The notes beneath the pieces are model-generated. The model was not told the origin of the DNA. It made no database searches and was given only the letters and a program-made list of their open reading frames with translations. The translations under genes and the position numbers were made by a program. Positions 1 to 64,000 of a stretch of DNA of 64,000 nucleotides are shown here, piece after piece (position 1 is the first letter of the stretch; each line of letters opens with the position of its first letter). The DNA comes from Smittium mucronatum (lineage: Eukaryota > Kickxellomycota > Harpellomycetes > Harpellales > Legeriomycetaceae): contig LSSL01001024.1 of the NCBI GenBank assembly GCA_001953115.1, forward strand, positions 25,971 through 89,970. Reading direction: 5' to 3'.

Positions 1-186
1 TGTAAGATTTATGAAGGTAATTAAACGAAATCTGGTTAATATTGGTAAAGGAAATTTTAGTTAAGAATTTAAATAGATATCTATGTTATATAAAGAAGGA
101 ATAGATTAGATTATCTTCTAAGTTTTTTTTCAATTAAAAAATTGAAAGACGCCTCCAAAAAACCCAAGAAAGGCAAAGGTGAAAGC

Positions 187-2508
187 CTATCTCTGATCAA
201 CAGCACACATCCATATTCTAGTTTTGTATGTCTTGAACAGTTCGCGGACAAGCTCTCTAAAATCAATTCTGTGATCAGCGTTGAAAAAGAATATAAGCTT
301 GCGACGGTCCCATTGGTATTCTGCGTCTACTACCTCCATTGGTAACTTAAGTGATCGGACCTTAGCTTGACAAACGAGTAAAGCTTTTTGTTCATCCTGG
401 GATTTGGATACCATCACGTCAATATCAGTGCTATCAGCAACTCTAAAGACTCTTTTGATTGAAATGTCCTTAGGATTTATCTGAGAAAAAGGCTCGTTGT
501 TACCAGAATTTTGGGGGGAGGTTTTTTCTTTTGGATTATTGTTTGTCGCCACATCGGAACCTAAAGAGAGATTGGATTTTACCACATCGGAAAATTGGGG
601 AACCGAGGCTGTATTGCTATGACCCTCGGAATTACCTGAGCTTCCTGAGGAGCTGTTTTTATTTGAATCAGATATTGAAGAATTGTTAGAATCTTTACTA
701 TCATCCTCTCGGTACCTGGATGCCATAAACTGAATAGCCTGATCTTTGCTACTATATTCTTCAATTATCAAGCCCAAGTCCTGTCCTCGATCAGCCTCTA
801 CAATAGCACAGACACCAGGGGCAATATTTTGATTTGAGGGCACTTTGTTTTCAGATGATGACTTTGAGAAAAAGAACAAATCATTCCTTTTCCCCTTGAA
901 TTGCACCACAAAAATTCGGGCATCAGAAGGAAGAAGATTTAAAGGGACTCCTCTGCCCATATCGCTTAGCGAAGAATTATTGGAGCCCGAGTTATTTCCA
1001 TAAAATTGTGATGGGCTCTGGAAGGCCCCCAAGTTGTTTGGGTTATTCTGATGATTCACGGGGATCTGCATCTTCATACCACTTGACGAGGAATAATGGG
1101 AAATATTGCTTTGATTAAGGTTAGATGGGGGGATATTGAGTCCTATCGACGATTGTTGGAAGTTCAAAGATCCGTAATTAGGTTGCTGAAGAGAGGGGGG
1201 TCTATTATAAGAAAATGAAAATGGGGGTTCGTTTTTCAAAGAACCAGGTATATATCCACCATTTTGGGGCCAAATAAATCCTCCTTGAGGAGTGTCATTA
1301 AGTCCAGGAAAACTTGTCTTCCCACTAATTGGATAAATATTGCTTAAACCAGAAACATTAGACGAAAAGTTTGGACCAGGGCCAGAACCCCGAGGATAAA
1401 AATTGTCGTAATATTGCATAGACTGAATAGGATTTCGATATCTCATTTGGTATGGATTATTATTAACCTGGCCGATGTGGGCATTTTGAGTTTCAGATTG
1501 TTGCCCCAAGACAGGCAAAGGCTGGCCAGGAAATGAAAGTTCAGGAAATCCGCTTGAGGAATTGTTCTTGTTAAATAGAGGATTTGAAGGGGCATTAGAT
1601 GGAATGAATTGGCCCAAGGAAGATTTGTGATGTAGATCAGACAGATCGAAAGAGGAGTGTCTAGGAACTACATTGGGTCGAGCACCCGTCTGATCGGAGC
1701 TGTGACTCAAAGGGTATAATGTTCCGGGAGCCTTTGAGCCTAAACTTGCACTTGAATTAATGGTGCTAGTTTTATCGCTAATGTCCATAGCACTCATCAA
1801 AACACTATCAACAAATTCAGCTTCAGCCGCAGCATCTGCGGCGGCCATGTTCAAAATATCTAAATCCTTCAATGAAGAATCGGATTCACGCTTGGGATTC
1901 ACTAGAGTATGATTTCCCATTGCTCCAAAGCGATTGGAGTTTTTGATTTCCATCCCGGAACTAGGAAAATTAAAGAGGTTGGATTTCTCTCCAGAATCGT
2001 AGGAATCGGAACCAATTTTTCTTGGAAAAGGGGGCCAAGCCTCGGAAGAATAGATTCCTGAATCGTTGGCGGGATTTTGACCCAGATTGTTAGATTGATT
2101 AGAACTGTTTCCTACCATCATACCACCCAGTTTTGACAAACCAGCACCCTTATCAAAACTCAATTTTTCAGTGTCCTCCACTAAGCTATCAAGGCCCCAA
2201 ATAGAACCTTGGTCCTCTTTAGACAGAGAGCCGGCAAGAACCCTCGTCGATTGACTTCCAACAGCTTTCCAATCAATGTTGACTTCATCACCGCTAGACT
2301 TATAAATCGAATCCGCCTCAGGGAATATATCGGACTCGCGTTTAAAAGTTGATTTCATCGAATATTGATCAGTATTGGGGGGTTCTTCTAATTTTCGATT
2401 GGAAACAAGAGAGGCTTTTAATTGTGAAATTTTCGAATTTTTTATATCGGATTGATTTCCAGAAATTTCATCGATGTTTTCCTCTAGGGTATTGGTGAAT
2501 GACAACAT
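187..2508 (-). CDS. PSP1-domain protein, Ser/Asn-rich (773 aa)
   Basis: One uninterrupted frame runs from the ATG at 2508 to the TAG at 187-189. Residues 1 to about 520 are Ser/Asn/Gly/Pro-rich low complexity. At about 534 the first half of a PSP1 core appears (VVQFKGKRNDLFFF), followed by IVEADRGQDLGLI. A Ser/Asn-rich stretch of very roughly 80 residues (about 600-680) comes next. Residues 684-773 form the very conserved second half (KLPMEVVDAEYQWDRRKL, then IDFRELVRELFKTYKTRIW), ending five residues later. Known of the family: yeast Psp1 is an Asn/Gln-rich protein isolated as a high-copy suppressor of DNA polymerase alpha mutants, and bacterial YaaT/RicT share the domain. A cytoplasmic or RNP role is inference. 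Base composition is clearly less AT-rich than the surroundings, and no intron is needed. The start is the first ATG of the frame and could lie further upstream if a small exon exists. Confidence 0.92.
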   Translation of the reverse strand: MLSFTNTLEENIDEISGNQSDIKNSKISQLKASLVSNRKLEEPPNTDQYSMKSTFKRESDIFPEADSIYKSSGDEVNIDWKAVGSQSTRVLAGSLSKEDQGSIWGLDSLVEDTEKLSFDKGAGLSKLGGMMVGNSSNQSNNLGQNPANDSGIYSSEAWPPFPRKIGSDSYDSGEKSNLFNFPSSGMEIKNSNRFGAMGNHTLVNPKRESDSSLKDLDILNMAAADAAAEAEFVDSVLMSAMDISDKTSTINSSASLGSKAPGTLYPLSHSSDQTGARPNVVPRHSSFDLSDLHHKSSLGQFIPSNAPSNPLFNKNNSSSGFPELSFPGQPLPVLGQQSETQNAHIGQVNNNPYQMRYRNPIQSMQYYDNFYPRGSGPGPNFSSNVSGLSNIYPISGKTSFPGLNDTPQGGFIWPQNGGYIPGSLKNEPPFSFSYNRPPSLQQPNYGSLNFQQSSIGLNIPPSNLNQSNISHYSSSSGMKMQIPVNHQNNPNNLGAFQSPSQFYGNNSGSNNSSLSDMGRGVPLNLLPSDARIFVVQFKGKRNDLFFFSKSSSENKVPSNQNIAPGVCAIVEADRGQDLGLIIEEYSSKDQAIQFMASRYREDDSKDSNNSSISDSNKNSSSGSSGNSEGHSNTASVPQFSDVVKSNLSLGSDVATNNNPKEKTSPQNSGNNEPFSQINPKDISIKRVFRVADSTDIDVMVSKSQDEQKALLVCQAKVRSLKLPMEVVDAEYQWDRRKLIFFFNADHRIDFRELVRELFKTYKTRIWMCAVDQR

Positions 2509-5450
2509 TTTACCGAATTTAGATATAATGTAGGATAGAGTGTGAGATTTTCCAAATATTTGACTTTTCGGGAGTATTGATTCTCAAGAAAAATCGAAGG
2601 AAGAATATAAGATTTGATCAGCACTAAGTTCTATTGTACAAAAAATAATTCTTTGCCTAAAATATACGGCAAGATTTTGATGAGTGATATTCGTGTATTT
2701 GTCTATTTATATAAGGGAATGATCAAAAGTATGAGAATAGATGGCAGAATAAAATTAAAATTTATATAGATAAAAACTTACAGGTAAAGGTTAAATTTCA
2801 GATCTATAATAGTCTAAATATATATAATCTAAAATGGGAGGCGGATAAGAATTGGTAATAAAACGTATAAGACTGATAGATGGGTATACTGAAATGAGGC
2901 TGAAGGATGTTACATAAATCTACAGGCTAGGCAGAAAAGCTAATCTAATTGTATGGTGGAAGATGTTAAAAGGTGTGAGGTGAAAATTAAAAAAATAAAA
3001 TCTAGATAATAGTAAGTTAGTTATAATTGAAAGATTATATATATGAAAAAGCGAATGAGGCAACATTTGCCAAAAGAAGGAAGATGTAGCAGGCGCTATT
3101 TGTATATAAATAAGACAACCTGATATTACTTAAATCAAGTAGCTAATTTGGTAAAGAGAAGATCCGCCAAATTAGCACAATGACAATTAGACGTGAGTCA
3201 AGCTCTAGACGAATAGAATTTGAGATGTACATTCACACATTAGGTAAATACATAAATTTGGATAAATTAAAATCCAATTACAGCATATGATTTATATGAC
3301 TGCATCCACATCAAATAACTGGTTGATTTAATAATTGATAAACTTGACCAATGATATCGATGATAAGAAACAATGAGATGCGTAAAACAGAAACCGCATA
3401 TAAGAAAATGACATAATACCTATGAACTTCCTAATGGAGTGAGTAAACAGAATTCGAGAAAGGATGGTGGGGACGTAATAGATCAAGGTTTACTCATATA
3501 TATGTGTATTTACTACAAAAAAAATATTATATGTCAACCCTAGGATAAAGTGGGGAGCTCAGAAATAGACTGGTTCCAAGAAAAGCATTTTATATCCAAA
3601 TCCGTGGTCATTAAAATGTCTCAATATTAAAATAAATAGAGTAAGACATATGTTTCACGTCCCTCAACAAATTTATAGCAACACAAAATACTACTTTTGA
3701 GTTAAGAAAGATAGCATTTTCTTTAAAGAATTTTCAAAAAAAAAAAAATCTCGGATAGACGGGTTATGACCGCACTATATGATTATATGGGTGTCATAAT
3801 ATGTACAATTCCTTCATTAGGGGCGAAAAAATGTGAACTTTGAATAAAAATTATATAAGCGTGATACAGATATTAAAGACATATGCAGATAAGTATTTTT
3901 CACTCCACAAACATATAAATAGATTGGGTTATATCGGATTATATAGGATTCAATTGGATAAGTGTTGGTAGCCAAATATCAAATACTACCGCACCCACCC
4001 CCACCTGTAGCATCCTCTAAAAAGAGAAATTTTCGGGATGTTAAAGGAATGTTTCAAAACAGTTCATCGACTATTTAATTTGAAACAAACCTTGGTATGT
4101 ACTTGTTTTACCGGGTATATTGAGTAAAATCATTAGTCAAAATGTTGTAAACAACTTACTACTTCCGGGTGTGATACGTCTGGATATTGATAGAGTTTTC
4201 CAAGATATTTTCTTTAGCAAATGATACAACTATTATTCCTGGAATTCTAAAATTCACTAAAGCAGGCAATGTTTCTGAAACTAATACGCGTTTTAAAGTT
4301 GAGAGTTTTGATCTTTTTCTGTTAAAATTATTGCGGGATTATATATCAAAAGCTCGACTTATTGCATATATTATATTTATTGAGCAGCTTTCAGAAGTGT
4401 TTAGATTCTGTTCTTTCAAAATTATTTAGGAGAATTGAATAACGACAATAATAATAAAAACATTAAATTTCAAAACAAAAAAAATATCTACAGCGAACGA
4501 AAAGAGAAGTAAAAATATACTGATCAATTATACAATTAAGGAGAAAAAATTGGTTTAATTCAAGTTCTAATAGCAAGACTGCGGTACTTTTTGTTTATTG
4601 GGGATGCTGTCAATTATATACTTTTAGGTATCCTATTCATGAATTGGATCTTGTACTACATAGATATTTCCCTACACATTTTTCGTTGGTTGAAGGCTAT
4701 TTTATTTTCCATATTTAGCATATGACACTTTGATATTTGTTAATATGCAAATTTGATACTTTTCTATTAAAGCAACATGCTCTAACAGGATAATGTAGAA
4801 AGGGCTTTAACACAACCCCATTATTGACGACTGTCAATGGACAGATGCATATTTCACCTTTCAACCTGAAGAGTATATGCTGCTCGCGTTCCAAAATCGC
4901 TATTATCATCCTCCCACCCCTAGCTCTAAACCTCTATGAGGAATAGAAGGTAAACAAAGGTGCCGGGCATCCATAATAATGCAACATTTTCTGTTTCGGG
5001 TGCCTTCGCGTAAGTAATGAGGTCTATTGTATATCGCTAGTATTTGATGCGATTTCCATTTTAGGATTTACACAGATGCAGTTCTGTCAATGCAAATCAC
5101 ATTAATCAGCTGCTATTGGCTTAATAATAAGTATCATTTATTTCCTACAAATACACTTCGCGTCAACGCCAACGCCAACATGGTGACTATCATATCAGGC
5201 AATAGTCCTTCATCTCTACTCTTCTTTACCCAATAGCATTATTTATTATTAATCAACTTCTTGAGGTATATTTAATACGCAGCAAATCATTAGTACAATT
5301 CAATGCTGCATTGTGTGATCAAGCATATTCACCATTTTTATGCGCCCATGCCAAAATTTCACATTGTTTCTAGCTTAGTATTCATTATTTTATTCCCGAG
5401 CTTATAAACAATGACTTTTAATGGTTTTATCGTCTCTATTGATATTGAGA
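2509..5450. other. Gene-flanking non-coding DNA
   Basis: Upstream side of the PSP1 gene, a little less AT-rich than the window at large. Short open frames at 4187-4429 (plus, TTG start) and 4715-4909 (minus) have no recognisable domain and no continuation. The GC-richer part around 4880-5230 could be an old gene fragment, since pieces of plausible peptide occur on the minus strand, but stops break every frame. No RNA gene or transposon is recognised here. Confidence 0.4.
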
Positions 5451-6051
5451 TGAATGAAAATTTGCCGGAAATTAAGAATGCATGGCATACTAGCATAATT
5501 TGGGCTTTTTCTTTCAACTAATGGCTTAAAATTTGGTTATTATTTGTCAATAAATGTCTGATCTTTTAACGATAATTGCTAATTGATCTTTTTAAAAACC
5601 AAGCGTTAAAAGCTATTATCCATGAGATTCTTTTCAAGATCAGACACTTTTTTCCTTCAAGCCTTATAGACCGATTTTACTTCGGTAAACTATTGGTTTA
5701 ATAACTATGTATAGTTTTCAAAATTGTGGTAGACTTGCCTAATTGGTTTTTTCCAATCTGTTATTTGCTACAATTTGATTTTATCGAATAAAAAGAAGCT
5801 TATTAATAATCGTTATTTTTACTAAAAAGGAAATAGAAACTCTCGCAAGTAAAACGTCTGGTGTGTCTAAGAATCTGCCATATAGACTAATGAAATAATT
5901 ACAAAAGTTTGGTCTTTAGCAGACTAATTTCTAGCTCTTTTAGAGCAAACAGATAAAGAGACTGTTAATTTTTTGTTGATATATAAAATTGAACTTATCA
6001 AACTAATTGGCTTGTTATATTATATTCAAATAGAATATTTAAAATTTTATA

Positions 6052-6120
6052 AATGGGAGATTCTCTTTGAGATCGAGCATTTCTCTTTTAAACTTCTACT
6101 ACTTTCCTAATTTGGAAATA
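6052..6120 (+). repeat. Family C repeat, copy 1
   Basis: Contains GGGAGATTCTCTTTGAGA, then a GAGCA-TTCTC segment, and ends in the palindromic block TTTCCTAATTTGGAAATA. The same order of motifs recurs at 7024-7100, 7624-7690, 26014-26090, 49606-49680 and 50060-50110. It has no coding potential. It could be the end of a DNA transposon or a small non-autonomous element. Confidence 0.55.
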
Positions 6121-6458
6121 TGCTAAAAAGGTATTATATAAACCATCTATTAATCTAGAATTGGAATTACGAAAAAAATCTTTTATTGGCAAAATGATGA
6201 ATTTTTATTAATGCTAGCATAATTTTCCTATTTTTTTTTGGCTTACCATTGTTACATTTCATTATAGCCAATGGTTTACACCTGAAAAAAAGGTCTAGTC
6301 TTTAAAAGAATCTTCTCAAACCCAGACCAATTAATTCTCTTCATGCATAAAATTAAAATAAAAATATTCTTTTTATTCGTGGAGCATAATTATTTTTTTA
6401 TAGAAAAAAAAGCATTTTACCCAATAAATGCTATTAATTTTACAGATTTGGCATATTC

Positions 6459-6696
6459 TTAACCCTTTCGTTGTCGGTAAGCCATTTCGTGTAATTTTCA
6501 TTGATAATATTTACACTTTGATTTCAGCTTTGATAAATTAACGTACTATTGGTTAAATATTTAAAATTATTAATATACTTGCCAATTTAAAAAATCTAAC
6601 CGCTAGTACGTTAATTTATAAAGTCGAAAATTAAAGAGGTGTAAATATTGGCCATAGAAATCGCATTAAATGGCCCACTGACGGCGAAAGGGTTAA
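6459..6696. mobile_element. TTAA-flanked foldback MITE (type B)
   Basis: Starts TTAACCCTTTCG and ends CGAAAGGGTTAA. Inside the termini the two arms remain complementary for about 85 bp with mismatches: AATATTTACAC near 6509 pairs with GTGTAAATATT near 6640, and TTAACGTACTA near 6539 pairs with TAGTACGTTAA near 6604. The TTAA duplication and the CCC-type terminus are the hallmark of piggyBac-type elements. No transposase is encoded, so it would be non-autonomous. Assignment to the piggyBac superfamily rests on termini alone. Confidence 0.75.
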
Positions 6697-7023
6697 AAAA
6701 CGAAAAACGGATTACTATTAATCAGAATTTCATTTAAATTAGGAAATAAGAAGCTCATAAAAATAAAACTCTGGTATATCAAAGAATCTGCCATATACAT
6801 ACCACTAATACAAATGTAATTATAAGAGATATGGGATTCGTTTTGAAAGACTTATTTTTGCCATTTAAACCATTGGTCTAAAATGAATTCACTTTACATC
6901 CAAACCAATAAAATTAGAAAATCGTAATGTTTTAATAACCCATCAATATTTTAGCCAATAGAAAATTCTCTTTGTTATATCAGATCTTACACTCACTATA
7001 ATTTTATAGAGTATTTTTTATTT

Positions 7024-7100
7024 TATTTCCAAATTAGGAAAATAATAATTTTTCAATGGGAAGTGCTCGCCCTCAAAGGGAATCTCCAAAATATTATAAA
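7024..7100 (-). repeat. Family C repeat, copy 2
   Basis: Reverse-strand copy: TATTTCCAAATTAGGAAA followed by GGGAAGTGCTCGCCC and AAAGGGAATCTCC, which matches the reverse complement of the copy at 6052-6120 in the same order. Confidence 0.55.
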
Positions 7101-7623
7101 TCTATTACAAAATTAAGGTGATGTAGCAAATAAAATACAAGCTCTTATTCAGTGAAAGACAGTAAAAAAAAATATTGGCCATAAATGAGTGCACAATTTT
7201 TTTTATTATTGGCTAAAAAGTTAGTGATTCTTTTCAAGAGTGTCAGGATACTTGACATACATGACATTTCAACTAATTATTCAGCCTATTACAAATCAAA
7301 ATCAAAATGTACTTCCCAGTAAAAACAGCAAACTTTTATAAAATATGCCTTTTAAAAAAATGTGTTTAATACTATATCATTAGTGGGCAAAATTTAGACT
7401 AAATGCCATGTAGGTCAATTGGAAATAGGTGAAATGTCTCATATCACTTTTCAAGAAGACTTTTTTTATGCATAAGCTATTGGCCAAAATAAAATATAAT
7501 CACGCCAATAAAAGTTGATAATCATACTAGAGCTCATAAATTTTTATAAGTTTGATAATAAGTGATTCCTATTGAAGTTCCTATTTTAAATTGTTCAATA
7601 GTTTTATACAATATCATACTGGA

Positions 7624-7690
7624 TTATTTCCAAATTAGGAAATTAGTAAATTTTTAATAGAGAAGTGGCCAATTTCAATCAGATTCTCTC
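7624..7690 (-). repeat. Family C repeat, copy 3 (degenerate)
   Basis: ATTTCCAAATTAGGAAATT is followed by AGAGAAGTGGCC and, after further divergence, AGATTCTCTC. The palindromic block is well kept and the flanking part is degraded. Confidence 0.45.
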
Positions 7691-8078
7691 AGTTAATACA
7701 CTCATTCAATCTCTTAACTCATGCTCGTATTTGGATTAATCTTCGTATTCCATGTAATAAAAAACAATGGGTTTCTAAAATGGGAAATAAACGATTTTTC
7801 AAACCAAGAAATGTTAAAATTTATCTAAAAAAAGGGTGCCATGACTGTTTGCATGCTACCACTTCGTATACTTTTTCTTCCTATGATTTTGCAAGTGAAA
7901 TTTGAGTATTTTTTAAATCTATGCATGAAAAATAAAATTCACACTTTTTTTTGGTCAAAAATCATAAGAAATGTTCATATGCCAGTTGGTAGTATATCAA
8001 TAGTTCTGACACCAAAATAAGGTGTTATTCTAATTATGATAATAGTGCTGAATTGGTATAGTATTCTAAAAAACATCT

Positions 8079-8249
8079 TTAAACCCTTTCATTTTCGATG
8101 GAAAAAAAAAGGCTTTTATTTTTTGTTCAATGTTATCATAGTTTAATATTAATTGTATACTATTAGACTGATCATGGATTTAGCTCAATTGAAATATCTA
8201 ATGTACACAAATAGGAGTGGGGCAAGTTTTTGGTCCCGGAAAGAGTTAA
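8079..8249 (+). mobile_element. TTAA MITE family A, copy 1 (171 bp)
   Basis: Begins TTAAACCCTTTCATTTTCG and ends CCCGGAAAGAGTTAA. The last 65 bp align closely with the reverse complement of 38689-38857 (shared order: AATTGAAATA, GGGAGTG-like, GGGGC, GGAAAGAGTTAA). Length and terminal TTAA agree with three other copies. The short open frame that starts inside it (8153-8395) is not a gene. Non-autonomous and piggyBac-like by its ends. Confidence 0.7.
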
Positions 8250-8460
8250 TGGTATATACTTTTTTAGTTATAAAATCATCCTCTCTAAAGTGTACAAGCA
8301 ACTATAAAGCTACGAATAAATTAGTAGTAAACTTGGGGTTAAGGGCTAATATCTCATACTTTATACGTTTCCCCCATTCGCCATATATTTTCTAATTAGC
8401 TAATTTTTCAAAAGTTATCTAAACTTTTGAATTTTTTCAAATATTTTCATTCGTAATAAA

Positions 8461-8610
8461 CGCATTATATCTCATATAGAAGATATATACATGTGTCACC
8501 ATCCTTGTTGGATAATATAATCAAAATTACAAATTCTATAAAAAAAAACTCGAATTTTTTCATATATATGATTATATCCTTATCATCTTTTATTTCGCAT
8601 AAGTACACTA
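8461..8610 (+). repeat. DIRS-1 left inverted terminal repeat
   Basis: The outer edge CATTATATCTCATATAGAAG is complementary to 12518-12547, and GGATAATATAATCAAAATTA (8510-8529) is complementary to the block near 12720-12738 in the right repeat. A third block (ATGATTATATCC then ATCATCTTTT) pairs with 12650-12672. Imperfect, with small indels. Confidence 0.75.
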
Positions 8611-8681
8611 CCAGCTTAATAAATTTTAAATAATAAGAATTTAACCTTTAAGCTCATAAACTTAAGAACTTAGCTTATATA

Positions 8682-9524
8682 ATGGATCAATATTACATGC
8701 AGATTATCCAAGATCTATCTGAAAAGGTCAATGGTCTCATGGCGAAAAATGAGCATCAAGGAATTCGTCAAGAAAAGTAGATAGATGTTCAAGCCCCAGA
8801 GTGTGATGACCCACACATAAGAACCTGCGAACAAATAATGCAAGTAGAAAGCTACCCAGCACTACTAAAATCCCTTTCCAAAGTGGGTGAAGACTTCTTT
8901 AGGAACCTACTTGAAGATGATATCAGGAAAGAAATTATTTATGGGCGTCCAAATTTCATCCCAATGAACTAAAAGTCTCCAACATTGAATGACTCAGCAC
9001 AGTCTAACGTCAATAAAACGGATTCGACGCTGTAAAACATACAGCAATCACTCGCACAGCTCAAGATACCATTGTATTATTATATACATTACCAATAACG
9101 TCTTAATTGGTTCATTGATGCAGAGGACGAGGTCATTGTACTAGTGGAGACAATGAGAGAGCTACTATCATATTTATCCTCGAAGATTACCCAAAGCAGG
9201 ATTAACAACCTGCATAATTCAATGGAAGTTACATGCCATGCAACTCAGCTTACCGAATCAACGATCAAAAATTTGATAACAAAATATCAACTAAACAAGA
9301 TGGTCCCCGCAAAAAAAACGGTTAGTAAAAGCAGGGCTCAACGTAACAGTCCATTTATCCAGCTCCAGCAGTCAGGCTATAGCTTCCCTGCTGCAACGGC
9401 GCCAAATCAATCATCTACCCCAGAAAAACACCTTACCAATGCCTCCAACATTCAAGGAGGTCAGTCCCAGGGAAAGAGAAGCTATTTTTTTTCTCAAAAG
9501 AGCATGAATTCAGGTACTCAGTAG
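8682..9524 (+). pseudogene. DIRS-1 gag-like ORF
   Basis: ATG at 8682 opens MDQYYMQIIQDLSEKVN, a short coiled start typical of gag of this group. The frame then stays constant to the TAG at 9522-9524 but is broken by stops at 8778, 8970, 9033 and 9096, with no frameshift needed. Recognisable blocks are YPALLKSLSKVGEDFFRNLL, LNDSAQSNVNKTDSTL and ETMRELLSYLSSKITQSRIN, followed by a Gln/Ser-rich basic tail with PAKKTVSKSR. The block around SKITQSRIN recurs in the second DIRS element at about 53.95 kb. Gag would package the RNA intermediate. That the family is DIRS gag is inferred from its position and from remembered fungal relatives. Confidence 0.75.
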
Positions 9525-9544
9525 AGCAAACTACGTCCTCCTCC

Positions 9545-11390
9545 GTGGGAGGACGCCTCGTTATGTTTCGAGCCACTTGGGCAAAACTCACCAAAAATCA
9601 ATTGGAGAGAAAAATAGCGGAGAGAGTTTTGTGATCCCTTTCAGAGATCCGATTCCGGAAATCAAGAAAAATTCCGCAAGTGAGGGAAAATTTTAAAGTC
9701 TTTTGCGAAGAAGAGAGCGGAGACGCAGCAGGGGCGATAAATTCTCCAAAATATTTCAGAAAATTTTACGAGAGCCGAGTTGCGCCCACAAAAATGTGCG
9801 CAAGTTATCTGTTGACAACCCACTCTCAAGGCTCCAAGAGGAAGATGGTCCGTAAGGAGAGAAGTACTATATAAAAGGTGATGGCGGCTCTTCTGCCTAA
9901 GGAAGAAATATAGGAAGTGAAGGACAGGAGACCTGTATTTTAAATCAACCTATTTGCGATTCCAAAAAATAATGGCGACCTTCTCTTGGTATTGAACCTC
10001 AGTAAAATCACCAGCCATATAGAAGAACGCTCGTTCAAAATTGATACCCTGACATCGATTTGCAGCATGATCAGAAAGAATATTACATGACGTCATTATA
10101 TCTCGAAGACGAATTTATGAATTTTCTGATCCATCATACATGCAATAAATATCCTAGATTTGTGTGGAACGGTATTAAGTTCCAATTTCGATTCCTTCCC
10201 TTTGGACTCTTGCTGAGCTTGCAGACATTTACCAAGGCTCTCAAGCCGGTGCTGGTCTGGGATTTTACCCAGACAATCCGAGTATCAGCCTAATTGGGTG
10301 ATCTACTGATAATAATAAATTCCAAGGAGAATATTATAAGGAACAATGAAATGATGTATTCGCATTTAGTCAACTTTGGATATAAAATCAAACAGGATAA
10401 ATCCAGTATATCACCATCCAAATCAATAAAACACTTGGGGATGATGATAAAATCTCAATAGATGAGCCTGAAGTTCCCAAAGAACAAGATCAGAGACCCC
10501 CGCATAGAGGCCAATGAACTATTGAAGAAATTCCAGAAGACATCGAGAAATATGGCGAGCTTTATTTTCAAAGCACAATCGATGTAAGTAGCTCTCCTTA
10601 CTGAAATTCTTATGCTGATAAGACCGCTAGAATTTGAGAAAAATTTAATGAAGATTTCAAAGTCGTAGAAAGCTTCAGTAACTTTGAGCAAATCTGCTTT
10701 ATAGAGCCTGGAATTCCGTAACAGAAAATTGAGAAATGGAACAGGAAATAATTTCTTCTGAAGATACCAGAAATGGAATTCTTTAAAGATGACAGTGGTA
10801 CGGCATGGAAAATCGTAGTGTTATTTAAATTATGCTTCTGTCTGTTGCCTCAATGGTTGGTATTAGCATAAATCAATTTCAAAATCTTTTTAACAATATA
10901 ATAAGCTCTCCAGATCCCCAATTTTGTTTTTATCTCCTTTTTAGTCTATTCAAACAATAATAAAACTCTGAAATACGTTAGGTGATTTGGCTGAATTACT
11001 TCTCCAAAATTTCTATAAGCTTAAGCTGAGATTTTTTTTAGCTGCCTGAGGACCAAAAATCGTCCTCAGATGACATATGTGCATCGGTGCCTCCGAGGCT
11101 TCAAGCAGACTAGCGGCCCAGACAGAATTTTCTCTCTCCAAAAAATCTTTTTGGAGGTCGGAGGCATTATTTGGAAATCACATCATCGATATAATCATTT
11201 CAAAAGCAAATTGCAAAGTAAAAAACTGCTACAGCTGGTTCAAAGACGTAAACTCAAAGGGAATGTATGCCCTCAGACATTCATGGAAACAATGTATCAA
11301 CCCTTATTGTTGGCATACGTCTAATTTAATCATAGAGGTCATTCAAAAGGTCAGGTGAGAACGAATCACACTTAATTTAGCTACTCCTAT
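9545..11390 (+). pseudogene. DIRS-1 reverse transcriptase / RNase H
   Basis: Opens VGGRLVMFRATWAKLT and then VIPFRDPIPEI in another frame, the usual N-terminal DIRS RT block. After frame changes the palm follows: NLFAIPKNNGDLLLVLNLSK, then SFKIDTLTSICSMIRKNYY, then PRFVWNGIKFQFRFLPFGLL. The catalytic YxDD equivalent at about 10287-10310 reads stop-LGDLL, so the Tyr and one Asp are lost. The thumb is seen as SPSKSIKHLGMMIKSQ. An RNase H start is seen at about 10760 (EFFKDDSGTAWKIVV). From 11230 to 11390 comes the linker INPYCWHTSNLIIEVIQKVR that precedes the recombinase. Several stops and frameshifts make it non-functional. Multiple short open frames in this interval are pieces of this gene. 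Confidence 0.83.
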
Positions 11391-11529
11391 GTGGAAGTAA
11401 GCACTATCATTTCCAGAACTCATAAAACTAACTCTGGTAGAGTCTATATCGATACAGGCAATAGAGCTTGTTCCAGAACACAGAAGTGGAAAATCTACAC
11501 TTACTGGGGAAAAAATGGTATCTATCAGC

Positions 11530-12510
11530 TACAGAGTATTACCGGAGCTTCCTCGAAAATCAAGGCTACAATAAGGAAGCTAAATAAATCTTCCTTCCGA
11601 AAGAACGATTTTTGAAACGCCGAACAAGAAATAGCTCAATCTAACTGAAGTTTATAGATTGGTTAGAGGATAAGAAAAATTTAAGTAACTATTCAACAAC
11701 AGATTTGATAAATAATTTAAAGGAATTATTTATATAAAGAAATTTAAAAATCAATACACTCAAGTTGTAAAAATTTGAAACTGTTTAAAAATTTGCTACA
11801 GACAACGTAAAAATGAATTCCGATCAATGGAATTTATTTATCAAGAACGTAGAATAAATGAATACTGAGATTTAAAATTCATTGGAAATTGACATCAAAC
11901 CCAGTCTATTTCGTTTTTTGTCAGACGAACCATCAGAAACACTTAAGATAAAAGATATTACACGAAATATTTGTTGTTTATTAGCGACATGTGGTCTATT
12001 ACTTCTCCAGTGACATGCATAGGATCAAATGTATCAGAAATGTCTTTTTAAATTACGAGATAGGATTTATAATCGTGGCATCTATAGAAAAACGTGGAGA
12101 CAGGTCCATAATAATACAGTGTACACTAAAGGCACATAATAAAAAATTATTATTTCCGATATATGCTTATAAAATATACAAGGAAAAAGTAGCTTACGTA
12201 CCTTGTACAAGATCTCATTTTAATGAAAACACAATCTTTGTTAACCATTGTCTATATATGTTGATGATAATTCTAAACCCCTCTCTGTGTATAGAGTTTC
12301 CAGAAAAATTAAATAAATTACAGGCATATTTATAAATAAAGGAAATAAGGTACCTAAACCAGAACTATCAGCCCAAACTTTGTGGCAAATTCCGGAGTAT
12401 CAGATGATGCTATTATCTTCCAAGAATATTGATCCGGCTTTAAAATATTTGATAAATATTACAGACTAGACAGAAATCTCGGAGAAAACTTTATGAATTC
12501 CATAATTTGA
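11530..12510 (+). pseudogene. DIRS-1 tyrosine recombinase
   Basis: The N-terminal core-binding part reads YRSFLENQGYNKEA then RFLKRRTRNSS and FIDWLEDKKNLSNYSTTDLI. The catalytic part resumes at about 11925 with SDEPSETLKIKDITRNICC and LLATCGLLLL, continues through VAYVPCTRSHFNENT, and reaches PNFVANSGVSDDAIIF. It ends with the nucleophile block KIFDKYYRLDRNLGEN at about 12439-12486, where the tyrosine is kept. The upstream HxxR-like position is degraded and a TGA lies just before SGFKIFDKYY. The enzyme would integrate circular DIRS cDNA without target duplication. Frameshifts and stops break it. Confidence 0.8.
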
Positions 12511-12514
12511 AGCA

Positions 12515-12613
12515 ACTTATATATATCTCCTATATGAGATATAATGTAAATATTAATCGGGCTCAGAGAGCTATTATTTATTAATATTATACGATTATAG
12601 GAGAGATATATAA
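12515..12613 (+). repeat. DIRS-1 internal complementary region
   Basis: The first half (CTTATATATATCTCCTATAT then GAGATATAATG) is complementary to the left outer edge at 8461-8489. The second half (ATTATACGATTATAGGAGA then TATATAAGT) is complementary to the right outer edge at 12755-12786. A composite of both element ends placed just inside the 3' ITR is diagnostic of DIRS elements. Confidence 0.75.
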
Positions 12614-12616
12614 GTA

Positions 12617-12787
12617 CCACCCAGTCAGTGACTATTTTATCTATGTGAAAAGATAATAATCATATAATCATATGTATTTTACAAAATATAAATGGATTTA
12701 TTTAGTTTTTAGAGCTTATAATTTCGGTTATATTATCAAATAATTAAGTTAAAACTTATATATATCTCCTATAATCGTATAATACTG
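12617..12787 (-). repeat. DIRS-1 right inverted terminal repeat
   Basis: Aligns as the reverse complement of 8461-8610. Best-conserved blocks are TAATTTCGGTTATATTATC (12720-12738) and the outer ATATATATCTCCTATAATCG. The inner block GAAAAGATAATAATCATATA lies at 12648-12667. Confidence 0.72.
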
Positions 12788-12870
12788 AATCATATTTGCT
12801 TTCCCAGCTTGATTAATATTCATATAATACGAAATAAATAGACATAAGGCGTTAATAGTTTCAATTTATA

Positions 12871-13043
12871 TTAAACCCTTCAGGACTGTTAATACAATAA
12901 ATATCATTTATTTTCCATTTCAATGTTGATATTGGGATAATGATATATTTATATTATTGGATAAATCAAAATATTGGACCGATTAAAATGGTTGATTTAT
13001 ACAAATAGTATTGGTGCTTATATTTGGGCCTGAAAAGAGATAA
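12871..13043 (+). mobile_element. TTAA MITE family A, copy 2 (173 bp)
   Basis: Begins TTAAACCCTTCAGG, contains TTCAATGTTGATATTGG, and ends GGGCCTGAAAAGAGATAA. It follows copies at 8079 and 38926 through most of its length. Its right terminus abuts an inverted relative at 13040. Confidence 0.62.
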
Positions 13044-13299
13044 CCTTTTCAGAGCCTAAAATATACCAAGCTCCTATTTGTGAAATTTCAATAGCTTTTA
13101 TTCTGATATGAATATAATAGATTTTTTAATTTTTTGTCCCTATGAGTGTCGAACACTCTTATTGTAAAATATTGATAAATAAATATATCAATTTCAACGG
13201 TTAACCGACAGCTTGTTGATTTTTAAATAGGAATCTAGGTAACATAAATATTGATGCTGAAAATGGCACAAAATCTCCCACCGGTGACGAAAGATTTAA
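13040..13299 (-). mobile_element. Inverted MITE adjoining copy 2
   Basis: ATAACCTTTTCAGAGCCTAA at the left is the reverse complement of a family A right end, with CTCCTATTTGTG matching CACAAATAGGAG of copy 1. The right end GACGAAAGATTTAA with CCACCGGTGACG matches the type B terminus at 6459-6696 better. It therefore seems a mixed or recombined element, head to head with the previous one. Confidence 0.45.
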
Positions 13300-13481
13300 G
13301 TTAGAATTTGATTTTTTTTACTTCCAATATTGTACAATAATGATGCTCCTATTTTGCACCTTGAAACCTTAAAGGGGAGGTTTTACAAAAATCACCTCAA
13401 AGGTGAATTTTTTAACCGCCAAAAATTCCAATAAACCACACTATCAAAATACACAAAGCAAATATAATTGTATTTTTAAAG

Positions 13482-13663
13482 TTAATTTGAATTTTTCGTC
13501 ACCATGGTTCATTTCCTACCATTTTTCATGGAAATCATTTATGTTTCTTGATTTTCATTCAAAAAATTAAAATTAAACTAGCTAAATCTTTGCGAATTGT
13601 GAATATTCTTATTACAATTTATATAATTGGAGCGCTTATCACACATGGGGGCGGAAGGGTTAA
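13482..13663. mobile_element. Degenerate type B MITE
   Basis: The left part TTTTTCGTCACCATGG resembles the type B inner terminus (CTTTCGTCACCGG). The right end is GGGGGCGGAAGGGTTAA. The arms are only partly complementary. The open frame 13548-13793 lies across it and is not considered a gene. Confidence 0.4.
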
Positions 13664-13925
13664 AGTTCGATTAAATTTTCAAAATATACTAATATTTTTA
13701 ATAACATCATATTTTAATGAAAAACATAATGATTTGTTGAAAATAATACTAAATGTAAAATTTTTATACTTTTTGATAATAAAAAGGGCGTAATTTGGCA
13801 CTAAAGTTCAACCAAATACATACTAATTGTTTTTTTGCGTTTTATTTTTTTAATAAAAAATATTTTTCCTTAAAGAACCAATAAAATTTAGATATTTTTT
13901 TTATCAAAACGAAGAAATCCAATTA

Positions 13926-13964
<39 letters not shown>

Positions 13965-14122
13965 ATAAAAAGTTTAAAATCTGATAGCTTAAAAAAATAA
14001 TACCTGGAATATTCTCTGAAGATATAAAATTTTATGGAATAAAAAAGCATTTCTCTTTTTAAAATATTTTCAAGATACATAGTATTATATTTGTATAATT
14101 TAAAGCTTCCATAAAGATAAAA
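13664..14122. other. AT-rich spacer with ATT microsatellite
   Basis: No gene. An (ATT)n tract of about 12 units lies at 13925-13962. The rest is A/T-rich sequence leading into the MULE frame at 14123. Confidence 0.6.
13925..13962. repeat. (ATT)n microsatellite
   Basis: Uninterrupted run of about 12 ATT triplets. Confidence 0.9.
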
Positions 14123-14897
14123 ATGGCGACCAGTATATCAAAAAACAGCTGGGAAGAAGTTGAATTTAGTTATTTTCAAATATATGAACAAAATATGAAA
14201 ATAAAGCAGCCGAGATTCTTTAAAAAATATAAAAAGGTGATTTATTACTGTCAAAATCTTAAAACTAACTATTGGCGTGGGAAATGAGAGTTTATATTTA
14301 TTATGAATGTCAAAAATCATATTTCTGTTCTAAGAAACAGATCGAAATTTTAGATAAAATATGTAATAAAAAAATTTAATAAAGTATACCGAGGATGGTT
14401 TAGATCTGTACAGGATTTAAAAAAAATTCTAATAATTTTATGGTTGTGATGAAACGAGTATACTCCATAAGAGGTAATGATAATCAAAGACACAGAAGCA
14501 AAAAAATCATCACAGCTCAATTTTTTTATGAAAAATTTAACTAGATGGTTAAATAAAGAGATATAAATGGAGCTTATTTTTTGAGCTATTAATCCAACCA
14601 TGATAATATAAAAGCGATTAAAAATTCAAAAAAGAATCTGTCTCATCTTTTAATGACATCAAATTTGCACTTAGACTTTAAATTTAAATTAATAAAAGGT
14701 GGGTATCCAGTAATTGTGGCAGGAGTTAAAGAAATAAATAAGACATTTATACCTGTCGCAATAGTCATATTAAGTCCAGATGATACTAATGATTATATTT
14801 GGATATTGAAAATTTTGGAATACGAGGCACGAAGTATGGGATTTATTTTCGAGATAGATACTTTAGTGGTAGAATCGGCTCCAAAAATATCTAAATC
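14123..14897 (+). pseudogene. MULE transposase, 5' part (MULE-1)
   Basis: ATG at 14123 opens MATSISKNSWEEVEF. A Cys/His patch follows (KKVIYYCQNLKTNYW, later MNVKNHISVLRN), resembling the FLYWCH/WRKY-type DNA-binding N-terminus of Mutator-like transposases. After frame shifts, 14653-14897 reads LHLDFKFKLIKGGYPVIVAG, then FIPVAIVILSPDDTNDYIW, then IDTLVVESAPKISKS. This is the MULE catalytic core: HxDATYKL with the first Asp kept, and the second metal-ligand region read as VVESAP. The frame is cut at 14898 by a Tc1-like insertion and resumes at 16808. Confidence 0.72.
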
Positions 14898-14899
14898 TA

Positions 14900-15060
14900 C
14901 ACCTTTTCAGGACAAAATTCGAAAAAAGTAAAATTGATTTAAAAAAATGAAAAACTATTGGTTTTTAGTAAAATTAATTTCGTAAAAAAGTAAGAATGAA
15001 TTGGATAAAATTCCAATTAATTAGAAAAAAAATAATACAATTTTGGAAGGTGAAACTGAG
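14900..15060 (+). repeat. Tc1-1 left TIR
   Basis: Reverse complement of 16641-16805 with a moderate number of differences. Shared blocks include AGTAAGAATGAATTGGATAA and TGAAACTGA. Confidence 0.85.
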
Positions 15061-15198
15061 AAATGTAAAATTATTAAACCAGGCACCGAACCACATATAA
15101 AATAGCTCTATCACGTGTAAAAAAAAACTGCGTGTTTTCGATAAAAATTCGTGACATTTCTCGAAATAATACTGCATATTAGTCATTAATTTCCTTCT

Positions 15199-16175
15199 CT
15201 ATGATTCTGATGTCCCACTCGACTTGTGTAAATTCTCTATTAGAATCTCTATTATTAATTTTCTGACATTATCAAACATTCTTTTCTTAATAATATATTT
15301 GATTACAATCCATGAATTTTCTATTGGACTTAACATAGGAGAATAAGGGCTTAGATAAAATGACACCACCCCTTCATAAATGGAAATTGAATCCAGAATA
15401 ACATTTTGACAGGTCATGTTATCAGAAATAATAACGATATTTGACGAATATAAACCAATTATAATTACCTTATTTATCATTACCTTAATCCATTCGTCAC
15501 AATAAACTGATCTATAGCTATTTCTTTTTGTTTTAAAATGCAAATACCAAGGGTTGAAATCCCATATATCATGTGTAAATTTGGCCCTTTAATTTTTGGG
15601 AGCTTTGCCACAGCCCTCTGACCTTTTTCCGATATTACTCTATATCTCTTCAAAAATAAATTTAAATCACTTTTATCGATAAAGATGAAGAGCCTTGCTA
15701 AACTGGAATATTGTAGAAAAAAATTTACATGATTTTTACCCCTGACTTTATTTTCAAAAGAGTAAATTTGGGATGGCTCCATATGCGTTCCTTTAATCGT
15801 AAATTTTTTAAAAAACAGATTTTTGCTGGTTGTCCGCTTCGAGACTATCAAATCAAATTCCATGTTTAATTTTTTTTAATCCTTTAAGCGTGTAATGCAG
15901 ATTTCCATCAATTTTTTTTTCTGAAAATTCCGAATGACTTTCAAGTATTTTTGCGACCCCTAACCTATTTGTACCCATATTTTTTGGCTGACAGATCCAT
16001 ATTTTATCCAACCATATGCAGTTCAATCTGGTATTTTATGGGCAATTAATAAACTGATGCATTCAAACTCACTTTCAGACTATTTTACAATAGAATCTCT
16101 AACATAATAGGGATATTTTTTGTAACAAACCCTTACTGTTTCATTTACAGAATTATCAATTTCAGTTAAATACAT
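15199..16175 (-). pseudogene. Tc1/mariner-like DDE transposase
   Basis: ATG at 16175 opens MYLTEIDNSVNETVRVCYKK. A degenerate helix-turn-helix part includes TAYGWIKYGSVSQK. From 15863 the frame EFDLIVSKRTTSKNLFFKKF runs through FIFIDKSDLNLFLKR (first Asp), RAVAKLPKIKGPNLHM and YRSVYCDEWIKVM. Then come IVIISDNMTCQNV (second Asp) and YLSPYSPMLSPIENSWIVI (Glu). The second Asp and the Glu are 34 positions apart, close to the DD34E pattern. One frameshift near 15535 joins the two best frames, and the N-terminal part has stops. The length, about 325 codons, is normal for the family. All three catalytic residues survive although the gene is broken. Confidence 0.85.
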
Positions 16176-16640
16176 ATTTTACTTGGTATAAATAGCCCAA
16201 AAAATGATTTTGAATGGTTCTAAACAAAGGGGAAATTTTGAGGGCTAGATTATATTTTTTTAGTAGTATTTGGAGGTTAAAATCTTAAGAAAAAAAAACA
16301 GATTTATCCTTTGAATACGCAGATTATTAACCGAAAAAAAAATTAAGACGAAAATTGTGACACAATTAATAAATATCAAAGATTAAAATGTAATTTTTTT
16401 AAACTTTAGTAAAAAACAATTGAAAATATTACATAAACATAAAATTGATAAATATCTTCATGTGACGTAATTTAAATTTTATCAATTTCAAAATAATTTA
16501 AAGCGTATCACTGAAAAAAATTCTGAGATGTTTTAAAAAAATAAAAGCAACCATATATGGAAATCATTATCAATTTTTATTAAATACCAAAAAAAGGATA
16601 GTATGTTATAGTTAAACTAAATGAGTAGCTTTTGGTACTT

Positions 16641-16805
16641 CAGTTTCACCCTTTGAAATTGGAATTCTTTTTTATTTTTTTAATTTATTGGAGTTTTATC
16701 CAATTCATTCTTACTTTTTGCAAAATAAATTTTACTAAAAACCGATATTATTTCACTTTTTTTGCAATCAATTTTAATTTTTTCGAATTTGGTCCTGAAA
16801 AGGCA
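16641..16805 (-). repeat. Tc1-1 right TIR
   Basis: Reverse complement of the left TIR, ending CGAATTTGGTCCTGAAAAGG. Short open frames starting in it read out into the MULE sequence. Confidence 0.85.
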
Positions 16806-16807
16806 TA

Positions 16808-17452
16808 TTTATAAAATATCTAATAGTATCAAAAGAACTAACTTATGGTTCCATGTCTCTAAAAGAAATAGAGATTTTATTGGAAATAAATTTCGAAAAT
16901 TCGACGATCATGTTTACAAAGATATCCTCAAAATAAAACGTTCTCCACCAAAGAGGTTTTTGAAATTTTGAAAATTTTTTTTATTGAAATTGGTAGATAA
17001 GTTCGCAATTTTTTTTTGAGAACAATTAAAATTGGTATAAAGGTTACTCCATTTTTAGTCCATCAAATAAAAATTCCCTCGATAGGCTCAATAATATCAT
17101 AAAATAAAAAATTATAAGACAAATTGAAGTGTATAAATTAAAATTTATTGATTTATCCAAAGAAATAAATGAAGACTAGGAAATTTTTTACTCCTTATAT
17201 TTTGATAAAGTTGTATATAACGAAATTTCATTCGTGGGAAAGAATAGGTTACATTTTAAAAATGTAAAATATTATTCTAATACGAGTGTATTCATAATTT
17301 CAGAAAAAATATTAGAAAATTTTGAACTTAAATATTATCAGTTACCGCAAATTCATTATAATTCAAAAAATTTGATGCTTTGGTCAGTTTTTACGAAAAA
17401 TACCTTTATTTATGCAAGTAATAGTATTTTGACATGGAAAAAAAGCGTATAG
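16808..17452 (+). pseudogene. MULE transposase, 3' part (MULE-1)
   Basis: Continues the gene interrupted at 14898: ISNSIKRTNLWFHVSKRNRD is the MULE block after the second catalytic region, aligned with the other copy at 57.2 kb (MIKRTNFWLHVSKNIKHF). PSNKNSLDRLNNIIK at about 17060-17110 corresponds to PSMNNSIERFNFKIK of that copy. A C-terminal open stretch (17234-17452) ends LTWKKSV before a stop. Stops and shifts are frequent. Confidence 0.65.
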
Positions 17453-18339
17453 CTCTTAAGATTTTTATTTTTATTTTTAAAAAGTATCTTAATACAAGTA
17501 CACAGTACTAACATGTATAGATGGTGGACTATACGATATCATATGAGATAAAAACATCTCATTTAATAATTATTGTAAATTTATTTATTAATGTTATAAC
17601 CAAAAAAAAAACCGGTCGTGAGAATATAATGAAAATCGATCATATTTTAACCCAAATGATAAAATAATATATAGAAACAATAAAAATTAATAAAATCGTT
17701 ATGAAAATTTTAGGATTACCTCAAAAAGTGAGTTTTTTCTGGGCCTGTATCAAAATAGAAATAAAACAGAATGGACGATTAAAAAAATGCGGAAGATAGT
17801 GGAGTTGACTAGCGTTACTCAAATATATATTTTTACGTAAGTTACCGCAAAAAAAAATCGCTATAAAAACAATCTATTATTTTAAATTTCAGAATTTCGC
17901 AATAGTGATGAAGATATAAGCGAAGAAATCTCTGCATATGCTATTGGACATGTAATGAAATGTTTCAAGTTAAAATATTTATATATACTTAAATAATTTT
18001 ATCGGTTTTAGGTTATTATAAATTTATTTTTAGGATTACTGAATTCCAAAAAAATAAAATAGCCTATGTTATTGGGTATTTTTCTTAGTGAAACCGGATA
18101 GAGTATACTGTGTGAATTTAATTGGATTAATAAGATGGCAAAAAATAGTTAGAATATCACGAAGCTAAAAAAAAAAGTAATAAACGCTACCCCAAGTTTT
18201 ACTTCATCACATGAAAAGTTATCTCATAATAATAAATAGTGAATTTTTCGATTCACATTATAAGAGACAAATCTGAAATTCTAAAGTCCTGGGACTGTTT
18301 TTTTTTTCAGGGATGAAATAAAAAATTATTTGATTTTTT
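17453..18339. other. AT-rich spacer
   Basis: No recognisable gene. A GTAAGT near 17838 and a TTTCAG near 17892 look like a 5' and 3' splice pair around 55 bp apart, followed by a short open stretch, but no product can be identified. Confidence 0.3.
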
Positions 18340-19005
18340 TTTCAGTATTCATTCAGTCCATCGAATTTCGAAAATAAAGGGATTTAAAATTAGTAAAATA
18401 GCTTGAATTACCAGAGATTAACTCTATAATATTTGGTTTGAAGCTCAATTATTTTTTATCCCATGAAAATTGGTATGGGGGAATTCATAATTTTTTTCCA
18501 AATACAAAAAATTAATTACAGCGGTTTGATCTAACAATAAAAAATATGATTTTGGACTGGAATAAAAGAGAATCGGTTAATCTATCTACATTATTTATTC
18601 AAATTATAGAAAATAATTAAAATCCACACTATTCATTTTTTTTAAAAAAAAAAGAGTATAAAAAAACATTCTAATATTCATATTATCTTTGGAATAACCT
18701 AATTAAATCCGAAGAATTTAACTTAATACTTTATTTATTACACCTCCTTCCCCATTAAACAAAATGTATCTAATATTTAAGAAATTTTTGAATTTGAAAG
18801 TTTTAAACACACGAGGAAGATTATGGTTTCAGTGAAAATATTAGCAGATAAAATTAATATACTTAGGAATATATACATAATCTACCCATTTAAAATTTTC
18901 GATAAATATATAAAATGCTCTCATGTGTATCATGTTTTTAAGAAAATGGTAAGGACGGAGCTTCATGGTGTTCAGATATTAAACGCAAAAATAAGTGGAA
19001 GATAA
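18340..19005 (+). pseudogene. MULE transposase C-terminal fragment (MULE-3)
   Basis: FLSHENWYGGIHNFFPNTKN, then (after a stop) LQRFDLTIKNMILDWNKRES, matches the MULE segment that precedes the SWIM finger (WxxGxxxFxPxTNNxLERFN). Further on, 18823-19005 is open and carries DKYIKCSHVYHVFKKM, which may be a decayed Cys/His SWIM motif. Stops lie between these parts. It is a separate copy from MULE-1. Assignment rests on the one strong block. Confidence 0.5.
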
Positions 19006-20059
19006 AAAAAAAGGAAATATATTCGAGCCTCGTAATTTAAGAATACTGAACTAACTAAAAATACTATATTTAAATAATTTTAAATCAAATTCCTTATATT
19101 TTTTGCTTAAAAGTCTGTTGATTCTAATAAATAAAAATTTTAAATATAAAAGCGCTTTAATTTACTAATTTTTATTTAATCAAAATAAAAACTTGTACCC
19201 CTTTTTAAAATATGTATAATACTTATAAATATATGTAAAAATCATTATATTATATCGACACGGCTATATAAACCGATGATAAAATCTTGCTATTTATTCA
19301 TTACTACATCAAAATCACCGAATTCCAACAAATAAATCATCAAAATAAAAAAATCGCCGTTTTCGAGTCATTATTTCGTCATTTTATGACTAACTGACTA
19401 TCTCAATAATTTTCTATCATATCAAACCGTATAATTATGTTTTATGTAAATTTCAACCACTAAAATTGCCAATTTAATATGGTTTTATAAAGTCGTAATT
19501 AAATTTTTTATACGAATTAATACTGAAGATTTTTATTTATATGCCTTTTCTTTAATTTTCTAGTAAAAATTGATTTATTCTTTTTACGTTTATCGACTGC
19601 TTTTTTCTTGTATTTTATAATATATTTTATTTATATTTTATAAGTATAATGCTGGTCAATATACTGAATTTTTTACTTTTTACAGTTTATAAATAATATA
19701 ATTATATTAAAAATGGATAAATTAAACGAATTAAAAGATTATCATTTAATGTATAGGGTTAGTTTTGAATATTTTTAAAACAAAAATTACTTTATTTCGA
19801 GTTTATAATTGAATTCGGGGTGATTTTAGCGTAGTTTATTGTTCTTTTTATATTTATAAAATTCTTTATTTGCTAGTGAAAGTCACGATTTTTTTAATTG
19901 GGTTATTTAGTTAATAATAAACTATAAATTATTTGGACGTTAAATTTAAATTTATTAATTTTTAATTAGCTAAATATAAAAATTAACCGATATTAACCAA
20001 AAGAAAAGCCTTGAATTTTTTATACAAGTTTTTTTTTAATTTTGACAATTTTTTTGGCA
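19006..20059. other. AT-rich DNA, nothing recognised
   Basis: Extremely AT-rich with homopolymer runs. No open frame of interest and no repeat shared with other parts of the window was noticed. Confidence 0.5.
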
Positions 20060-20320
20060 ATTAATTTCGAAATTTTTTTTTGTATCACGGAATTTTGTTT
20101 TAAGATAACGTCATTAAAAACTATACTAAAAAAATATGAAAAAAAAAGACTTATAGAAAAGACTATTATCCTAACTACAATAAGCTCCTCTGCCGGACTA
20201 CTGGCTGCGTACCTACGGGAAAGGGGTTCAATCTACCAACCGAAAGACCCCTGCCCACCCTGGCATTGCTTCAAGTAGGCTGGATGACTGAGGTTACGCG
20301 CAGTCAAGAATTAAGCTCTT

Positions 20321-20346
20321 TTTCAATGAACAATAGTTCATTGAAA
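20321..20346. repeat. Perfect hairpin in family U
   Basis: TTTCAATGAAC, a 4-nt loop, then GTTCATTGAAA: an 11-bp perfect stem. Confidence 0.8.
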
Positions 20347-20637
20347 CTACTGAGCTCCTAGTCAGAGCCTAATTCTAAAAGGATTAATAAAATTAGGCTC
20401 CTACCCAAACGTGGGATTGATCGACATGGCTTTCCTAAAAATAGCTGATAAACGCTGATATCCGCCTGAATTTCGAATGCTGGACTCGTGAACTAGACTA
20501 TGTCTCAGCTGTGCTAAACGATCGGCTCCTCTTGTTTCTATTTGGTCCTCCTCTGGAATTGCTGTCCTCCGAATCGCTGTGCATTGTCTCCACTTCTCCC
20601 AACCAAGAATAGTACAACACTGCATGACATTTTAGTT

Positions 20638-20661
20638 TAGTGTACTTCGAAAAGTATACTA
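20638..20661. repeat. Near-perfect palindrome in family U
   Basis: TAGTGTACTT, CGAA, AAGTATACTA: a 10-bp stem with one mismatch, adjoining a second hairpin made by GCCCCTAA (20666) and TTAGGGGC (20696). Confidence 0.7.
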
Positions 20662-20705
20662 TTAAGCCCCTAAACAGCCGCAAGGTATTTCACTCTTAGG
20701 GGCGC

Positions 20706-22779
20706 AATTAATTTATAAAATTGTTATTTTTCCTCAAATCATCCCCCTGATCTTTGGTTTCGTAGTTTTTTGAGTGACTTATTTTCTTGAAATATTTCCA
20801 ACACCTTTTTACAGATGCTTTTATTACAATAATATCATTATTTAATCCAAATATATTCTTTTTTTTTTATTTCAATAGAGATATTTTTCCATTTAAATTG
20901 ATATTTTTTTAATCTGAGGGTTATTTTTGTTATGAAAAAATTATAATTTTGAATAATGATCCATTGTACCAACTAAAAGACGAAAGCTAAAAAAATCCCA
21001 CGGAAAATTAAAATTTGCAATCAAGACATATATTAATGGTTGAATAATTATTAGAATTTATTTATCTTAATATTAATTAATTGATTTGAAATAATTACTG
21101 AATATTGGTATATAGGTCTGTAACGCTTTAAAATATTCCAATTGACACCAGAATTCTTTAAAGGAACTGAAAAATTTCATTTAAAAAATTAAATTAAATT
21201 AAATTAAATTACTGTATTATTATAAACCATTTCACAAAAAAAATTCATATTATAAACTATAAAAAGGCACATAAATTTACATCGAATTTAATTTTCTAAA
21301 AAACACAAGGGGTCAACTAATTTAAGTACTAATAGTCATAATATCTAAATTTGATATTTAAAAGGGATCACGAAGAATTTATACCGTAAAATATCCAAAA
21401 TCAGAATTAAATCGATAAAATCAAGGAAATATAAAAAAAAATCAATCGCCAACATTTTTGAGTTTTTCTAATAAATTTATTACAAAAAAATAACTTTTTT
21501 ATAAATTCTAATTGGATAATATATGTAATTCAATTTATAAATAAAGGTCAGATTATTATCAGCCAGAATATTTATACGATTTTTCATTATAAAGTATTTT
21601 CACCTTATTTAACATAATTATAGTTTAGTTCTAAGTTTTTTCAAGTTATATATTAACTTCATCTATAAAAAGATTCAATATTAATCTAAAACAGTTATTA
21701 TATTTTTATTTGGATAAAATATATTATCGTTTTATTTATATTATTTCAAAGATGCAGTACAATTTTATCCACAGATTTTTTATAATACCCTGGTCTGGTG
21801 ACTCCTAAACCGTAGTATCGTGACAATTCAACATTTTAAAGCTTTTAATATTTTTTGGGAAGTTAAAATGGTAATTTAGACAACTATTTTGTGATTATTT
21901 TCATTATTAGATTTTTAGATGATAAATATCAAAGATTAAAACTTTATTTTAATCTGTTTATATAAAAATGTATTCAATATAAATATGTTTTCAGAAACTT
22001 AAAATTTTGGTTTTAATTTTTTTATAGAATAATATTCTTAAATGACTCATTCTTTTTAAAGAATTATAAACAGTTCATTAAAACAAAAATATTTTCAACC
22101 CAATTATTTGATATATTTGTTGTTAAGCTATTGTATATTGGATAAAAGAGTTCGGTGATTTTTTTGCATTCTGAGATTTTTTTCTATTTTTTTTTCTATT
22201 TTTATTTTATTTGTGCATTATTTATTTTTACCGTTAAATGGTGATTAAAAAATTTTTTTTCTCGAAAAAATCTAGAATAAACAGGAAAATAATATAGAGC
22301 ATGGAGAAATCTGGAATTAACAACAGATTCCATTTTTCCAATCATTTTTACCAATAAAAAATGATATAATCCTGGAAAATTTATATCAAAATTTACCACT
22401 GAATAAAAAAATATCCTTCATAATCTATTAATTAGTAAAATAATTATGGATTTTTTTTATTAATTCTCAATTAATTCATTTTATACAATTTTTTTGGCTT
22501 TAACCAAAGATTATTCAGTTTAAAAATATACATTTTTATGCGGCTGTGAATGTGATTGTAGCTTTTAACTTGTAAGGAATTTTTTTAAACCAAAAAATGC
22601 AGATAATTTCATCTAATAAGACATTATCTAAAATTTTCGATATCAAAATTATTCTAAAAAGTTAATTATAGGGTAAATTAAAATTATACTAGATATCAAA
22701 TTTATATTATTATTAAAAAATTCCCCGTTGGAATGAGAATTAAAAGAAAAATATAATAATAAAATCTTTAATTTTATTA
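20706..22779. other. AT-rich DNA
   Basis: No gene seen. A short (AAATT)n run lies near 21190-21210. The open frame at 22202-22399 is a low-complexity AT reading. Confidence 0.5.
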
Positions 22780-23660
22780 ATATTACTAGAAAACCAGAAG
22801 TGACCCCCCAAAAGTGAAGTTATATATTAAAGTGGTAGAACGCGCATTTTCTTCTTAGGTGAAGCTACGACCCCTTCATGGTTTGAGAGTCTTAGAAAGC
22901 TCAAGAATCATTTTATTCATTTTATATTTGCTCTTTATAGTATAGTATAGTTAGTTTTTCTTTAGTTTTCAATAATATTATTTTTATATTGTTTGACTTT
23001 GTTTTACGGTGTTTAGTATAGTTGCTTAGTTATTATTTTACCCCTTTCGTGTACTGGGGTCATTACCCGTAAGTTCGGTTTTTAGTTTAGTTAGTTTTAT
23101 TTTTAATTAGTGAAGGAATTAGCTTGGATAGTGATATGGGCATGGTTATGCGCAACCATGAGTTAGTCGAGTCCGGCGCTTACCCTTTGGGTTTGCCCAG
23201 GAGGTGGACGCTTGGCGAGAGGTAGCGAAAGATAGAGACAGCGATTTTTCGATATCGATCTATATTGAAGCCCTTGATTTGAGTGAAGACTTAGAGCCAT
23301 CGGTCAATTTGGTGGGAGAACCAGTTATAAAAGATCTTGTGTTTTATTTTCTGGGACTTTAGTTAAGTTCCGGCCCCAACCACCCGGTAAGGTTCTCGAC
23401 TATTATTCCTACCGTGGGAGCTGTACAAACACTTAGTTTGTCAGTACAAGGAGCAACGGGCGAAGTGTGGATAGGCGAAGTAAGGGAGAAATACATGCAC
23501 TAAAGTCTCTGCTGGGTGAAGGCGCAGAGTGTGCTAGTAATAGTGCACTCGGTGTTGCCTCTCATTTAGCCGTACAAAAACAGTTTAGGAAAGAAGACTT
23601 ATACCAATCTAACTGTTATAGGAAATCCGCTTCCGACAATATATATATACTGTATTTTAC
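22780..23660 (+). other. GC-richer island with pseudo-coding stretches
   Basis: Clearly less AT-rich than its flanks and sharply bounded. From about 23170 one frame reads QEVDAWREVAKDRDSDFSIS and EALDLSEDLEPSVNLVGEPV to a TAG near 23360. A different frame then gives TLVKFRPQPPGKVLDYYSYR and, in 23467-23679, SKGEIHALKSLLGEGAECAS. Together they look like a decayed protein-coding segment of roughly 150 codons, but I recognise no family. A tRNA-like segment lies at its left end. It may be a retroelement remnant (LTR or leader plus gag) or a transferred gene piece. Confidence 0.35.
22828..22893 (+). other. tRNA-like / Pol III promoter-like segment
   Basis: AAAGTGGTAGAACGCGC resembles a tRNA D-arm and A-box. 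GGTTTGAGAGTC about 45 nt later resembles a B-box. The acceptor and anticodon stems do not close properly, so this is not called as a tRNA gene. It could be a tRNA pseudogene or a SINE head. Confidence 0.3.
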
Positions 23661-26013
23661 CTATTTTTTACCTATGTAAATTTCTTTAAGAATACGCTAA
23701 AAACATCATTGATTTTTCAATTAATTTTTATGATTATATATTTTTCTATAATAAAACTTAAAAGCAAATAATCTAAATACTATAAGCCGATTTTAACTTT
23801 TATATCTATAATTTTATTTGAGGTTAAACTATGGCACAGATAGAACTACATATTTAAACAAAATATAGCATAGAAAATACAATTAATTATTCTCTTTAAT
23901 TAATTATTAATCTAAAAAAGGTTAATTTGATAATAAAAGCTCAATTAAGTGGTCCAGTCCCTTAAAAATTAATAAAAAAAAATCTCGTTTCTTTTTTGTA
24001 GTTTTTTTTTAAAAAATTTACAAAAAATTTAATACAATTTTAAAACATTTTTTATGATCAGTTTAACAAAACATACCATTTTAAACTCACAAGACTGTTT
24101 TTTGGTTTCATAATTAATTTTTAATTGAATTAAATAACTTATATTTACAAACTGCACCCCCCCACAAATAAACTCATAAAAATCTTTAATATCATATTTG
24201 AAATTTTAAACGGTCTAGTTGTATTTCTAAAAGCACAAATTACTATATAATAAAACAAAAATTTGATAAAAAAATGCGTATATTTCAATTTCAATAACCC
24301 AATAAACACAATTTACTGTAAATAATTATTATATCGCTACAAATAATTTCAATTAATCGTTATTTGAAAAATAAGTATCGTAATTTTATTTGTATTTTCA
24401 GCTTAAATTAAAGAATAAAATTGAACATATCGTTTTTTCAAGATTTCGTAATCATTTTGAAAATCTGCATAGTTTTTCCAGATTGCTTAGAAATATTAAG
24501 TCTAAAAAACGCTAAATGTGTGTGTGTTTTTTTTAAATTTATAAATCATAAATTTCATTTAAAATGATTTTCTCGAAAATGGAACATACAAATTCATTGA
24601 ATATCTAATAATTTATAACGACAAATTTAGAAAATTCAGTAAAATTTATACGTAAAAAAAACTCTTTAATCGTTCTATTAAATCTTTGAAGATTTTTTTT
24701 GAGGTTTATAACATTTAAAATCACTCATAACAGTCTTTATATATTTTTTAATTATTTAATTCAAAAAATCCGAATTTTTTTTTCCTCATTCAGCAATAAA
24801 TATCTTATATAAAATTTAAAATTTTTCATTCGTAATGCTCTCTGTATTTTTCAATATCAATAGAAAATATATTCACCAAAAGTGACATATTTTTTAAATC
24901 GAGCCCTTGGTATTTTTTAAAGAATGAAAAAAAATAATCTCTTGTTGTGGTTTAAAAATAAAGTTATAAATTTTCAGATCTGAGGTTCAAAATCTGCTAT
25001 TAGATTTTTAATCAAAATATTTTATCTTAATCTATCACTTCAGAATTTAAATTTTACAGAAAATCATTTTGACCTTTTTAATTTTAAAGTAATAATACAG
25101 CTATTTCTACTATAAAGAGTAATTTTTTTTTTAAGCATTTCACTATAAAAATATTGTGAAGCAAATCTATAAACAGTTTAAAAAATTAATAATATGTAAA
25201 TTATAAGACGAATACAGATAATTACACATTTTAAAAAAGTAGCTATTAATCTTAGTTCTTTGTGGCCAGATGAATATCCAGAAGTGTAAAAAAAAATTAC
25301 ATCGCAAGTTCTGATCATTGATTCGAATTTTCTCTCAAAAACATGACTCGTTGCTATTTTCAGTTATTTTATAATTTACTTTGTTCGACTTGATGTAATA
25401 TTTTTTTCAAAATCAACGTTTATATTTTCCGAATTTAATTTTTTAGCCATATAGAAGATAAGAGAATTATTATTTTATTTTAATAATGTACTTTTTACGC
25501 TTTTTTGCAAAACAAATGAAAATTTTGTTTTTCATTTTTGAATAATAATAAGCATAATTTCTACCTTGGTTTTAATTTAATCTCACCTCCACAATATACA
25601 TATATATATTCATTAGATCTTCAAGTTAATTTTATTTTTTTTAATTTTATAGGTTTATTTACTGCTTGATTATCATAATTTATTACTAATTATTAAAATA
25701 TTTATAATATCAATTTTAAAATCAATTCTCGATTGACTATTGTTCATATATTCAATTTGAATTCCTCGTTATTTATATAGAAGATATTATCACAAATTAA
25801 TTTAAGTTAAATGCATGCAGATTATTTTAAAGATCAGAATTTTTTCCTAAGAAAACTATTAAATAAAAAAAAAATTTAAACGTCTTCAAGCCAATATAAA
25901 TATCAAAAAGTATACTTATCATAATAAAATTTCAAAATTTCATCAATATATTTTTTCTTTTATTGATTATAAAAATAATTTTAATCAGTATTTTTGACTT
26001 TTACTTAACGCTT

Positions 26014-26090
26014 TATTTCCAAATTAAGAAATTGGTAAAAAAGCATTAAGAAATTTTCTCTCAAATGGAATCCCCCATATATAAATTATA
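26014..26090 (-). repeat. Family C repeat, copy 4
   Basis: TTTATTTCCAAATTAAGAAA is followed by AATTTTCTCTCAAATGGAA and TCCCCC, the reverse-strand order of family C. Confidence 0.5.
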
Positions 26091-29000
26091 TAAGATTTTT
26101 TTCCTAAAAAATTTAACCTTTATTATAATGCTTTTAAAAAATTCCCTAATGATATAAGCTTTAGTTAAATAATAAAATTTTTTCATTCGTTTTTTATTAT
26201 TTTACTAAATGCATATAAACTTTTTAATAAATTAAAAAAATCTTATTTTTTTAAAAGCAAAAATATAAACGGAAAATTAGGACATTTTATTCATTTAATA
26301 TATAATTTAGCTAGTCATGAGATTTTATTTCTTTAATTTTTTTATTAAAGAGATTAAAAATAAGACAAATTTTAACCAATGGAAAACTTCAATCTTTTAT
26401 CAAGTTAAATCCTTTAATTTTGGGAGTTTTTTTCATTAAATTGTGAAATTTATGTTATTGTCTTAAATTTACACTCTGATTCTTTAATATGTAGCTCTAT
26501 GATAATAGTTATTTTTTGATATATTTCCAACCGAAATAATTATCTATTCTCAAATTTATGGGCTTTATATAACCATAAATAAATAAATTTCTAGAAAAAT
26601 TTTACATAGTTATTTGTTGCTAACAAACATTAGAAAATTTTTGGTTGAGGAGTTAAATAATTTTGATAATTCATAATAATAACTCCGAACTTAAATAATT
26701 ATGGCGTTAAGATGAAAAATTATATAATCTTAGTTTTCTAAGATTCAAATTTGTATATTTAATTGATACAAAAAATTTTGTAAGTTGAAATGTGAGTCAT
26801 TTTTTTTTTAAAATTGCACATGGAAGGTAGACCAAATCTTCATTAGCTAGTTTAATTGATGAATATTATTTACAAAAATTCGAATAAATGCTTATTTAGT
26901 TAAATTAAATGTTAAAAGGTTTCTGAAATGTAATTAAAATGCCTATAAGTCAGCTTTTATCATATTTTACAATGGGACCCTTAAAAAAATACCCGGTTTT
27001 TTTTCTGATACTTTTTAAATATCACTTCTACTCCCAACCTTGTTGTAAATCTGTTGTAAAATCAAGATAGACTTAGGAAAATTTCTCTCTAAAACAAAAA
27101 AACTTCAAGTTAGCCAAAATATATTCTGATCAAAATTGAATCAACGCTATGCGAGTTTTTCCTAAATTTGAATATTATCAGCCCAAAAAAAGAACAAATT
27201 TAAACCTTACCAGCACTCAACCCGAAAAATTCGAATCTTCAATTTTAAAAGCATTCCCAAACCCAAACAGGATTTTCTCCTAATCTTTCTAACTTCAATA
27301 TAATAAAGAACTGCTCCTGCCCAACTCCGAACCAACACAATTACCAAAAATCCATATATTTTAATTTAAACCATCTCTAAATTTCCTAAATTCAAATCAG
27401 TTCAGCTAATGATATGTATAACTTTGGATCAAACCTTCCATCAATTATGAATAAGTTTAAATAGAAAATAATATCAATAATAATAAAATCCAAGGTAATT
27501 CATAGATTAAATCTTAATTATCTCAAAAATATAAATTAAATCTCGTATTGAATAAGTTATAACGTTATTTCAGGTTCAGAAAATTTCTTCTCTAAGAATC
27601 ACTAATATTAAAATATTCTGAATAAGGTTTTTAGTTCAAAATATTACCAAATTTTGATCAAGATTAAAATTTCTCTTAGTAATCAGCCCAAATGTTTTTT
27701 TTAATAATGTGAAATATGTTTTTGTTATCCTAAAAAAAAGCAACTTGTATTTTTATACTAAAATAACCATGTTTATATGTTTGGTTAGTATGATATTTTA
27801 GAATTTAAATATATATTAACATTTAGTAAACATTTAGATAAGTATTATAATAAAATATATATAAAACAAACCTGAAAAATGCAATAATAATCGGAGCCAA
27901 AAAATATACTTATTTGATCTAGACACGTGATATTAGCCCACTATGAACATAATTTTTTTTTTCATTAATCTAAAAAATCACAAAAAATTTTTTTTCTTAA
28001 CATTTATTAAAAACAATATTCCACTTTTAGAGCTCTAAAAACTATAACAAGATTTTAAGTGAGATAAAAGATTCAAAATTATTCAAAATTACATATATAT
28101 GGTATTTTATGTGAATATCTGTTATGATTATAAAAAAAATATTTAAGAGTACTGATAATGTGTTAAATTAACTGTGTTATTTAAATAACCAAAAAAATAT
28201 TGCAATTTTGTATCAAATATTAGTGAAATTTAGCTATTTTGATTAGATAAAGCTGAAAATTTATGATCTCAACCCCCCAAAAACCACATTTTTTCATTAA
28301 AGGCATATAAAAAATATTTCAAATTATGATTTATTACGCTCAATTTATCAAAATTCAACCCTCTTAAACATTTTTTACCTTAATATTGTTGCTTGTAAAG
28401 TTCGAGAATTAGGTATTTGTGAAATTGGATTTATAAATTTTTAAAACCGACCATATTCAAAGGTAGTAAAGAATTCAGTGGTAATATCAAAATTTTTGTA
28501 GAATTCATCTAATTTTAGCTTTAAATAACTTTAAACGAAACGAAAAGCCACTATTTCGAAAAAATTCACAGTTTTTTTTAATAGTTATTAAAAATAATCT
28601 AATTCAGGAAGGCTTGATATGAATTTTTTTTTAAATATGCTTATTTATTACGTATAAGCATGGTAGAACTATAGCTTTTTTTATAACATTTTTGTAATCA
28701 GGTAAAGAATCTGATTCAGGTGCTTTAAAAATCATCTTTCAATTAAGCTTTATCCCTTAATATTACAAGAGATATTTTGCATAGCATATTAATTTAAAAA
28801 ATATTTTGCGGATAATTAGAAAATTTCGCTATAATTAATTCAATTTTTTTTAAATTTTTTTTGAGGAATGAAGTTATGGGTTCAATTTTTTTTAAAAAAA
28901 ATCACCTTTTGTAATTTTTAGCTGTTTTTATATTACTAAGTGCAACCCTTTCGTTCTATATGTTTCATTTCAATTTATATATGGCCATCAATCCATTTAT

Positions 29001-31869
29001 TTATAAAATTTTCATTATAAGGCACCCATGAACCAGTAATATATCTATATAAATAATTGTATTATGATACTAAAAATTAAGTTTCGGGGATTTATTTGGT
29101 ATAAAAAATCATTTTGAGAATTAATCTAATTTTACCAAAAAATTTCCATTTCACATTGGTCGGGTTACACAACATTTTATTACTTCAGTTTCAATTTCTT
29201 TATGATATAAACGCTATATATTTTTTCTCTTAAGGAATTTTTTCATATGATGTTCATTAAAATGATTTCATTATAGGTAAGGCTTAATTTTTGAAACTTC
29301 ATATTTCTAAATATCTCTGCAATTTTTTTTGAGCTCCGAAGTATAATAATCTCAAGTTTCAAATTTAATAAAGTAGAGGCATGAGTAGAAAATTTTTTTT
29401 GTCCTTTAAATACAAAAAAACCTGAAAAGAGGAATTCTAAACTTGTTGGCTTTATAAGCGAAAAACATCGGTAATAAGTTTGGGTTTAATCTGGTAAGTT
29501 AAAAATTTTTTTTCTTGAGAAAAAAAATTAGACAGTTAGCATTTTCATTTTCTTCTAATTTGTACCTAAATTATGCTTTTTTTTTTACCAATAATATCGA
29601 AAATTCTTTTATAGGTTTTCTACTATCAATATTTTATTTCTTTGTATATTTTTATAATTTAACATTTCTTGTTATTTTTGCCGAATGTTCACTAAAATTT
29701 CTCTCAGTATTATCAATGATTTATAAGAATCTGAAACCATTGACATTTGGGTTGAGCCAAAATAATATAATATTTTAATTATCAATATTCCTCTTTCACA
29801 AAACATAATCATGATAAAAGTTTAAAACTTTATAAATATAGTTTTTATCTTTTTTTTTTTTCATAGCTTAGATCATGATTGATAAATTTTTGGCTCCAAA
29901 ATTTTTTTTGAATTAATAAATACTTATTTTTTTATCCTACTTAGCTTCCAGGACTTTTAAGAACATAAGATGTTTATTTATTTTAGATTTTTATTTTTAT
30001 TCATAATTTAAGTTTTTTAAATTCGGCTCCAAGTTCATTATTAAACCATCTAAATTCTCATATTCTTACATTATCAAATTCATATTTTTAATTTCAGGTA
30101 TATGAAAAATATTTTAAAAAGAAAATAAGGATTCAATTTATATTTAAAAAGAGTAAGAAAATTGTCATTAAATCAGAATTTTTTTTTTATTCAATTTTTT
30201 TTATAATAATAAATAGGATTAAAACTAGCTAATGTTATTTTATTTATTTTTTATATGCAATTTTGGTAAAAAGTGGCATAAATTTAGCAATTAAATGATT
30301 TTTTTAGTGGAATTATCGACTATATATATATTTTTTTGTATTATAACTACAGAATCTTTTGGAAAATAAAAAAATACCAAAAATAAATGTGAGTTTTTCA
30401 ATCGAAATAAATATATATACATGAGTTTTTATAGTGATATAAGAACCTTATATCTCTAATTTTTAAATAAATACAACTAAAAACTCACTCATGTAAAGTT
30501 AGTCTCATTAAAATAGAGTATTTAGTTTAAATAGATTGAACTACCTGACTCACGCGATCCATGTAATTACACCAAATTTATTTTATTTAATTACCTTTTG
30601 AGAAACTTTCACTTATTTTTAGTATTTTTTTTTAATTCACAAAAGACTCTGTTATTGAAATAATAAAATATCCATTTTTCTTCCACTTTAATGCTTTAGA
30701 AAAATTGATTTTTTTTCAAAATGGTATCCGATTGGGTTAAATAATATACATGGGATGAATAATTATCTAAACATATTTATTCAGATGAATTTATACTGCA
30801 GTTATTTTTACGAATTTTAATTCCTTTAATAAGTATTAAGATAATAATATATTGGATTAAAATTTTTCATAAATTCATATCAAGCCAATAAAATTTGTTT
30901 AAATTCGTATTTATAATACAGTCAATAAAATTATTAAATTATTAAATGCCTAAATTATCATTATCCGAAATATATAGTATTGCGTTATAAATAAAGTTAT
31001 ATTATTTTAACTTTTCTTGCATCAAATGGTTTTTTTTAGGTTCTAATACCGATTTAAATGTGGAAAAACAAAATAATCTTTTTAGAATTAAATTTTTTGA
31101 ATGTAAAATATATTTATATATATATATTTAGGTAAGTAAAAAATATTATTTAAATTAATCGGTATCAAATTAATGACTGGTATTGAGTAATTTTTTAATA
31201 TAGTTTCATAAAAAGTATGGTTTTTTTGGGAGATTATCTTTGAGATCATCCAATTCTCATAAAATTTTAATAATCTTCTAAAATTGAAATCTTTCAAAAA
31301 TGATTTTTATTATTTTTTGGAAAAGTTCAAAGTTAATAATGAATGAAAAAAACTCTTATAGTAAAAACTGGAGACTTTATTTGTCACAGTATGATTTTCT
31401 ATCTATATTGGATTCGATAAGATTGAATTTTATTATATAAAATGGTTTAATAAGAAAAAATCAGATTTTTTTATAGATAATCTCCCATTTATTTCAAAAA
31501 AACTTTTTTTTTAAAATTTTTTATTATTTTTTACCCATCTTTTATATTTTCCTGAATCCCTTATTCCAAAAATAAAAAAAATCATCAATTATCAAGTAAT
31601 AACTTAGCAGAATTTTTTTTTGAAATTTATTTACTTATGGGCATATAATTTCCATAAATTATATAATTTTATTTAAAAATCCCATATACCAAATTAATGG
31701 CATTATAAATTCACTATTTTTTTTCATTTTAAAAACACAAAGACAATTTTTTTATTAAACAATTAAACAATTTATTTATCAATCAATCATTAATTTATTT
31801 TCTAAATACATATAATCAATATAGAAATAAAAATATAATTTGGATAATTTAAGTGTGCAGAATATTAAC

Positions 31870-31913
31870 TTGGTTAATAAAATAAAATAAAATAAAATAA
31901 AATAAAATAAAAT
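31870..31913. repeat. (AAAAT)n microsatellite
   Basis: About seven tandem AAAAT/AAATA pentamers. Confidence 0.9.
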
Positions 31914-34279
31914 CGAGTAAAATCATATTAACCAAGACGAATTTTTAAAAAATTATCGATTTAAGTTCTTTTAATCCTATATATTAAAAAAAAGAAAAAT
32001 TTTAACACATGCAATTATAGACTAGTTAAACAAATCCGGGGAATAATTTTATCAAATAATAATAGTATTTTATATAAATTATTTCCTAAAATAACAAAAA
32101 ACGATATTAATAAATATTTTCATGAAAATATAACTTTTTTGGAAATTCAGTCTATTAAGCTTCAATAAATTTCAGGAAAAATCGGATGAACGATAAAAAA
32201 AATTTTAAAAAAAAATGTAAGACCTGAAAATTTATAAGATATTATAATTTTTTTTTAAAAAACCGAGAAAGTTTCCAAAATATGCAAATTTATTTTTTAG
32301 CGCCTATAAAAACTGAAAATTGATAATTAAAAATCCGGAAAAAAATAGAGGCAATAAAGATAGGCTTTTAATTGATTCTTTTTAACCTGATTAAAATGTA
32401 TTTAAAAATATATTTGATTTGAATTATGTGATATAATAAACACGGGGATCAAGTTTTTAAGAAAAATAATCACAGAATGTGTTTGTATAATTCTAGAAAA
32501 TATAATAACGTTTAAATCGGAACAACAAATCTTAAATTTTGTTATTAAATGGTTTTATTCGATTTTTAATCATAAATTTTGTTAAATTTAAACTCCCTTT
32601 ATAAAACAAGGGGCTTGAATTAAAATTTTCTTGAAATAATAAAATAATTAAAAGTTGCACCTATAGTTAAAAATACATAAAGGAGCGAAAAAATTGAAAA
32701 TCAAATCCCAGTGGAATTGAATAACTTACAGACACCTATTCCTCAAAAATATAAACCAAAAATACATCCATTTAGTCTTAATCATCAAGATCTTTTATTC
32801 AAACCACCTCAAAAACTCTACCTCAATATTATAAATCATATCAAACAACTAAGCCACCACATCAATCTCATTTTTTTGATCTAAATCTTAATACAACTAC
32901 TTCATCCACCTCAATAAAATTAAGCACATAAACCTCATAAAACAGATAAAACGATTAAACGGCTAAAAAAATCTCATTCTTTATCCTGAATAAACCCAAT
33001 CACACCAATAACATAAATTTAAAACCCCATATAAAATTCATAAATCAGATAAATAAATTCAAAAATATCACTTTGAACCGCATCATAATTAAAAAAAAAG
33101 CCTCAAAATTAACTAATTAACCACATTAGCTCAATTATCAAACAAATCAATGACTTTTAAAACCCCGAAAAAATAAGCCACCCTTCCCTAAACAACATAA
33201 TCCATATTGAAAATAACTATAAAATATCAAAAATCCCCCAAAAACAACCCTTAAAAACTAAAACCTTAATTAAATTACCTCAAAAAAAACTCAATACCTA
33301 AATAATTTCCAACTTAATTGTCTTAAATATAAATTTATCAAATTAAAATTAAAAAAATCACTCAGAAAGTAACTGCTTCAAACTTGATTCAAATTCTAGA
33401 TATCGAATAATTTAGACTTTAAATCATCACATCGATACCAAACTTTACCAATTTAACTCAAAAGCCTCAATCTGAAAACTATTAATCATAATATGAAATT
33501 AAATCTGATGCAACCATCATTTTATGATAAATGCTATAAAAATATTATTTCACCCAAAGTTTACAAACCCCAACAATTTATATTCATTAGCTTCTAAAGA
33601 AATATTACCATAATCACAGTGTAAAACATATAATAAAAGATATATTGAAAAATAAATTTATTCACACATTTTAAATTAGTTACTCAAATAATTTTTTTTT
33701 TTTACATTAACTACCAAATTTTTTGCTAAAATAACATAGAATTTTTTTTTTTATTACTTGAATATTAAAATAATTGTGTATTTTTTTAAAATTTTAAAAC
33801 AGAAGTGTAATAAAGGAGTATTATTTTTATAATTATTTTTTCAATTTTCAATTTAAATATTTTCTATTTCTTAAAATTTAATAAAAGACTCAATTATTGC
33901 TATTAAATTTGGATATAAGTAAATCTTTCAGTATAATATACATATTAATAACCAACTAAATAACCAAAAAAATATAATATGACCTGAAAATTTTCGTGTC
34001 TAGACTTGAATTTACTCTTATTGAATTTTTTATCTTATTTTTTTTGGGATAGAAACTTAATATTAAGAACGTTTTTCCTAATAATTTTAATCAGAAATTT
34101 GTAAAATTTAATTAATTTATTCATCTTTAAAAACTTTTTGCGCTCTTCTTTTTAGAAGAAAAAAAATGGTAAAATCAAATATCAAGAAAAATAAAAGAAA
34201 AAAATCATAAAAAAAAGTATCTATAGCTCTAAAATTCAATTCTATATTTAAATTGGAAACTATATAAAATATTATTCAA

Positions 34280-35390
34280 AAGGGAAATACCCCTAGTTTA
34301 GCTACTACAGCGGTTCCTAAAACAAAACAACCAGATAAAATTAAAAATATTTTCAAAAGCTATGATAATGTCTCAATAATTAAGATGGTAATGGGAATGG
34401 ATCCAATAAAAAAAATCCTATCTTGGAGGAGCACCTTTCAAATTAGTCTATATATTTAAAAATTTTGAGTTGGATATTTTTGATCTAGTTTAAAAAAATC
34501 CCAATCCAACTAGAAGTTATACAAAAGTGTTTTGAGATTGACACACGAATAAAAATTTATATTTCTCAAATTTAAAAATAAGCAAGATAAAATAAAAGCA
34601 AAAGATATTGAAATAATATACTATAAAGAAAGAAAAAAAAATCAAACTCTTAGAAACCAGTTAGTACTTTGAAGAGCATAAATATATAAAAATACCATCG
34701 TATAATGGATTGATTATGTGGGATGTTTCTAAAAAAACATACGAATAATTATCTAAAATTGGTGGAGCTGCTGAAATAACAGTTCTTAATCGCAAATAAG
34801 TTGATTCCTTTCCCTCAAAAGGTATAAAAATATTAATAATGAAAAATTCTAGAAAAAATCGCAAATTAATTGAATATACTTGACGTACAAGTATTATTAC
34901 TATAGGAAAAAACACCCCCTGTATTCAATTATTTCAAAAAATATAACCACAGGAAATATCAATGCGATAAACTCAAAAAAAAAACAGGTAAAAAAACAAA
35001 AATTAAAATTAACCAAACCAAATCAAAAAATCAAAAAAAATAATCAATAGGATAACCAAAAAGTAGAAAACTCGAATAAAAGTAAAAGCAAAGTAGAAGA
35101 TAAAATAGCCAATGCGCTAGATTTAGAAAATTTTAACTTTGATAATTCAACCTCTGCCAATAAATCAGGCCTAAACGCAAAAAAATTCCCAGTTAAAAAA
35201 ATATAAATAAATAAAAAAACCCCCACCGAAGCTTTTTTGTGGAAAGTTTAATAGAAGAAAGAATCCTAGTCGGGAGTTCTATTTTTATTTGATTCAAAAG
35301 CTGCTATTTAAATTAAAAAAAGTCAGTGTTATTAGGAAAACCTTGAGAGAAGTAGAAAAACTGTAAAATTAAATAATAATAATAATAATA
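34280..35390 (+). pseudogene. LINE-1 ORF1 (gag-like)
   Basis: Plus-strand pieces include TKQPDKIKNIFKSYDNVSII, IKIPSYNGLIMWDVSKKTYE and KGIKILIMKNSRKN, separated by stops and shifts. Position before the endonuclease and a basic, Lys-rich character fit ORF1 RNA-binding proteins of this LINE group. No zinc knuckle is clearly visible in this copy. An (AAT)n run lies at the end, about 35370-35397. Confidence 0.45.
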
Positions 35391-35397
35391 ATAATAA
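35370..35397. repeat. (AAT)n microsatellite
   Basis: Run of about nine AAT units inside LINE-1. Confidence 0.85.
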
Positions 35398-35734
35398 ATG
35401 ACTTTGTTAAAGAATTATATAAAATAACCAGGACTACCATATGAAGGTCAAAAAAATATCAAAAATCCTGAAATAATAGTAGAAAATAGCGTAACCAGAG
35501 ATAATAATGTTATGATAAATTATATATAAAAAAAAGTCCCTGTAAAAGATATAGATAGGTTAAAAGAGTCCCAAAACCCAAAAATTATCTTAAAAAAAGA
35601 TCAAATGAAAATTTGAAGAGCTGAAAAAAAACTGATAACAAAAAATCGTGCTGATATAGCAATCGATAAATAATTACATCCTACCTCAAATCCTACCACA
35701 AAATAACCTTAATCATGAAGATAAAAAAAGGGAC

Positions 35735-38200
35735 AAATATAACGAAATTTAATGTCAAAGAAATTTCCGAAAATAAAAAAAAGGGAGAATATTTGCCTAT
35801 TATAAAAAAATAACAAAATATGACATAATATTTTTACACAAAATTAATATTTAAGGTTCCGATAGATATTTCTGGTCCAACTTTTGTAAAGGAAAGTCAT
35901 CATTTAAAAAGTATTTTGCAACAATTTTTAATACTAAATGCTACAAAATCAATACATAATTCAGCATTTTTTGAAGGAAGGATCAACATAACAATTGAAA
36001 CTCCAAATAGGAAAAAAAACGAAAATAGTTAACATGTATTTACCCAATAAAAAGAAAGATAGAAGAATATTATTGGAATTCGTTAATTAAAAACTCATTC
36101 CAAGTTATAAAAAAGATTAAGACACCATTATAATCGGAGATATGAAAATGGTAGAAAACAAAGCACAAGAAGATACCATCCAAAAATATCTAAAAACTAC
36201 GAATGAGAAAAAATAAAAAATATTAATGGATAATTTTAATCTAAAAAATCTAATAAGCTAGATAGAAAATGGAATTAACATCTATATTTGGGAATAATAT
36301 TCTTATAGATAAAAATCGAGAATTGATTTCATTTTATTGGAGGCGAGCTCCATCAATAGATGCTCAATTAGAGAAATTGAATCTACAAAATTCTATGATA
36401 ATAAATCTATCACTTTCAAAATACTTAATTGTCCGAATAATAACTAAAATAACACAAAAATTTGGAAACTAAATTCAAACCTTTTAGCGAATGAAAAATA
36501 GCCAATAAAACCACTACTGTCTTAAATGTAAAATGTGAATTTTTAAGCTAATGGAAAAAAAATAAAAAATGGGTGCGAAAAAATTTATATAAGTGCTATA
36601 AAAATTTATTCAAAAAATAAAACGATCGATTAATTAAAAAAACAAATAAAATTTAACAAGAATTAATAAAGAAAAAAAAATAGCTAGGGTGCTATTGGGT
36701 TACAAAATACTGAGATAAAATCCAATGAAAATGAATTAATAAGGATTAAAAAGAAAAGATTGTGCGCAATGGTTATAAGATCTAGCTCCAAATGGTCAGA
36801 GAAAAATGAGAGATCAAATAGATTTCTTTTTCTCAAATAAAGATAAAATAAAAAAGGCTTTGATCAACTATTGGGTGAGAACGGAGAAATGAAATAAGAA
36901 AAAGATAAAATCAAGGCTATTTTCCATAAATTATACAAAAAACTAACTACAAATGGGGAAATATTCAGTCGTAGCTAATCCTTTTTAACACTAATATTAA
37001 AAAAATAATTACAAAAATGGATTCAATGCAGCTAGAAAAAGATATTAATGAAAATGAGATACTAAAGTCAATTCTAAAATCCCCGTGTAAAAAATCTCTG
37101 GAACCAGGTGTGCTAACCCATAAGCTCTATAAAAAGTTTAGTGAAATAATAACCAAAAATTTAAAGAGAATTTTTTAATAACGCACCTTAAATGAAAAAA
37201 CCGAATGATATCAATCTCGGTTCTCTAATTTTTTTAATACCGAAAAAAGATGATACTAAAAATCTTAAAAACTAAAGGCCAATTAACCTATCTAATATAA
37301 ACGAAAAGATTCGCACCGAAATCGTATCAATTAGAATAAAAAATACAATTGGACACATAATAAATGAGAACCAATCAGGTTTTATTAAAAAAGGTGATTA
37401 TTTGATAACTTCCTAGCAAAAAATTTCCTTATTGAAAGCAATAAAAAAAACCCCTGGAATACCAATGGATATCTAATAACGCTTGAAGTGAAAAAATAAT
37501 ACGATAGAGTTGATTGGGTGTATCAATTTAAATTTCTAGAAATTTAAATTTATCCAAACTTTTATAAAAAAGACAAAACGCCTTTAAATCATTCCAAAAA
37601 CTGCAAAAATAATTAATAGTGAAATAACCTTAAAATTTTTGTAAAACAGGGACTTAGAAAAGCATATCCTTTCACCCCTCTATTATAAAATATGATATTA
37701 GATCCTCTTCTGATTTTAATATAAATAATAAATAAAAGCATATCAACAGCCAATACAAATTCCAAATGCTTAGCATATGTAGATGATTTTTAAATAGGGA
37801 TTATTTACAGAGATGGAAAAATATTAGTGAAAAAGACGCTAAAACCCATTCTTTAGCAACAAATGCTAAAATAAAAGACGTAAAATCGACATGAATTAAA
37901 ATGGGAGCCCCAAAAGATAATTTTATAAATAATAAACGTGTATAATATGAATATCTATGAATTTTATTTCACTTCACCGTAATGGCAGTTCAAGAAAACC
38001 AAGAGAACATACACAGTGAAATTTTGAGTAAAATGTCCAGTTGTAAAAAAAAATCATAAAGTGAAAGATTTTATCGGAAAACACATTTTTTCTTTCAAAT
38101 CTATGGTATAGCACCTAATTATCATCATTCGATAAAGAAACCATAACTAAAGCCAAAAAAATTATAAAAGAATTTATTTGTAACAATAAAAAAAGGGTTA
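35735..38200 (+). pseudogene. LINE-1 ORF2, endonuclease and RT part
   Basis: The endonuclease start NITKFNVKEISENKKKGEYL is followed by TKYDIIFLHKINI. MYLPNKKKDRRILLEFVN and DTIIIGDMKMVENKAQED (APE GDxN-like block) are clear near 36040-36160, and SRIDFILLEASSI near 36310-36350. The RT palm begins near 37230, with GYLITLEVKK then YDRVDWVYQF (motif A region), FVKQGLRKAYPFTPLL (motif B) and LAYVDDF then IGII (motif C, Asp-Asp intact) near 37765-37800. Many stops and shifts. The gene is cut at about 38210. Confidence 0.72.
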
Positions 38201-38439
38201 GCTAATAAACTTCGACCAATTTAAGTCACATTCCACTATATTATGTACATTTCAAATCTATAAACAAAATTCGACTTAAATAGTAAAATTCGACCATATT
38301 AAATCATTTTCGACTAATTTTGGATATCTTCTCTTCAAAATCCTTAAAAATTTTATGTAACTTTCGACTAATCTTAAAAGAGATAAATAAAAAATACAGG
38401 GGTCAACTCTAAAATTTTCATTTGATTGTTTTTTCTAAA

Positions 38440-38525
38440 TCAATTTAGATACTTTTTTTTTATCACGGAGTTTTATTGTAAGACAATGTCATTAAAAACT
38501 ATACTAAAAAATATGAAAAAAAGAA
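38440..38525 (-). repeat. Segment resembling the tail of family U
   Basis: TATCACGGAGTTTTATTGTA then GTCATTAAAAACTATACT and AATATGAAAAAAA match 20090-20150 closely in the same orientation. Only this AT-rich tail is shared here. Confidence 0.55.
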
Positions 38526-38688
38526 AAATGCGTGTAGTAAATAAATAAAAATAAAAATACAATTTAAATAAATTATTATAATTTTAAGTTGGTATAAAGC
38601 CCAATTATATGATTAATGAAAAATATAACCTATTATTTGAATCTTCAGTTTTAACAAAAGAAAAACAAATATCCAGTAAAATTAAACT

Positions 38689-38857
38689 TTAACTCTTTCA
38701 GATCCCGAATTTGCGCCTCACTCCCATTATTAAAAATTAGCTATTTCAATTTGCTAGACTTTTTAAGATATCCAATAATCTATAAATATATATTTTTAAT
38801 GGTAGATCGAGTCAAAGATTTATTAAATCTCTGTACTTTTAACTCTGAAAGGGTTAA
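38689..38857 (-). mobile_element. TTAA MITE family A, copy 3 (169 bp)
   Basis: Begins TTAACTCTTTCAGATCCCG and ends CTCTGAAAGGGTTAA. In reverse orientation its end matches copy 1 over about 65 bp. Terminal inverted repeat CCCTTTCAGA with TTAA on both sides. Confidence 0.75.
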
Positions 38858-38925
38858 GTAAATAAAAATAAAGTTTTTAGAATATATTGGCTCTTAAATA
38901 ATGACAAGATAGTTAATATCAACTT

Positions 38926-39095
38926 TTAACCCTTTTAAGGGCCGGGGGTACAAAAATTGCATTAACTTTTGATTCAATGTTTTCATTAAAAAATGATGTT
39001 TTTACATTATTGGATAGATTAAGAAATCTAGAAATTTTATTGGTTAATAAGAACTATTGTGAATGGGCTAAAAATTTGGACAGGGAAAGGGTTAA
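38926..39095 (+). mobile_element. TTAA MITE family A, copy 4 (170 bp)
   Basis: Begins TTAACCCTTTTAAGGGCC and ends CAGGGAAAGGGTTAA. Contains TTCAATGTTTTCATT and ACATTATTGGATA, in the same order as copy 2. The open frame 38977-39198 is generated by it and is not a gene. Confidence 0.7.
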
Positions 39096-39329
39096 AAAAA
39101 CTGTGCTTTTGATAGATTTGGTGAATTTTAGGGATATTTTTTTATTCTTTTATTATGAAAATACGGATAATGAGCAGCTATTGGAAAAAAAATGTTAACT
39201 CATTTTCAAAAAAAAAAAATTAGTCGAAAAACTGCAAAAAAATCTACACTTTTTATTTGAATAAATTCATATATTAGTCGAAAATGATTTAAATGGGCCG
39301 AAAATCATCAATTAAAGTTTAAAATTGCT

Positions 39330-40660
39330 AAAAACGGTGGATTCGAGCTTATAACAATCGGAATTTACTATTTAACCATAAAAATGCCCCAATAAAACTC
39401 GAAAAATTAGAATTGGATAAAAAAACAATTGATTGAACCTATTTAATTTAGAATCTCAATAAAAAACTCTATTCATAAAAATTTATAACAAACTTATAAC
39501 AAATAGAGGCAAACTATGGACCTGATTGGCAATAGAAAACCTCCAATCTCTGCCCAATATTTAATTAAGCGAAGGTACTGCTCCTGATTTACTGATAGGG
39601 AATTCAGAAATAAAAAAATCAATAAATTTTCACCAATCTGGAAGACATTTCAAAAACAGCCAAATATATATATGATATAGATTAATCCAAAATTTAAGAT
39701 TTTACCTATAAAAATATAAAATTACTGGGAAAAAACAACTTAAATAATCAATTAGGTACAAAATTATCAAAAAAGAATTTATCTTGGCTACCTAAAAGTG
39801 GAATAATAAATTTATGAGAATTAATTAATGGATGCAATTTAATATGTAATGATACCTCAGACTACATCTACTCCAATACCATAAACAAAAAACCAATAAT
39901 TTTTACAATTAAAACGCTCAAGAAAAACAATCGATTTAATGAAAATCTCATGAAAACCCTTATAATACCAGAAAATATATAAATGATTAAAGATAAAACA
40001 ATATATAAAAACAATAGATAAAAAATAAGGGAGATAGTAGACACAATATCTATAAAAGTGCTACTAAGCGAACCAATATGGAAATTTATTTGAAAATAAT
40101 GAACTAATGGGCCAATATTCGATTAGATAAGTATGCATATAATCAACCTAGATCTCAAAATAACAAGCCACATATACCCATTGTTCTAAAATGGATTAAT
40201 AAAAGGCGAAAAAATTAGGATGTGTAACAAGAGTATATTTAACAGATAAAAAGAATGAAAAGTATGTAAAATAAGAAAATAAAACATCCAACATATCTAA
40301 TTTGTCTGCAGAATGATTAAAAAAATATGGAATCTTATATATCACTTTATTTTAAAAAATTCAATAATATAATCATGAAAATCCAATATAGTTACTAATG
40401 AGGCTATATATGATTTTTTGGCACCAATGAAAACCAAATTTCCAAATATAGAAATACTACATGGCCTAAAATTTTGATAAATTTTTAGATCAAGAATCGA
40501 ATCAACTCTATCTAGCAATAAAATATCAACTGAAAGAATATTTATTGGATGGAAAAAATGCCTGATAAAAAAATTATCAATAACTAAAAAAACACGAGAA
40601 AAATAAGAACTTGAACTGTAATAAAGACATCATGGTTCTCCATAGAAACAGGAGGGAAAA
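39330..40660 (+). pseudogene. LINE-1 ORF2, C-terminal part
   Basis: Resumes with GGFEL and ITIGIYYL, equivalent to GLGLINIETQ of the second LINE. Near 40220-40320 the sequence corresponds to the Cys/His finger region of the other copy (VCRMIKKIW and neighbouring Cys). FPNIEILHGLKF follows. Heavily stopped. The 3' end lies near 40700, where a T-rich stretch starts. Confidence 0.55.
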
Positions 40661-41025
40661 AATAATTTTGATAATTTTTAACAAATCATGACACCCCATC
40701 TCTTTTCGATTTTTTTTTTTCAATTTATCCATTGTATAATACTAATAATCAAATAAAATAACAAAAAAAAGACTTTCTGAGTATGTAGTATATATATCCA
40801 TTTGCATATATATTTTTTTTATCAAAAAATAATAATTTATCATTCATGAAATTTTTCAATAAATTTTTTTTGAATAAAAGTCTAAAATTTGAAAGCAAAC
40901 AAAAAAAAATAATGTAAGACGATCGTTCAAACGACTAAGTCCAACTAGACCCACTCAAGAGTTGTTCGACGATCGCTAGAGATAGAACAAAACATCTAGA
41001 TAAAAAAATATCGAATTTATCTTAG

Positions 41026-41844
41026 GAGGTACACGTTTCAAAAGTTTATACCGACATCATTGATGGAAATGGTTACAGGAGGAGGACCGCAAAAAAAATC
41101 ATAACAATGGAAGGAATCCCTTTCAATTTGGGGTGTCGCCTAAAAAACATCGAGGGGGTACTAGAAGAAATATGTATTTGTATAATAATTAAAATCCCCA
41201 AAATCCAAATATATTACGAAATAGACACCAAAAAAATGATTCTTTTTCTTAAATTAAAAAATTGAAATGTTAAAAATGAAGCAAAAAAAATAAAAATAGT
41301 ACACAAAAACGAAAAAATAGGATTGCTGGAAACAGAAAATTATAATGAAAATTATAACATAACGATACCGTCTTACAATAGTCTCAAAACTTAGTATGTA
41401 GCACCCGTGGCATACGGGGAGCTTTCAAAGGTTGAAGAAGTGCTAGATATCACAGCTTTAAAACACGAAAGGCTAAAAATATATACATCAAATAGTATCA
41501 GAATATTATTCAAGCTAAAATCAGGAGAGACAATTCCAAACTTCCTAAACATATTGGAAATTAACTTCCTCCTATTATGGAGTGGATCTCTTCTAGTGCG
41601 CACATACTGTAAAGAGGAGTGCCATTGGAAACAAAACCTTGAAGACATGTGTAAAAAAATATCACAAAATACAAAAAAATCGAAAAAAGAAAAAACACTC
41701 AAAAAATTGAAGGGAGAATTTATTTGGAGAAAAGAACCAAAAAATAAATCCACAGCCAAAGCAGGAAATTTGAATTACTTTTTAAAAAAATGTGTAAATA
41801 TCGAAAGAATATATACCATGAAAAAATCGCCAATGAACCCCTAA
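41026..41844 (+). pseudogene. LINE-2 ORF1 (gag-like, zinc knuckle)
   Basis: One frame holds from 41026 to the TAA at 41842-41844, with in-frame stops only near 41262 and 41393. It starts VYTDIIDGNGYRRRTAKKII then TMEGIPFNLGCRLKNIEGVL, an RRM-like nucleic-acid-binding start typical of L1/Tad ORF1. It goes on through VAPVAYGELSKVEEVLDI to RTYCKEECHWKQNLEDMC, a single degenerate CCHC-type knuckle. The tail is Lys-rich (KKISQNTKKSKKEKTLKKL). Expected role: binding the LINE RNA in the RNP. No ATG opens the present frame, so the start is lost or upstream. Confidence 0.68.
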
Positions 41845-42475
41845 TTAAGATGAATTTTAGAGCTGAAAGGTATCATGGAGATAAAGTATACCATGACATA
41901 TTGCTGTCAATAAAGAAATACATTAATTATATATATCTCTAAATAATAACGGAGTAACAGCTCAAGGGGCAACGGAAACAAAAAAAAATAACTGATAAAA
42001 ACGAAAATGACAAAATATATATTTCGAAATTATGAATAATCGGAAACTAGAATGAGATAGAATCTGAAAATGAACCCTGAACAAATAGTTTTCATGTCTA
42101 AAAAGAATCCTCTTCAAGAAAAGCAAATATAGGGTAGGCCTTAATGAAAGAGGAAAGTCAAAATACGCAAGTTCTCAACGCTAGAACAAAAACTGAAAAA
42201 AAAAACAAAATAAACATCAATAATAACAAAAACAAGCAAAAACAAGGAATAATAAGAAATAATATGCAAATAAAATTAAAAAATTGATTATTCAAAGGTC
42301 ACTTACATGTTTTTCACCTCTTATATAAAAAAAGAGAGAGATGTACCCTCCACATATATACAGAGGTCAACCTAGACAGCCCTAAATGCTTGATAGATAT
42401 TATGTAAGTGATCTAATTCCAAATATGTTAGAAATTTTCATCAAATTTTGGTAAAGAAGAATTAAAGATTTACTA

Positions 42476-45400
42476 ATGGAAGAAAAAGAAATCATAAAAA
42501 TAGCCAGATTTAATTTCAAAGGAATATTTGACAAAAAAAATGGGAGAGTTTTCACCTATCTGAAAAAATTCCAAAATCAGACACTTTCTGTCCACAGGAA
42601 ACAAATATTAAAGAAAAGGATAAAAATTTTTGCTCGAAATATTGGTGAACAAAGTCATATGAAGGAAACTTGCGGCCACTATAATAAATGAAGAAAATAT
42701 GAAAATGTGATTGTTTTTTTTTATTTGGAGGGATAATATCTATACTATCCATCAGGCGAATAAAAATTAGCATCATAAAAATAATAATTTTATATTTGCC
42801 GAATGGGAAAGAGACAGAAATTTTTTTTTTTGATTTCTGAATTGATACCTAATGAAAAATAAGAGTCACCAATAAAATCTGATATTATTGGAAATTTTCA
42901 ACATTTTAGAGAATGAAACCAGAGACAGGTATCCTCCAAAAAACAAAAAATAAAAGCTTGGGACAGAATTTCCGAGATAATGATGAACCACGACATAATA
43001 AATCTATCTATTTCACTAAAACCCAGTGAAAAATCATAAAAATCGAGTAAATACTCCGGAAGTCACAAATCTAGAATAGAACACATTATAATACCCAATA
43101 ATCCTCTATAAAAATTTTCGATGTCAATCATTGGAGAAATGGGCATACCCAATAGACACATTTCTGTATCTATTAACTATAGGAAAATAGGAGGGATAAA
43201 AGGAAAAAAAGAAAATTTGAAGCTTTATGTGAAACATCTAGAAATTGAATACCTAAAAAATAAAAATTTCCATGGGGCTGGATCGTTAGAAAAGAACATA
43301 TATAATTTGGTAAACCTTAAAAGATATTGTAAAAAAATCTTGATATCTCATTCAAACAGAAACCCTACCGAAGATATAATTAAAAATCTAAAAATAAATA
43401 ATAGGCTATACAATATATTTTTAAACGAGGATAATAACAACTAGAAATCACGCCAGAAATATTAATATTAAATTCAAAATAACAATAGCCGAACTAAAAA
43501 ATTGATCAGCGAAAAATTAGATGGCACCATTGTTATTTCGAGAAAAAATTTAAAAGAAAGAAACTAGAAGTCCAACAAATAACTTTTTAAACTCCTAAAA
43601 AGTAGGGAAAAGCACAACTTTATTGGAGCTCTGGTAGAAAAAAAAAGGGACACTAAAAACATAGACCAAACAAATAGAAAAAATAGTCAGAGAATTTTAT
43701 AAAAAACCATTCGGTAAAGAAAATACTTGAAAATGAGAAAATCAAAATTTTTATCCTACATACAAAAAAAAATAAATCCACTGGAAAAAGAACTATTTTA
43801 TGGGTAAATCCTCATGATAGAAATATAAGATACGATAAATTAATCCCCAATAATAAAATCTCATTGTCAGACAGCCTGAATTTTGAATTCTAGAATCAGA
43901 ATAGGGCCGAAATTTCAAAATTTCTATTGGAGATTTATAATGACGCTGAATAGATGAGAGAATGGAAAATATTTTTTTTGGGGAGAGGGGGGGCTCTATA
44001 TTAACTCTGATTAAAAAAAGGAGATGCTAAATACCTTAAGAACTATATCTCAATCGCGCTATCCAAAGCTGAAGAAAAAATATACACAAAAATACTTTCA
44101 AAGAGGCTTCAAAAAATCCTCGGAAACATTGTATTCCCCAATCAATCGGGTTTTATAAAAAAAAAGAATATTTGAAAAAATATTGGCCTCAAGCTTTTTT
44201 AAAGAAAACAGAAAAGTGGGGCCATAAAAAACCAAAGGCTATCCACTAATGCTAGATCAAGAAAAAGCATATGACAGATTATATTTGAAATATCTGTTCA
44301 TCCGCTTAAGGGAATTTGTGGTGGATGAAATTTTTGTTAATAGGTTAGTAAACACATATCACGAATCAAAAACTAGAATGAAGTTAAATGGCTTCCAAAA
44401 AAATCCAATAAATATAAGACAGGGAGATCAACTATCTCCACTATTATACAACGTAATAATTGAGTCCCTGCGAATATGCCTAAAAAAGGAGCTTAGAGGA
44501 ATATATATATAGGGGATAACAGATTTAGCTTATTGAAATATGAGGACGACTTACTGATTGGAATCACAGGAAACGAGGAAAATGTGATAATAAAAAAACC
44601 CTCAAAAACTATTCGCTAGCATCTAAAGTCGAGATAAATGAAAATAAAACAATATGAATTAAAGTAGAAAATTTAAAAAATCCACCCAGTAATATTAAAG
44701 TAATAGACCCTAAAATTACTTTCAAATACTCGGGAATAAAGTTCGACTAAAAAGGAATAAACACGGTGAAGTTGCAAAATATATTAGATAAAAAGATATT
44801 CAAGAAAATAGAAAGCCTAAAAAAGAGAAACCTATCTGTAAAAGGAAAAGTCCTAGTTCCAAAAACTATCATCTTCTCAGAACTATGCTACTCAGCTCAT
44901 GTAACACCTTTCGAAAAATTATTTTTCGAAAAGATCAAAAAAAGGATAATCAGATATATATATTCTGATAAAAACACATTGGTGGAGATCTCATCTTTGG
45001 AACTGAGATTAAAACTCGAGGGACTGGGGCTGATTAATATAGAGACCCAATAAACAACTCTAAATATGAAGTGGAGGAAAAGCTCATTCAACATCGACCA
45101 CTCTCTTTGGAATTATTATGCTATGTATAACACCCAATCAATATAAAGAAAACACTATGGAAGTGAAAAAATCTTAGCCATAATTATACTGAAAAAATTC
45201 CCACCAATCTGGAAGAAAGCCATAAAATACCTCAGAAAAATACTTCAAATTGATATAAGTGACATAAGAAACTGGGAATTTGAGACGTAAAATCAATTTT
45301 AATTGGATATTTAAACAATATAATCAACTTGAACTCACACAGAGGATATTTATCCCTTAGAAAAAAATATTAACAATCGAGAAATATTTATGAGAGAATG

Positions 45401-46200
45401 TACCATAATATTTGAAGATCTGTTCAACTATATATTCACAATAAAAGAAATTGAAAGGCCAATTGCTTTATCAGTAGATGTGGATAAAGGGAAAAAATGG
45501 TTCAACTAATCTTATAAAGAAGAATAGTCTTTCCCAAAAAAGAATTTGAAAATATCCGGAGAAAAATTTAAAAACTTCACCAATCAAAGCATAAAAAATA
45601 ATCTAGAAAAAATAAGTGGACACGAAAAATGCATAATCCCTAAATCGGATAAGCTGGGGAGAATATCAAGCAGAGAACCAAATTTATATTGGCTTAAAAT
45701 ATATGGAATGAGAATTGAACCAAAAATAAAAAGTCACCTATGGCTCTTTTTTTACAATGAAATTATCACTCTAGAAAGGGTGCAAATTTGGAATAAAGGA
45801 ATTTTTGACGAATCACAGAGATGTAAAGCATGTAATATAAAAATGCAGAATATTCCCCACATATGCTTTGGATGCAAGAGAATCAAAGAATTCTGTAAAA
45901 TTATTTATCACTTTATAGAAACCCATAGTCAAAACCCCAATGAAAGGATTGGAAGGGTCAATCTGGATGTCTTTTTTGAATTCATGAAACCAGTAGATTA
46001 TCTATTCCCAAGCTCGCAAATACAATACGCTAACGCAATGTAGAACATCAGTAGAGCAAGTACAGAAGCCAATCTATCAAAAAAATCATTCAAGCATCTG
46101 TTATTTTCTCCAATTGGGTCAACAAATTGAAACCCACAATAAAAAATGATTGTATCTATGCCAATAAAATGGAATAATGGACAAGGATCAAAAATAACTG
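42476..46200 (+). pseudogene. LINE-2 ORF2: endonuclease, RT, Cys/His finger
   Basis: ATG at 42476 opens MEEKEIIKIARFNFKGIFDK, the start of an APE-type endonuclease. QETNIKEKDKNF and YLPNGKETEIFF follow in other frames. The RT is clear: LKNYISIALSKAEEKIYTKI, then NQSGFIKKKNI, then LMLDQEKAYDRLYLKYLFIR (motif A) at 44246-44305. NIRQGDQLSPLLYNVIIESL (motif B) lies at about 44407-44470, and KYEDDLLIG (motif C) near 44535-44562, where the usual Ala is Glu but both Asp remain. ERLxRxLGGxGL-like thumb text and GLGLINIETQ follow. The C-terminus has CKACNIKMQNIPHICFGC, a CCHC finger, at 45823-45876. Several frameshifts and stops, though some frames are open for 95 to 165 codons. Confidence 0.83.
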
Positions 46201-46300
46201 GTTATAGTTCGACCCGGGGGGGGGTATCAGATTTGCTCATTAACATAACACGTCTCCGTACAGTCATATCCGCCCTTTTACACACCATACTTAATTTAAA

Positions 46301-48789
46301 ATAAAAATATTCTTAATAAAAATCCAAACCCCCCAAAAAAAATTGCCAATAAATCAAAAAAAAAATCAAAATAATCGATTACTTTTTATATCATTTATTG
46401 AATACTAAGATGATTTTTTCTCTGAAATTTTTATAGTATAATTTTCTTAGTTTTCATTTCTAGTATAATAATTATAAATTTATTTAAAATCTTTAAATTA
46501 TATTTTATTGTACTTTATGTGATTAAGATTTAATTTTTTTCTCTTAGTATTCGAATATTTATTTAAAGAAATCAAAAAAAATTATGGCATAATAGGCGTT
46601 ATATTATAAAAAATTATATTTAATATATGTGTTAATCCTTTTCAAGACATCTTTATACAAAATTATAATCATAAATATCATAAATATCAATTTAGGGCGG
46701 CTTTAAAGACATTTTATTTCATGTTTTCCAAAATACCAGAAATTAATCGCAAATTGCTTCATTTCGATTCGAATGATTTTTTTAAGAGTCCAAACGTATT
46801 TTTTTTCCAAAACTATTTCATACTTCATGTAACTTGATATAAAAAATTTAAGATACTGTCTTTATTTTTTTCTCCTAATATATAATTTAGTTTTTACCAA
46901 ATGTGGAATCAACAAAAAATCCTAAAATATTCTATAGTATATATGCTTTATGAAATTTTTCTATGGAAGATCTTGAATTTGCGACCTTATTATCCAAAAA
47001 AAAAGTATTGAAAAATTAAAACCCTTTTTAATTACCAAATTTAACCCCAATTTTCGGTCTTCATTTCCTTTTATAATTGCTATATATGTTTCGAGTTGAA
47101 AATATTTGTGTTTAATTACATCTAATTCCGCTGTTATTAAGGTTTATTCCTATTTAAAGGGTTTTGATTTTGGCTTTCATGGAGTTTTGATAAAAAATAA
47201 ATGATTTTAAAATGATTTTTTAGAATTATTTAATAATATGTTGTTTTGAAGCATAAAATAATTCGTGCCGCATAAGACCTATTTTTGTTGTTAGAAAATC
47301 TTAATAATTTTCTGTCCACTATTAGAGTGATTAAAAATTTGCAGCATTTATATATTATTTTTTGTTCCTTAAAAATTATTTGATTTAATATCGACGACAA
47401 TGCTCTCTGTTTTAAAAATCTTCATAAATTTTATAAAATAATTCACCTTATGAGAATTCTATGATTTAGTTAATTTTTTCTCTCATTTTTTAATTCATAC
47501 TGATCTAAATGTGGTATAGAGTAGTATTATTTATTTACTAGTTCATAAAAATCATATATTTTCAAATCTGATTTCCATAATTTTATGCCTTTTTTTTTCA
47601 AAATAATAATTCCAATTTATATATCGATATTTTTGAGGGATAAATCCATGCGCTCTGAAATATGTTTTAACTGCTATTTTTATTTAATTCCTTCCAAAAG
47701 TCTCGATTTTTTTAATTCTTTAAAAAAACATTTCCAATTTAATAGAGGATTTTAATATCGACTCTCTTTTTATCTATTAAATTTTTCTCGGAAGTCAGAC
47801 CAAAAAATCTGATTATTATGTGTATGATAACTGTTTCAAATTTGAGTTTATTTTTAAATTAACGTTTTTTGGTAGCTCATGTTTATATTTTATAAAACCA
47901 AAATAATAATATTTCGACTGAAAAAATTGATAAAGGACACCTATACCTAAATAATTAAACCAAAAATTCTATATTTATATTATTAAATTTTTTAAAAATC
48001 GTGATAACGTCTAAAAAAAATTTGTCAAAATTAGTCTTATTTTGAATTTTTTATCATTTAATATCTCTGTTTTTAGTTTAATTTTAAATTTCTATAGCTC
48101 TATAAAATGCTTATATGTAAAAAAATACGAAAAAAGATGCAAAAAAATAAAAATAAAAAAGCATACGTGTTTTAATAATTTAATTACAGGTTTTTATAAG
48201 ACAGATATTTTAATCCAGAATATCAATTGAAAATTATGTGGGTTACTAAGTATGATTTAATATTCACACATGAATTTTCAAATTTTCAAAAAAAATTCAG
48301 ATTTATATTTTCTACGGCTAAAAACGATTTTTTTTATATTTTCTGACTCTTAAAGGGTGAATTATTTTTACGTGGTTTAGGATAATAAGTATTTTACTTT
48401 TCAAAATAATCTACACAGAGATTTAACTCATAATTATTCTATTATTTGATGTGAGTGCTGGAGACAGCTCTTAGATTTTCAAAAGACATCAATTTCAGTG
48501 AGGTTTATTTTAAAACTGGATTAAAAAACATTTTATCGCATATTAGGGTAGTTTCTGTGAAAAGCTCTAACGTTTGATAGTCAAGAATATATAGGCTTCT
48601 AACAGATATTTTTATGAAAATCAAGACTAATTTACCCAATTTTGTTCAAGAGTCTATTTTTATTAATATAGATGGTTTTAAGATCGTAATTGTAGCTCAA
48701 TAGCCTCAACTGATTATTTTTCATTGAAAAATAGCAATATTACTGAATTTTAATTACTTCAGCTATACACCTACTTGAATTAATTCCAA
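46301..48789. other. AT-rich DNA
   Basis: No gene or repeat recognised. The open frame 48042-48230 is low complexity. Confidence 0.5.
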
Positions 48790-48960
48790 GGGTGTAATTC
48801 GGTTGGCATATTGAACCATTTTCCTGTAGGTACGCAGCAGATATCTCGGCAGAGGAGCATATTTTATTTAGGATAATAGTATTTTCTACATTTTTTTTTT
48901 CATTTTTTTTAATGGAGTTATATAAATTAAAATTTCATTATAGAAAAAAAATCGACCATT
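48790..48960 (+). repeat. Family U repeat, copy 2 (C-terminal part)
   Basis: Reads HIEPFSCRYAADISAEEHIL then FRIIVFSTFFF, in register with IEPLSRRYAASSPAEELIVV of copy 1. At DNA level CTGCGTACCTAC and ATGCTCCTCTGCCGA (on the reverse strand) match 20185-20215. Only this portion is present here. Confidence 0.5.
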
Positions 48961-49605
48961 CGAAAACTCTATTTACTTATGGTTAGACTTATTTTTGATA
49001 ATTATCAAGTTTATTAAATTCTTTATAATAAATTCTTTCATGAGATTTTATTGTCGGTTAACTAAAAAAAATATTGTTTTTCCTTCCTTTAAGGTAAAAA
49101 AAATAGTCAATAAACCTAATAAACGAGCTCTTTTGTATATCTTGCATAAAAAATGACTTTTTAACCGATTTATCAACAAAATATTCTCACTTTTGCATTT
49201 ATCAATGGATTAAAAATAATAAAATATTTATTTGCCCTACAAATTTAAGCATATTTAATAATATTTTTTAAAAAAATAAAGAGATATTTATTCCAAACAT
49301 TTATAAATAAACTTTGGAAAAAATCCTATATCTTATTCGAAAAAATAATATATATATTAAGAAGATTACAATTTGTCTTGGATAGATATTTTAAAATTTA
49401 TGATTATATAAAGATTATTTTCTCGGCCATTTTTTTCTCTAAATAACTCATTTGCTAAATATGAATATTTTTTTTCTTGAACAAACCATAAGAAACGGTA
49501 AAAACTTTATGTTTAAGTAAAATTTCAACACTATTAAGACAAGAAATCTCTATTGTGGCTCGAAATTCAAATTAAACAATAAGAATATGCTTTAATTTGG
49601 TGAAG

Positions 49606-49680
49606 AATTTCCGAATTAGGAAAGTATTAAAATTTTAGTAGTTATACTTCCTATATCTAAGAAAAATCCCAATTTTAATG
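49606..49680 (-). repeat. Family C repeat, copy 5
   Basis: ATTTCCGAATTAGGAAAGTA followed by TTTTAGTAGTTATAC matches the reverse complement of the copy at 6052-6120, which has CTACTACTTTCCTAATTTGG. Confidence 0.45.
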
Positions 49681-50059
49681 GATATTTAATCAAAAACGGT
49701 AAAATTATTTCAAAATTATATTTATAGATTTTCCAAACACACATTTAAAAATGATAAGAATAAAAATGTACCAAATGGATAAATAAATCATTCCGCCTCG
49801 CATTCTACGTGATTTTAACAAAAAAGATAATTTAAAATATGAAATTTGTGTCTGGATGGTCATTTTACTCTTAACTAATTAATCCCATCGATATTTTTTT
49901 CATTTTATAGATTATTGAATTCAAACCCTTTTGATATTTTGAGATTCCAGGTTTAACCCAAAAAAAAAATTTTGACCATTTATACTTTTTATTTATAAAA
50001 TAAGTTTCGATATCGATTTTATTAGTTGGATTAAAATCAATATTTATAAAAAATATTAA

Positions 50060-50110
50060 ATATTGGGGATTCTCTTTGAGAGCGGGCACTTCCCGTGTAA
50101 ATCATTCCTA
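50060..50110 (+). repeat. Family C repeat, copy 6
   Basis: GGGGATTCTCTTTGAGAGCG then GGCACTTCCC matches copies 1 and 2, including the GAGCA/GGGCA-CTTCCC block. Confidence 0.55.
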
Positions 50111-50990
50111 CTTTATAAATTTACAAATATGGTTCTAAATTAAAGAATTAAGTTGTTGTGAAGCTCAAATTCTAGGTTATAAAAGTGAGCTTCTTATAGG
50201 ATAAATTTTGGAAATTTATTAGAACTATTATTTTTTTTCTATTTTTATAGGATTTTTGGTGATTATATTTTATTTTAGAAATTTTTTTGTACAGTAGAAA
50301 AAATACTGGAATTGAAAATTATTTCCCATTTAAAAAGCTAGAATCATTTTAAGAAAACCCTCTAGGGTGTCAAAAAATATTTTCTCCTCCCACATTATTC
50401 TTTTTTCATGCTATTTTTATTTTTATTATACAAAATACCCCTGTTTATCTTACTTTTTGGTGAAAACAATGAATCAAAAAACCCATCGTTGTATTAAAGT
50501 CGTTTTTTTTTCCATAGATGATATTACAGATCCAGCGTATAAATAAAATATGTATTAATATTAATTACGTTTTCCGAAAAATAAATCCCCAAGATCAAAT
50601 AAAAATTTATGTTTTATTTTGTTAATTATAAATCAATAAAAAATTGTGTGGATATTTTTTTTTGAGCGAATATAGCTTGATAATACCTTTAATATTAAAT
50701 ATTTTAATAGTAGAAATATATTAAATCTAGTGCTTTTTATATTTTTATGAAGAAAAATAGTTACAAACCCGTCCAATTTTTTTAAGAATCTTTCGATTTC
50801 AGTAGTGAATAATAATTCATATTATAACAGATAAAGATACATAAATCACTTCCATATTATTGGTTAAAAATAAGCCGAATGTTACAAATCCAATTAAATT
50901 TAGTCAATTAAATAAATAGGCCTAGGGTGTGTTACACGCTTAGCGCTGTCCTTAATATCTTCCTCAAAGAAAAACAGGAAATTTGTGTAT

Positions 50991-51035
50991 GACACTTAAT
51001 ATTTCATCTCTCCTGGTATAATATGAATTATTACC
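50991..51035. repeat. DIRS-2 internal complementary region
   Basis: The reverse complement, TAATAATTCATATTATACCA then GGAGAGATGAAATA, matches 50808-50845 (TAATAATTCATATTATAACA then GATAAAGATACATA). Confidence 0.6.
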
Positions 51036-51099
51036 TACTCTAAATAGTTCATTATTGTTAAATATGAAGTTAAAGGTGCAATACTGTATTTTTAATAGC

Positions 51100-51660
51100 C
51101 TTTATACAGTTTTTTTACCTTTTTTTTATAACAATATAACCAGATTGAATTTAATCTTTTCAACTTAAATTCTAATATCAACTATTATGTGTATAGCGCT
51201 TGTTCTTAGGAATCCAGTGATCACTAGAAGCCGGTTTATTTTACAAAGTTTTTTAATTTTAATCTAAACTAAATTATTTCATCAATTTATCAGTTTTATC
51301 ACAGTAAATATACCTATGTGTTCTTATAAAAAGAACTTGTATCGCATTCTTTCAATTTTTTTGTAAATTTTGAAAAAATAGTATTCTTTTAAATTTCATC
51401 AAGATTATTCTCGATATTTAAAATTTCTGATTTAAATATGTTATTTTCCCTATTTTTAGCTTTTTTACACTATATTTCACCTCCAGGCAGTTTATTATAA
51501 GAGATGCAGATATCTTAACTACTACTTTTTTAATTATTCCCAATATAAGAAATTTTGCTAAAATGAACTGAGCTTTATCTGGATCCGGATCTTTATTGCA
51601 ATAACTTTTTTAGAGAGAATTATTTTGATATCGTATGTAATAAGAATTTTTTTTTCGTGA
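51100..51660 (-). pseudogene. DIRS-2 tyrosine recombinase remnant
   Basis: The most telling part is CKINRLLVITGFLRTSAIHI near 51190-51260, equivalent to CCLLATCGLLLL of DIRS-1 and to the LLAxTGFLRxSDIHRI block of DIRS recombinases that precedes the catalytic Arg region. The region is otherwise broken by stops. The C-terminal tyrosine block was not found, so this copy may be truncated. Confidence 0.5.
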
Positions 51661-53860
51661 TGAGAGCTGCTGATTCTAGACGCTATCAAGCCCTAATATT
51701 TTTTTCTGAGAGAGCAGATTTTCTGCTTTTTGGAGCTGGAATTACGACTATATACTGAAGTTTCAGTGAGTGTGCTTTCAATACTTTTAAAAGTTAGCGG
51801 GTACCAAATAACTAATTTACAATACTCTTCACCAGAGCTATCGTATTTTGTTCTTTTTGTACCTTTTTTACCACCTGAGATATTAGATTCCAGGGGGTGA
51901 AGTTACAGCATGGTCTGCTAAAATTTTACCAGATCTAAATTAAATATGTTGGGGAACTTTCCTGTAATCTTGAAGCCAGCTTTATTAACTCTCTTTCTTT
52001 TTGTACAAATGAGAAGATAACATATTCACGTTCTTTCTTCTTTACTTTGTTTTCAAATTCTTTAAATCACCCTGGGGCATATACAATTCTTTTGTAGCAT
52101 CCTTTTTGCTTGGCTAAACCAACTGATTTATTGACTAGGGATAAAGTGTTATATGTATGAATTTTTTTGGCTCCCAATAGGTGTGGCTATATTTTTTTCT
52201 CTATTCAAAATAATTTTGGTAAGTTTTTTCTCCAGAAATTCCTAAATATTGTATTTTTTCTGTATTTTCCTATTAGATCAAGATTTAAATCTTCACGTTT
52301 TTGAATCTGAAATTGTAACCTTATCCAGTAGTTAACTTATAGTAATATTCTTATTTTTATATTTATATTCCAGATTAAGAAATAAATTCTATACCTATTC
52401 CCCATGCAGTGTCTATCGAGTCTGTGAATATTTTAATTTTATGGTTTTCTGACTAGAAAAAGCGCACTTTCAAATATTTCTACTCAAAACTCCAAAATTC
52501 TAAGTTTCGGAAGGCTTTTTTAGTAATTTCTGCATCTGATTTCCATTTTTTTTTAATATATGAGAGACATAGATTTTCGAGCTCCATAATTCAGCATATA
52601 AGTTTTTTTGAGAGAGAGCTACCTAAAATTCTTATTCTTTCCCTATAAAGCTCTCGGATTATCTTAAAATATTTTATCCCGTATTCAGTAGCTTCTGTAC
52701 TCTCTCCCCATTTCTTTGATTTTGGGAGTAGGCAACTTGAGAGTAATATAACTGTTATTTAATCAGACGGCCCTGTAAATGGTTTCTAGGATTGGAATTC
52801 AATCCAAACTCAAATAAATTTGAGTGTATTAGTCGTGATTTTATTGATTGCGTCACATCGATCTTCCCTGTGATTAACTGATCTGCCATAGGTATTTATA
52901 TAGTGATCAATTCTGATTTTTATGATATCTAAAACTCTCGAGGTATATTTTCAAACGTCTTCAGGCTTAATAAAGTTTAAAAAAAGGGCTAAAAACTCGA
53001 ATTTTCATTCTTTACATTGGAATATGAGGTATTTTCTCAATCCCTTGCGATAATAATGTGATTGAGTGCGCCCTGAAATCCCAAATATCTTAGGTAATCT
53101 CTTCTACTGATTACCTTACAGTTCGATTTAAATGTTTAAATTTTCTCTTTAATATGTTGTTTAAACATTCCTAATTACAGAATTAGTCTGAGTACTTTGT
53201 TTTTTTTCGTAATTTCAAAAAAAAATGGATTTAAAATCCTGATTTCTTGATATTTATCTGCTTTATTACTCTATGCTCTTTTATCTTTTCTCTTTCCTAT
53301 AGCAAATTTTTTACTTTTATAATAATTATTTTGAACTTCTTGCTTATTTTTATCTTTTAGCTATGAGAGCGATTCCTTAGATATGGACCCAAAATTTTCA
53401 TCAAAAATTTTGGTTTCATAAAAGCCCAAAACCCCGTCTCGATCTTCATCTGTAAAAAAAGGTGGGGGTTTTAATATTAGCTAAATAAGTTCCGCCTTTG
53501 GAAAAATTTATACCGCTCTATTTCTATTTATTTAACTCTTCCTGCCGATTATATATTGAGTCTGTGTTTTTAAATATTATTCTGAACCCCTTTTCTGCTA
53601 TTTTTATAACCCATTGACTACTCTTCAACTTGGAACAAGTAAAGTTAAACATAGCTAAGCGTACCTGACTGTCGGGGAGTGAAGGCGTTTGTATTCACTA
53701 TAGAGACACACATCTTCACTTTCCCGACTCCTTCTACTAAAATAATACTGATAGCTATCGACTCATACCTTTTTATTTTGTTATTTTGAATATTCGCAGT
53801 TGAATAATAGTGCCGTATTAGTTTTGCCGTTTCGATAATACCAAAAAGCCGCATTTTGCT
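51661..53860 (-). pseudogene. DIRS-2 reverse transcriptase / RNase H region
   Basis: Minus-strand text SQVRLAMFNFTCSKLKSSQW then VIKIAEKGFRIIFKNTDS is the DIRS RT N-terminal block (VGGRLxxFxxxWxxLTxxxW, then GFxIPF). Palm pieces such as KYLIFQCKE and KFEFLALFLNFIKPEDV follow near 52.9-53.0 kb, and the linker before the recombinase is seen near 51.7-51.85 kb (LVPANF; LQKAENLLSQKKILGLDS). The catalytic Asp pair was not located with confidence. Many stops and frame changes. The open frame at 53645-53854 covers part of the N-terminal side only. Confidence 0.6.
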
Positions 53861-53869
53861 GGTATCTCA

Positions 53870-54456
53870 AAAATAATCGGGTTGTTTTTCTTTTTACTGC
53901 CTTTTTTTGGAGATAAGAGTTTTCAGCTCTTCGTGATAAAGGAAAGTTTTGTTTTCATAAGATAAAATATAAACAGTCTTATATGTCAGCTTTGACACTC
54001 TTTTCATTTTTTCTAATCTTGATTGGGTTACGGAAGCAGCGATTTCTGAAAAAATTTCTCTAATTGTACCAGTAAATCTTATATCCGGATTATCAGATAC
54101 TCTATCATTCTGTTTGCTTGTACAATCACTATTTTTATCAAATAAAGAGATGGGTAAAAAAAAATCGACAGAAGTTTGGTTTGATTAGTTTAGAAAACTA
54201 TGTATGAATTTAATTTGACTGATCCTTGGGAAAAAATATATTGCTATCTTGTGTTATTTTTCAGTCAGCGGTTGATAAAGAAGTCTCTTTGCCTGATAGT
54301 AGTGCTTCTATTATTTCAGTGTATACCACTAGTTTCGTAACTGAAATCCTGTTTGAGACGAAAATACCTTTAAGTTCTTCTCTGGGACTCTTATGTTCAA
54401 AAAAGATCATATCTTTCATCTAACTCAATTATTATGTTTAATGTTTCTGGATCCAT
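53870..54456 (-). pseudogene. DIRS-2 gag-like ORF
   Basis: ATG at 54456 opens MDPETLNIIIELDERYDLF and meets a stop, as DIRS-1 gag opens MDQYYMQIIQDLSEKV. Near 53900-54080 the text SDNPDIRFTGTIREIFSEIA, ASVTQSRLEKMKRVSKLT and EELKTLISKKRQ aligns with TMRELLSYLSSKITQSRIN of DIRS-1. In the middle, FFEHKSPREELKGIFVSNR belongs to a shifted frame. Non-functional. Confidence 0.62.
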
Positions 54457-54720
54457 CTTTATATGGAAAAAAATTCTTTAAAAATAATATAATTTATGAT
54501 TTTGAAAGCTTTTGTGTAGTTAGATTTTCTTTTTAAAATAAAAAGGATAATGATAGAACTAAGCGTGTATCACAATCTAGATACCATTATTATTTATTGT
54601 TTTTAGCTTATTTTATTATAATCACTAGCTTTTATTTGCTTCATAATTTTTGATTTATTTCTATCCAATAATATGATAACACTTAATATATTTCCACCTA
54701 TAAGTATAAGTATAATGATT

Positions 54721-56589
54721 ACGATATTAATATCATTTTTTCATAAAAATAAAATTCTGGGATTTATCAGTATTAAAAGCCCAAATAGCTTAAATTCACT
54801 GATTCCAAAGCTTAAAAAAAATAATTAAAATTCTTATTGTATTAAAAACACATAAAAGTCGAGTATTAATTGTAAAATATTATAACTTTATAGTTTTTGA
54901 TATTTTTTTTTGCAAAAAAATGAATATTCTAAATTAGGGCTCGGAATTTTATTCGATTAATCGACTAAATTGGTTTTAATATTTTTAATAGATTTTTTTT
55001 TCTTTAATCGATTAATCTTTTTATTGAGCAGCCTTTTTTAAAAGATAAAAAATTTATTCTCTAAATAGTTTTGACTTTCTTATTTACTATTATCAGTAGG
55101 CTAAAATGAATAACCTTATTTTATGTCGAAAAAATGAGCTCCAAAAAACATAGCTGCATACAGACATTTTTTTAAAATAACCAATAAAAGAGTGAAAAGA
55201 AATTTTACTTCAATAAAGCGCTATTATATACGAAAATAGAGAAATATAGCCAAAATTAGAAAAAAATCACCAAAAAATTTTTTTACCCAATTATCAGACT
55301 TTAAAAAACAAACACATCCAATAAGTGAGTTAAATTATTTTTTTAAATTTATGAAATATTTATAAGACTTTAAAAAACATGTCATTTTTTAATATAATTC
55401 TATAATAAGTCAAAGAAAAAATTTTCAGGTTTCTGTAAAAATAATTGTATATTGATTTAATATGTTAATAAAAATTTTGCAATAATTTTACAAGTCTAGA
55501 AATATATCAGCAAAAGATTCTAATTTATGGAAAAATTCACAAATTTTTTGCTATTATTTCCATTTTAATTTCCAAAGAAACATAAAAAACTTGAAAATGT
55601 TGAATTGGTGCGAGTCTACAGTTTTATAATCACCATATCAGGATATTATAAAAAAACTGTAGCTATTATTGCACTAGATCTTTGGAAGAATATAAATAAC
55701 ACGATATCATGTTGTTTCCTAATCAAAAATAGGATATGCTGGTATGGGTGTTAATTGATTTTAATATGATTTTTTATCTACTAAATATACTGATATTTGT
55801 ATTGATATTGATCCTCAATGAAGGAAATTTTATATTGCTATGACCAATTAAGTCGATAATTAATTTTTTCCTGCAGTTTTTATTTTTTTGATGAGCTTAT
55901 TAGGTAATAATAATACCACTTAAATAAAATAATCAGAATTTTGAAATTTTGAAAATTGATTTTATTGTATAAATATGGCAAATCGTTAAAAAATCTGATA
56001 TATTGGTAGGGTATATGAACATTTTTCTACAGTGGCAATACTTTTTAAAAACCTTTGCGTAATAATCTGGAAATTCGTTTAATAATATTATATTTAAATA
56101 ATAATAAAAATTCGCATAACATTAGCTTTTTTTTTACATCTTTCTCTTAATTTATTGGGTTTCTAATGTAACATTAATTCGAAAAATTCCTGGATTATTT
56201 AAAATGGTTTTAAATCTAATATTCAAACTTATTCCAAGGGCAATGTTTGATTTTTTTATAACTTATATATAATGAAAAGGCTGATTTTAAATAAATTACT
56301 GGATAAAAGAATTTCCAATAGTACACAAGCACCGATTTTCCCATAATTTTTTTTTATAGTAATTTAAGCCATTATTTATTATAAAATTAATAAAGCTAGA
56401 AAAAATTGGTTTCAATCTGGCCTCTAAGCAACCAATAAAGAATGTAAAATGATAGTATTTGCTACTCAAAACTTTATAATAGATAAAAAAAGTACCAATT
56501 CCTCGATATAAATAAAATTTTAAAAGAATGTGATGAGACTTAAGAATCGAATATTTCTATGAAAATAATAATAATTTATATCTCTAAAC
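54721..56589. other. AT-rich DNA
   Basis: No gene or known repeat seen. Two short ATTAATCG/CGATTAAT palindromic words occur near 54955-55015. Confidence 0.5.
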
Positions 56590-57760
56590 CTCGCTCAAAA
56601 TCTTGTCCCTATTATGTGAAAGATATGGTTAAGAGTGAAATTACTAATTATAACGAACACTATTTCAACCCTTATCAGATAAAAATCAAGCTTGAATACG
56701 AAGAACTTTACTTATATATTAAAAAAAAAAATTTGTAAGAAACAAAAATTCAATGTGTTAAAATTAATTTAACGATACAACCCAGCTATAAAAAAGCTAT
56801 ATTTTTAGAATAAATATCACAGTAAAAAATGTTTAGTGAATTTATCCAGATTCTAGGTATACTCCTGATATGTAAATTTTATCATAAAATCTAGAAAAAC
56901 GATTCATAGGTTTTCATTTGCTATAAAATTGCACTTTGATATTACTAGTAAACTTTTTTATGGGATTTGGAGGGTGTATCCAGTGATTTTATTTGGTGTG
57001 ACTGGAAAAAACCAATCATTCTCTCCTATATCTATTACTGCAGTTAGCAGAGATGATAAAAAAGATTATTAATGAGTTTTCAAATTAATAATGGATGATT
57101 CTATAAGATTTAATCTTAGTCTATTGTTTAAAACCCTGTTAGCATATTCTTCCCCTCAAATAACTAAGGCTTTAATATTCTTCCCACGGATGATAAAAAG
57201 AACCAACTTTTGGCTCCATGTATCCAAAAATATTAAACATTTCGTTCAGAAAAACAGTAAAAATATGACGGAAATTTTTTATGGAGATATATGTAAAATT
57301 CAGTTATTATAAACCACTAACTTTTTGTATAAAAATGGAAGATTTTTATATTCTTCTCAGAGTTAATCGGAAGTATACAAAAAAACCATTTCGAAAATAA
57401 TCGAAATTGGTTTGGAGGCTCGTGTATTTTTCGTCCATCAATGAATAACTCTATTGAGAGATTTAATTTTAAAATTAAAGAAAAAAATTCCAGAAAAAAA
57501 ATTAACAACACAATAGATCCCCTTTATCTATCTAAAGGAATGACATTGGATTCTGCAAGCTTCTAATCTCCAGCTTCTGTTGATATAGAATACATAAAAA
57601 TAGTTGGCTCAATGGAAAAAGAATTATATTATAAATCTTTGAAAGAAAATCCCTAAGAAATAATTTTTTGTACATCGAAAATTTCATTGGGCTCACAAAA
57701 GATGATTAACATATCTTACGAACTTTTAACATTGTATTTTGAAAGCTTTGATTTTATGAT
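56590..57760 (+). pseudogene. MULE transposase remnant (MULE-2)
   Basis: From about 56900 one frame gives SRKTIHRFSFAIKLHFDITS then KLFYGIWRVYPVILFGVTGK and SFSPISITAVSRDDKKDY, with a TAATGA in the middle. It continues in the same frame through SSPQITKALIFFPRMIKRTN and FWLHVSKNIKHFVQK to 57312. This is the MULE core: D of LHFDITSKL, then the GYPVIVVG block, then the WxHVxKNI block. In another frame, PSMNNSIERFNFKIKEKNSR (57436-57495) and GSMEKELYYKSLKENP follow. It is the same family as MULE-1 and better conserved. The N-terminal boundary is approximate and no TIRs were identified. Confidence 0.72.
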
Positions 57761-59393
57761 GAAATTTTTCGAAATTAACACTTTTTTTATTCATTAAAAA
57801 ATATATCTAATTGTAAGGATGCATATTGCTCATGTATAAATTTTCTAATGTCTAAGAGGTTAAATAATATATAATAGTTTCTCTCAAAGATTAACAGGAC
57901 TGATGTACTAAGAATAACATCACTTTCAAAGAAAAGATTAGCCGAAAGAAAAAATATAATAAAAAAGAAGTAATGCTTGAAAAATCATATTTTTAAATGT
58001 TTAAATTTTCATTAAAAGTTTAGAAATAAATTCAAATTCTTGAATTTGAGCATTATCTATCAACAAATAAGATATTTATTAGATTAAATGGGGTTAAAAT
58101 ATAAGCGAAAATATTTACGTAAATTTTTATTGAGATTTGTGAAGATACATAATCTATTGATAGCACAAGGGATGGGATTTCCGCACTAACAATAAATGTC
58201 AGGTTGTTTAGAAATTCACTATTTGTATACTTTAAACTATATATTATTCCGGAATCGTGATCTTTTTACATTTACGTAATTCTTCATTGCTCTTCTTAAA
58301 GCTGAATTGTGTGCTATGAGCACATAAAGACCTTTGAATGTAATATTCATCAGCCTACGGATAAGGAAAAAATGAGTTTCTCCGTCGATTAAATCTTTTA
58401 AATAGCATAATTTTATATTTTTAAAGTAAATTTATCTAAAAAATAACAATGAAAAAAGAAAAAAATAAAGCTTAAATGTCACATGATAATTTCAAATAAT
58501 TGTAAGATGACTGGTAACTTAGAACTAATTGGGAGATTAAAAGATCCAAAAAAAATTAAAGAAAAGTAAAGGCCATGAAAATAAAGGAAGTTTAGTCTAT
58601 ATTACTATATACTTTTTTCTGTTTATCAATGTTTGAATAAATTGTTTTCTAAAAGTGATAGAATTTAGAATTATTATTTAACCCCCCCCCCTCCAAACGC
58701 TTTAGATTACATTCACACTATTATAGTTAGTTTTAATGTAAATCTTTTAGAAAAAAATTTCATATTATAATTCAGAGGAAATTTGAAACTGCTGGATTTT
58801 TGCAGAAATTGCATGAGTTTTAATAAATTCATCAAATTTCAATTCAATTAATTTGATTTTTATAACCCAAAAAGTGAAATTTTACCTTCTCTTTTTTTTA
58901 TGAATAGTTATGTGAGGTTTTTTCTTTAAAAAAATCTTATTATTCAATATCAATCTTATTAAGAAGCCCCATCAAGTAATAATTATATTTTTAATTTTCT
59001 TTTTCGTTTTCTTTTATCTAATTTTCATTTCTATTTTAAGAAATCAAAAATGTTTAATTTTTCAGTTTAATAAAATAATCTGATTAATATTGGAATTTTT
59101 TTGCTATAATCAAAGTTGGATAAATAGGAGATTTTTTCCGACATAAGGTCTTTTTTACTTTGTAAACTATTTTCATTAGTAAAATCTAATCATTTCCTTA
59201 CAAATAGAAATCAAGAAAACTGTGAATCTAATAAATTTATAATAAAATATCTCTTCTGAGATTCTAACTACGCATATTTAATTAAATTTTTTCTTAAGCA
59301 TAGAGAAATGTTTTAAGGACAGATAATAACTTTTATTTTAATATTAAAGCTCTCCCTATAAAAGAGAATTCATAAATATTATATTTATTAAAT
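57761..59393. other. AT-rich DNA with C homopolymer
   Basis: No gene. A run of about ten C lies at 58682-58691, unusual in this composition. Confidence 0.5.
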
Positions 59394-59395
59394 TA

Positions 59396-60250
59396 CAGGG
59401 TTTCCATGAATAGTTAAGTTTTTATAATTTTTTGAAATTTTTTCCCAAAAAGCAGCCATATTTTCCCAACATTTTGAAACACTTTCTCAAAATACATACA
59501 AATTTTTTCCTCTCAATGGAACATTTTCCCAATTTCCAGAAGTTTTCTCACAATAAAAATACTTTATTCCCCATCCTGAGAAGCACAATTTCCCAATAAA
59601 TTGAAAGATTTTTACATAATATGGGAAATTAATTTCCAAATACACCCTTTCTAAGGCAAATTCGGAAAAAGTGAAATCAAATAAAAGAAAAGTGAATACA
59701 ATTTGGAAAAAGTGCGACCAAATTGGATTAAAGTAAAAATCAATTCGGAATAAGTCAATTCAATTTTGTCTCAGTGCACCCAATTGCAATAAAAGTGAAA
59801 GAGGATAAGAAAAAGTGAATCCTATTACGATAAAGGTAAATTTAAATCAGAAAAAAGTGAATCCAATTTTTTTTTAAATAAAATAAAGACGATTTACATA
59901 TTAATTATATGTTTACGTTTATGTAAAAAAAATCAGTGGTAATTTCTTGTCTTATTTTACAATTTTTCGATTTACAGAGCAGACAGTGGATTTATGTAAA
60001 TTTTTTCGTTTTCAATAAGAAATTATGTTGCTACGCTATAAAAACATAAGCGTAATTTCCATTAGAAAAATAATAATGATTTTTTGATGAAATTTTGACA
60101 TATCACACAATTTTTTGCAATACTGCTTCATTAAAACCGAAATTTTAAGTGAAAAAAAGGAATTTCTGATGATTAATAATTCCTATGGATTGAAAAGTAT
60201 GTTCTCTTTGAAATATCAAAACTCACATAAATATTTCACTTCTAAGTTTA
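59396..60250 (+). repeat. Tc1-2 left TIR with two iteron classes
   Basis: Outer zone 59440-59610: repeated TTTTCCCAA-type words (for example ATTTTCCCAACATTTTGAA and ACATTTTCCCAATTTCC). Inner zone 59656-59875: about ten degenerate repeats of a GAAAAAGTGAATCCAATT consensus spaced about 20-22 bp. The rest is unique sequence. Confidence 0.85.
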
Positions 60251-60589
60251 ATTTCTAAATAATAAAAAGAAATATTGAATATTGAAAAAATTTATACTTT
60301 GATAATAAAGAGGCGGTGTTTATTAACTATTCATATTTGTAAACCTAATAAGTATAAATAAAATTTAACATTTATAAAATTGATATAAATTAAAAATATA
60401 GTTTATTAAAAATAGACGAAAATTAAAAAAGTGTGGGAATGGAAATTAAAAAACGTATTAGACACAGAATTTCATGTCCTTAAGTTTGATCGCATCGAAA
60501 AAAAAAAAGGATGTACTCGTCCCGTAAATCTTCTACACGTTTTGGGTGTTACAACACCTAAAAATTACTGAATTTTCTCTTCAATTATC

Positions 60590-61560
60590 CTAGTTGCTCA
60601 TTCAGCTTGAGTGCATTGCTGATTGGGGTATCCTTCAGGAGAATTTTTATTTTACAGAACATATATTTTTTTATTCTTCGATTTTACTACACTCCACAAA
60701 TTTTCAATCTGATTTAGGATATGTGAATATGGGCCTAGAAAAATTAGCTCAATGCCATCATATATATATACCACATCTCTAATTTGGATATGACACCTCG
60801 CGTTTTCATATATTATAAAGTTATTTTATCGGTGTATTCCTCTCGATAGGGCCTCGATAATAAGCTCGTTCACCCAAGAATTGCAGTCCGCAGATTTGTA
60901 ATTTTTCCTTTTATTTTTAAAATTTAAAATTACCATGAATGATGGACCACTAACCACGTGAATATTTGGTCCTTTTGTTAAAGGCAGTTTTACAACAGTC
61001 CTTTGTCCTCCTATTGCCATACACCTTGTTCTTCTAATAAATAGGTTGAAATTAATTTTTTCAATGAAAATAAAGAACTTCCCTGAGCTGGAATAAGTCA
61101 GGAATTTATTTAAGCAATATCTAGGATTTTATTTATTAATTTGATGATTTGCTTGCGTTGGCTCCAAATGAGTCCCCTTAACAGTGAATTTTTTATAATA
61201 TAAATTTCTGCATATGGTTTGTATGAAAAAATTCAAATTGTATTTTAAATAAAGAATTTCGATAATTCCTTGAGAATATATAGCGGGTTTTCTTCTAATT
61301 TTTTTTTCAGAAATTCATATTGAACTCCCATAAATTTAATTCTACCAGATCTACACCCTCCTCTAATATCCGGACGAATTTTACCGGGTTATATCAAACC
61401 ATAGGCAGTAGATATATGAATATTATGAGCTGATATCAGGAATTGAAATTTTTTTATATTTTCAGCCTATTTTAATACTGCTGTTCTGATGGATTGAGTA
61501 TATTTTTTTATTAACCCACTTATATAGTAAAAAAGTATGTTTCTTTAAGAATGAATGACT
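60590..61560 (-). pseudogene. Tc1/mariner-like DDE transposase (Tc1-2)
   Basis: On the minus strand from about 61560: HNIHISTAYGL (helix-turn-helix), GGCRSGRIKFMGVQYEFLKK, then LYYKKFTVKGTHLEPTQANH. FFIFIEKINFNLFIRRTR follows, where the first catalytic Asp is now Glu or lost. TVVKLPLTKGPNIHVVSG and YKSADCNSWVNELIIEALS follow (61020 to 60830). The final part is degraded: ANFSRPIFTYPKSD for SPYSPxLNPIEN, so the Glu region is lost. Stops lie near 61130 and in the last third. It is homologous throughout to the transposase of Tc1-1. Confidence 0.78.
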
Positions 61561-61649
61561 CCATTTTGTATATATTGAAAAAATAAATTTCTAATTTAAA
61601 AAACCTCATATGTATTCAACCCGGTATTTATACAATCTCTATAAAGAAG

Positions 61650-62504
61650 TAAACTTTAAAGTGAAATATTTATGTGAGTTTTGATATTTCAAAGAGAACA
61701 TACTTTTCAATCCATAGGAATTATTAATCATCAGAAATTCCTTTTTTTCACTTAAAATTTCGGTTTTAATGAAGCAGTATTGCAAAAAATTGTGTGATAT
61801 GTCAAAATTTCATCAAAAAATCATTATTATTTTTCTAATGGAAATTACGCTTATGTTTTTATAGCGTAGCAACATAATTTCTTATTGAAAACGAAAAAAT
61901 TTACATAAATCCACTGTCTGCTCTGTAAATCGAAAAATTGTAAAATAAGACAAGAAATTACCACTGATTTTTTTTACATAAACGTAAACATATAATTAAT
62001 ATGTAAATCGTCTTTATTTTATTTAAAAAAAAATTGGATTCACTTTTTTCTGATTTAAATTTACCTTTATCGTAATAGGATTCACTTTTTCTTATCCTCT
62101 TTCACTTTTATTGCAATTGGGTGCACTGAGACAAAATTGAATTGACTTATTCCGAATTGATTTTTACTTTAATCCAATTTGGTCGCACTTTTTCCAAATT
62201 GTATTCACTTTTCTTTTATTTGATTTCACTTTTTCCGAATTTGCCTTAGAAAGGGTGTATTTGGAAATTAATTTCCCATATTATGTAAAAATCTTTCAAT
62301 TTATTGGGAAATTGTGCTTCTCAGGATGGGGAATAAAGTATTTTTATTGTGAGAAAACTTCTGGAAATTGGGAAAATGTTCCATTGAGAGGAAAAAATTT
62401 GTATGTATTTTGAGAAAGTGTTTCAAAATGTTGGGAAAATATGGCTGCTTTTTGGGAAAAAATTTCAAAAAATTATAAAAACTTAACTATTCTTGGAAAC
62501 CCTG
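61650..62504 (-). repeat. Tc1-2 right TIR
   Basis: Reverse complement of 59396-60250, base for base over long stretches, including the iteron zones (62025-62244 and 62290-62460). Confidence 0.88.
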
Positions 62505-62506
62505 TA

Positions 62507-63855
62507 ATTAAGGATTGCAAAAATACTGATGGAAAGCAGTTATAGGTAGATTTAAAAATAAAATTTCCTAATATGCTTATTTTTGAGACTCGTCTTGGCT
62601 TTTTAAAAGCTACGCCAATTAACCGTCAAAAACTTAATAGAAATATAATTACGAGAGATATTATCCGATTTGGCAAAAAAAACTCAAATCGCTTTTTATT
62701 TACTCAAAATGGCAGGTATTTCTGCAAAAATTTGTAATAAAGGGGGGGGGGGGAATCCTTTTAATAATTGGATTTTTTATATTATAAAATGCTATTACAA
62801 ATTATATCACATTTATTCGACATTAATTATATATATATTATTTTAAAGATCTAAATCATATTTTCGATTAATATTTTTTATAGATGAGCCAATGATGAAA
62901 AATATTATATTTTATAAAACTGATAATTATGCTACCAATGCAATTGATGACTTTAAAAATGTTAAAGACTCGAAATTGGATATAATTTCAAGTAAAAAAA
63001 ATGGCTCTAAGTATTTAAAATATTTTGAAAATAGTTACAATAATTGGTTATAATGTTTAAAATCCACTAATAATGTTACAATGGTGTCAGTACTGAAGAA
63101 ATACAGGATATTTAGCCTAATTTTTAAATTTTTAAACCTCTGAATTAAAAGAATACCATCCTGTAAAAAAAAAACAGAAAAAAATGCATATTTTTGTTGA
63201 TTTTTCAGAATTTACTATTACTTGGGCAGAAATTAAGTGAAATTTCTTATAGGTAAAATCTCCTGTATTTATTCCAACACGTTAAAGTTATAATAAGTTT
63301 GTTTTGTAATAAAAATTTTTTATTGAATAGTTCAGATTCATTTGAAAATAAGCGTAAATTTTTCGATTAAACGAATTTCATTCAAAACGAGTGCTTTTGT
63401 TCAAACTTAAAATTTAATAACTTTATAATGACCTTCCATCCATTTTCATAAAATTTATCAGCACTAACTCTAATAAAAAAAGATGGTATTTTCTTAAATT
63501 AATTTCTTCTTTTATTGATATAAAATTTTGATTTTTTTATTTAAATTTTTAGCTTTATCTAGTTGTTAAAAGAAATTGCTGTGTGCAATAATAAATAAAG
63601 TGAGAATTTATCTGAGGTGCACCAATATAATCATTACAGCAATGTGTGTCTTACAAATTTTCTCTTCAGCAATTTGACAACTAAAAGCGTAACTGTCTGA
63701 TAACAAATAATATAAGTTTATATCATTTATTATTATTATTTTCATAATTTTTATTCAAATAAATAGCTTCATAAATTACTGAGTAAAAGATACAGATCAT
63801 TTTTTCAAAAAAATAAAATAAAAAGGATATTTTTCTATAAAAAACTCTATTCAAT
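62507..63855. other. AT-rich DNA with G homopolymer
   Basis: No gene. A run of G (about 12) lies at 62742-62753. Confidence 0.5.
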
Positions 63856-64000
63856 ACAGCTGAGACATATTATAGTGCACAAGTACAGCGTTCAGCAATC
63901 AGAAGGATCTCAACGCCTAGAAGCTATTTGTAGGATAGCTATTTCGATCAGTCTCACGTTTTTTTATGAGCCTAATTTTATTAATCCTGTTAGAAGTAGG
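63856..64000 (+). repeat. Family U repeat, copy 3 (truncated by window end)
   Basis: Reads IQLRHIIVHKYSVQQSEGSQ then RLEAICRIAISISLTFFYEP and NFINPVRSR without a stop. Copy 1 has QLRHSLVHESSIRNSGGYQR, LSAIFRKAMSINPTFG and EPNFINPFRIRL. Similarity begins at ACAGCTGAGACATA (63858). Confidence 0.55.

Follow-up and report, generated by a model that had tools for sequence, protein, structure and literature searches.

How can the two arms of a transposon remain almost identical when the transposase between them is dead? The question is raised by one locus in the Smittium mucronatum window analysed here, a stretch of 64,000 nucleotides (C717:25971-89970) from a genome of 73.8 Mb in 2957 contigs; positions without a contig label are those of the window, and copies elsewhere are named by their contig. 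Alignment of the left arm (59391-60253) with the inverted right arm (61647-62509) gave 859 identical positions out of 863, with mismatches at 59407, 60242, 60243 and 60251. This bears out the near-identical arms of about 850 bp, and the few differences at their inner limit, that had been described in an earlier note, except that the outer mismatch lies at the twelfth base counting from CAGGG (59396) rather than at the eleventh. Chance likeness was ruled out given the 863-nt length of the arms, and outside them the mirror match drops to background. Both ends of the element consist of TA followed by CAGGGTTTCC, reading inward from 59396 and from 62504, and the mirror halts no more than 3 bp from the transposon end with its TA, the two flanks being different past AATTA (Table 1). 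The arms are separated by 1393 bases, where the dead transposase lies on the minus strand. With near-identical mirrored arms around a dead centre, the observation is therefore real in the present assembly.

Table 1 Features of the mirrored element in the window.
Feature	Position	Strand	Basis or remark
TA target-site duplication, left	59394..59395		Sequence; mirrored TA at 62505-62506
Left type-A end (CAGGGTTTCC...)	59396..59640	+	Outer ~245 bp of a longer type-A arm; 1 mismatch to mirror, 59407
Left arm of inner type-B element (TA + CACCCTTTCTAAGG...)	59641..60253	+	3/613 mismatches to right arm, all within last 12 bp
Centre, dead IS630/Tc1/mariner-superfamily transposase (DDE_3)	60254..61646	-	7 in-frame stops in scored codon columns
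First catalytic position, Glu not Asp	61060..61062	-	Compared with relatives
Second catalytic position, Glu not Asp	60805..60807	-	Compared with relatives
Right arm of inner type-B element	61647..62259	-	Arm alignment
Right type-A end, mirror of 59396-59640	62260..62504	-	Arm alignment
TA target-site duplication, right	62505..62506		Sequence

The window also carries, at 187-2583 on the minus strand, a PSP1-domain gene whose product is 73% identical to a Smittium culicis protein, followed over the searched region by proteins of S. simulii (53%) and S. megazygosporum (46%), so that judged by this single gene the DNA is that of a Smittium-like Harpellales fungus; the product is identical to a PSP1-domain product listed on a contig of 96,957 bases, the length of C717 being 89,970 bases. 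On the last contig (C2957:56667-66880), cox1 was matched in four pieces, three of them over the cut-off, and since it is split in this way it is probably an intron-rich mitochondrial gene.

The locus had been regarded as a single element with 855-bp TIRs, a description that was rejected because the arms belong to two families. In a genome search, arm positions 1-245 and about 246-855 matched two separate sets of loci, and the locus is a nested composite, A[B]A, in which a complete type-B element (59641-62259, with arms of ~613 bp) lies between two mirrored type-A ends of ~245 bp. Type-B relatives start at the same point as 59641, most often with TACACCTTTTCTAA, and have arms of ~580-625 bp around a centre of ~1.3-1.4 kb, and in type-A relatives the arms can be aligned over about 290-510 bp and enclose a different centre. 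In the window, the A sequence ends at the B start on both sides and the remainder of A is absent. The search with the outer arm listed 16 matches, two of which are the window's own arms and the other 14 show 68-81% identity; those outside the window include C2565, C877, C2747 and C1350. Among the matches listed, the best elsewhere reached 83% identity for the inner arm, 81% for the outer arm and 77% for the centre. The loci fetched, which covered part of the listed places of type-A inner and centre matches (type-A inner matches on C662, C817 and C570 lie outside the fetched set), contained no omitted type-A segment attached to a B end. A second nested mirror of the same plan, B[B']B, lies inside contig C392, where a short B-type element (2148-2629 of L036) stands between two copies of the same half of another B element; this mirror is free of mismatches over 920 bases counted from the outer end, and its outer flanks are unlike.

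A six-frame genome search with DDE_3 matched the window centre at C717:86637-87041 (41.1 bits, over the cut-off), and DDE_3 was also matched by a fragment of the relative C1454 (E=1.2e-06). TA flanks both outer junctions and both B junctions, and with DDE_3 and TA together the element belongs to the IS630/Tc1/mariner superfamily. The earlier label Tc1-like thus holds at the level of the superfamily but not at that of the family: the Tc1 family (DD34E) has as its hallmark a 34-residue interval between the last two catalytic positions, against 33 in the window and in relatives C1454, C2240 and C1055, as counted by hand on fragments. That the transposase has stops and has lost catalytic positions was confirmed, with seven in-frame stops in the codon columns scored and Glu at two catalytic positions; of the relatives in which these can be read, most have Asp. 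A type-A fragment from C877 matched HTH_Tnp_Tc3_2 (E=1.1e-05) below the curated cut-off, and the type-B N-terminal fragment of C1454 gave only a weak CENP-B_N match. A THAP domain, as present in the P-type transposase of Galileo (P superfamily), was absent among hits at E<=0.1 in the four A/B fragments scanned. The examined copies of types A and B are all dead. The earlier note had suggested looking for an intact related transposase. Of the 93 DDE_3 matches in the genome, 77 have stops inside; the one frame longer than 300 aa that has no stop inside the match (C441:20649-21020, open frame of 346 aa) is possibly a candidate intact relative.

The age of the type-B family was judged from eleven centres, namely those of C1454, the window, C1286, C1055, C2240, C1916, C2838, C2805, C1123, C754 and C110 (ten two-armed copies and C1286; C392 has no full centre). 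They differ pairwise by 21.6-28.0%, and no close pair is present. For the ten centres other than the one that set the reading frame, the three codon positions differ by 26.8/24.8/25.5%, which shows no positional bias, and every centre carries 6-13 in-frame stops among the columns scored. From these patterns the family looks like one old burst followed by unconstrained decay.

The arms of the same copies are far more alike than such an age leads one to expect. Eleven type-B copies have both arms on one contig, a count that omits one-armed or contig-cut loci (L044, L046-L054, L061-L069 and also L072; L047 has 154 bp of its second arm, at 96.8% identity, and L050 is the same locus as C1123). Arm mismatches were 3/613 in the window, 3/625 in C2240, 8/612 in C2805, 0/612 in C392, 5/367 in C1916 (whose right arm is shortened to 367 positions), 22/601 in C1123, 7/611 in C110 (a locus with 196 Ns), 36/608 in C754, 11/587 in C2838, 14/579 in C1454 and 131/606 in C1055. 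Divergence within a copy is thus 0-5.9% in ten of the eleven (nine of ten if C2805 is dropped) and 21.6% in C1055, while the median distance to other arms in the set is 18.7-24.4% and the closest of them lies at 10.6-20.5%, leaving aside a contig end that duplicates the C1123 locus. The tree groups the arms of one element together in the same ten copies and splits those of C1055; eight copies have fully supported sister arms, the C392 arms are identical, and the C1123 arms form a fully supported group with the duplicate contig end.

Mismatches are not spread evenly along the arms. Over the ten homogenised copies, columns 61-520 have 17 mismatches in 4323 positions (0/3452 in the eight copies chosen by dropping C754 and C1454), and the edges stand at 2.1% (columns 1-60), 4.5% (521-560) and 10.9% (561-613). 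In the comparison of divergence within and between elements that had been proposed, copies differ from one another by 17-27% in every bin, and the two arms of C1055 differ from each other by 15-29% in every bin. In all nine homogenised copies with mismatches, none of 5000 shuffles reached the observed identical run; for C1055 it was reached in 82/5000. Uniform, LTR-like ageing of the arms was rejected given this clustering at the edges and the tree and distance data. The GC content of the arms (0.226-0.261) is not above that of the centres (0.258-0.288), and there is hence no sign of GC-biased conversion.

Type A and its relatives are similar, with six of eight copies at 95.6-99.2% arm identity by BLAST (C986, 99.2% over 475; C2198, 99.0% over 398; C1350, 98.9% over 612, including ~100 bp of mirrored flank; C2453, 97.8% over 545; C105, 96.5% over 492; C877, 95.6% over 505), several of which differ mainly at the edges, and two escaped copies (C2747, 89.4% over 293; C540, 79.5% over 483). 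Type-A loci without both arms in hand were left out (C2565, C405, C1687, C2835, C750, C2086, C1017, C2040 and C1376). Across all long-armed copies compared on single contigs, 16 of 19 reach at least 94%, the exceptions being C1055, C540 and C2747. As a shorter-arm control, six copies were picked from a longer list of one separate abundant family, which has arms of 286-334 bp and also a shorter spacer; these show ordinary decay, with 83.5-88.4% identity within a copy and 73-81% between copies. One copy of this abundant family (130 match rows) lies in the right flank of the mirrored element, at ~62925-63855. Other repeats in the window are a decayed Tc1-like element at 14902-16803 (its arms, 14902-15059 and 16640-16803, are ~160 bp long and 83% identical, and the minus strand carries an ORF remnant at 15480-15875), two self-palindromic stretches at 6456-6699 and 12540-12829 (73% and 66% alike), which are probably decayed foldback elements, and an ORF at 45528-46043 that matches zf-RVT (E=4e-07) and is probably what remains of a non-LTR retrotransposon.

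The earlier note had offered two options for the window element, recent movement with a transposase encoded elsewhere, or gene conversion or hairpin-mediated repair that keeps the arms alike. The latter is supported, since ten of eleven old dead copies are homogenised with step-like edges and C1055 has escaped to the divergence expected from its age; recent movement is not needed. It is likely that the arms were equalised in place by arm-to-arm gene conversion long after transposition had ended, and that run-on past the ends of the inner element built the mirrored composite.

That the identity instead reflects youth, the whole unit having moved recently with a transposase acting in trans and its arms having been equalised by gap repair during or just after transposition, appears improbable. 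The intact, TA-flanked A-type ends, the DDE_3 frames elsewhere (among them the C441 frame) and the existence of contig-end arms of the family that are 92.6-95.9% alike would all suit such a history, the last because they could be sibling copies: C2744/C1284 (92.6%), C1532/C305 (93.1%) and C1286/C988 (95.9%) may be halves of one element or siblings, so that some copies may have moved later. Recent movement of the unit is, however, hard to reconcile with near-identical arms around old dead centres in ten of eleven type-B copies, with the distance to the nearest other arm (bar the C1123 duplicate), with mismatches that cluster at the edges, and with the mirrored flanks of C1350 and C110, which point to events after insertion. 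An assembly artefact, in which collapsed arms or a folded-back contig made both identity and mirror, is very unlikely: collapse should not convert ~21% divergence to 0%, and arms that are 4-22% apart stay separate in C877, C754, C1055, C540 and C2747, as do those of the six shorter-arm copies. The assembler does not erase scattered differences, since C877, C754 and C2747 retain them. Moreover, arms read from separate contigs, each pair presumably being one element, are also nearly identical (C1207/C1239, 2/395 mismatches, the match stopping at the arm end; C2607/C305, 4/396, stopping inside the arm; C405/C1687, 16/445), the window mirror ends at a transposon end with TA and unlike flanks, and the fetched loci hold no omitted type-A segment attached to a B end. 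On the side of artefact, the assembly copes poorly with such palindromes: contigs break at type-B arms and many end in them; C988 and C1535, identical over all 2633 bases compared and with the same arm at the end (L061, C988:26300-26932; L062, C1535:1-700), are a redundant or folded-back assembly; C1956 and C1123 share 946 bases; and the mirror outside the C2805 element, 808 bp long, extends to the contig start, so that C2805 is possibly a folded-back contig and its arm identity may be an artefact. The use of Ray for published Smittium assemblies, given in the part of the source drawn on here (PMC5954228), was also counted on this side. A short-read assembler could merge arm differences of a few percent, and arm divergence is therefore more safely described as far below 20% than as exactly zero.

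The composite alone could have another origin, with B inserted at the exact centre of a perfect palindrome of two type-A ends. The central TA would be symmetric and a legal target, and palindrome centres could be preferred targets, but we regard this as unlikely, because no short inverted pair is present among the 14 listed type-A outer-end matches outside the window (more diverged ends could escape such a search), the two pairs among them (C877 and C1350) enclose long centres, and C392 would require the same base-exact insertion again. Spacer-free palindromes of such length are usually unstable.

Under arm-to-arm conversion, an old type-A transposon with ~500-bp arms would have stood at the locus, and a type-B element with ~610-bp arms would have inserted into one of these arms. 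The inverted arms may later have served as templates for mutual repair, probably by synthesis-dependent strand annealing: after a break or stalled fork within or beside one arm, a strand would invade the other arm, copying would proceed through it, and homology-based capture would follow, so that the interiors of the arms stay near-identical as the centre decays. On one occasion, copying from the B arm would have continued across the B end into the adjoining A end and been captured through homology at the opposite A end, thereby deleting the A centre and mirroring everything inward from the A end to yield A[B]A; the mismatch at the twelfth base of the A end would then fall outside the copied tract. 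Loss of the A centre is suggested by the missing piece among the fetched loci, in which part of the type-A inner matches were inspected. If too great a difference between the arms were to block conversion, the system would be bistable, each copy being either converted or escaped. The identity steps, the age of the family, the escaped copies, the dead centres and the anatomy of the composite are thus shown by the data, and the recombination pathway, the sequence of events and the loss of the A centre are inferred from them.

A copied tract that passes the original arm is found in four copies, the window A[B]A, C392, C1350 and C110. In C1350, ~100 bp beyond the type-A end are mirrored with five mismatches, and both termini read TTTTT-CAAGG in place of TA-CAGGG; in C110 it runs ~40 A-rich bp past the element end with four mismatches. 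The outer mirror of C2805 was discounted as run-on evidence, as a possible artefact, because it extends as far as the start of its contig and because the assembly has redundant ends, as at C988/C1535.

The principle is already known from Galileo, a P-superfamily element of Drosophila, since the part of Marzo et al. 2013 considered here describes long TIRs 98-100% alike within a copy and proposes TIR-templated repair with run-on to give longer TIRs, as well as recombination to give chimeric copies (PMC3573991). Long, near-identical TIRs within a copy and a copied tract that runs on are common to both systems, so far as that part of the source goes. The superfamily and host differ, the window match being DDE_3, and the Galileo extension as described there runs inward into its own sequence, whereas that in the window runs outward, into a host element that belongs to a different family. 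The family studied here is dated by its decayed centres and by a copy that escaped, and homogenisation thus appears to post-date activity. Template switching between short inverted repeats also homogenises arms, according to the portion of that work used (PMC8604942); it acts there on short repeats, and the identical tracts of >500 bp with a 1.4-kb spacer found here would fit recombination better. Sex-chromosome palindromes such as human Y P6 undergo arm-to-arm gene conversion, as stated in the part of the source at hand (PMC3723533). As in these palindromes, to the extent that they are described there, inverted arms are here probably held almost identical by conversion, and in this one genome arm identity lies far above age expectation. 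Sex-chromosome palindromes are far larger, and unlike them the present arms are 0.5-0.9-kb transposon ends without evident function. Titles and the starts of abstracts gave no report of in-place arm conversion in dead Tc1/mariner-type elements or of nested two-family mirrors, which is not proof of absence.

Most likely, then, the window arms look young through copying and not through movement of the element. We tentatively suggest, as a generalisation that may well prove too broad, that in this fungus inverted transposon arms above ~400-500 bp behave like miniature palindromes under steady conversion, much faster than mutation and leaving each copy homogenised or escaped, that nesting and run-on are a recurrent route to larger mirrored composites with new ends, and that arm divergence is useless as a clock for TIR elements. 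The case is a dated natural experiment, in which a dead, decayed family with newborn-looking arms stands beside a decaying shorter-arm family and escapees, and it allows recent conversion to be told apart from recent movement in long-TIR elements. It cautions against using TIR divergence to estimate the age of these elements, and it suggests a concrete route from nested elements to larger foldback-like elements.
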